A stretch of 35,556 nt of DNA from an uncultured Eubacterium sp. (GTDB lineage Bacteria > Bacillota > Clostridia > Lachnospirales > Lachnospiraceae): the NCBI GenBank assembly GCA_947089855.1, contig CAMUML010000043.1:1-35556 (forward strand), in the 5' to 3' direction. Below are positions 1 through 35,556 of this stretch, piece after piece. The notes beneath the pieces were generated by a model. It saw nothing but the letters and a program-made list of their open reading frames with translations. It searched no databases and was not told where the DNA came from. The stretch's first letter is position 1. Each line of letters opens with the position of its first letter. A program made the position numbers and the translations under genes.

Positions 1-53
1 CAATATCGCCCCGAATGGTTACTATGAGCGGCCCCCAGGCCGTGAATAGTAAC
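1..53 (+). repeat. Right end of a GTTACTATTCAC structured element (144-bp form)
   Basis: These 53 bases equal the last 53 bases of the element at 28338-28481 read on its minus strand, and closely match the end of the copy at 30661-30804. They finish with the family terminus GTGAATAGTAAC at 53. The rest of the copy lies left of the window. A second, different repeat begins immediately at 54. Confidence 0.85.
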
Positions 54-154
54 ATACTGCAGGCCGCCAGAATTTACAGTAATATAACTAAGAAAGTATT
101 TTGCTTGCGGCCCGCAGTCGGGTTATACTGTAAATTTAACTGGTGTGCAGTATA
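54..154 (+). repeat. TATACT-ended palindromic repeat, about 100 bp
   Basis: It starts ATACTGC and ends GCAGTATA, and aligns along its length with 12222-12321. The right part is itself a hairpin, TATACTG facing CAGTATA. It has no coding capacity and is probably a non-autonomous mobile or REP-like element. From 155 to 392 I see no gene, only a fragment of the related hairpin arm CTCACGAGCG near 279. Confidence 0.7.
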
Positions 155-392
155 AATAACGGATCCGGTTTTAATTTGGGGGTTGGCAGCCGGAAAAAGC
201 CCTTCACTATGTATGATAGGAGTTTTGATAACGGGATTTGATACTGACGGGCAGAAAAATCCGCCAGCAACGCCGACTCACGAGCGCCTCTACGGAAAGA
301 TATATGGCCGCTTGACAGCGGGGGTTATAGTAATCCATGTCCTACAAATTTCGTGGTCGATGTACTAGTACACCGTAAAATCCCCCGCGCCC

Positions 393-902
393 TTAATCTA
401 TACCATCGAACAATCGTTCAAAATCAATCTTTATATTCGGGAAATGAATCAAGTGTAAATCTTTTTTATTATCTTTTGTAACCGTATCTATTAAAAAATA
501 CTTAGGAATACCATTTTCATAATCCAAGTCATATATCTCAATAGACCGTTTCCAAATATCAACAATCCAGTACTCTGGAACTTCTTCCGATCTATATATT
601 TCCTTTTTTTCTGTCTTATCATATTTTGTAGTTGATGGAGATAATACCTCTAATACAAACTGTGGTGCATTTATAAAACTATTTCCCTTTCTGCTTTTCG
701 TCTGGCAATTAATCGATGCATCTGGGATTACTGTTTTTTCGCTTCCGTCAGTCATTCTCCACTTATATTGTACATTATCTGAATAAACTCTACATGTACT
801 GTCTTTTAACTGATTGTAGACCATATTTACAAAATTAATTATTACAGCAGAATGATCTGGTGATGCTCCCGCCATATCTGTGATCTGTAGATTTAAACTC
901 AT
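393..902 (-). CDS. Uma2-family (DUF820) putative PD-(D/E)XK nuclease-fold protein
   Basis: This encodes about 169 residues. The centre and C-terminal half carry the Uma2 signature: a PDASINC segment, then FVLEVLSPST, an acidic/lysine stretch, and PEYWIVD. In this family these form a restriction-endonuclease-like fold, but the cellular role of Uma2 proteins in Firmicutes is not established. I chose the ATG at 902 because an AGAGGGTG ribosome site precedes it, although an in-frame ATG lies at 926. A good minus-strand promoter lies just upstream. It is monocistronic and isolated between repeats. A second, divergent Uma2 gene lies at 30897. The family call is firm; a nuclease activity is inferred from family. 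Confidence 0.85.
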   Translation of the reverse strand: MSLNLQITDMAGASPDHSAVIINFVNMVYNQLKDSTCRVYSDNVQYKWRMTDGSEKTVIPDASINCQTKSRKGNSFINAPQFVLEVLSPSTTKYDKTEKKEIYRSEEVPEYWIVDIWKRSIEIYDLDYENGIPKYFLIDTVTKDNKKDLHLIHFPNIKIDFERLFDGID

Positions 903-924
903 ATACACACCCTCTTTCTTATAC

Positions 925-952
925 ATTATATCAAATTACCACCTATTTTCAA
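925..952 (-). promoter_or_regulatory. Sigma-A type promoter for the Uma2 gene
   Basis: On the minus strand there is TTGAAA, a 16-base spacer, then TATAAT, about 20 bases upstream of the chosen start codon. Both boxes are near consensus. Confidence 0.7.
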
Positions 953-980
953 GAATAAACTCTGATCTGATCAGAATAAA

Positions 981-1214
981 GTTACTATTCACGGGCAATG
1001 TCATTAACTTAGGCTCTTTCCTGCTGAAATTCAGCTATGTAAAGCCTTGAATTATCAGATGTTTTCTAATACTGGTCAAGGGCCAGATGGCTTAAGTAAA
1101 TGACATTGATTCACAGGCCAGGAATGCGCATAAACTGCGCATTCCATGAGAATATGATGTAGGAGTGGGGGCTATTTTGCAAAGCAAACTTTCCATATCG
1201 CCCCGAATAGTTAC
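981..1214 (+). repeat. Degenerate GTTACTATTCAC element split by a second insertion
   Basis: The left terminus GTTACTATTCACGG is at 981-994. From about 1117 the sequence resumes with the same hairpin arms as the 30661 copy (GGAATGCGC facing GCGCATTCC), a degraded core (GATGTAGGAGTG), and the second hairpin ending CGCCCCGAATAGTTAC at 1214. The third hairpin is missing. The interior is interrupted at 996-1108. Confidence 0.75.
996..1108. mobile_element. 113-bp MITE-like insert nested in the repeat at 981-1214
   Basis: It begins CAATGTCATTAACTTA and ends with the inverted TAAGTAAATGACATTG, giving terminal inverted repeats of about 16 bases with one mismatch. The flanks read ATTCACGGG on the left and ATTCACAGG on the right, a near-perfect 9-base duplication of the host repeat. 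There is no open reading frame, so it is a non-autonomous element. The parent transposon is unknown to me. Confidence 0.75.
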
Positions 1215-1492
1215 TAAACAAGAATACCACATGAAACAGATAAAATTAAAAAAGGGTCTTCCTAAAAACGGTCAATAAAGTTATAATAAACAAACAGCAC
1301 TGCTTTACAATTTTTAGTGCTGCTCAAACACCAAAAAAGATACGTTATCCCCGTCCTGCAATAGTTCAGGCAACTGCCATATGCTGTGTTGCCACAATGT
1401 ATACCGGATTCCACGTAAAGCCTATAAAAACCAGCCGGAAGTCCACTCCCCCTCCCCAGCATACAGCACCCCAGCTAAAGGAACCAAACCCC
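1215..1492. other. Non-coding gap upstream of the TetR gene
   Basis: I find no convincing gene, RNA or promoter pair here. Short open frames on both strands lack ribosome sites. It presumably contains the promoter and operator of the tetR-ABC operon. Confidence 0.4.
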
Positions 1493-2104
1493 ATGAACAA
1501 AAAATTTTTTACCCTCCCAAAAGAACGCCAGCAATCCATTCTAAACGCAGGCTACCAGGTATTTTCCCGCAATTCATACAAAAAAAGCCCCGTCGGTGAG
1601 ATCGCCGCCATCGCAGGCATCAGCAAATCACTCCTGTTTTACTATTTCCGCAACAAACAAGACCTCTACCTATTCCTTTGGGAAAACTGCCTACGCATAA
1701 CGTCCCAATATATGAACGCATCCGGCTGTTACAGCAAACAAGATTTATTTGAAATGATCTACTGCGGCATGCAGGCAAAAATGCATCTATTATACCAATA
1801 CCCAGACCTTGGCGCCTTCGCCATCCAGGCGTTTTACGAAAAAGACCCTGACGTATGCCCTGCTATCCACGCAAGCTACGAACAATACAAAAACACAGAT
1901 GCCAAAGACGCCCTGGAAAACCTTGACCCCAGCCAATTTATCGAGGGCATCGACATCCGCATGATGTACCGTGAGATGTACTTGGCAGCCGAAGGGTATT
2001 TATGGGAAATGCTGCATAAAGAAGAGCTGGATTACAATAAAATGGAACAAGATCTTTTAGAATTAACCGCATTTTGGAAGAAAATATATTCGAGGAAAAA
2101 ATAA
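1493..2104 (+). CDS. TetR/AcrR-family transcriptional regulator
   Basis: This protein of about 203 residues has an N-terminal TetR helix-turn-helix (roughly residues 10-60, with the segments VGEIAAIAGISKSLLFYYF and NKQDLY), followed by a helical ligand/dimer domain without recognisable family identity. The ATG at 1493 follows an AAAGGA site; the open frame extends upstream but without a better start. The stop is 2 bases before the ABC ATPase start, so the two are surely co-transcribed. By analogy with other tetR-ABC operons it likely represses its own transporter operon. The ligand is unknown. Confidence 0.9.
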   Translation: MNKKFFTLPKERQQSILNAGYQVFSRNSYKKSPVGEIAAIAGISKSLLFYYFRNKQDLYLFLWENCLRITSQYMNASGCYSKQDLFEMIYCGMQAKMHLLYQYPDLGAFAIQAFYEKDPDVCPAIHASYEQYKNTDAKDALENLDPSQFIEGIDIRMMYREMYLAAEGYLWEMLHKEELDYNKMEQDLLELTAFWKKIYSRKK

Positions 2105-2106
2105 AT

Positions 2107-2991
2107 ATGAATGCAATTGAGATAAAAGGGCTGACAAAATATTACGGCAAGTCCAAAGGGATTGAAGCACTGGACTTATCGGCCGCCGAAGGGGAATTTT
2201 TTGGCTTTATCGGGCCAAATGGGGCTGGCAAGAGTACGACAGTCCGTATCCTGCTCGGCTTGTTAAAAGCTGACAGCGGCAGCGCAACGGTTCTTGGAAA
2301 AGATATACGTACACAAAAAGAACGCATACTCGCCGAGGTCGGCTACCTGCCCTCGGAAACTGTTTTTTACCCAGGCATGCGGGTACGGGATGTCATCCGG
2401 TTTTCGGCCAGCCTGCGTGGGACCCCCTGCCCAGATGCTGCAGGCTTATGTGAACGGCTGCAGCTGGATACATCAAAAAAAGCCGCCCAGCTTTCCCTTG
2501 GCAACCGCAAAAAATTAGGCATTGTCTGTGCGCTGCAAAGCAGGCCCAAACTATGCATCTTAGATGAACCGACAAGCGGGCTTGACCCTTTGATGCAGCG
2601 GGCATTTTTTGCGATATTAAAAGAGCTGCATGCGCAAGGGACAACGATTTTTCTATCTTCCCATATTTTATCCGAAATACAGCACCACTGTACAAGGGCC
2701 GCCGTAATACGGGAAGGGCACATCATTGCCTGCGGCAGTGTAGCAGATTTGGCACAGACAAGCGCGAAACGGGTACAGGTGCAGGGGGCGGTAGACGTTT
2801 CGGCACTTCCTGGCATTAAAGATCTGCAGCAGTCAGAAAATAGCCAGCGGTTCCTTTATAGCGGCGATATAACCCGCCTGGTCCAAATACTGGCAAGCCA
2901 GCCGGTTACCGACCTTACCGTTACCGAACCAGATTTGGAAGAAATATTTATGCACTACTACCAGCAGGATACCGGACAGGAAGCGACATAA
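2107..2991 (+). CDS. ABC transporter ATP-binding protein
   Basis: A protein of about 294 residues with a complete nucleotide-binding domain: Walker A GPNGAGKST at residues 36-44, the signature LSLGNRKK, Walker B LCILDEPTSGLD, and the H-loop LSSH. The C-terminal extension of about 80 residues is typical of ABC-2 drug or bacteriocin exporters. The start at 2107 is preceded by GAGGAAAA. It works with the permease at 3200-3985. The substrate cannot be told from sequence; TetR linkage suggests a toxic small molecule or peptide. A 158-bp palindromic element separates it from its permease. Confidence 0.93.
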   Translation: MNAIEIKGLTKYYGKSKGIEALDLSAAEGEFFGFIGPNGAGKSTTVRILLGLLKADSGSATVLGKDIRTQKERILAEVGYLPSETVFYPGMRVRDVIRFSASLRGTPCPDAAGLCERLQLDTSKKAAQLSLGNRKKLGIVCALQSRPKLCILDEPTSGLDPLMQRAFFAILKELHAQGTTIFLSSHILSEIQHHCTRAAVIREGHIIACGSVADLAQTSAKRVQVQGAVDVSALPGIKDLQQSENSQRFLYSGDITRLVQILASQPVTDLTVTEPDLEEIFMHYYQQDTGQEAT

Positions 2992-3003
2992 GATTGTGCA
3001 ATA

Positions 3004-3161
3004 AGGAACTGTCCCAAAATAACTTACCGTATTCCTTGTCTTTTTCTCCGATAGCACCACTTAAAAATCAGTTACATAGCCCGCTATGCGCCTGATTTTT
3101 AAGTGGCACTCTCGAAGAAAAATCCTGCGGACTATCGGTAAGTTATTTCGGGGCAGTTCCT
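3004..3161. repeat. 158-bp palindromic element between ATPase and permease genes
   Basis: Terminal inverted repeats of about 26 bases: AGGAACTGTCCCAAAATAAC at the left and GTTATTTCGGGGCAGTTCCT at the right, both continuing into the matched CTTACCG/CGGTAAG. An inner hairpin is built on CACTTAAAAATCAG facing CTGATTTTTAAGTG. It has no coding capacity, so it is a MITE-like element. A partial relative lies at 9113-9190. Transcripts through it would form a large hairpin that could lower permease expression relative to ATPase. Confidence 0.8.
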
Positions 3162-3199
3162 AAAGCAACAAAATAGCAAAATGAAATAGGGGTAATCGT

Positions 3200-3985
3200 A
3201 TGACATTATTAAAACACGAACTTCGGCAGGGCCGCGGCCCATTGATCATATGGACAACTGCAATTGGGTTCCTCCTGCTTATCTGTATTTTGATCTATCC
3301 TGAAATGAAAGAAGAAATGGATGAAATGAATGATATTTTTTCCTCTATGGGCAGTTTTACACAAGCTTTTGGGATGGATAAGGTCAGCTTTGGGACACTG
3401 GCTGGGTTTTACGCAGTAGAATGCGGGAATATCCTTGGGCTGGGCGGAGCGCTGTTTGCTTCCCTTTGTGCGGCCAATATCTTGGCAAAAGAGGAAAAAG
3501 GGCATACGGCGGAATTTTTGCTTACCCATCCGGTCAGCCGCGGCAAAATTGCTACAGCCAAAGGGGCAGCCGTGCTTTTGCAGATCGCAGTTTTAAATGT
3601 GGCGGTATACCTGGCTGCCGCAGGCTCCATTGCATGGATTGGGGAAGAAATTCCTTGGAAACTGCTGACACTGCTGCATCTGGCCTACTTTCTGGTCCAG
3701 GCGCAGCTGGCCGGCATTTGTTTTGGCATATCCGCATTCCTACGAAACGGCAGTACTGGCATCGGGCTTGGAACTGCCGCCATCTTGTATTTTTTAAACC
3801 TGATCGCAAATATTTCCAGCCAGGCGGAATTTTTAAAGTATATCACCCCGTTTGGATACGCCAATGGCAGCGAGATTGCAGCAAATGGCTGCCTGGATGG
3901 GAAACGGGTGCTGATCGGGATGGCTTTCCTGGCTGCGGGTGTTTTCGCTGGATATGTAAAATATTTGCATAAAGACATTACATAG
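3200..3985 (+). CDS. ABC-2 type transporter permease
   Basis: A 261-residue membrane protein. A short cytoplasmic N-terminus (MTLLKHELRQ) leads into a first membrane helix, followed by about five further hydrophobic segments and a lysine-rich C-terminus. The loop EEKGHTAEFLLTHPVSR between the second and third helices is characteristic of ABC-2 permeases of the NosY/YhcI type. A TAGGGG site precedes the ATG. It is the membrane partner of the ATPase at 2107. It ends 11 bases from the convergent CapF-like gene with no clear terminator between. Confidence 0.88.
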   Translation: MTLLKHELRQGRGPLIIWTTAIGFLLLICILIYPEMKEEMDEMNDIFSSMGSFTQAFGMDKVSFGTLAGFYAVECGNILGLGGALFASLCAANILAKEEKGHTAEFLLTHPVSRGKIATAKGAAVLLQIAVLNVAVYLAAAGSIAWIGEEIPWKLLTLLHLAYFLVQAQLAGICFGISAFLRNGSTGIGLGTAAILYFLNLIANISSQAEFLKYITPFGYANGSEIAANGCLDGKRVLIGMAFLAAGVFAGYVKYLHKDIT

Positions 3986-3996
3986 CCTAAACACAG

Positions 3997-5235
3997 TTAT
4001 CCTTTCCCCTCCAAAACAACCGGCTCATAGAAGGTATCCGGGTTTTGTGCATCGAACTGTTCATTTGCCCATATTACCGTAACCAAATCCTGTGAATCTG
4101 AAAGATTCGTAATACTATGCGTATACCCTGGCAGCATCTGCACCGCCTGCATTTGGCTGCCTTTGGCTTCAAACCGGCAAACTGGATATGCTTTGCCCGT
4201 CCCTGGGTCTATGCCAACCTTTTGCTGCTGGATAAGCCCGTAGCCTGAAACGACGAAAAAGATTTCCCATTTGGAATTATGCCAATGCTGCCCCTTGGTA
4301 ACCCCTGGTTTTATAATATTGACCGATACCTGCCCACAGCAGGGTAGCTTTAGCAATTCGGTAAAGCTTCCATTTTCATTTATATGGGGCTGTAAACGGT
4401 AAGCCATCTTTTCCATCGGCAAATAAGAAAGGTAGGTACTGTAAAGCTTCTTTTCAAACGAACCCTCCGGCAATTGGGGCATAAGGAGCGTTTCCGGCAC
4501 AGACCGGAACACTTCCAGCAAGCCGGTGATCTTGCCTAATCCTGCCCGATGTGTAACCGGGACATAGCAGTACTTTCCAAAACCGTCCGGCACGGGGCCA
4601 TCCCCTTGATAGGTACAACGGTGTTCCCTGCCCTCCAATGCGTCCAACATTTCATTTACCAAATCATCTATATAAACCAATTCCAGCTCTATGGAACGGT
4701 CATGGACCGTATACTCCAAGCCGTTTGCTATCGCATTGCAAAAAGTTGCAACCGCCGAATTATAATTGGGCCTGCACCATTTTCCAAAAAGGTTCGGAAA
4801 CCGGTATACCAGCACCCGCGCACCCGTGGACTTTGCATAATGGAAAAAAAGCCCTTCCCCTGCCCGCTTGCTTTTGCCATATTCCGAACCGGCAAACCGT
4901 CCGGTTAACGCTGCCTGGGAGGAGCTGGCAAACATTACTGGGCAGGTATTGTGGCACATTTTTAAAGTATCCAGCAGTTTTTCCGAAAAACCAGCGTTTC
5001 CATCCATAAATTCCGACGGTTCTTCCGGCCGGTTTACACCTGCCAGGTGAAAGATAAAATCCGCCTTTTTGCAGTATGTTTCAAACAGCCGCGTATCCGT
5101 ATCCCTATCGTACTCAAAAATATCCGTAATGGCCAGATCCGCGCGCCTTTTGTCCTTCCCGTCGCGGACTGTTTTCAGATTTTCCACCAGATTTTTCCCG
5201 ACAAACCCTTTTGCCCCTGTGACCAATATGTTCAA
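3997..5235 (-). CDS. capF: CapF-like UDP-2-acetamido-2,6-dideoxy-hexos-4-ulose reductase
   Basis: About 412 residues in two domains, as in CapF/WbjC. The N-terminal SDR reductase domain has the NAD(P)-binding NILVTGAKGFVGKNL and SEYGKSKRAGE with catalytic Tyr/Lys. The C-terminal cupin domain (from about residue 285) has the metal-binding GVTKGQHWHNSKWEIFFVVSG. Known CapF enzymes reduce the CapE product to UDP-N-acetyl-L-pneumosamine. The start is probably TTG at 5235, which overlaps the CapE stop in the 4-base TTGA arrangement and has a G-rich ribosome site; a GTG lies at 5253. This is the last gene of the polysaccharide cluster. No CapG homologue follows. Confidence 0.92.
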   Translation of the reverse strand: MNILVTGAKGFVGKNLVENLKTVRDGKDKRRADLAITDIFEYDRDTDTRLFETYCKKADFIFHLAGVNRPEEPSEFMDGNAGFSEKLLDTLKMCHNTCPVMFASSSQAALTGRFAGSEYGKSKRAGEGLFFHYAKSTGARVLVYRFPNLFGKWCRPNYNSAVATFCNAIANGLEYTVHDRSIELELVYIDDLVNEMLDALEGREHRCTYQGDGPVPDGFGKYCYVPVTHRAGLGKITGLLEVFRSVPETLLMPQLPEGSFEKKLYSTYLSYLPMEKMAYRLQPHINENGSFTELLKLPCCGQVSVNIIKPGVTKGQHWHNSKWEIFFVVSGYGLIQQQKVGIDPGTGKAYPVCRFEAKGSQMQAVQMLPGYTHSITNLSDSQDLVTVIWANEQFDAQNPDTFYEPVVLEGKG

Positions 5236-6275
5236 TCCCCCGCCCCCTTCCACTCTTTTCGCACATAATCCGTTGTCATTAATTTTGCTACCGCACCGTC
5301 GACATCCAGCCGCCTTGTATTGTGGCTGGTATAAGCCTCTTCTGGCCGCACCGCCACCTGGCCGTCAACAAAATATTTATCATAATTTAAATCCCGGTTG
5401 TCGGCCGCCACACGGTAATACCTGCCCATATCCTCCGACCGCAGGCGCTCTTCTTTTGTCATCAATGTTTCATAAAGCTTTTCCCCGTGCCTTGTCCCAA
5501 TCGTTTGTATCCCAGTATCCCCAAACAATTTTTGGACCGCCTGGGCCAGCACGCCAATCGTACTGGCATCCGCTTTTTGGATAAACAGGTCGCCCGGCCT
5601 GGCATGCTCAAATGCAAACAATACCAAATCAACTGCTTCATCCAGGTTCATCAAAAACCGCGTCATTTCCGGATCCGTAACCGTAACCGGTTTGCCTGCC
5701 CGGATCTGGCCGATAAAAAGCGGAATCACTGACCCCCTGCTGCACATAACGTTTCCATACCTAGTACAACATATGACAGTATCGCCCCGTTCAGCCGCAA
5801 CCCTGGCATTTGCCCGCACTACATGTTCCATCATCGCTTTTGACGTCCCCATTGCATTGATCGGGTACGCCGCCTTATCAGTGCTAAGGCATACCACCCG
5901 TTTCACCTTTTCTGCTATCGCAGCGTGCAGGACATTATTTGTGCCTTCTACATTAGTCAACACCGCTTCCATTGGAAAAAACTCGCAAGACGGTACCTGC
6001 TTTAACGCTGCTGCATGAAAGATATAGTCCACGCCAACCATTGCGTCATGGACCGCCAAGGGGTCCCTGACATCCCCGATATAAAATTTTACCTTCTTTG
6101 CTGCATCCGGATATTCCGACTGCAGCCTGTGGCGCATATCATCCTGCTTTTTTTCATCACGGGAAAAAATCCGGATTTCACGGATGTCCGTCGGAAGGAA
6201 CTGTTTTAACACCGTTTGCCCGAAAGAACCAGTGCCCCCTGTGATTAATAATATGGAATCTTGAAAAGACAACAT
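5232..6275 (-). CDS. capE: CapE-like UDP-GlcNAc 4,6-dehydratase / 5-epimerase (inverting)
   Basis: A 347-residue SDR enzyme: the nucleotide-binding LITGGTGSFG near the N-terminus, then HAAALKQVP, LSTDKAAYPINAMGTSKAMM, and TRYGNVMCSRGSVIPLF. Methionine occupies the usual tyrosine position of the YxxxK motif (MGTSK), as known for CapE/FlaA1-type inverting dehydratases. It converts UDP-GlcNAc to the 4-keto-L-arabino intermediate used by CapF. The ATG follows GGGAG at seven bases. It overlaps capF by four bases and lies 31 bases after gmhA. Confidence 0.92.
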   Translation of the reverse strand: MLSFQDSILLITGGTGSFGQTVLKQFLPTDIREIRIFSRDEKKQDDMRHRLQSEYPDAAKKVKFYIGDVRDPLAVHDAMVGVDYIFHAAALKQVPSCEFFPMEAVLTNVEGTNNVLHAAIAEKVKRVVCLSTDKAAYPINAMGTSKAMMEHVVRANARVAAERGDTVICCTRYGNVMCSRGSVIPLFIGQIRAGKPVTVTDPEMTRFLMNLDEAVDLVLFAFEHARPGDLFIQKADASTIGVLAQAVQKLFGDTGIQTIGTRHGEKLYETLMTKEERLRSEDMGRYYRVAADNRDLNYDKYFVDGQVAVRPEEAYTSHNTRRLDVDGAVAKLMTTDYVRKEWKGAGD

Positions 6276-6306
6276 TTTTTTCTCCCATCAACCGTTTTAT
6301 AAATTC

Positions 6307-6978
6307 CTAACCAAAAAAACGTGTTTCCAGCATCAAACACCAACAATGGTAAATCGGCAAATGCAGCTCCTGGACCCGATAGGTTTCTGTTTCCGGAACC
6401 CTGACCGCAATATCCGAAACTGCTGCCAACGCCCCGCCGCCAGAGCCTGTCAGCCCCAGTACTTTCATGCCGCTTGCTTTAGCCACTACCGCAGCCTTTA
6501 TAATATTTTCGCTGTTTCCAGAAGTTGACACACCCAAAAAGACATCTCCGGCCCGTCCGAAACCAAAAAGCTGCTGCGCAAATACCCCTGTGCCATCCAC
6601 ATCGTTCGCGTAAGCCGTAGCCAACGCCCCATGCGAGGTCAACGCGATCGCCATCAAGCCTTTTTCCAGCTTTTGGGCCAATTCCAATCCACGTTTTGGA
6701 TCCACTGACCGTAATTTTTCCGCATACGCCTTTGTAACTGGCCTTGGAGCCTGGAACCGTTTCATCAGTTCTGCCACAATATGCTCCGAATCTGCCGCAG
6801 AGCCGCCATTTCCCGCAACCAGCAGCTTTCCATCCTGCTGGTAGCAGGCTTCCATAACAACATATGCATCCATAATATCCTGCGCAATATCCTTTAACTT
6901 TGGATACCGTTCAACCAGCTGTGTGATATGGCCCTGCAATTTGGCACGCTTTGGCAAATCCCCATTTATCAGATACAA
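6307..6978 (-). CDS. gmhA: Phosphoheptose isomerase (SIS domain), GmhA family
   Basis: A SIS-domain protein of about 223 residues. GNGGSAADSEHIVAELMKRF and LGVSTSGNSENIIKA are the GmhA substrate-binding motifs, and LTSHGALATAYANDV matches the central active-site strand. GmhA converts sedoheptulose 7-phosphate to D-glycero-D-manno-heptose 7-phosphate. I favour the TTG at 6978: its ribosome site GGAGGGAGG lies seven bases upstream, and the alternative ATG at 6996 overlaps that site. It feeds the kinase at 9430. The phosphatase GmhB and guanylyltransferase HddC are not seen here. Confidence 0.9.
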   Translation of the reverse strand: MYLINGDLPKRAKLQGHITQLVERYPKLKDIAQDIMDAYVVMEACYQQDGKLLVAGNGGSAADSEHIVAELMKRFQAPRPVTKAYAEKLRSVDPKRGLELAQKLEKGLMAIALTSHGALATAYANDVDGTGVFAQQLFGFGRAGDVFLGVSTSGNSENIIKAAVVAKASGMKVLGLTGSGGGALAAVSDIAVRVPETETYRVQELHLPIYHCWCLMLETRFFG

Positions 6979-7000
6979 TGCCCATCCTCCCTCCATCAGC

Positions 7001-7093
7001 TATACTCACGAGCGATAAAGTTTACCATATGATGTAAGATAAAGACGCTCGTGAGCCGGTGTTACTTGGCAAATTTTAGTGTTTGCCAGTATA
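7001..7093 (-). repeat. 93-bp TATACT-ended hairpin repeat
   Basis: It begins TATACT and ends AGTATA, with an internal hairpin of CTCACGAGCG (7005-7014) facing CGCTCGTGAG (7046-7055). The copy at 23039-23131 has the same length and layout. It shares termini with the roughly 100-bp repeats at 54 and 12222. A fragment of the 100-bp form, reversed, follows at 7104-7139. Confidence 0.7.
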
Positions 7094-7141
7094 AATAACG
7101 AAAATATACTGCGCACCAGTTAAATTTACAATATAACTGTA

Positions 7142-8197
7142 CTACCTGACCAGGAATTGCCTGCTGCCTTGTGCCGCACCTACGCCTGCCCGGATTTTCC
7201 CCCTCCAATAATTTAACAGGTCCTCCATTGTTTTTTCATAAGGGATCTGTGGTTCCCAGCCTGTATGTTCCTTAAACTTCCTGCAGTCCGGCACCTGCAG
7301 GTCCGCATCGACCGGCCGCAGCCGCCCCGGGTCGGCTACCACCTCGATCCCATCTTTTTTTGTACTGAAAGAAAGCAAAGTACGCAAGGTATCGCCCACT
7401 TCACACGTATACGACCCGCCAATATTGTAATATTCCCCTGCTATTGGGTTTTCGGTGACCAGCATATAATAGGCACGCACCGCATCGCGGACATCCGCAT
7501 AGGTACGCAGGCTTTTTAAATTCCCTACCATAACTTTTGGCCCAATGGCCCCTGCCTCCACCATTGCAATCTGCTTCGCAAAGCTGCTTTCATGGAATAC
7601 ATCGCCGCGCCTTGGGCCTGTATGGGTAAACATCCTGGTCGTCACCACCGCCATGCCATACGCCTGCGCATAAAACCGCCCCAGCAGGTCCGTCCCGGCC
7701 TTGCTTATGGCATAAGGGCTGGCCGGGTGGAACCGGCATTCCTAGTGGATGCCGCCCTGCGGCTTTTCCCCTGCCGGTATCTTGCCAAATACCTCGGAAC
7801 TTGCGCAGATATGGATAACCGGACGGTAGCCGCTGTCCGCCCTGCACGCATTCCGCAGGGCCTCCAGCAGCCTGCAGGTGCCCAGGATATTCGTATTCAA
7901 CGTATCAACAGGGGCATCAAAGCTGGCCTGCGGGTAGCTCTGTGCCGCAAGGTGGAACACATAATCCGGCCTGCAGCCGTCAACCACCTTCACAAGCGAC
8001 ATCTGGTCATTCAAGTCCGCATATTCAAAAAACAGCCTGTCCCCCCTGTTTACCCGGCCAAGCAGGTGCCCGACATTATCCAGCGGGCTCCTCCAGCGGC
8101 ACACGCCATAGACTTCCCAATCCGTATGTTCCAGCAGGAAATCCGCAAGGTGCGACCCTACCATCCCTGTAATCCCTGTAATCAATGCTTTTACCAT
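7142..8197 (-). pseudogene. GDP-mannose 4,6-dehydratase-like gene with in-frame amber stop
   Basis: A single frame of 352 codons is broken by TAG at 7742-7744. Upstream: KALITGITGMVGSHLADFLL (NAD binding), FHLAAQSYPQASF and HICASSEVFGKI, the hallmarks of GMD. Directly after the stop the same frame gives ECRFHPASPYAISKAG with the catalytic Tyr and Lys, then TRMFTHTGPRRGDVF. One base change (GAG to TAG) explains it. The truncated 151-residue product lacks the catalytic pair. Next to heptose genes it may have been a GDP-heptose 4,6-dehydratase rather than a mannose enzyme (inference). It overlaps the reductase gene by seven bases. Confidence 0.9.
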
Positions 8198-9051
8198 AAT
8201 ACCACCCCTTCCATTTCGCGCCGGAACTTTTCGGTAAAAGTGCCTTCCGCCAGCACCCCTTCTGTGTCCAGATACAAACTCTTCATCCGGGTAACCATTG
8301 GCCGGTTTTTAAAAAACCAGCTTTCTGGCCTACAAATAATATATTCCAAACCACCACTGGCCAGCCAGCACAGTTCATCCGCGATACGGATGCGGCTGAC
8401 CAGCTCCCTGCCTGCTACATTCAAAGCAAACGGCTGGAAGCTTTCAAAATGATCCATAAGCCAGGCTACAGCTGCTACAACATCGGACATCACAATGCAG
8501 TTGCGGTAAAACGGATGGTAAACCTCTGCAATATGCCCGCCCCTTGCACAATCTAGGCAGTATGTTACAAACCGGTCATTTTTCGACACCACATAAGGCA
8601 GGCGGATGGCCTTAAACCCCTTTTTCTTTTTAAATTTATCCTCTACTGCTTTTTTCATCTCCCCATATGCCGTCACAGCCATAGTCCTGGACTCCTCGGT
8701 GTAAATACACCCTGGCATATCCCCAAAGACCGCGTCGCTGGAAAAAAACAGGACTTTGCAGCCATAGCCCAGTGCCTGCCTGATAAAATATGCCGTCCCA
8801 TCGACATTGACTTTCCAGCATTGGCTGTAATGGCTGGCACACTGGTCCGGGCTAGAAACAGCCGCCGTAAATACAACAAAATCGGCCGTTTCCAATACAG
8901 GGTACCGGAACGCTTCCGGCTGGTTTAAATCCAGATATTCCGTATCTGCACCAGACCGGCCAATATCCATGACCGTATGGCCTTTTTCAAGCAAATCTTT
9001 CCTAAGATAGCTTGCAATATAGCCAGAACTTCCAACGATTGCTACCTTCAT
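8191..9051 (-). CDS. NAD(P)-dependent SDR reductase/epimerase, RmlD/DmhB-like
   Basis: An SDR protein of about 286 residues: MKVAIVGSSGYIASYLRKDL at the N-terminus, FFSSDAVFGDMPG, and TAYGEMKKAVE with catalytic Tyr/Lys. The C-terminal half is diverged. The start at 9051 follows AAGGGGA; longer in-frame starts at 9075 and 9174 look less likely. It overlaps the dehydratase at 7142 by seven bases, which suggests the usual dehydratase-reductase pair that yields a 6-deoxy sugar nucleotide. With gmhA and the heptose kinase nearby, a GDP-6-deoxyheptose reductase is plausible but unproven. Confidence 0.75.
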   Translation of the reverse strand: MKVAIVGSSGYIASYLRKDLLEKGHTVMDIGRSGADTEYLDLNQPEAFRYPVLETADFVVFTAAVSSPDQCASHYSQCWKVNVDGTAYFIRQALGYGCKVLFFSSDAVFGDMPGCIYTEESRTMAVTAYGEMKKAVEDKFKKKKGFKAIRLPYVVSKNDRFVTYCLDCARGGHIAEVYHPFYRNCIVMSDVVAAVAWLMDHFESFQPFALNVAGRELVSRIRIADELCWLASGGLEYIICRPESWFFKNRPMVTRMKSLYLDTEGVLAEGTFTEKFRREMEGVVLW

Positions 9052-9088
9052 ATCAAATGTCCCCTTACTTGCCATATAGCCTTTTGTA

Positions 9089-9190
9089 TTATAACGCCCG
9101 TGAGCCGGCGTTAAGAACTGCCGCAAAATAACATGCCCATCCTGCTTGTCTTTTTCTCCGGGAGCACAATGCAAAAATCGTTTTCATAGC
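9089..9190. repeat. Remnants of two palindromic repeat families
   Basis: Positions 9089-9112 repeat the CGTGAGCCGGCGTTA arm of the 93-bp family. Positions 9113-9190 match the left half of the element at 3004 (AAGAACTGCCGCAAAATAAC, then CTTGTCTTTTTCTCCG). The right halves are missing. They occupy the 378-base gap between the reductase and the kinase together with the element at 9272. Confidence 0.6.
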
Positions 9191-9271
9191 CCGGCAAGCA
9201 ATGGCAATGCCGTATCCAGCCTATGCCTGCTGTCCCAGCCTGTGCTGATCCCCCAAAACACATGGCCGGTA

Positions 9272-9451
9272 GTTACTTTACTATTCACAGCCAATTTGTT
9301 CTTGACAAATATTCTAAGTTATGAGGCTGTAAATAGTAACATTCGCAGGCTCATGGAAAGAATTTGCCTTGCAAATTGGAGCCTGCTCACTCCTGAATCA
9401 GCTTGGCAGCCACCTGGACAGCAGGGTGTTCAGGTGGCTGTGAATAGTAAC
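9272..9451 (-). repeat. GTTACTATTCAC structured element (175-bp form)
   Basis: It is the reverse complement of the copy at 23575-23749 with one substitution in the interior and a few disturbed bases at the left terminus (GTTACTTTACTATTC). The flanks GGCCGGTA (9264-9271) and GGCTGGTA (9452-9459) match at seven of eight bases, as expected for a target-site duplication. Its right end overlaps the 3' end of the kinase gene. Confidence 0.9.
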
Positions 9452-10443
9452 GGCTGGTAGCCTTCGGGCGAATAATGGACCACACTCGTACCAACCGTTT
9501 CAAATGCAAACGGTATATAAAGCAGGCCGCGCATTGCTTCCATAACTGCAGCTTGATGCTCCTCATCCACATAAAAAACAAAAAACCCACCTCCACCGGC
9601 ACCAAGCAGTTTTCCGCCCAATGCCCCAGCCCGGATCCCCCTTTGGTATACCTCATCTATCCCATCTGTACTGATGCCCGCACCGGTTTGCCGCTTCAAC
9701 TCCCACGCATAGCCAAGCAGCCTGCCAAATTCATCAAGGTTTCGTTCCTTATCAACCAAAATCGCCTCTGCTTCGTCAACAAGCTGCGCCATTTCCTGCA
9801 GCTGTGCCGTTTTCCCTGCCCAACCCTTTGCATTTTCCTTCTGCACATCGCAGCTGTATCGGGTAAACCCGGTAAAAAACATAAAAAGCCTGTCATTAAG
9901 CTGTTTCTTACGCTGCGGGGAAATAATGACCGGAAACACTTCATAACCGCCGTTATGAAAATTGATCCTGTTAAAACCACCATAAGATACTGCAATCGGA
10001 TCCTGCCACCCGCCAGCTTCCCCACACAATACACGTTCCAGATAAATGGACTCATCTGCCAGTTTCTTTTTATCTGCATACGTCCCTTTTAAACAATAAA
10101 ACCCATTTAACATGCCAACCGCAAAAGAACTGCTTGTCCCAAGCCCGCTCCTTGCAGGCAGGTCCGAATCATACGTCAGGCGCAGCTCGTGCATATCCAG
10201 CATCTGCATGGCATTGCGTATCAAAGGGTGTTCAATCTCGTTATATCCATTCACATACTCCATTTTGGAATAGGTAAGGTGCGTTTTATATGTAAAGAAA
10301 CGCGGCAAATGCCGAACCGTCACATAGCAATATTTGTCAAATGTTGTAGAAAGCACGGATCCGCCATACTCTTTAAAAAAATCCTCTATATCCGTCCCTC
10401 CGCCGAAAAAAGACATCCGAAACGGTGTCTTGGTAATTACCAA
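9430..10443 (-). CDS. hddA: D-glycero-D-manno-heptose 7-phosphate kinase (GHMP family), HddA-like
   Basis: A GHMP kinase of about 337 residues: ITKTPFRMSFFGGGTDI at the N-terminus, ATP-binding LPARSGLGTSSSFAVGML, and C-terminal GALGGKLLGAGGGGF. This set is typical of HddA, which phosphorylates the GmhA product at O1. I favour the TTG at 10443 with GGGAGGTGG upstream; a GTG lies at 10461. The last six codons and stop lie inside the mobile element at 9272-9451, so the natural C-terminus has been replaced by element-encoded residues LLFTAT. Confidence 0.88.
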   Translation of the reverse strand: MVITKTPFRMSFFGGGTDIEDFFKEYGGSVLSTTFDKYCYVTVRHLPRFFTYKTHLTYSKMEYVNGYNEIEHPLIRNAMQMLDMHELRLTYDSDLPARSGLGTSSSFAVGMLNGFYCLKGTYADKKKLADESIYLERVLCGEAGGWQDPIAVSYGGFNRINFHNGGYEVFPVIISPQRKKQLNDRLFMFFTGFTRYSCDVQKENAKGWAGKTAQLQEMAQLVDEAEAILVDKERNLDEFGRLLGYAWELKRQTGAGISTDGIDEVYQRGIRAGALGGKLLGAGGGGFFVFYVDEEHQAAVMEAMRGLLYIPFAFETVGTSVVHYSPEGYQPLLFTAT

Positions 10444-10494
10444 TTGCCTGCCACCTCCCACAAATACAATTCCTGCCCTGCATGTATCCCATAG

Positions 10495-11046
10495 TTACCT
10501 CATAACCGGATGCCAAGTATCCTGTTTATAAGATAACGCCGATTTCCTTTTCCGGACCAGCCTGGCTGGATTTCCTGCATAAATACCTGACTTTCCGTAA
10601 ATCCCCCTCCGGACCAGCGACCTGGCTGAAAATACACAGCCATCTTCTATCACCGCTCCGCCCAAGACGATAGAATCCGCAAAAATAGCCACATGGTCGC
10701 CTATTTCAATCCGCTCCCCATGATACGCAAATATATCGTCATCTATCCGATGCCCTCCTGTAATTAATTTTGTATAAACCGCTATCGTCACATTTGAACC
10801 AATCGTTACCCCCCCCCGGCCATCCAGGAAACAATGTTCATTGACATACGTATGGTCCCCAATTACAATCCCACGCGGATAAACTACTGTAGTATCTTTT
10901 AAAATATAAGATCCTCTACCAATCTTCATCCCTTTGATCCGATAATACATTTTTCGGACTGTCCAAAATGGAATCTTGGCAGCAACCGAATTTGTGATAA
11001 AATAAGAAAGCCCAGAAAGGAACTCTGAAACAAATGCCAAAACCAT
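10495..11046 (-). CDS. Hexapeptide-repeat O-acetyltransferase (left-handed beta-helix)
   Basis: A 183-residue protein with an N-terminal hydrophobic/helical stretch, then hexapeptide repeats (GIVIGDHTYV, GGVTIGSNVTI, RIEIGDHVAI, GGAVIEDGCV) and the C-terminal IYAGNPARLVRKR signature of the CatB/LacA/WbbJ acetyltransferases. It probably acetylates a sugar of the cell-surface polymer using acetyl-CoA. The ATG at 11046 sits very close to the AGGGGG site, and a TTG at 11040 has better spacing. A G9 tract lies inside the frame at 10809-10817 and is currently in frame. Confidence 0.88.
   Translation of the reverse strand: MVLAFVSEFLSGLSYFITNSVAAKIPFWTVRKMYYRIKGMKIGRGSYILKDTTVVYPRGIVIGDHTYVNEHCFLDGRGGVTIGSNVTIAVYTKLITGGHRIDDDIFAYHGERIEIGDHVAIFADSIVLGGAVIEDGCVFSARSLVRRGIYGKSGIYAGNPARLVRKRKSALSYKQDTWHPVMR
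10809..10817 (-). repeat. G9 homopolymer tract inside the acetyltransferase gene
   Basis: Nine consecutive C on the plus strand give G9 on the coding strand, in the codons for Arg-Gly-Gly-Val. The frame is open at nine. Gain or loss of one base would truncate the enzyme within its beta-helix. Confidence 0.9.
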
Positions 11047-11108
11047 ACCCCCTGCCTATATTTCTTTACCTGCACCTTTTATTATTTTTTTATTTTTGAC
11101 TGTATTTT

Positions 11109-12200
11109 TTATACATTCTTTAAAGAAACTTCCTGCTTAAAATAAGCGGTTATTTGGTTTGCTACATGCGGATAGGTATAGTTTTCAAAATTACGGCCTT
11201 TCCATTCCTGTGTATGGTCCAGCAAAAAACAAATCGCTTTGGCCAAACTAGCCGGATCTTTCTTTTTTACAATAACCCCGCAGTTTGTATCACGGACAAT
11301 TTCCGGGATCCCTCCAACATCCGTAGCAACCACCGGTTTGCGGAAGGCCATAGCCGTAAATAAGACCCCGCTTTGTGTTGCAGAAATATACGGGAGGACG
11401 ACCACAGAACAGGAACGGAATAAATCTGCAAGCGCCTCGTTATCGATATATTCATTTATCACCGTCATATTTCTTGCATACTTTTCTTTTTTCAAAATGG
11501 CAGCTAACGAACTGCCCTGGCCAGCTATGATAAAATTAGCATCTGGGCAATGCCTTTTTACGGCCTCGGACGCCCGGATAAAATAAGCAATGCCTTTATA
11601 TTTTGAAATACGTCCAAAAAATAAAACCTTCGGCTGCCCCCCCCCGGCTGAAATATTGTATGTATGGCCCGGGCAAGAGCCACAACCATAGCCAAGATAA
11701 ATATCATGCATCCCCAAACTGGAATACCGCACTTTTTTTGAAGAAACAGCATACATTCTGCGGAAAATGGCAACGTCTTTTTTACTGTGTACCAAAATAT
11801 TGTCACAGCATCTTGCCATCAAAAACGCATTCAGCATTTTCATAAATTTCTTTTCCCCTAAATGTGGAATGGGGTCATGGATTTCTGCAACCTTATAAAA
11901 ATCATTGCATTTCCATAATGGTCCAAACAAAAATATACTGCCGTCTTGTATCATAAAAACGTCAGGCTTGCCTTGCCGTATTTTTTCGAATAATTTCCTA
12001 TAGTACAGGATCCTCTGGCGGACATCCCCCCTCGGCTTATGGATTTCATAAACGGCAATACGGCTGCTTATGGCATGCTTATAGCTTTGGTAACAGCTAT
12101 TGTTGTCTATATAAAGCTGTACCTCGTTTTGCCGTGCAAACCCATTTGCCAGCATAATGGTATGTTCGACATACCACATGCTTAACATGGCTATTTTCAT
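11109..12200 (-). CDS. Glycosyltransferase family 4-type
   Basis: A 363-residue GT-B fold protein. The N-terminal acceptor half is diverged (MKIAMLSMWYVEHTIMLANG). The C-terminal donor half has KVLFFGRISKYKGI, FIIAGQG, ADLFRSCSVVVLPY and KPVVATDVGGIPEI, the Glycos_transf_1 pattern. The ATG has an ATGGAG site upstream. It is separated from licD by a 140-base gap containing a palindromic repeat. Donor and acceptor are unknown. A G9 tract at 11637-11645 encodes Gly-Gly-Gly just before the donor domain and is in frame. Confidence 0.88.
   Translation of the reverse strand: MKIAMLSMWYVEHTIMLANGFARQNEVQLYIDNNSCYQSYKHAISSRIAVYEIHKPRGDVRQRILYYRKLFEKIRQGKPDVFMIQDGSIFLFGPLWKCNDFYKVAEIHDPIPHLGEKKFMKMLNAFLMARCCDNILVHSKKDVAIFRRMYAVSSKKVRYSSLGMHDIYLGYGCGSCPGHTYNISAGGGQPKVLFFGRISKYKGIAYFIRASEAVKRHCPDANFIIAGQGSSLAAILKKEKYARNMTVINEYIDNEALADLFRSCSVVVLPYISATQSGVLFTAMAFRKPVVATDVGGIPEIVRDTNCGVIVKKKDPASLAKAICFLLDHTQEWKGRNFENYTYPHVANQITAYFKQEVSLKNV
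11637..11645 (-). repeat. G9 homopolymer tract inside the GT4 gene
   Basis: Nine C on the plus strand; three glycine codons in the coding frame (AGGGQ), at the linker before the donor-binding half. The frame is open at nine. Confidence 0.9.
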
Positions 12201-12221
12201 TCTATTTCTCCATTTCTTTTT

Positions 12222-12321
12222 ATACTGCTGGCTGCCAGGATGTACAGTAATGTAACCAAGGAAGTGCTTGGCTGGTGGCCTGCAGTCGGGTTATACTGCA
12301 AATTAACTGGTGTGCAGTATA
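12222..12321 (+). repeat. TATACT-ended palindromic repeat, about 100 bp
   Basis: Near-full-length match of 54-154, with the same ATACTGC start, GCAGTCGGGTTATACTG interior and GCAGTATA end. It lies between the licD-like gene and the next glycosyltransferase. It may act as a processing or attenuation hairpin in the operon transcript. Confidence 0.75.
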
Positions 12322-12340
12322 AATTGTGCATCTGCCCCAA

Positions 12341-13148
12341 TTACAGCCGATAGGCTACATTGTCATGGCGTTGCCTGTCTTTTACTGGAGGCAGCCGCAT
12401 AAAATCACCATATAAATTGGTCAAATAATATTCCGGCATCCGGAATGCCATAAATTCCCTATCCCGAAATGTTACCTGATTGCAAAACTCATAGACAACC
12501 TTTGGCATAATTTCCCTGGACCCATAACCGGCGACAATATTCGCTGCATATTTACTGGAATCAAAACTATATTTTGTTGCTGCACGGTCTACAATACGGG
12601 CAAGGTCAAATTTGAAAAACCCCATTTTATCAATAAACTGCCAGAACACCCTTCGTACCCCTTTGGAATCCTTTGCCTTATATTTTGCTATCCTGGCCGC
12701 ATACAAAATTAAAAACCTGCGTTTCACCTTTTTGCGATGGTTATCTTGGCTTGCCGGATACCCCCCCCCCAGGCAATCCATCTATCGGAAAAATATCAAC
12801 ATATACATGCCTGCTAATTTTCTTATCTTGGGGCGATTCAATCAGCTTCGTCCTCATATCATACACTTTGCTGTATGCGTTAAAATTGTTTTTATCATTA
12901 TATGGCGATGAAATACGGTAATACTTTGGTAACTGCGACTGAAGCTTTAAAAATTTTTCATAATCAGTACGCGGCATCCCAATATCAATATCATCGTCCC
13001 ACGGAATAAAACCTTTATGCCGGACCGCACCTAACAAAGATCCTCCGCATAAACTATAACGTAAATGGTTGCGTTCACATACGTCGGCAATACAGCATAA
13101 AATACCATATTCTATATCCTGCATTTCTAAAAGAGACAATTTAACCAT
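12341..13148 (-). pseudogene. licD: LicD-family transferase, out of frame at a G10 tract (phase OFF)
   Basis: The first 135 residues carry the LicD nucleotidyltransferase motif: LCGGSLLGAVRHKGFIPWDD followed by DIDIGMPR. At the G10 tract (12761-12770) the frame is lost and ends soon after. The remaining LicD sequence (YPASQDNHRKK to YRL) continues in the next frame to 12341. Removing one G gives an uninterrupted protein of about 268 residues, normal for LicD. LicD enzymes attach phosphocholine or a related phospho-substituent to surface glycans. GGAGG precedes the ATG at 13148. I read this as a switched-off gene rather than a decayed one. Confidence 0.9.
12761..12770 (-). repeat. G10 homopolymer tract inside the licD-like gene
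   Basis: Ten C on the plus strand. Nine (or twelve) would keep the LicD frame; ten breaks it. It is the only one of the four cluster tracts not at nine. Confidence 0.9.
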
Positions 13149-13164
13149 CCCTTACCTCCATCCG

Positions 13165-14547
13165 TTATCCAACCTTCCCTATAATATTTTTTAAATAACA
13201 GGCTGCTTCTGCAATTTTGCTTTTATTGAAAATGGCCCATAGCAAGAAAACTACTACAGAGATTGCCACCATCTCCGCTTTGCCCAGAAACCGGACTGCT
13301 ATCAAGACAACAAACATTTCTATTACAATGCAGCCGACTACTTTTTTATTTATATCCAGTTTCACTTCGGATGCTGCAAACCAATAGCGCAGCAATGACA
13401 TGATTACATAACCTGCACACAAAGCTATGCTTAATGCATAAATACCAAACCTACGGATAAATATGGATGCTATACATACATTAACGGCCGCCCCAGCGAT
13501 AGTAGAAATTAATATCTGATCTGTTTTTTTATATACAGCATTCATCGTACCTAAGATCCCAGATATTCCAGAAAAAAACGCTACATAAACAATGAATGGT
13601 ATATATTTCGCTGCATCTTTATATTGGTTTCCACCGATAACTGGCGACAGCCAATATAGTACAAATATAAAAATTGGAATCCCCAGCCCAACTAATTGAA
13701 AAAAAGAATTCAGATAATATGAATATACCTCATTTTTGTTTTTATTGCCTGCCACCAAAAACGCCTGCTCCTGCCATGCCAATGAATATATCGAAATTAA
13801 AACGGATAAAACCGCTGCATACTTAGAAACGTAAGCATAATAGCCACTAACCGTTTCCCCGCAGGTTCGAATCAAAACGTTTTTATTATAAATATCAAAA
13901 AATAAAAAGGAAAAAGCATTCAGCATCAACGGCATACAATAGGTAACCATTTCTTTTACCGCCACATGGCATCTGGTTTTAAAAATTGCCGCATAATAAC
14001 ATTTCGTTTTCCATTCTACATACAAAACAGCAACTGCATATCCGATACATTGTGATAAAATAAGATATGCAATCCCTTTTTTCAAGAAAACAGCAAATAA
14101 GATACTAAGCCCGCAAGAAACCACCGTACTAGCCGTCCCCGCTACCACATAACTCCAATTTTTTTCATACCCCCGGCAAATACTGTTTGAAATGGAATAG
14201 AACAAGTAGGTTAGTCCATAAATCAGGGTTAAAACAGGGTATTTTATATCCATAATCTTTCCAAGGACAAAAAACGCTACCAAATAAAAACAAAAAAACA
14301 TTGGCAGCAGCCTCAAAAATGTATTTACCGGCGACGCCTTATCCTTTTCTTGAAAAATATACCGCAAAATGCCTGACCAAATTTCCATAAATGAAATGGA
14401 AATAACCATTTGCGTGTTCTGGATGGCAACATCATAATAACCATAATCGGCAGCCGGAAAAACCCTTGTATAAACAGGAATCATAAAAAAAACTAAAATT
14501 TTGGAAAAGAACGTACCTAAACCATATATTACTATTCTTTTTAACAT
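13165..14547 (-). CDS. wzx: Wzx-type polysaccharide flippase (MATE/MOP family)
   Basis: A protein of about 460 residues with roughly 12-14 hydrophobic segments. It opens with MLKRIVIYGLGTFFSKILVF and has the typical IPVYTRVFPAADYGYYDVA loop of O-antigen/EPS flippases. It exports the lipid-linked repeat unit across the membrane. The ATG at 14547 follows AGGTGG; the open frame to 14655 runs into the polymerase gene and is not used. It lies 20 bases after wzy and 16 before licD. Confidence 0.9.
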   Translation of the reverse strand: MLKRIVIYGLGTFFSKILVFFMIPVYTRVFPAADYGYYDVAIQNTQMVISISFMEIWSGILRYIFQEKDKASPVNTFLRLLPMFFCFYLVAFFVLGKIMDIKYPVLTLIYGLTYLFYSISNSICRGYEKNWSYVVAGTASTVVSCGLSILFAVFLKKGIAYLILSQCIGYAVAVLYVEWKTKCYYAAIFKTRCHVAVKEMVTYCMPLMLNAFSFLFFDIYNKNVLIRTCGETVSGYYAYVSKYAAVLSVLISIYSLAWQEQAFLVAGNKNKNEVYSYYLNSFFQLVGLGIPIFIFVLYWLSPVIGGNQYKDAAKYIPFIVYVAFFSGISGILGTMNAVYKKTDQILISTIAGAAVNVCIASIFIRRFGIYALSIALCAGYVIMSLLRYWFAASEVKLDINKKVVGCIVIEMFVVLIAVRFLGKAEMVAISVVVFLLWAIFNKSKIAEAACYLKNIIGKVG

Positions 14548-14567
14548 ACAACCACCTGCTGCTTCCT

Positions 14568-15656
14568 TTACCAATAAATCGGTACCAGTCCATACCCTGC
14601 TGCCGAAACCGTAAGAAACCGGTACAAAACCCATAGATTCAATATACCAATACACACACTATCCGCAGCATACAGCACCCTCTTTCCACATGCATTGCAA
14701 TGCCCACGGATATAGCCGCATGCTATGTAATTGGCAATATTAAAATAATCCAAAAACCGGTACCCAATGCTGTTATAGAACTGGATTGGTATAATCAAAA
14801 AAGAAAACAGCAGCAATAAAATCACATGCTTAAGCTTCATATGGTTCCTGTATTCCCCGATTTTGATAGCTGTCATAAAAATCAGGAATAGCAGCAGCAT
14901 CCGCACCAAGTTGCTTAATAGCGCAATGCTTCCAGACTGCCTGGTAGATAAATAAAATGCTATTTTAGAGCTGATTTCCCCCATCCTCGAAAGCACAGCC
15001 GGTAAAAACAGTACAAGCACAACAACAGGCAAGCTATACAGCAAAAGCGCCTGATACAATTTTTTTGGTTTTTCCATAACAGCTAAAAAAATGAAAAAGC
15101 CAATGATAATCAATGCAGAAAAATGTACAAAAAACGCGGCAATTGCCAAGGCATAGGCTTTTTTTCTATCTCCTTCAAAATACAATAAAACAGCTAGCCA
15201 GCACATGGCATAGGCAAAAGAGATCCTCATCAGGCAACATCCCAATACAAGGTTCGTCGCTAAAAAGAAATAGTCAAAATACCGGTTCCCCCTGCACCTG
15301 TAGGTTTCTGTTACTTTCACTGCAAAAAAATACATCAGCGCAAAGTAAAGGACTCTTACGGCTGTATAGGGCAGGCTGAACCTACTGCAAATCCAAAAAA
15401 AGCCAAAAAATAACACTTCTATTTGCGCAATCTTTTCCAAGTACCCTGCTAATGGCAGCCCCTGTGCCAAACCATACATCCGCTGGTATTCCACGGCATC
15501 TGAATTTTGGACAAAAACCACCCGCCTCATGCCGCAAAATGCAATTACGAGAAACAGCCCGGCAAATGCAAATATCCGGTCATTTTTATACCTCCCGTGT
15601 AAAAATAACAAGCCGGATTCTAACAATACAAAAATTAACGTTAAAATGTAGTCCAC
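14568..15656 (-). CDS. wzy: EpsG/Wzy-type polysaccharide polymerase
   Basis: A 362-residue polytopic membrane protein with about ten helices. SDAVEYQRMYG after the third helix and the VHFSALIIIGFF region fit the EpsG family of repeat-unit polymerases. It probably joins repeat units on the outer face of the membrane. The start is GTG at 15656, inside the last codons of the upstream glycosyltransferase (16-base overlap). Polymerases are highly diverged, so the call rests on topology and context. Confidence 0.82.
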   Translation of the reverse strand: MDYILTLIFVLLESGLLFLHGRYKNDRIFAFAGLFLVIAFCGMRRVVFVQNSDAVEYQRMYGLAQGLPLAGYLEKIAQIEVLFFGFFWICSRFSLPYTAVRVLYFALMYFFAVKVTETYRCRGNRYFDYFFLATNLVLGCCLMRISFAYAMCWLAVLLYFEGDRKKAYALAIAAFFVHFSALIIIGFFIFLAVMEKPKKLYQALLLYSLPVVVLVLFLPAVLSRMGEISSKIAFYLSTRQSGSIALLSNLVRMLLLFLIFMTAIKIGEYRNHMKLKHVILLLLFSFLIIPIQFYNSIGYRFLDYFNIANYIACGYIRGHCNACGKRVLYAADSVCIGILNLWVLYRFLTVSAAGYGLVPIYW

Positions 15657-16774
15657 TTTGATTCTGCCTTCCGTTGTACGTAATGTTTCAAAAAATCAAC
15701 ATGCACCTTTGCCATATGCTCAATCGTATATTTGCGTACCGATTGCAAACACGCCTGCTGTACTGTCCCATCACACCCATGCTTTAAATAATAGGTAATT
15801 GCATCTGCCAGCTGGCTGGCATTGCCAGCCTCCACCAGCCTGCCATTGGCCCCATCTTGTATCAGTTCCTTTCCTGCAACACATTGTGTGGTCGTTACCA
15901 CTGGCAGGCCATTGGCTAACGCTTCGTTGACCACCAGCCCCCAAATATCATATCTGGTCGGAAAGGCAAATACATCTGCGCACTGATAATAGTATTTCAG
16001 TTCCTTTGCAGCCTGAAATTCCTTAAATACTACATTGCCCCCTGCCAGCGCCTTCATTTTGGCGTAATACCCCGTATCCGGATGCGGCCCAACCACCAGG
16101 CACTGGATATGGGCATCTACTTTTTTTAAAGCCCGAAGCAATACATCTACCCCTTTGCGCGGTATGACCTGCCCCACAAATAAAACCGTCTTTTTATCTT
16201 CCAAACCCAGACGTTTGCGTATGGCCTTTTTTTGCTGGTTAGAAACCGGGCTTTTTAACAGGTCTTGCTCCCTTAATGATGTAAAATAATAACGGAAAAT
16301 ATCTTTTTTCTGCACGCCATAATGCTGGAGAAACCGGTCCGATTCCCCGCTTGGGCTAAAATATCTGCCGGCCCCTTTGATCAAAAATGTTTTCAGGCCA
16401 TAAAGCAGCCTGCTTTCTGGTTTTAAAATCCCCCCGTCGATTTCGAGGACAAAAGGGATATGAAAAAGCATCATTTTCAAATAGGCAGCCAATTCTGTGC
16501 GGTAGGAATAATTCGTCGCAAATATCACATCATACTTGTTTTTTTTGATAAATTTGAAAATAGATAAATCCAAACGCCTTTCTTCAATATAGCCATCTTT
16601 TAGAAATATGGGCCGGAAGTTTTGGCACTTCCCCTTCCCTTTCCAGTCAAATACAATCCCCCTTGCCCGCTTTGCTTCAAAAAGGACGGTTAACTCTACA
16701 TATTTACCCAGTTCTTCAAAAAATGCGGCCCGGTAAGGGGATGGGATGTTACTGATAAACAATACCTTTTTCAT
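15641..16774 (-). CDS. Glycosyltransferase family 4
   Basis: A 377-residue GT-B protein. N-terminal MKKVLFISNIPSPYRAAFFE; donor domain with VLFVGQVIPRKGVDVLLRAL, VVGPHPDTGYY, and the EX7E-like DIWGLVVNEALANGLPVV. It is probably a sugar transferase in repeat-unit assembly on undecaprenyl phosphate at the cytoplasmic face. It overlaps the upstream gene by four bases and wzy by 16, so it is tightly coupled. Specificity is unknown. Confidence 0.9.
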   Translation of the reverse strand: MKKVLFISNIPSPYRAAFFEELGKYVELTVLFEAKRARGIVFDWKGKGKCQNFRPIFLKDGYIEERRLDLSIFKFIKKNKYDVIFATNYSYRTELAAYLKMMLFHIPFVLEIDGGILKPESRLLYGLKTFLIKGAGRYFSPSGESDRFLQHYGVQKKDIFRYYFTSLREQDLLKSPVSNQQKKAIRKRLGLEDKKTVLFVGQVIPRKGVDVLLRALKKVDAHIQCLVVGPHPDTGYYAKMKALAGGNVVFKEFQAAKELKYYYQCADVFAFPTRYDIWGLVVNEALANGLPVVTTTQCVAGKELIQDGANGRLVEAGNASQLADAITYYLKHGCDGTVQQACLQSVRKYTIEHMAKVHVDFLKHYVQRKAESKWTTF

Positions 16775-17895
16775 AACCGTCCAAACACCATTTCCCTGTA
16801 TTTTTTCTGCATTTTTCCCGCCTCACGTGTAATATCATACCCTGCTTCTTCCACTGCTTTCCTGGCATCCAGGTTACGCCCCATAACCGCTTTCCCTATG
16901 GCTGCATCCGCCCACAGGCCAATGGCCCCAGGCCCAATATCCAGAAAGGTATTTGTATCAAGAATATCCACTTCGTCTGTAACATTAGAAGAAAAAATAC
17001 ACGGCAGCCCGTTGCACTGCGCTTCCACTGCACAAACCGGCAGGCCCTCAAAGATGGACGGCATTACAAATACATCAAACGCCGAATAATATTCCTCCAC
17101 ATTTGGTACAGAACCAGTAAAAACCACAAAATCCTCCAGCCCATGTGCGGACACATACTGCCTGAACGTGCTGCTTAAACTGCCATCCCCTACTACCATT
17201 AGCACCATTGGCTTTTTTTGCCTGGCCAGCTTTCCCATCATTGCCAAAAGGAACCGATGGTTTTTCCTCTGTTCCAGCCTGCCTACTACGCCAATAACCA
17301 TCCGGTTTTGTATCTGGTATTGTTTCCTGATTTTTTCCCTGGACTTTGGGGAAAACAGGTATCTTTCTATTTCTATAGCGTTACGCATGGTACAAAACTT
17401 CCTCTTGCCACCATACAGCCAGTCCCCCGCCGCTTTTGAACACGCCCACAGGTGCGTTGCGTACTTTGGAATCATAAGCTTTTGAAGGTCATTCACAACG
17501 GTCCGTATCCTGCCTGCGTCTGTAAGCGTATAATCTGTATTATGGCTATGCGAAATCCTGGCAACGGCCCCGCATTTTTTTGCGATCCGCAAGATATGGG
17601 CATTCCCGCTGTCTGCATGTGCGTGTACAATATCATAATTGCCTTGTTTGATAATGCGTTCCATCCTGCTTACATTCTGCATATACGCCTGGCTTTTGGC
17701 TGGAATATGATAAACCCTGCTGCCCATTTTTAATATTTCATGATCCCTTGGCCCATAACTGCTGCCCTGCCCAAGAAAATCAATCTTTACTGCATCAGCG
17801 TCCATATGCCTGGCATAATTTAACATTACAGAGGATATGCCGCCATAATCCATACATCCCCCATTGACATACAATACCCTGGCTGCCCTGCCCAT
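16771..17895 (-). CDS. Glycosyltransferase family 4 (EpsF-like)
   Basis: A 374-residue GT-B protein. The N-terminal GGCMDYGGISSVMLNYARHM and the HAHADSGN segment resemble EpsF-type enzymes. The donor domain has VIGVVGRLEQRKNHRFLL, VVGDG and MPSIFEGLPVCAVEAQ. AGGAG lies eight bases before the ATG. Its stop overlaps the next gene by four bases. Acceptor and donor are unknown. Confidence 0.9.
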   Translation of the reverse strand: MGRAARVLYVNGGCMDYGGISSVMLNYARHMDADAVKIDFLGQGSSYGPRDHEILKMGSRVYHIPAKSQAYMQNVSRMERIIKQGNYDIVHAHADSGNAHILRIAKKCGAVARISHSHNTDYTLTDAGRIRTVVNDLQKLMIPKYATHLWACSKAAGDWLYGGKRKFCTMRNAIEIERYLFSPKSREKIRKQYQIQNRMVIGVVGRLEQRKNHRFLLAMMGKLARQKKPMVLMVVGDGSLSSTFRQYVSAHGLEDFVVFTGSVPNVEEYYSAFDVFVMPSIFEGLPVCAVEAQCNGLPCIFSSNVTDEVDILDTNTFLDIGPGAIGLWADAAIGKAVMGRNLDARKAVEEAGYDITREAGKMQKKYREMVFGRL

Positions 17896-17989
17896 AACCG
17901 ATTCTCCTTATAAACAATATACACCGATCGATCAATATCACACGGTGAACCATGCAAAGCACAAGTACAATTTCTGGCCGGATGGAGTA

Positions 17990-19639
17990 CTAGCGCTGGA
18001 ATACTAAATTCCTTAAACCTTCCACTGCTTGAAAAAGCCCCCTGCAATCGCCCTTTTTGACTGCTGCCCCATAGATCCTGGCACTTTCCGCACTCCCTCC
18101 GGTATGGTAAGTTACGACGGGCGTGCCGCACGCAACCGCTTCAAGGTTCGTGGTCGGATAATTATCCTCATAAGTAGGGTTCAAATAAACATCCGCCACC
18201 GCATACAGCTGCCGTAGCGTTTCTACACTGCCTGTCCTCCCAAAAGCTTCGACCTGTTTTGGCAGCTGCCGCTTTTGGCGCCTGCTTACCCCGACAAGCA
18301 CCACTTTGCAGCTGCCGCCTGCCAGCCTGCTAATTTTAATCATATCTGCCAGCCCTTTCCTTGGCTCCCATAGGGCAGAAACGCCGAGGATTACTTTTTT
18401 GCCTGCCAGGCCAAGTCGGTGCCGCAACGCGAAAAACCCTTCCTGCGCGTCCACCCCCCCCCGGCCATACAAAGCCAGGTATTCTGCTACGGCATCTTTT
18501 TTATCTTTTGCCATACCCACACCCTTGCCTGCCTTTTTTTTGGCGGGCACTGTTTTAATTGCTTCCAGCACCGCTTGCAGGTCCCCTTTTTCCACCACCT
18601 GCCCCATACCCACAGGGACGCTTTCGGGGCTCCCGCCAGTATGGTAGGTAATGACCGGCGTCCCGCAGGCCAATGCCTCCAGGTTTACCGAAGGATAGTT
18701 ATCGCAGTAAGTCAGGTTTAAAAATAGGTCCGCGGCGCTGTAGATCATCGCAAGCTCTTTGGTACTGTTTGTCGGGCCAATCCCCAGCACTTTCTTTGGC
18801 AGGCGTTTTTGCTGCCCTTTGGTAACGCCTACAAGGACAATCTGGTAGCGGCTATCCAGCATTGCCGACAGCCGGATAAAGTCCAAAAGCCCTTTCTGGC
18901 GGTTCCAGCTGCTTGCAACCCCCAATAGGACCGTCTTTTTTTCCAGGCTGTAAAACCGCCTAAAATCATTTTCCAATGGATAAAACTGCGAAGTATCGAC
19001 GCCATTATGGATGACCGACGTCCGGTAGCCCGACAGGAAGGACTGCCCCACCAGCCTTGCCAGCCATACGGACGGAGTGGCCAGCTCCAGGCCCGGTACG
19101 CCGGTAAACAGCCTCCGCTTCCTGTCCCAATTCCGGCTGCTATGGTCTACCAGGCTTTTGGGGTATGCCGCTGTCTGCGGGCAGCGGCCGCACCCCCGCT
19201 TCCATTTCTGGCATCCCACAGCATCGCAGTATACGCTGTGCCCGGTAAATGCCCAGCAGTCATGCAGCGTCCAGACCACTTTTTTACGGCTGGTTTTCAG
19301 ATACCGGAACAATACCTCTACATTTATATAATACCCGTGGATATTATGCAGGTGGATAATATCCGGGCCATACGTTTCTACCCATGCAATAAAACGCTCT
19401 GTGGCCCGCCTGCTGCCAAAACCGGATGCATCCGCCAGCCTTGCCTTGCATCCATGCAGGGCAACGTCTAAGCCGCTGCCGATCCGGACCGCATATTTTT
19501 GGTATTCCTTTGGCACCTTCCCCCGCCCATATGCGATTTTAACGCTATGCCCTGCCTGCTCTAGCCCCTTCGCGAGGTCCGTGCAGATCCGTCCTGTACT
19601 GCGGATACCGCAGACAACATTGATAATCAAAACTTTCAT
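17990..19639 (-). CDS. Glycosyltransferase with duplicated C-terminal donor domain
   Basis: About 549 residues. The N-terminal half is a normal GT4 acceptor domain (MKVLIINVVCGIRSTGRICT, IIHLHNIHGYYIN, VVWTLHDCWAFTGH). The donor domain then appears twice. Copy 1 has LGVASSWNRQKGLLDFI, VLVGVTKGQQKRLPKK and EALACGTPVITYHTGGSPES. Copy 2 (from about residue 395) has LGVSALWEPRKGLADMI, VLVGVSRRQKRQLPKQ and EAVACGTPVVTYHTGGSAES. A G9 tract (18454-18462) lies in the linker between them, around residue 393. Ordinary family members end after one copy. The ATG at 19639 is favoured; the longer frame runs into the upstream gene. The function of copy 2 is unknown. Confidence 0.88.
   Translation of the reverse strand: MKVLIINVVCGIRSTGRICTDLAKGLEQAGHSVKIAYGRGKVPKEYQKYAVRIGSGLDVALHGCKARLADASGFGSRRATERFIAWVETYGPDIIHLHNIHGYYINVEVLFRYLKTSRKKVVWTLHDCWAFTGHSVYCDAVGCQKWKRGCGRCPQTAAYPKSLVDHSSRNWDRKRRLFTGVPGLELATPSVWLARLVGQSFLSGYRTSVIHNGVDTSQFYPLENDFRRFYSLEKKTVLLGVASSWNRQKGLLDFIRLSAMLDSRYQIVLVGVTKGQQKRLPKKVLGIGPTNSTKELAMIYSAADLFLNLTYCDNYPSVNLEALACGTPVITYHTGGSPESVPVGMGQVVEKGDLQAVLEAIKTVPAKKKAGKGVGMAKDKKDAVAEYLALYGRGGVDAQEGFFALRHRLGLAGKKVILGVSALWEPRKGLADMIKISRLAGGSCKVVLVGVSRRQKRQLPKQVEAFGRTGSVETLRQLYAVADVYLNPTYEDNYPTTNLEAVACGTPVVTYHTGGSAESARIYGAAVKKGDCRGLFQAVEGLRNLVFQR
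18454..18462 (-). repeat. G9 homopolymer tract in the linker of the double-domain glycosyltransferase
   Basis: Nine C on the plus strand, in the codons for Arg-Gly-Gly-Val, in frame. A slip would leave the first donor domain intact and remove only the second. Confidence 0.9.
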
Positions 19640-19658
19640 CCTACCCAGCCCTATGTTT

Positions 19659-20957
19659 CTATAGGTTCCCCTTTCCATGCCCCTTTGGCCTGATATCCAG
19701 CGCCTGTGCAAAATACCTTTCCATTTCATCCATAAGCCCTGCCTTTTGGAACCAGGCCTTGTAATACCGGAAGCTGTTCTGGCCCATTTCGGCAAGTTCT
19801 GCTGGATGGCCCATCATCCATTCCACGGCATCTGCCAACGCCTTGGCATCGCCAATCCCCACGCAGATACCGCACGCAGCCTTGCCAACCAGCCGTTTTG
19901 TTTCCCCGTTTGCGGCCGCAATAACAGGCATTCCACAAGCCATGTATGATGGAAGCTTTGCGGGCACCGTTTTTGCCAGCAGCTGCGTATCCCGCAATGA
20001 TAAAAATGCGGCATCGCAAAAAGCCAGTATTTGCGGCACAGCCTGCGGTTTCTGCCGCGGAACCATAAGAAACTTATCCTCCACTCCCCGCTTACGTATC
20101 TCCTCTTCCAGCTGCGTCCGGTAACGGCCGTCGCCCACAATAACAAACCGGGCATTCACGTTTTTTAATAACCCCGCTGCCTCCGGCAGTATATCCAGCC
20201 CCTGTGCAGCCCCTATATTTCCAGTAAATGCAATCTTAAACGCATGGCCTTTGGAAACCTGATGCAAATATGGCCGCCGCCCTGCCTGTTTTAAAATCCA
20301 GCTTTTCTGCAACGGCCGATAAAACGCTTCCGCATACTGGGGCCAGTAATGTACTTTCCCCCTTGGTACCACGCCCCTATGGGCTATGGACTCTACAAAT
20401 GCATGGGAAGGTGCAAAGATCTGATCCGAATTTTTATAGATATAGTCCACCATTTTATGGATCGGCCAAATGACAAATGGATTTGTAACCCCTGCAACTG
20501 CCTCTACATTCTCCGGCCATAGGTCCTGCACATATAAAAAATGCGGCACATGATGCTTGTTGCGGTACCAGCACCCAATCAAAGCCTGGGTCATAGGCGA
20601 TACTTCAAATGTAAACACCAAATCTGCCTGGATACGGCCCGCCAGGTTCCAAAAAAATCCGGATACGGCAAACGATATATAATTAAATGCCAAACCAACG
20701 CAAGATGCCCCGCGTGGGAGCAGCGGAATACGGACCACCTCCACGCCGCGCCAAAATTCATGCCTGCGGCGCCGATAGCCATAGCCCTTAAAAAATTTCC
20801 CGCCCGGATAGTTAGGAATCCCTGTCAGTACCGTAACCTGGTACCCCCGCTTCACCCATTCCGCTGCAATATCATTAATCCGGAAGTTTTCCGGATAAAA
20901 ATATTGGGAAACTACCAGGATATGCGGTTTTAATGCGTCTGCACCTTTGCCTGCCAT
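19659..20957 (-). CDS. Glycosyltransferase family 4, WbuB/WcaI-like
   Basis: About 432 residues. HILVVSQYFYPENFRINDIA, LTGIPNYPGGKFFKGY and FLYVQDLWPENVEAV are typical of the WbuB/WcaI group, whose members include N-acetyl-L-fucosamine transferases. The donor domain has IAFTGNIGAAQGLDIL and MACGMPVIAAANGET. It is a plausible user of the CapE/CapF sugar nucleotide, though this is inference. The ATG at 20957 follows GGGGAGG at five bases; a longer frame to 20990 exists. It lies 19 bases before the double-domain transferase. Confidence 0.88.
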   Translation of the reverse strand: MAGKGADALKPHILVVSQYFYPENFRINDIAAEWVKRGYQVTVLTGIPNYPGGKFFKGYGYRRRRHEFWRGVEVVRIPLLPRGASCVGLAFNYISFAVSGFFWNLAGRIQADLVFTFEVSPMTQALIGCWYRNKHHVPHFLYVQDLWPENVEAVAGVTNPFVIWPIHKMVDYIYKNSDQIFAPSHAFVESIAHRGVVPRGKVHYWPQYAEAFYRPLQKSWILKQAGRRPYLHQVSKGHAFKIAFTGNIGAAQGLDILPEAAGLLKNVNARFVIVGDGRYRTQLEEEIRKRGVEDKFLMVPRQKPQAVPQILAFCDAAFLSLRDTQLLAKTVPAKLPSYMACGMPVIAAANGETKRLVGKAACGICVGIGDAKALADAVEWMMGHPAELAEMGQNSFRYYKAWFQKAGLMDEMERYFAQALDIRPKGHGKGNL

Positions 20958-21042
20958 ACGTTCCTCCCCTTCTGCCTCCCGCTGGCCCAATTACATGCCA
21001 CCGATGCCCCTCGCCATCCTCCAAAGCGGCCGCTGCGGGGTA

Positions 21043-22485
21043 CTATGAAAATGCAGCAGCCCCAATAACCGTTATGCCATTATCAAAATAAAACTCCATA
21101 ATACGGTCGATCACCCGGTGTGTAGTTTTGCCTGTTTTGCATACCAGCAGGATATGGCCGGACTCCGGCAGCTCTTCCCATAAGTTGGGGCTACTGCCCA
21201 CATTTTCAACGATTGCCATAGTAATCCTGCTATCCAAAAGCTGTGCTGCGATACGACCCAAGCAAGCTTTTTCCCCAGCGCTAAGGCAAACATCCGACGC
21301 AGCACAAAGCTTTTCTATCCCATACTTTTTACACGCCAGCCGGATCCGGTTTAACAGCTGTGCCTCCCCAAGCCCGTAGGCATCCTGCCCAGCGCCTTTT
21401 TCCACCCTGCCGGTTTTTGGCGCCATGCCATTTAGGGGGATGCCAGCGTAAACGGGAAACGTATAAAGCCTTTTCATTTCTTCCACACTTTTTACCGTAT
21501 CGCACATCAGATACCAGCAGTAAAATAGGCCAGCATAAACAAAAAGGCCGCCAAAAAGGCCCAGCACAATATACTTCACCCGGAAAATGGAAAAGAAACC
21601 TCCATCTGCTTCTTCCAGCCCATCCTCTTTTGCTTCCACACCTGCTGCTTCCCGATAGGCCGCCGTCTGCACCTTGTTAAAAGCGTCCGTCATCGCCTTT
21701 AAATTTGCCTGGCCAGAAGACAAAAGCGCCTTTTTATCATGCTGCTGCGTCTGAAGGCTGCTGTCTGCCGTCGTATTTTTTTCACTGCCAACCAGCGTCA
21801 GCTTATGCCCTCCTGCCGTTTCTTTTGCTTTTACACAATAGGATTCCAATACCGACTGCATGTCCAACGCCATCTGCTTTGCCATTTTTTCATCCATCCC
21901 TGTTATTTCCACATAAAAAAGGGATTCCGACTCCAAGCGGCTTCCATCCAGGCCCTCAGCCACAACCTGGTAAGGGGAGCTATATGTTTTCTGATACGCT
22001 GATATAAGCTCCGACAGATAGCATTTGTCCATATCCCATACTGGGCTTCCTGATTTTTGCAATGCATCCAAAGCCCCGCCATTTGAAATATAGTTTAAAT
22101 AACTCTCCGTAATCCTTGGCAGTTCCTGCCTTTTTGCCCGGTCAATGCTGTACAGCATCACCTGCTTGTCCTTATGGTACGGGTCAAGCTGCATTAGCAC
22201 AGAGTTGTCCAGATACTCTTCCAGGCTGCTAACCTCCCCTGCAAGCCGCACAGCATCCGCAACCGCCCGTTCTTCTTCCTCCGTCAGCTCCATTTCCTGT
22301 GCCGCATCCGCCCCGCCTATATCTGACCCGGCCCGGCCCCTGAACCAACCATAGGCACCCAAAATAACGGCAAATGCCAAGGCGCAGGCAGCAGCCTGTT
22401 TCCATTTTTTCATAAACCTGCCAAGCAGGTCTGCCAGGTCAATTTCTATCTCCTGTGTCCTCTTCCAAGGATATTGATTTTCCAT
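21043..22485 (-). CDS. Wzz/YveK-like polysaccharide co-polymerase
   Basis: A 480-residue protein with the Wzz topology: a short cytoplasmic N-terminus (EIDLADLLGRFMKKWKQA), a first membrane helix at about 33-48, a large extracytoplasmic coiled region, and a second helix at about 305-325. A C-terminal cytoplasmic domain of about 140 residues resembles the tyrosine-autokinase fold by position (ACLGRIAAQLLDSRITMAIV), but I see no Walker A motif. It likely controls chain length or export. No separate kinase or phosphatase gene is in the window. The ATG is preceded by AAGGGG. Confidence 0.82.
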   Translation of the reverse strand: MENQYPWKRTQEIEIDLADLLGRFMKKWKQAAACALAFAVILGAYGWFRGRAGSDIGGADAAQEMELTEEEERAVADAVRLAGEVSSLEEYLDNSVLMQLDPYHKDKQVMLYSIDRAKRQELPRITESYLNYISNGGALDALQKSGSPVWDMDKCYLSELISAYQKTYSSPYQVVAEGLDGSRLESESLFYVEITGMDEKMAKQMALDMQSVLESYCVKAKETAGGHKLTLVGSEKNTTADSSLQTQQHDKKALLSSGQANLKAMTDAFNKVQTAAYREAAGVEAKEDGLEEADGGFFSIFRVKYIVLGLFGGLFVYAGLFYCWYLMCDTVKSVEEMKRLYTFPVYAGIPLNGMAPKTGRVEKGAGQDAYGLGEAQLLNRIRLACKKYGIEKLCAASDVCLSAGEKACLGRIAAQLLDSRITMAIVENVGSSPNLWEELPESGHILLVCKTGKTTHRVIDRIMEFYFDNGITVIGAAAFS

Positions 22486-22544
22486 CCCTGCCCCTTTCCT
22501 TTCATCGATAACGTGCCTTGCTAAAGTTATTTTTTCACAGTTCC

Positions 22545-22928
22545 TTACGTCTGGTTCATAATCTCAGCCACCGACTTCATAATACGGACATACATCGCAT
22601 AACTATCCGCCTGTTTGCCATCTCCCTTTTGCTGTTTTAGCTGGCTTTGCGTATCCTTTCCTGCCAGCCCCCACATAGCAAGCACCGCCCCGGACGGCCC
22701 TGCTTCGCCCCACAACAGCTCATCTGCCCCGGCATCCAATGCATTGCAGATGCTTGCAAAAGTTTCCAGGCTCATAACCCTGCTGCCACGTTCAATATGG
22801 CCAAGGAACGACATACTAATACCGCATTGTTTGGCCATCACTTCCTGCGACCAGCCTTTTGCTTTGCGGACTTGGCGTATCCGCATCCCTATTTTTCCGT
22901 AATCCAATCCCTGCATTGTTTTCTCCAT
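22545..22928 (-). CDS. XRE-family helix-turn-helix regulator
   Basis: About 127 residues. The N-terminal HTH_XRE domain spans roughly residues 13-70: RIRQVRKAKGWSQEVMAKQC, then ISMSFLGHIERGSRVMSLET. The C-terminal tail of about 50 residues is unclassified. It is the first gene of the polysaccharide cluster and 59 bases upstream of the Wzz-like gene, so it probably regulates the cluster or itself. AGAGG precedes the ATG at 22928; a second ATG at 22916 also has a usable site. Confidence 0.9.
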   Translation of the reverse strand: MEKTMQGLDYGKIGMRIRQVRKAKGWSQEVMAKQCGISMSFLGHIERGSRVMSLETFASICNALDAGADELLWGEAGPSGAVLAMWGLAGKDTQSQLKQQKGDGKQADSYAMYVRIMKSVAEIMNQT

Positions 22929-23038
22929 TTAACCTCTCTAGCAAAACCTTCTATCCGTTAAGGTACCAGCTATCTGCCCATGCTTCCGATACCTATATGA
23001 ATGCTGCAACTCCTGTGGACAACTGTATATCGCTGCGT

Positions 23039-23131
23039 TATACCCACGGGCGATAAAGTTTGCCATATAGCTTGAGGCAGTAACGCTCGTGAGTCGGTGT
23101 TAATTGGTAAAGTTTACTGCACACTAGTATA
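23039..23131 (-). repeat. 93-bp TATACT-family hairpin repeat
   Basis: Same length and layout as 7001-7093: it starts TATACC, has CCCACGGGCG facing CGCTCGTGAG, and ends AGTATA. It lies directly upstream of the cluster's first gene. Confidence 0.65.
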
Positions 23132-23417
23132 AATTGCAGGTTATGTACTGCCGTGCATAACATTTTCTAATATTTTGTTATGTATAAAATATTGCTTCTA
23201 AAACCCATGATGCCCGTATTTATGCGGGTTTCAAAAAAAATCGAAAACAAAACAGGCGTGTGTACCGCATACTATTTGCGGCGTCTACGTTCTGTATTAA
23301 ATTTCAATTATAGTCTTTAGAACCAGAAAAAAATTGTGGATTTTACACAAAAACAAAAGACAAATAAATGCAAAAATGCGCTAGAAACTGGAAAAATATA
23401 CAATTTTTTCTTAAGGG

Positions 23418-23446
23418 TTGCAAAAATCATCAGATTGATATAGAAT
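23418..23446 (+). promoter_or_regulatory. Promoter-like pair with no gene directly behind it
   Basis: TTGCAA, 17 bases, TAGAAT on the plus strand. A second pair (TTAACA, 16 bases, TATACT) follows about 60 bases later. The mobile element at 23575 lies between these and the next plus-strand gene. Confidence 0.4.
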
Positions 23447-23574
23447 CATTTTCAGATAACATTTTATTAGAAAAAGTTAACAATAAGCCTTGTATACTTA
23501 TACTTTCTATCTCATACGGCCAACGCCGCAAATGCGCAGGCCTGTCTAAACTTACCGGACGGTAACTATATTTT

Positions 23575-23749
23575 GTTACTATTCACAGCCACCTGAACAC
23601 CCTGCTGTCCAGGTGGCTGCCAAGCTGATTCAGGAGTGAGCAGGCTCCAATTTGCAAGGCAAATTCTTTCAATGAGCCTGCGAATGTTACTATTTACAGC
23701 CTCATAACTTAGAATATTTGTCAAGAACAAATTGGCTGTGAATAGTAAC
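23575..23749 (+). repeat. GTTACTATTCAC structured element (175-bp form) with 8-bp duplication
   Basis: Termini GTTACTATTCACAG and CTGTGAATAGTAAC. Perfect 8-base flanking duplication TATATTTT (23567-23574 and 23750-23757). Three hairpins: CAGCCACCTG/CAGGTGGCTG; GCAGGCTC/GAGCCTGC; and a 16-base outer stem starting GTTACTATTTACAG. Core GATTCAGGAGTGAG lies between hairpins one and two. It is the inverted twin of 9272-9451. Confidence 0.93.
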
Positions 23750-23778
23750 TATATTTTCAAGATTTTCCCTGCATCATA

Positions 23779-23807
23779 TTTACAACCATTCCTATTTATG
23801 GTACGCT
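23779..23807 (+). promoter_or_regulatory. Probable promoter of the DUF262 gene
   Basis: TTTACA, a 17-base spacer, then TACGCT, about 43 bases before the start codon. The boxes are moderate matches. Confidence 0.45.
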
Positions 23808-23850
23808 AAAATTATTATTTCATAACTAATTATGTGGAGGTCCGTCATTT

Positions 23851-24831
23851 ATGGATAATACATGCAGAACAAAAACAGTCCAGGCTTTAACAAGGGACAT
23901 CGCAAAAAAACGGATAGTCCTTTCCCATAAACTGCAAAGGAAAGAAGGCCAATGGGGAAAACAGCAAAAATCAGACTTGATTGACAGTTTATTAAGGAAA
24001 TACCCTATCAACCCAAATTATTCGATTAAAGAAAACGGCATTCTATCCGTGATCGATGGCGTACAGCGCCTGTCTACGGTAAGGGATTATTTAGACGATG
24101 GGTTTGCCCTTTCTAAAAATTTATGTACCGTAATGATCAACGGGGAAGAAAAGGAAATTGCCGGAAAAAAATTTAGCGCACTGGATAAAGAAACCCAGGA
24201 TGAATTAAAAGCATCCGAAATGCAGCTTTACGAACTGACCGACTGCACCGAAAAAGACGTGCGGGAAATGTTTCGGCGCCAAAATGCAGGAAAAGCCTTG
24301 AACAGTACACAGCTACGCACGATCATCGAAACGGATGAAATGGCAGACATTATATATTCGCTTACATCCCATCCAATATTTCACAAAATACTGACAAAAG
24401 CACAGCGGAAAAAAGACCTGGATAAAGATATTATCAGGGAAACCTTGATGCTGATGGAAACAGACGCTGAACATGACTACACTTCCTTTAAAAGCAGCCA
24501 TATTAATGAATTTATGAAACTCTATCAGGCGGATATTAACGACGAGAAGCTTACAAAGCTTGAAACCTTAAAACAATCTTTCAATAAATTGGATGAAGGG
24601 TTTGATTCTTTAAAAGTGAACACGGTTTCCATACCTATGATCTTGTATGCAGGATACTATACCTTAAAAAACCATAAAGATTTTGATAAATATATGGATG
24701 CTATCATAAATTTTGTTGACAATTATGACTCAAATGAAGAATACAAGCAATTTTGCCAGTCTGGTACTGCTGCAAGTGAAAAGGTGCGTGGCCGTTTCGA
24801 TTATTGGCAGAATCTAGTAAACAGTTTATAA
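23851..24831 (+). CDS. DUF262 (GmrSD N-terminal domain-like) protein
   Basis: A 326-residue protein. The N-terminal part has LQRKEGQWGKQQKSDLIDSL, IDGVQRLSTVRDYL and the later FRRQNAGKALNSTQ motif, the ParB/Srx-like DUF262 core found in GmrSD-type modification-dependent nucleases and in stand-alone phage or chromosomal proteins. There is no HNH (DUF1524) domain, so nuclease activity is not supported. The C-terminal half is helical and unclassified. TGGAGG lies about ten bases before the ATG. It is monocistronic. A defence-related role is possible but not shown. Confidence 0.82.
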   Translation: MDNTCRTKTVQALTRDIAKKRIVLSHKLQRKEGQWGKQQKSDLIDSLLRKYPINPNYSIKENGILSVIDGVQRLSTVRDYLDDGFALSKNLCTVMINGEEKEIAGKKFSALDKETQDELKASEMQLYELTDCTEKDVREMFRRQNAGKALNSTQLRTIIETDEMADIIYSLTSHPIFHKILTKAQRKKDLDKDIIRETLMLMETDAEHDYTSFKSSHINEFMKLYQADINDEKLTKLETLKQSFNKLDEGFDSLKVNTVSIPMILYAGYYTLKNHKDFDKYMDAIINFVDNYDSNEEYKQFCQSGTAASEKVRGRFDYWQNLVNSL

Positions 24832-25003
24832 GTACCGCCGCATAAAATGCATAGCTTTCTTTTTACCTCGGAACGTAAGTTCTGCATCTTTATAGATCAT
24901 GGAGATAATGCCAGAACCTTCCCAAGCTGTTTGAAACTGACATTATAAAGTATCAAATACAAGGGATACTATCTAACAGGAAAGAAAGAAAGAAGGTACC
25001 TTT

Positions 25004-25207
25004 ATGGATGATATAACCCAAAAAGTATATAATCATATGAAATCATTGTCTAGCAAGCACGGATTCCTGCCTACAATCAGGCAGACGGCGGAACAGCTAA
25101 ACCTCGAAATACAAGATGTCGAAAATGCGATCAACAAGCTGCAGCAACTAGGAAAAGCCGTAGTAACCGATATTCCGGCAAAAAGTATTATTGAACTGGT
25201 AGATTAG
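25004..25207 (+). CDS. Small winged-helix (LexA N-terminal domain-like) protein
   Basis: A 67-residue protein: MDDITQKVYNHMKSLSSKHG, then FLPTIRQTAEQLNLEIQDVE and a short beta-wing (KAVVTDI). The layout is that of the LexA DNA-binding domain without the peptidase half. AGAAGG precedes the ATG at about nine bases. It is probably a small DNA-binding regulator with unknown target. It follows the DUF262 gene by 172 bases that hold no other gene. Confidence 0.7.
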   Translation: MDDITQKVYNHMKSLSSKHGFLPTIRQTAEQLNLEIQDVENAINKLQQLGKAVVTDIPAKSIIELVD

Positions 25208-25246
25208 CCTGCATTGGGCTTCTACCAAAGGACAACTTGTCCTGTG

Positions 25247-25297
25247 CATGCCAAAAACCAGAGGCGTAACGGCCCTACGCTTAAGATTTTTGGCATG
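25247..25297. other. Long imperfect hairpin
   Basis: CATGCCAAAAA pairs with TTTTTGGCATG (11 bases), with an inner AGGCGTA/TACGCTT stem around a GC-rich loop. It lies between the winged-helix gene and the convergent DIP1984 gene. It may be a bidirectional terminator or part of a small RNA; no downstream U-run is seen. The stretch 25298-25498 shows no convincing gene. Confidence 0.5.
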
Positions 25298-25498
25298 TTG
25301 GTTATTTCTTTGATCCCCGTCCCCACCCTCGCAAATACAGCCAATGCCTGGTAATAACTATAATCCGTCACAATACATATGTACGCAATCGGGGCATAAC
25401 AATCCTTGAGGAATCGAACCTCACACCTACCCTTCCGTGTGCCAACCAATGCTGCAAACGCTGCGTGGCATTCACCCTGCTTCTGCTACCAATCTTTC

Positions 25499-25954
25499 TT
25501 ATTCTATTAAATCCGTACTCCAATTGCTTTCCTGCAATTTATTGTCTAACAGGCGCAGCTCTTTGGACATAGCATCAATCTGTGACTGCCAATCCGCAAC
25601 AGAAATGGCAGGTTTAATCTTAATTTCTGAATTTCTGGCACGGTAAGACAACTGGCTTCCATTATATGTTATCTCTTTATAGATATGTATTTTCATTAAA
25701 AGTGTATCTTTTTTTGCAATCATTTCCGTAAGCGTATGCCCGTCTATGGAAACTGTGCAATTCGTCTGATTGATATGGGCTATCAAATAATCCAACCGCG
25801 ATAGGGAAGCGTCCAGCTCCTGTTTTAATTGTTCTGGATCTTCCACAGGTGTTTCGCCTTCTTGCACCAATACATTATTGTTAAGCCTGTTTTTTAATTG
25901 TTCAATATTGCGGTTTATATCAGCCCGTTCCTGTAATGCTTCTGCAAGTTTCAT
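25499..25954 (-). CDS. DIP1984-family protein
   Basis: A 151-residue, mostly helical protein: MKLAEALQERADINRNIEQL, VLVQEGETPVEDPEQL, INQTNCTV, LTEMIAKKD and the closing LRLLDNKLQESNW. This matches the DIP1984/septicolysin-like family almost end to end. The family has no established biochemical role. GGAGG lies eight bases before the ATG. It is monocistronic and lies next to tRNA genes. Confidence 0.88.
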   Translation of the reverse strand: MKLAEALQERADINRNIEQLKNRLNNNVLVQEGETPVEDPEQLKQELDASLSRLDYLIAHINQTNCTVSIDGHTLTEMIAKKDTLLMKIHIYKEITYNGSQLSYRARNSEIKIKPAISVADWQSQIDAMSKELRLLDNKLQESNWSTDLIE

Positions 25955-26045
25955 AGCACAATCCTCCGTCTACTGCTGTTTGTGCGCCCCAGTTTTTCTT
26001 TCCATCCCTTATGAATGAAATAAGCTATCTGTTTCTAACCGTATG

Positions 26046-26086
26046 AAAAAACAGGCAACCTTGATTAATCAAAGCTACCTGTTTTT
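26046..26086 (-). terminator. Terminator of tRNA-Leu(CAG)
   Basis: Read on the minus strand, an AAACAGG arm pairs with CCTGTTT around a TTGATTAATCAA inner palindrome, followed by a U-run. It begins about seven bases after the tRNA 3' end. Confidence 0.75.
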
Positions 26087-26092
26087 AAGGTA

Positions 26093-26176
26093 TGCAGAAG
26101 ATGGGACTTGAACCCACACGGTATTGCTACCACAGGCACCTGAAGCCTGCGCGTCTGCCAATTCCGCCACTTCTGC
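26093..26176 (-). tRNA. tRNA-Leu, anticodon CAG
   Basis: An 84-base cloverleaf with a long variable arm (class II). The acceptor stem is GCAGAAG/CTTCTGC with discriminator A. The anticodon stem CAGGC/GCCTG encloses loop TTCAGGT, giving anticodon CAG. The T-arm contains GGTTCAAGTCC. CCA is not encoded. Confidence 0.95.
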
Positions 26177-26273
26177 TTGGTACGTTATTTATAATACATG
26201 ATATGCATATATTCGTCAAGTACTTTTTATAAATTTTTGAAAATTTTTTATATCCATTTTTTCAACATTCATA

Positions 26274-26302
26274 TTGACATTTATACAGTCTGGTGATATG
26301 AT
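26274..26302 (+). promoter_or_regulatory. Promoter of tRNA-Leu(AAG)
   Basis: Consensus TTGACA, 17-base spacer, TATGAT, 34 bases before the tRNA 5' end. A short GC hairpin (CGCC...GGCG) lies between. Confidence 0.8.
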
Positions 26303-26336
26303 ATATGAGTCGCCGGAAATAGCGGCGTTTATAAAT

Positions 26337-26421
26337 GCGGAAGTGTCGGAACTGGCAGACGAGCAAGACTAAGGATCTTGTGGGCAATGCGCTCGTGTGG
26401 GTTCAAGTCCCATCTTCCGCA
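26337..26421 (+). tRNA. tRNA-Leu, anticodon AAG
   Basis: An 85-base class II tRNA. The acceptor GCGGAAG/CTTCCGC is intact, discriminator A. The anticodon stem CAAGA/TCTTG encloses loop CTAAGGA, giving AAG. A 76-base perfect copy of its body (26341-26416) recurs at 28911-28986, where the acceptor stem is broken. Confidence 0.95.
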
Positions 26422-26424
26422 TTG

Positions 26425-26460
26425 AACCTTGGTAAATATAGAGTTTACCAAGGTTTTTCT
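26425..26460 (+). terminator. Terminator of tRNA-Leu(AAG)
   Basis: The CCTTGGTAAA arm pairs with TTTACCAAGG, followed by TTTTTCTTTT. A degraded version follows the tRNA copy at 28911. Confidence 0.85.
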
Positions 26461-26551
26461 TTTCTAATGCTTTCTATCTGTTCCTTTTTTACTCGCAAGA
26501 CTGCTTTACCGTTTTTTGAGCGTTTGACGAGCATAAGAAAGGAGCATTCCC

Positions 26552-27519
26552 ATGAAAAATTATCCCTTAAAAACTCAGACAACTTAACCGTGGACGAAGC
26601 GTTTGCGGACTTCAAAGGACATTGCCGGATTAAAAATCTGTCTGGGGAAACAATCAAACTTTATCAGTATCAATTTAACGTATTCCACCGTTTCTTAGAT
26701 GATGAAACACTCTTTATTTCTGACGTTACGCTGGCTACTGTAAACAGCTTTCTATTGGAGTTGCGTTCCGATAAGCATGTCTGCAATGATGTGACGGTTA
26801 ACACCTACCTTAGAGGGCTTCGGGCTTTCCTTTATTACTGTATGGAAATGGACTATATGGCTGATTTCAAAATCCGTATTCCAAAAGTGGATAAGAAACT
26901 CAAGGAAACCTATACCGATACGGAACTGAATGTGCTTTTGAAAAAGCCCAACTTAAAGACCTGTGGATTTTCGGAATATAAGATTTGGGTATTCTCCAAT
27001 TATCTCTTAGGTACTGGAAACCGTATCTCCACTGCCCTTAGTCTCAAAATAGAGGATATAGACTTTGACAGCAGTATGATAGCGCTCAACCACACGAAAA
27101 ACCGCACCGCCCAAATCATACCTCTTTCGAGGACGCTGGCAAATATCATGAAGGAATATCTCAAATACCGAAAGGGCGAAGCGGAGGACTATGTATTCTG
27201 TAATACATACGGAAACAAAGGGGATATACGCACCTATCAGGATATGTTAGCGGCATATAACCGCAGTAAGGGTGTAGAAAAGACCTCAGCCCACCTTTAC
27301 CGTCATACATTCGCTAAAAAGTGGATATTGAACGGCGGGGATATATTCCGGCTTCAAAAGATACTGGGGCATAGTGATTTATCTGTAGTAAAGGAATATG
27401 TGCAGATGTTCGGCAATGATTTATCTGTAGAAGTACCTCCAAAAGATAAGCTTACGAGAAAACAAAAAATGTATCTTTGTATTAGGAGGAAACACACCTC
27501 TATTCCGAGTTTAAAATAA
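26552..27519 (+). pseudogene. Tyrosine recombinase/integrase with frameshift near its start
   Basis: The body of about 315 residues has an SAM-like core-binding domain (LSGETIKLYQYQFNVFHRFL) and a catalytic domain with the Arg in LLGTGNRISTALSL, HLYRH (HxxR), and LGHSDLSVVKEYV (His and nucleophile Tyr). All catalytic residues are present. The only good start, ATG at 26552 with AAGAAAGGAG upstream, reads 11 codons to a stop. One extra A in the A5 run at 26569-26573 would join it to the body. As it stands the gene is probably disrupted, unless the base is a sequencing slip or a weak upstream TTG is used. Confidence 0.85.
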
Positions 27520-27565
27520 ACAACTGCTGCCATAAAGATGTTTTCCAATGGGCAGCAGTTGTTTT
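27520..27565 (+). terminator. Strong terminator after the integrase
   Basis: A 12-base perfect stem, ACAACTGCTGCC facing GGCAGCAGTTGT, with a TTTT tail. It starts directly at the integrase stop codon. Confidence 0.88.
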
Positions 27566-27669
27566 AAAAATTATTTTAAATTTAGGGTTTCATTTTAAAG
27601 ACTATGAGCGATTTTGGAAATGCTTACAGGCTGTGATGTAAACGTGCCATATGAAAAGTTTAAAATATG

Positions 27670-27858
27670 CTATTTGTGTCTTCCCGCAATACCCTTAAGA
27701 CATGGATTTCTGCGCCTGTTCCTTAATTCAGTAATTTTATCAAATGCTTCTGCTAAAGGCAGTTCCCTCCCGGCTTCCATATCGTCAATGCCCCGGTCAA
27801 GCATTTTATCGTGATTGATTGTTTCGCTCACTTTTTCATCTTGTAATGCATATGCCAT
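27670..27858 (-). CDS. Small antitoxin-like hypothetical protein
   Basis: About 62 residues from the ATG at 27858, which has an AGGAAGTAGG site; the open frame continues to 27918. The C-terminal GIDDMEAGRELPLAEAFDKI segment resembles the C-terminal part of RelB/Phd-type antitoxins, which often carry an (I/D)DMExG-type stretch. No partner toxin is adjacent on the same strand. It may be an orphan or degraded antitoxin. The flanking 27566-27669 shows no gene. Confidence 0.5.
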   Translation of the reverse strand: MAYALQDEKVSETINHDKMLDRGIDDMEAGRELPLAEAFDKITELRNRRRNPCLKGIAGRHK

Positions 27859-27960
27859 AAATCTGCCTACTTCCTTCATACAATTTATACTTTTTAGTCT
27901 AAGATACCATGATCCCACCTATGAATCAAGTTTTTTCTTATTTCTTTTGATTTCTTTTGA

Positions 27961-27989
27961 TTGACTTTCCTGTTTTCTACTGCTATGCT
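27961..27989 (+). promoter_or_regulatory. Promoter of the PIN toxin-antitoxin operon (duplicated module)
   Basis: TTGACT, 17-base spacer, TATGCT with TG immediately before the -10 region. The surrounding segment of about 50 bases (from 27952 to the AAGGAGG) is repeated almost exactly at 30835-30886 in front of the Uma2 gene. Confidence 0.75.
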
Positions 27990-28012
27990 TAAGCACAAGG
28001 AGGTAAATGCCT

Positions 28013-28279
28013 ATGTCAACTTTGGAAAAAGCAATCGGATTATTGCAAAAAATGCCCGAACACAAGCTAGAAACTGTATATACGTATATGTGTTTCGTAG
28101 ATTCACAGACCGACGACGTGGATTCTGCTTCTTCTGAAAAGAACAACGCAGACTCCATAGCAAGAAAACAAAGGGGGTTCCAGGGGCTTCTGTCTTTTGC
28201 CGGGACATTGCCGGAAGATTTTGATTATAAAAAAGAACTTGAAGAAGCCCGGGAAGAAAAATATGCTCATTTTATTTGA
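28013..28279 (+). CDS. Putative antitoxin of a PIN-domain toxin
   Basis: About 88 residues: an N-terminal helix pair (STLEKAIGLLQKMPEHKLET, YTYMCFVDS), an acidic linker, and the C-terminal FQGLLSFAGTLPEDFDYKKE segment. The last resembles toxin-binding tails of DUF2281-like antitoxins. It overlaps the PIN gene by 17 bases, the typical translationally coupled order. The ATG at 28013 is nine bases after AAGGAGG; an ATG at 28007 is too close. It is still intact although its toxin is interrupted. Confidence 0.75.
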   Translation: MSTLEKAIGLLQKMPEHKLETVYTYMCFVDSQTDDVDSASSEKNNADSIARKQRGFQGLLSFAGTLPEDFDYKKELEEAREEKYAHFI

Positions 28280-28831
28280 CACGAATATCATACTTGATAT
28301 CCTTGAAAACCGCCAGCCCTTTTATGAAGCATCCATGGTTACTATTCACGGCCTGGGGGCCGCTCATAGTAACCATTCGGGGCGATATTGGAAGTTTGCT
28401 TCGCAAAATCGCCCCTCACTCCTGAATCATGTTCTCACGGAATGCGCAGTTTATGCGCATTCCTGGCCCGTGAATAGTAACCATCCATGTCCGTTTTGAA
28501 GGAATGTATTTCAAATGATATACGCGGCTGTATTGCACTGCATTCTGTATCGAATATTTATTACATTTTGCGAAAACGCTTTTCAGCCGCTGACAGGCGA
28601 AAGCTTCTCCTTGATCTTCTGGACTTGCTGCAAGTGGCAGGCACTGACCATGAACACGTAAAAAACGCTCTGCAAAGAGAAAGCTTTTCCGACTTTGAGG
28701 ACTGCCTGCAAGATGAATGCGCAAAACAGATTCATGCAGATTATATTGTAACCCGAAATATAACGGACTTTTCCACATCGGATATACCGGCAGTAACCCC
28801 GGAAGATATGCTTAAAATCTTTCATCGATAA
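28263..28831 (+). pseudogene. PIN-domain (VapC-like) toxin interrupted by a mobile element
   Basis: The first 25 residues, MLILFDTNIILDILENRQPF plus YEASM, have the first PIN aspartate. The gene is then interrupted by the 144-bp element at 28338-28481. After the second copy of the duplicated CATCCATG the frame resumes (SVLKECISNDIRG, then VSNIYYILRKRF and IVTRNITDF with later PIN acidic residues). Excising the element and one 8-base duplication restores an uninterrupted protein of about 138 residues, the usual length of a PIN toxin. As present, translation ends inside/just after the element at 28499. Confidence 0.93.
28338..28481 (-). mobile_element. GTTACTATTCAC structured element (144 bp) with perfect 8-bp duplication
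   Basis: Termini GTTACTATTCACGG and CCGTGAATAGTAAC. Flanked by CATCCATG at 28330-28337 and 28482-28489. It differs from the reverse of 30661-30804 at four of 144 positions. The insertion inside a coding gene proves past mobility. The core on the minus strand is GATTCAGGAGTGAG. Confidence 0.95.
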
Positions 28832-28910
28832 ATGACCGAAAATCTTTTACTTTTCCCGCAAGAATAGAAATAATAAAAGGGACAAGAAGTAAATTAGCGG
28901 CTCGTCAGGC

Positions 28911-28998
28911 AAGTGTCGGAACTGGCAGACGAGCAAGACTAAGGATCTTGTGGGCAATGCGCTCGTGTGGGTTCAAGTCCCATCTTACGCATTGAACC
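28911..28998 (+). repeat. Duplicated tRNA-Leu body (attachment-site repeat, tRNA pseudogene)
   Basis: Positions 28911-28986 are identical to 26341-26416. The first four acceptor bases are replaced (CAGG for GCGG register) and the 3' strand reads CTTACGC, so the acceptor stem cannot form. After one mismatch the identity resumes through CGCATTGAACC. It is read as the distal attachment repeat of the island. Confidence 0.85.
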
Positions 28999-29091
28999 CT
29001 TGGGAAACCTTGTAAATCATAAGGTTTACAGTGATAAGGAAGTATAGAAACCAACTTATCATTAACGCTGACAAACAGGGTGCCAGCAAAA

Positions 29092-29132
29092 ATAATAGGA
29101 GTGAGGAATGTCCCTCACTCCGCTCCTATTAT
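29092..29132. other. Perfectly matched long hairpin of unknown role
   Basis: ATAATAGGAG faces CTCCTATTAT with an inner GTGAGG/CCTCAC pairing. It is not related to the repeat families above. The surrounding 28999-29293 has no convincing gene; degraded minus-strand reading frames can be followed in it. Confidence 0.55.
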
Positions 29133-29293
29133 CAATCTCCATTAAATTCAATCGGCCCAACAACAAATCGGCTTTTATCCAAGATTCTATCAATAGAGCA
29201 CCGTATCCTGTTCCATAATAGAAAGATAACTTGCTAAATCTTCACTTAGAAAACGTATAGATTGGTTTAAAGAGCGTTCCATTCCAAGATTCC

Positions 29294-29488
29294 CTAAAAA
29301 ACATTTTTCATTTCCTCAACTGGCACACAACTTTCAATAATATTATTTGGGTCTTCTTTTAGTGACTTAAGAAATGAAACCAATTCATCTTTGTTTTGAG
29401 AAGCATATTTATTTTCCAACTTGTACTGAAAGCCCCACGCCTTGATAAGCCGCAGGGCCTCCGGGAGCTGTGGGAACGTGGCCCGCAA
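29294..29488 (-). pseudogene. Chimeric fragment, start resembles MT-A70 adenine methyltransferase
   Basis: The 5' part (ATFPQLPEALRLIKAWGFQYK) matches the region of MT-A70 family adenine methyltransferases before the catalytic core. It then switches to an unrelated tail (LENKYASQNKDELVSFL, then VEEMKNVF). The total is only 64 residues, with TTG as the first codon and a terminator hairpin immediately upstream. It is probably a deletion junction between two genes and not functional. Confidence 0.55.
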
Positions 29489-29519
29489 AAAAACCGCCTG
29501 CGTTATTACAAGCGGTTTT
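29487..29519 (-). terminator. Terminator of the ParE/Phd-type operon
   Basis: On the minus strand AAAACCGC pairs with GCGGTTTT, followed by a T-run. It lies about 45 bases after the toxin stop. Confidence 0.75.
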
Positions 29520-29565
29520 CTAATAGGGTTTTTATCATCTTTCCGGTGCCGGGAAAATGATGCTG

Positions 29566-29901
29566 TTATTCGTTTGGTTCATCTGCCTGCGCATCACCGA
29601 ACAGAATACGCATATAATCGCGGCGGCCATACAAAATACGGTCTATATAAACATCTTTTCCATAAGCCCGGTAGAACACAAGGTAGTTTCCGCTTACGAG
29701 AAAACGGTAATCGCTTTCCGTGTCCGCGGCTGAAGAAAGCGGAGTCCCTACATAAGCCTGATTTTTCAGGATGCGGATTTTCTTTGTGATCCTGCTTATG
29801 GTTGCCAGAGCCGCGTCAGGGTTTTCAAGCTCCTCCGTGATATAGGCTTTGATTTCAGCCAGGTCATTTTGCGCCTCTTTCGATAAATGCAGGTTATTCA
29901 T
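29566..29901 (-). CDS. RelE/ParE-family toxin
   Basis: A 111-residue protein: LHLSKEAQNDLAEIKAYITE at the N-terminus, the conserved middle YVGTPLSS, and the C-terminal DYRFLVSGNYLVFYRAYG, then RILYGRRDYMRILFG. This is the standard ParE/RelE fold, whose members cleave mRNA on the ribosome or poison gyrase. It overlaps the antitoxin by eight bases. Which target applies cannot be told here. The gene looks intact. Confidence 0.9.
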   Translation of the reverse strand: MNNLHLSKEAQNDLAEIKAYITEELENPDAALATISRITKKIRILKNQAYVGTPLSSAADTESDYRFLVSGNYLVFYRAYGKDVYIDRILYGRRDYMRILFGDAQADEPNE

Positions 29902-30148
29902 GGGAAAGCCCGAGGCTTTTCTCCACGGCCTCCAATGTCAGCCAGCCTTTCTCTTCCCCGGATTTCCGGCCTTTTTCAAGCTCGTTCATCAGCTGGATGG
30001 TTGCCTGTGTCTTTTCATAGTCCTGTATGTCAATAATTGCATAGCGCCCCCGGCCGTTTTTCGTCAGGAAAACGGGAGCGCCCACTGCTACATCACGCAG
30101 TACCTCGCTGTAATTCCGCAGATCGGAAATAGGCTTAATGTTTGGCAT
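29894..30148 (-). CDS. Phd/YefM-family antitoxin
   Basis: About 84 residues from the ATG at 30148, with AGAAAGGAG upstream; the open frame to 30184 crosses the promoter. The N-terminal MPNIKPISDLRNYSEVLRDV is the Phd/YefM DNA-binding segment, followed by VFLTKNGRGRYAIIDIQDYE. It precedes and overlaps the toxin gene. Phd-type antitoxins neutralise the toxin and repress the operon. Confidence 0.92.
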   Translation of the reverse strand: MPNIKPISDLRNYSEVLRDVAVGAPVFLTKNGRGRYAIIDIQDYEKTQATIQLMNELEKGRKSGEEKGWLTLEAVEKSLGLSHE

Positions 30149-30172
30149 AAGGTTCAGCTCCTTTCTGCCATT

Positions 30173-30205
30173 AGTATAACCCAATCTGCTGTAAAATTCA
30201 ACAGC
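30173..30205 (-). promoter_or_regulatory. Promoter and operator of the ParE/Phd-type operon
   Basis: On the minus strand: TTGAAT, 17 bases, TATACT. An inverted repeat GCTGT-N8-ACAGC (30188-30205) overlaps the -35 box and is a likely operator for the antitoxin. The ISLre2 remnant starts 13 bases upstream. Confidence 0.65.
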
Positions 30206-30466
30206 AAAATTTACAACGATAGTGTAACTTTACTTGGGGGTTTCAATGAGCAGGCTATTCCCTTAATTTTTGAATCTATTTTATTAATATACGCTGGCAA
30301 TTACATTATTAAAGAGGATTCATCTTCCTCTGTTCTTTCTGGTTCTTTCTCTTTCTGCTGTTTTACCAGCTCCAGCATGTCCCCATCATTTTTCTAGTAA
30401 ATTCTTATATGCGCCAGGCTGTCTGCACCATCCCATCGGCCGCGAACTCATCCCTCGTTGGAGTGT

Positions 30467-30636
30467 GTCAATAAATCTGTGTAAATTGTCCTGACTGCAA
30501 TTATAATTTTATTGAATTATCAAAATCCTGTAAAGGCTGAAACCCTTGCCTTGACAGGATTCCGATAATTCAAATTACATCAATTGAGCAGTCAATAAGA
30601 ATATTCAGACAATTTACTTACACAGTTTATCTGACA
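30467..30636. repeat. 170-bp palindromic element within the ISLre2 remnant
   Basis: Ends TGTCAATAAATCTGTGTAA and, inverted, TTACACAGTTTATCTGACA. Inner pairings ATCCTGT/ACAGGAT and AATTATC/GATAATT continue the fold. It is non-coding. The CTGTGTAAATTGTC end is reminiscent of IS256-type termini, but this is not secure. Confidence 0.65.
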
Positions 30637-30660
30637 AAGCTGCTCGTTGAAATCCCCAAG

Positions 30661-30804
30661 GTTACTATTCACGGACCAGGAATGCGCATAAACTGCGCAT
30701 TCCGTGAGAACATGATTCAGGAGTGAGGGGCGATTTTGCGAAGCAAACTTTCAATATCGCCCCGAATTGTTACTGTGAGCGGCCCCCAGGCCGTGAATAG
30801 TAAC
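30661..30804 (+). mobile_element. GTTACTATTCAC structured element (144 bp) with perfect 8-bp duplication
   Basis: Flanked by TCCCCAAG at 30653-30660 and 30805-30812. It splits the right inverted repeat of the ISLre2 remnant. Hairpins: GGAATGCGC/GCGCATTCC; GGGGCGAT/ATCGCCCC; and a third ending GTGAATAGTAAC. Core GATTCAGGAGTGAG. Confidence 0.95.
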
Positions 30805-30843
30805 TCCCCAAGTAAAGTTACACTATCTTCCGTATTCTTTTGA

Positions 30844-30872
30844 TTGACTTTCCTGTTTTCTACTGCTATGCT
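30844..30872 (+). promoter_or_regulatory. Promoter of the Uma2 gene (duplicated module)
   Basis: TTGACT, 17 bases, TATGCT, the same module as 27961-27989. The AAGGAGG ribosome site follows in both copies. Confidence 0.75.
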
Positions 30873-30896
30873 TAATCACAAGGAGGTTAAGTTATT

Positions 30897-31445
30897 ATGC
30901 CAGCATTTGCACAGCAAAGGCCCTGTACCATGGATGATATTTATGCTTTGCCAGATGGAGAACGTGCCGAACTGATTGACGGCCAGATATACTACATGGC
31001 ACCGCCCAGCACCAAACATCAGCGGATATTGTCATTTTTGCATCTGGAAATAGGGAACCACATCCGTTCAAAAGGAGGTACCTGTGAAGTCTTTCCGGCT
31101 CCTTTTGCCGTATTTCTTTATGCAGATGAGTCCAAATACCTGGAACCAGATATATCTGTAATCTGTGATAAAAGCAAACTGGATGAACATGGCTATAAAG
31201 GTGCCCCTGACTGGATCATTGAGATCGTATCCCCCAGCAGCAGCGCCATGGACTATTATACAAAGCTTCCTCTATACCGCGAAGCAGGCGTTCGCGAGTA
31301 CTGGATTGTGGATCCAATAAAGCAAACCATCCTGGCCTATAACATGGAGCAGGCCGCCGCACCTACTATTTACTCTTTTTCCGATACAATCAAAGTAAAT
31401 ATTTATGATAACCTGGAAATTAATTTTTCCGAAATGCAGTTATGA
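30897..31445 (+). CDS. Uma2-family (DUF820) putative PD-(D/E)XK nuclease-fold protein
   Basis: A 182-residue protein with the full Uma2 pattern: YALPDGERAELIDGQIYYM, YLEPDISVICDKSKL, DWIIEIVSPSSSAMDY, LYREAGVREYWIVDP and a C-terminal hydrophobic strand. Candidate catalytic residues are the Asp of EPDIS, the Glu of IIEIVS and the following acidic/lysine positions. A strong AAGGAGG lies ten bases before the ATG. It is a different, longer variant than the gene at 393. Its promoter is shared in sequence with the PIN toxin operon. Its cellular role is unknown. Confidence 0.88.
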   Translation: MPAFAQQRPCTMDDIYALPDGERAELIDGQIYYMAPPSTKHQRILSFLHLEIGNHIRSKGGTCEVFPAPFAVFLYADESKYLEPDISVICDKSKLDEHGYKGAPDWIIEIVSPSSSAMDYYTKLPLYREAGVREYWIVDPIKQTILAYNMEQAAAPTIYSFSDTIKVNIYDNLEINFSEMQL

Positions 31446-31459
31446 TTTTAGGCGGCAGG

Positions 31460-31488
31460 TTGTCCAAAAGTAAATTCATAATTAAAAT
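31460..31488 (+). promoter_or_regulatory. Possible promoter of the SGNH hydrolase gene
   Basis: TTGTCC, 17 bases, TAAAAT, 21 bases before the start. The -35 match is weak. Confidence 0.35.
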
Positions 31489-31509
31489 CATTTCACGAGG
31501 AGGTAACCA

Positions 31510-32685
31510 ATGAACCAATTCAAACAATGGCAAAAAAAGCTCTTTACGCTCCTGCTTGCTGTCTGTATGCTGATCGCCCCACCCTGCACCATTTTGCAGG
31601 CTGCCGCTGAAAAACCGTCTGCATGTTATGTAGCGTTTGGCGACAGTATTGCTGCTGGGTATGGGCTTGCGGGTTATTCCAGCGGGCAGGGCAGCGCCCC
31701 GGCGGACAGCTATCAGGCATTGCTTGCTGATTTTTTGCATACTACATCCCGCAATTATGCAGTAACTGGAGACGACAGCAGCCGATGTATGGAACTGCTT
31801 GCTTCCGGCGCCGCTGACAGCGATCTATCGCATGCGGATATTATTACGCTCTCTATCGGCTCCAATGACCTGCTCCTGCCTTTTTTGCAGATCGTAATGG
31901 ATTACTACCAGATTGACCCTGCGGACATTGATGGATCCATGTTTGCAGACGGCATCCAAATGCCGCAAATAGGGCAGGCGGAACTGGTAAAATATTACCA
32001 GCAGTCGGAAGCGCTGATCGCAGATCTGAAAAACAACGCCACACTCCATACACAGGCAGCTGCATTTGAGGAGAAGCTGCAAACCATTATTTCTACACTG
32101 CGTCAAAAAGCGCCTGGGGCTGAAATTTATGTGACAAATATTTACAATCCTTTCCATTCCATCCCGTTGCTTGGCGAAATGGCGGAAACCTATATTTCGG
32201 AAATAAACCAGGCTTTTTCGGTGGACCATCCGGAATATACCCTGGTAGACGTACATACGCCTTTTAACCAGAAAGAACTTACCAATATCCATTTAAACCT
32301 TTCTGACCTTTCCAATATCAGCATTGACCCGCATCCTTCTGTGGAAGGGCATAAGGTGATCGCAAATAGCCTGGTTGACGCGCTAAAAAAAGCCCATACT
32401 CCAAAAGCCGCCTCTATCCTATCAATTTCCTCCAGCAGCAAGTATAAGCTGGCCGTAAAACTGCAGTATGGAAAAGACGCTGATGGCTGCGAAATCCAGT
32501 TTGCGGCATCAAAAAAAGGATCTTACCAGACATTGGCTTCTTCCTCGAAGAAAACATTCCGGTCCAATTCCGGGAAATTAAAAAAAGGAAAAACTTATTA
32601 TTTCAAAGTACGCAGTTTTAATAACAAAAACGGCGTTACCTATTATGGAAAACTATCCAAAGCCAAAGCTTTCAAAATAAAATAG
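31510..32685 (+). CDS. Secreted SGNH/GDSL-type hydrolase
   Basis: A 391-residue protein. Residues 1-32 are a signal peptide (basic start, hydrophobic LFTLLLAVCMLIAPP, cleavage near LQAAA). Block I FGDSIAAGYG carries the nucleophile Ser46; LSIGSNDLLL is block III; DPHPSVEGH supplies the catalytic Asp/His. The C-terminal region of about 90 residues (VKLQYGKDADGCEIQFA, then KKGKTYYFKVRSF) looks like a fibronectin-III-like module. Likely an extracellular esterase or lipase, perhaps acting on acetylated glycans. GAGGAGG precedes the ATG. Confidence 0.9.
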   Translation: MNQFKQWQKKLFTLLLAVCMLIAPPCTILQAAAEKPSACYVAFGDSIAAGYGLAGYSSGQGSAPADSYQALLADFLHTTSRNYAVTGDDSSRCMELLASGAADSDLSHADIITLSIGSNDLLLPFLQIVMDYYQIDPADIDGSMFADGIQMPQIGQAELVKYYQQSEALIADLKNNATLHTQAAAFEEKLQTIISTLRQKAPGAEIYVTNIYNPFHSIPLLGEMAETYISEINQAFSVDHPEYTLVDVHTPFNQKELTNIHLNLSDLSNISIDPHPSVEGHKVIANSLVDALKKAHTPKAASILSISSSSKYKLAVKLQYGKDADGCEIQFAASKKGSYQTLASSSKKTFRSNSGKLKKGKTYYFKVRSFNNKNGVTYYGKLSKAKAFKIK

Positions 32686-32748
32686 CCTTGTACCAGGAAG
32701 CCTAAAACGGAAACCAATACCAAATCTGCAAAAGGAGCCCAGTTTACC

Positions 32749-34584
32749 ATGCATCTGACTATGTACCAAAAATATGACCAGGACTGCCAGGCACAATTAA
32801 ATGGCATCGCCGCCAGCTGCCGCCGGATTTCTTTTTGGCGGGGCATTTTGTTCCTGGCCGCTGCCATCTTCGCTTATCTGGCTTATAAAACGATGGACGG
32901 GATATTTTGCATACCGGCTGCAGCAGCCCTGGCCGTTTTTGTGCTTTTGATCCAAAAACACCAATCCTATAAAAAAACGCAACGTTTCCTCCACGGCTTC
33001 CAGGCTTCCGCAAAGGATTATATGGCACGGTCCGACGGCCAGTGGCAGTGTTTTCCAAACAACGGTGCGCAGTATCTGCCTGAAAAAAGCGGAATAGAAG
33101 CAGATCTGGACTTATTTGGCCCAAACTCGCTGTACCAATATATTTGCACCGCTTCTTCGGTCTATGGGCAGGACTGCCTCGCCCGCTGGCTAAAGGATCC
33201 TGGCTGGGATATAGCGGAAATTCAAAACCGCCAGCAGGCAACCGCAGAACTTGCCAAAAAAACAGCGTTTACGGCCAATTTTGAAGCGGCAGCCAGGCAA
33301 TTGCGGGATATACCATATGAAGACGCCCAAAAATCACTCGAACATTTTTTTGCTATTTTAGAAGATCCGAACCGGAATACTGGCCAAGGCCGCAGCGGTG
33401 CCAAAACCGCCCTGCATACAGCCGGGCATCTCTTAATCTGGCTGTTTCCTGCACTTACCCTGGCCTGCTTATGTTTTGTTATATTGGGCCTTTTTGCCCA
33501 AGCCGCTGTTTCTGGTTTTATGCTGCTGGCAACCCTACAGCTGTCTGCCGCATTTATCTGTTATTCCAAAAACAACCAGATACTGGCCCCCATTTATCAA
33601 ATGGAAAAAACCATTGCCCCATACCGCCAATTAATCGGGTATATGGAACAGGAGGCATTCCAAAGCCCCTATTTACAGAAGCTGCGCCAAAGCCTTGGCC
33701 AGGAAGCAAATACTGCCTTGCAAGAACTGGAAGCCCTTGCAGGCTCAGTAGTGCAGCGCCGCAACCTGTACGCTTTTATCCTTTACAACAGCCTGTTTTT
33801 ACATGATTTTCATTGTATGGAACGCTACGCAGCTTGGAAAGCTAAATATAAACGCCAAGTACGTACCTGGCTTATGGCAATTGGAGAAATCGAGGCGCTT
33901 ATCAGCCTAGGCGTAATTGCCCATACCAAAGAAACCCATACGATACCGGTTATTGAACACGCAAGACAGCCAAAATTACGCGCTGCCTGCCTAAAGCACC
34001 CGCTGCTACCAGAGCCACAGGCAGTGGGAAATGATTTTACATGCACCAGCCGCACCTGTATTATCACCGGCTCCAATATGTCTGGGAAAACTACTTTTCT
34101 GCGCAGTATCGGCGTAAACCTGGCCCTGGCATATGCCGGGGGATTCTGCACCGCCCAAAGCTTAACCGTTTCACGGATGGAGCTGTGTACTTCCATGCGG
34201 ATCGAAGACAATGTCAGTGCCGGCATTTCCACTTTCTATGCCGAATTGCTGCGGATCAAACACATCATTGAATGCAGCAAAGGCCACAAACCGATGATCG
34301 CGCTGATTGATGAGATTTATAAAGGTACAAATTCCAAAGACCGCATTGCTGCTGCGAAGGAAACCATCCGCAAGCTTTCGCGCCCTTCGGTCCTTACATT
34401 TTTAACCACACATGATTTTGAATTGTGCAGCCTGGAAAATGAAGAAGCGGCAAATGCTACGAACTACTATTTTACAGAACATTATAATGGACATGAGATT
34501 TTATTTGACTATAAAATCCACAAAGGCCAGTGTACAACTACAAACGCACAATACTTGCTGCGGATGGCAGGTATCCTACCATAG
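32749..34584 (+). CDS. Membrane-anchored MutS-like ATPase
   Basis: A 611-residue protein. Two hydrophobic helices occur at about 28-62 and another pair at about 225-265, which true mismatch-repair MutS lacks. The C-terminal domain is a MutS domain V ATPase: ITGSNMSGKTTFLRSIG (Walker A near 441-449), SMRIEDNVSAGISTFYAEL (signature), MIALIDEIYKGTNSKDR (Walker B) and LTTHD. The N-terminal mismatch-recognition domain is absent. A mismatch-repair role is therefore doubtful. AAGGAG precedes the ATG. The next gene follows after 22 bases. Confidence 0.87.
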   Translation: MHLTMYQKYDQDCQAQLNGIAASCRRISFWRGILFLAAAIFAYLAYKTMDGIFCIPAAAALAVFVLLIQKHQSYKKTQRFLHGFQASAKDYMARSDGQWQCFPNNGAQYLPEKSGIEADLDLFGPNSLYQYICTASSVYGQDCLARWLKDPGWDIAEIQNRQQATAELAKKTAFTANFEAAARQLRDIPYEDAQKSLEHFFAILEDPNRNTGQGRSGAKTALHTAGHLLIWLFPALTLACLCFVILGLFAQAAVSGFMLLATLQLSAAFICYSKNNQILAPIYQMEKTIAPYRQLIGYMEQEAFQSPYLQKLRQSLGQEANTALQELEALAGSVVQRRNLYAFILYNSLFLHDFHCMERYAAWKAKYKRQVRTWLMAIGEIEALISLGVIAHTKETHTIPVIEHARQPKLRAACLKHPLLPEPQAVGNDFTCTSRTCIITGSNMSGKTTFLRSIGVNLALAYAGGFCTAQSLTVSRMELCTSMRIEDNVSAGISTFYAELLRIKHIIECSKGHKPMIALIDEIYKGTNSKDRIAAAKETIRKLSRPSVLTFLTTHDFELCSLENEEAANATNYYFTEHYNGHEILFDYKIHKGQCTTTNAQYLLRMAGILP

Positions 34585-34606
34585 CACTATATGAAAGGGG
34601 ATCGGA

Positions 34607-34939
34607 ATGATGGAAATATTAAAAAATATCAAAAAATCAGAAATCGTCACATTAAAAGACGAGCTTCCTTATCAGGAAGGGCAGGTAATAAGCAAAACGC
34701 TTGTACAAAACGCTGCCGTGAGCATTACTTTATTTTCCTTTTGGAAAGGGGAAGAAATCAGCACGCATGAATCCGGCGGGGACGCTTTTGTGACATGCCT
34801 GGACGGCGTGGGAAGCATTACGGTCGACGAGGTGAAATATGAGCTTTGCGAAGGGCAGTCTATTGTTATGCCGGCCAGGCATCCACATGCTGTATGTGGA
34901 AAAGAAAATTTTAAGATGCTTTTAGTTGTGGTGTTTTAG
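34607..34939 (+). CDS. Small cupin-domain protein
   Basis: A 110-residue single cupin. Motif 1 is degenerate (WKGEEISTHESGGDAFVTCL), with one His and no HxH pair; motif 2 contains MPARHPHAVCG. The family binds metals or small ligands. GAAAGGGG precedes the ATG. It is close behind the MutS-like gene and may be co-transcribed. Its ligand is unknown. The following 34940-35009 shows no gene. Confidence 0.85.
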   Translation: MMEILKNIKKSEIVTLKDELPYQEGQVISKTLVQNAAVSITLFSFWKGEEISTHESGGDAFVTCLDGVGSITVDEVKYELCEGQSIVMPARHPHAVCGKENFKMLLVVVF

Positions 34940-35009
34940 TTAAAATGCGTTGATTGCCCGGACGCGGGAAGATGGAGCAAAAAGGCCTCTTTCACACATC
35001 ATTTATGCC

Positions 35010-35556
35010 CTAACAAACCACCCTTTTTAGTTCCTCTAACCCAGTCCGGTAAGATGCATCTACTTCCTGATAGAGTTCTTTATAAAACCTGGCTGCTGCT
35101 TCCTGCCTTTCCTTTGCGAGTTGTTTCCCTTTTTGCGTGTAAAATTTGTCGTAGATATGTTCTAATTTATACTTATACTCCTGAAAAAAAGAAGGGTTGG
35201 TATCCCCTGTGCCATCAGAAACCTGCCCGTCTGGCTGCAAGGAATACAATGGTTCCCCAACGGCGCCTTCATAAAGGAGTGTACGGGCCATTCCAATGGC
35301 GCCCGTTACCTCTAGCTTATCGGCATCAAACAAAATCTTGGCCTCTATGCTCTGAGGCTGGCAGTTTGTACGGAACCGGTGCGCCTCTATACAGCTTTTT
35401 ACACATTCTGCAAAATGGTGCCCAAAACCGTGGCTGGTTAAAAACTGATATGCTTTTTCTGCCCCCGCCATTGCATGGCAGACTTTCGGATTTTCAAACT
35501 GCTCCCTCCTAGTATAATAATGATATAGCCACAAGAGCTATAGAGTTAATAAGTTA
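35010..35556 (-). pseudogene. HD-domain phosphohydrolase, partial and apparently frameshifted
   Basis: The frame ending at 35010 has 174 residues from a TTG at 35534, with FENPKVCHAMAGAEKAYQFL, SCIEAHRF and FDADKLEVTGAIG, typical of the C-terminal two thirds of YedJ-type HD hydrolases. A stop lies just upstream in this frame. In the neighbouring frame up to the window edge the sequence reads NSIALVAISLLY, which fits the helix before the catalytic HD pair. The LLHDIG motif expected between them is missing, so a small deletion appears to have removed the HD pair. The 5' end lies outside the window. Confidence 0.65.

Follow-up and report, generated by a model that had tools for sequence, protein, structure and literature searches.

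Poly-G tracts in a polysaccharide cluster of a Lachnospiraceae bacterium: probable contingency loci of a genome-wide set

The window, i.e., the whole stretch of 35,556 bases that was analysed, contains a polysaccharide cluster on the minus strand. It comprises a gene of the GHMP kinase family (9430..10443; Pfam GHMP_kinases_N/C), a hexapeptide (LbH) acyltransferase of 183 aa (10495..11046; Hexapep, 1.2e-11), a GT4-type glycosyltransferase of 363 aa (11109..12200; Glyco_trans_1_4, 2e-30), a licD gene in two halves, a flippase-like polysaccharide biosynthesis protein (13165..14655; Polysacc_synt, 1.2e-11), an EpsG-family, polymerase-like protein (14568..15656; EpsG, 2.3e-17; 44% ortholog in L034), a glycosyltransferase assigned by its 57% ortholog in L034 and not by Pfam scan (15641..16774), and two further GT4-type glycosyltransferases (16771..17895; Glycos_transf_1, 1.7e-24; and 19659..20990; Glycos_transf_1, 1.9e-22, 53-55% orthologs in L034 and L031). 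Between the latter two lies a double-domain glycosyltransferase of 562 aa (17990..19678), in which Glyco_trans_1_4 is matched by two stretches (the scanned sequence had an earlier start and 601 aa).

Four of these genes, according to Pfam the hexapeptide acyltransferase, the first GT4-type glycosyltransferase, LicD, and the protein with two stretches of the glycosyltransferase group-1 C-domain, hold a homopolymer tract that appears as a C-run on the plus strand and as a G-run on the coding minus strand. The initial annotation had described these four tracts, and the scan of the window agrees: runs of nine are situated at 10809..10817 (acyltransferase), at 11637..11645 (GT4, between the N- and C-terminal Pfam domains), and at 18454..18462 (double-domain transferase, in the linker between the two C-domains), all of them in frame, and a run of ten at 12761..12770 coincides with a change of the reading frame in licD, equally as annotated. 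The further claim that the window is free of other C- or G-runs of at least nine holds even for runs of at least seven, the next longest being three C-runs of six.

In licD, the upstream half (12741..13148) matches positions 1-103 of the LicD profile (3.1e-38), and the downstream half (12341..12781), offset by one base at the G10 tract, matches positions 128-227 in another frame (2.2e-6). Lic-type phase variation involves licD/licA genes in Haemophilus and Neisseria, and the classic lic1 switch consists of tetranucleotide repeats. The window thus resembles lic-type phase variation in having a LicD-family gene as the putative target of slippage, whereas its tract is a mononucleotide G tract inside the gene.

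Concerning the acyltransferase and the neighbouring GT4 gene, a search for orthologs in the genus yielded distant matches only (for GT4, the best match among 12 congeners reaches at most 36% and is partial), so that the comparison of tracts is limited to one flank of the acyltransferase: on its downstream side, the alignment with the congener G005 (28% over 100 aa) runs almost flush with a G9 tract of that species, whereas the upstream flank is not alignable. For the double-domain transferase, a second C-domain at the same spacing is present in only 3 of 80 relatives. Its linker tract is found in three species, as G9 in frame in the focal genome, as G7 in frame in G008, and as G8 out of frame in G006. 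Two other homologous sites with both flanks aligned, one in a methyltransferase and one in a radical-SAM protein, each exhibit G9 in frame versus G8 out of frame. The comparison between sister species thus reveals differing tract lengths within homologous gene groups at three two-flank sites, whereas several homologous pairs alignable at one flank are equal in length.

The focal genome (G000) is a 4.08-Mb draft of 101 contigs and 89.7% completeness. It contains 8 runs of G7, 13 of G8, and 97 of at least G9 (79 of G9 and 18 of at least G10), so that the lengths peak sharply at nine; in a 690-kb sample, runs of six, seven, eight, and nine number 36, 3, 2, and 79, respectively. The supposed confinement of the tracts to one polysaccharide cluster is therefore true of the window only. 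Very long or serial poly-G, mostly at contig ends, was taken as junk (G35, G49, and two G14 in the focal genome; multiple runs in G007 and G010), and interior tracts were kept. The spread of lengths, with 79 of 97 at exactly nine, is narrower than in Campylobacter and could mean slow switching.

Genome counts and control stretches (nine stretches of the focal genome, together 175 kb, without any G- or C-run of at least seven) place tracts of at least seven above chance, and the picture from the window itself is mixed: in 300 dinucleotide shuffles the mean was 0.61 runs of at least nine versus 4 observed, and 6.7 runs of at least seven versus, again, 4. Relative to these shuffles, the window has an excess of runs of at least nine and lacks runs of 7-8; the whole-window shuffle is, however, a poor null, because the focal genome avoids runs of 6-8. 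Codon shuffling of 552 genes yielded 7.9 runs of at least nine versus 46 observed, and coding composition therefore accounts for part of the tracts.

Two of the 97 tracts share their flanking sequence with another tract; each such context entered the count once, which leaves 95 distinct contexts, 42 of them within genes, with 40 tracts on the sense and 2 on the antisense strand. Ten scanned tracts lie 0-11 nt upstream of a start codon, including those of flagellin, TadZ, and regulators, and others are intergenic, at intergenic repeats. The 40 sense tracts within genes, the ten before start codons, and licD in its two frames are all placed where a change of one base would alter expression. By our own tally, 24 of the 40 sense tracts are situated in acyl-, glycosyl-, methyl-, pyruvyl-, LicD-, or TupA-type genes, and Methyltransf_11 is matched by 11 of the 52 gene pieces from other species that hold or end at a tract. 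No such transferase family was found for 131 control genes among the 25 of 248 families listed, except two GlmU-type hexapeptide matches. The in-gene targets are thus mostly surface structures or their modifiers, whereas those of the start-codon tracts are mixed (regulators, an integrase).

The assignment of tracts to genes rests on a hexamer score, which was applied in two settings with different counts. The first classifier recognises 40 sense in-gene tracts, 32 of them in frame; the stricter one, which tests the sequence near the tract, admits runs of 7-13 only, and sets aside out-of-frame tracts with an ATG just after them, recognises 35 in-gene tracts (three of them G7), 29 in frame. The GT4 tract of the window is in-gene by the first classifier, whereas the stricter one places it as 'before' and leaves it out. 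Among G9 tracts, 32 of 36 (first classifier) or 28 of 31 (stricter) are in frame, the latter versus an expectation of one third (binomial p 6e-11). Nine as the shared ON length, as initially suggested, hence describes most in-gene tracts of the focal genome, but not every species: in G008, 8 of 11 in-frame tracts have a length of seven, and G006 exhibits a mixture of a nine class and a seven/ten class, such that a universal ON length of nine is contradicted. Out-of-frame genes are found by the stricter classifier in 22 of 37 cases in G005, 14 of 25 in G006, and 9 of 20 in G008; errors of assembly or gene decay could account for these.

Within the focal assembly, a length difference is seen in one overlapping pair of contig ends. 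The end of contig C23 and the start of contig C99 are identical over 43 bases before and 45 bases after the run, which is G9 in the one and G10 in the other and is situated in a PglD-like gene; G9 joins an upstream open frame of 231 nt to a downstream frame of 444 nt, whereas G10 does not. Slippage during PCR or sequencing could explain this pair.

Tract load across the 13 genomes of the genus ranges from 3 to 116, some values being inflated by junk at contig ends, as is the case for G003 (93) and G010 (116). Loss of mismatch repair is ruled out as a general cause of the tracts, since G000 possesses mutS and mutL, adjacent to each other and without internal stops. In G008, neither MutS1 nor MutL was matched above the cut-off (since the two genes adjoin in G000, one missing contig could explain this absence), and in G004 mutS and mutL are each in two pieces. 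Both genomes exhibit short runs, but so does G001 (38 G7, 15 G8, and 7 of at least nine), in which both genes were found, and a link between repair loss and short tracts is only suggestive. Outside the genus, G013 (74% complete) and G026 (69%) do not reach the MutS1 cut-off either, nor does G026 reach that of MutL.

We consider it highly likely that the four tracts belong to a genome-wide poly-G system of contingency loci, in which the surface glycans vary in phase by slipped-strand mispairing as in Campylobacter; about 90 runs of about nine Gs would very probably slip in length and turn genes on or off. DNA polymerase would slip at such runs and gain or lose a base, by which the downstream half of the gene would come into or out of frame if the run is coding, whereas a run just 5' of a start codon would probably change the strength or spacing of the ribosome site (flagellin, TadZ, regulators). 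Tailoring enzymes (acyl-, glycosyl-, LicD-type, methyl-, and pyruvyl-transferases) would each be switched stochastically and reversibly, such that the cells of one clone would differ in their surface glycans. In the double-domain transferase, slippage in the inter-domain linker probably alternates the enzyme between two domains and one, and since a frameshift would leave the first domain complete, its 'OFF' state is probably the one-domain form and not a null. Slippage as the cause, its reversibility and rate, and its effect on the glycan and on interaction with host or phage are what we infer from these patterns. The Campylobacter-type precedent invoked by the initial annotation thus finds support in the length mode, the bias in strand and gene class, and the in- and out-of-frame states, and so does poly-G phase variation of surface-glycan genes as such; the 16 states of its combinatorial switch fit one cluster only, given 97 tracts.

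The same uniformity of length could also be read as that of static homopolymers, with G9 as a mutational resting length kept in frame by ordinary selection and out-of-frame copies such as licD as pseudogenes, without any adaptive switching. The dominance of nine in the focal genome is consistent with this, the more so as it extends to runs not classed as in-gene (39 of 55), and so is the predominance of the in-frame state among in-gene G9 tracts. Runs of 7-8 are, however, rarer than runs of nine, one functional class of genes is affected, three tract sites persist with differing lengths between species at roughly 30-57% protein identity, out-of-frame genes retain both halves coding, and the C23/C99 overlap offers a G9/G10 pair; we therefore regard static homopolymers as improbable.

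Still less probable, and in our view barely so at all, is an artefact, either poly-G of two-colour Illumina sequencing or an error of base calling in the licD G10. Contig ends of several congeners do finish in junk poly-G, and the focal assembly contains the G35 and G49 runs, but the four tracts are situated inside a 35-kb contig and in coding sequence (the licD length of ten being that of the assembly), homologous genes in other assemblies carry tracts at the same place, and an artefact does not fit the bias in sense strand and gene class. Just as remote appears transcriptional slippage or programmed ribosomal frameshifting, by which a single DNA length would yield both products without mutation: long homopolymers can cause such slippage, whereas length differences between species with changes of frame, together with the length mode, fit slippage of the DNA.

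Beyond the probably phase-variable loci of the focal genome, a genus-wide, multi-locus poly-G phasome can be proposed tentatively, as a possibility that we hold to be rather unlikely in its full extent. Each species would have its own resting length, possibly determined by its mismatch-repair status, and genes would be re-tuned such that this length equals the in-frame one (nine in the species of the window, seven in G008, a mixture in G006), while the linker tract of the double-domain enzyme would change the structure of the glycan rather than turn it off.

The organization found here is most similar to the Campylobacter phasome, for which the PhasomeIt study (PMC6321876) describes surface-modifying genes with poly-G predominantly on their sense strand, lengths peaking at nine, ON/OFF states, a median of 20 tracts in draft C. 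jejuni genomes, and 77% of Campylobacter tracts in ORFs. With this account the focal genome shares the sense-strand poly-G, the class of genes, the peak, tens of tracts, and the ON/OFF states. It differs in belonging to a genus of Clostridia, in the presence of mutS and mutL, in having only 42 of 95 tracts in ORFs and ten directly 5' of start codons with others at intergenic repeats, and in usual lengths that differ between congeners. Mixed G8/G9 is described for C. jejuni cgtB in PMC6437147. In the gut commensal Bifidobacterium breve, a sortase-pilus surface structure is switched ON/OFF by replication slippage according to the abstract of PMC9187656, there in two pilus clusters, whereas here a genome-wide set in glycan genes is concerned. 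A 2025 review (PMC11868660) names, for gut bacteria, invertible promoters and glycan synthesis loci that vary in phase; they share with the system proposed here phase-variable surface glycans in gut commensals, but act by recombinase-mediated DNA inversion and not by slippage in tract length. A paper on C. difficile likewise concerns DNA inversion, and the examined text of a survey of frame transitions in 1106 genomes (PMC3711429) contains no Clostridia case. Among the matches listed from open-licence literature, judged by title and start of the abstract, there was no report of phase variation by poly-G tracts for Lachnospiraceae or any other Clostridia.

The focal bacterium is probably of gut origin, and the genus, judging by the names of its relatives, probably commensal. 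If true, a poly-G phasome of about 90 tracts in such a genus of Clostridia would speak against the restriction drawn in the available text of PMC11868660. With 13 genomes of very different tract load, of which two lack mismatch-repair genes or have them interrupted, the genus constitutes a natural experiment. Strain-level metagenomics that overlooks the tracts will misread broken genes, and heterogeneous glycans on such bacteria would influence how antibodies and phages recognize them.

All four poly-G tracts of the window are C-runs on the plus strand, i.e., G-runs on the coding minus strand, of one polysaccharide cluster: G9 tracts in the genes for a hexapeptide acyltransferase (10809-10817), a GT4-type transferase (11637-11645), and a double-domain transferase (two GT C-domains; 18454-18462), and a G10 tract in a LicD gene (12761-12770). 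Their positions and lengths agree with the initial annotation, and no further G or C run of at least 7 was found in the entire 35,556 nt. The reported break of licD is confirmed as well, since the half upstream of the G10 run matches LicD 1-103 and the downstream half, in a different frame, LicD 128-227 (Pfam). The same cluster also encodes a flippase-like protein, an EpsG-family protein, a GHMP kinase, and more GT4-type transferases (Pfam). Compared with 300 dinucleotide shuffles of the window, long runs are over-represented (at least 9: 4 observed vs. a mean of 0.61 expected) and middle-length runs under-represented (at least 7: 4 vs. a mean of 6.7).

The tracts are not confined to this cluster, as had been supposed: the draft genome G000 (4.08 Mb, 101 contigs, completeness 89.7%; the window is its contig C43) contains 97 tracts of at least nine G, 79 of exactly nine and 18 of at least ten, besides 13 runs of exactly eight and 8 of exactly seven. 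The tracts hence form a class spread over the whole genome, with lengths peaking sharply at nine. In a 690-kb sample (the window, stretches around tracts, and nine control stretches), runs of 4 to 8 occurred 2915, 614, 36, 3, and 2 times, and longer ones 79 (9), 9 (10), 3 (11), 2 (12), and 2 (14) times, plus one each of 35 and 49; the nine control stretches (175 kb) held no run of at least 7. Five of the G000 runs (two G14, G35, G49, and a G10 adjoining a G14) look like sequencing junk. Series of very long, junk-like poly-G, mostly at contig ends, were also seen in L340 (G007), L255 (G010), and L172 and L161 (G000), and such strings appear to raise the tract counts of some drafts.

A hexamer-based coding score was used to assess the reading frames on either side of every tract. 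A first classifier, covering 95 distinct contexts of at least nine G (two of the 97 share their surroundings with another tract) and two G8 runs, yielded 40 sense vs. 2 antisense in-gene tracts; 32 of the 40 keep the frame, all of them G9, and eight are out of frame (four G9, two G10, two G12). A stricter classifier (runs of 7-13, near-tract test, out-of-frame tracts with an ATG just after set aside) retained 35 in-gene tracts, 29 in frame, with G9 in frame in 28 of 31 cases (p = 6e-11 against one third); since it loses the GT4 tract of the window, both sets of counts are reported. The proposed 16-state switch therefore stands only as a part, its four tracts belonging to about 40 putative in-gene switches in G000.

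By our own tally of Pfam matches, 24 of the 40 sense tracts lie in glycan-tailoring-type genes: hexapeptide (3), Acyl_transf_3 (4), MBOAT (2), methyltransferases (5), TupA ATP-grasp (3), GT4/GT8/GT11/GT-D-like (5), LicD (1), and pyruvyl transferase (1). Seven lie in other genes (GH26 with carbohydrate-binding modules, radical SAM/SPASM, DUF6625, FrhB-like, a weak solute-binding match, AAA-ATPase-like, DUF4910), four have no Pfam match, and five are ambiguous or unscanned. In other species, Methyltransf_11 accounts for 11 of 52 gene pieces containing or ending at a tract, the rest including GT2 (4), GT4-type, hexapeptide, LicD, TupA, and FdtA. Of the 248 families in the control genes (131 of 136), the 25 listed include no such transferase family save two GlmU-type hexapeptide matches, although small families (one or two members) may be missing from the list; radical SAM has two members among the control genes.

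Length differences occur in the G000 draft assembly and among species. The end of contig C23 and the start of contig C99 share identical sequence for 43 bases before and 45 after the tract, the sole difference being G9 vs. G10; the frames of this PglD-like gene (Pfam PglD_N) match at G9 and mismatch at G10. The difference could be slippage in the library; most simply, the pair represents both length states within one sample. In the congener G006, five genes in a row, including that of the double-domain transferase, are ordered as in G000, and licD, further along, has an out-of-frame G9 run. At the linker of the double-domain transferase, G008 (L031/L207/L237) carries an in-frame G7 and G006 (L034/L208) an out-of-frame G8, identities to the two congener copies being 56-57% and 59%. 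Only 3 of 80 relatives possess a second C-domain at that spacing (by our own distance rule), so that a truncated product would look like the usual one-domain enzyme. An all-against-all flank comparison of 200 tracts revealed two additional sites that align flush on both sides between species. One, in a methyltransferase, is G9 and in frame in G000, and G8 and out of frame in G008; the other, in a radical-SAM protein, also pairs an in-frame G9 with an out-of-frame G8. Pairs alignable at one flank are partly unequal (e.g., G10/G8, G9/G8, G9/G7) and partly equal (G9/G9 twice, G11/G11, G10/G10). Under the stricter classifier, 22 of 37 (G005), 14 of 25 (G006), and 9 of 20 (G008) tracts of sister species are out of frame.

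Nine as the shared ON length holds for most G000 tracts, but the in-frame class differs in other species: nine, seven/ten, and eight/eleven count 30, 3, and 2 in G000, 23, 9, and 5 in G005, 12, 10, and 3 in G006, and 0, 15, and 5 in G008 (chi-square p = 4e-7, with non-independent tracts). These classes track the commonest lengths of the same stretches (nine, nine-ten, nine-eleven, and seven-eight, respectively), in a comparison for which G008 stretches were chosen mostly around G8 sites and those of G005 and G006 around sites of at least G9, and in which genes with an in-frame length far from the common one may have decayed and hence been missed. G008 (77 G7, 24 G8, and 3 runs of at least 9) is the sole congener with neither a MutS1 nor a MutL match above cut-off (L031, L237, and L256-L270 sampled). 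In G004 (L273), with 23 G7, 14 G8, and 16 runs of at least 9, mutL lies in two frames and mutS in two pieces flanking a weakly transposase-like ORF (DDE_5, 22.2 bits, under Pfam's 27). Since G001 has short runs although both mutS and mutL were found, the link between repair loss and short runs is only suggestive. The window itself encodes (32749-34584, plus strand) a protein of 611 aa that matches MutS domain V (3.7e-25) and, weakly, domain III, and scores far under the MutS1 cut-off (86.5 vs. 641.7 bits).

Outside genes, ten scanned runs end 0-11 nt upstream of a start codon (ATG in nine cases, GTG in one; this set omits further GTG/TTG candidates), ahead of genes for flagellin, TadZ, an AraC regulator, a response regulator, an IspD-like cytidylyltransferase, an Ig-like-domain protein, an integrase, a BlaI-type repressor, DUF3021, and one matchless protein. 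A length change there would shift the strength or spacing of the ribosome site; the G10 run four bases upstream of the flagellin start codon (L168:3502-3511) is a possible translational switch. The hexamer GGACGC/GCGTCC lies within 80 bp of 11 of the 39 other non-coding tracts (background density 0.38 per kb), and congeners have interspersed repeats of this type beside poly-G in intergenic DNA. Genus-wide, such repeats end beside poly-G, often at contig starts (L345-L352 of G003, L191, L303, L310, L318, L330), and similar ones with a central run of exactly G9 occur at four places in G000 (L117:4807, L121:3501, L125:3502, L135:3501).

In their anatomy, the tracts correspond to slipped-strand phase variation: sense-strand poly-G in surface-modifying genes, with in-frame and out-of-frame states. 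Tract excess, placement, surface targets, and length variation among homologues, as in Campylobacter-type contingency loci, were all found, and Campylobacter has the same length mode as G000 (53% at nine, 26% at ten, according to an excerpt of PMC6321876). A replication-slippage switch is reported for Bifidobacterium breve pili (PMC9187656). The mechanism is thus already known; lineage and scale are new as far as searches of open-licence literature, judged by titles and abstract openings, show. Twelve congeners contain 7, 63, 93, 16, 64, 47, 37, 3, 34, 116, 15, and 4 tracts of at least nine G, 12 other genera of the family 0-3 (eleven) or 8 (one), and 16 genomes from other families of the order 0-3 (thirteen) or 19, 10, and 8. 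Among 16 genomes reached via relatives of the double-domain transferase, which apparently include G006 and G008 again, ten have 0-6 and four more, possibly from outside the focal genus, 26-52 each: G042 (L032), G048 (Bacterium D16-56, L039), G051 (L082), and G056 (L110). The counts of these four suggest that poly-G phasomes may extend more widely in Clostridia.
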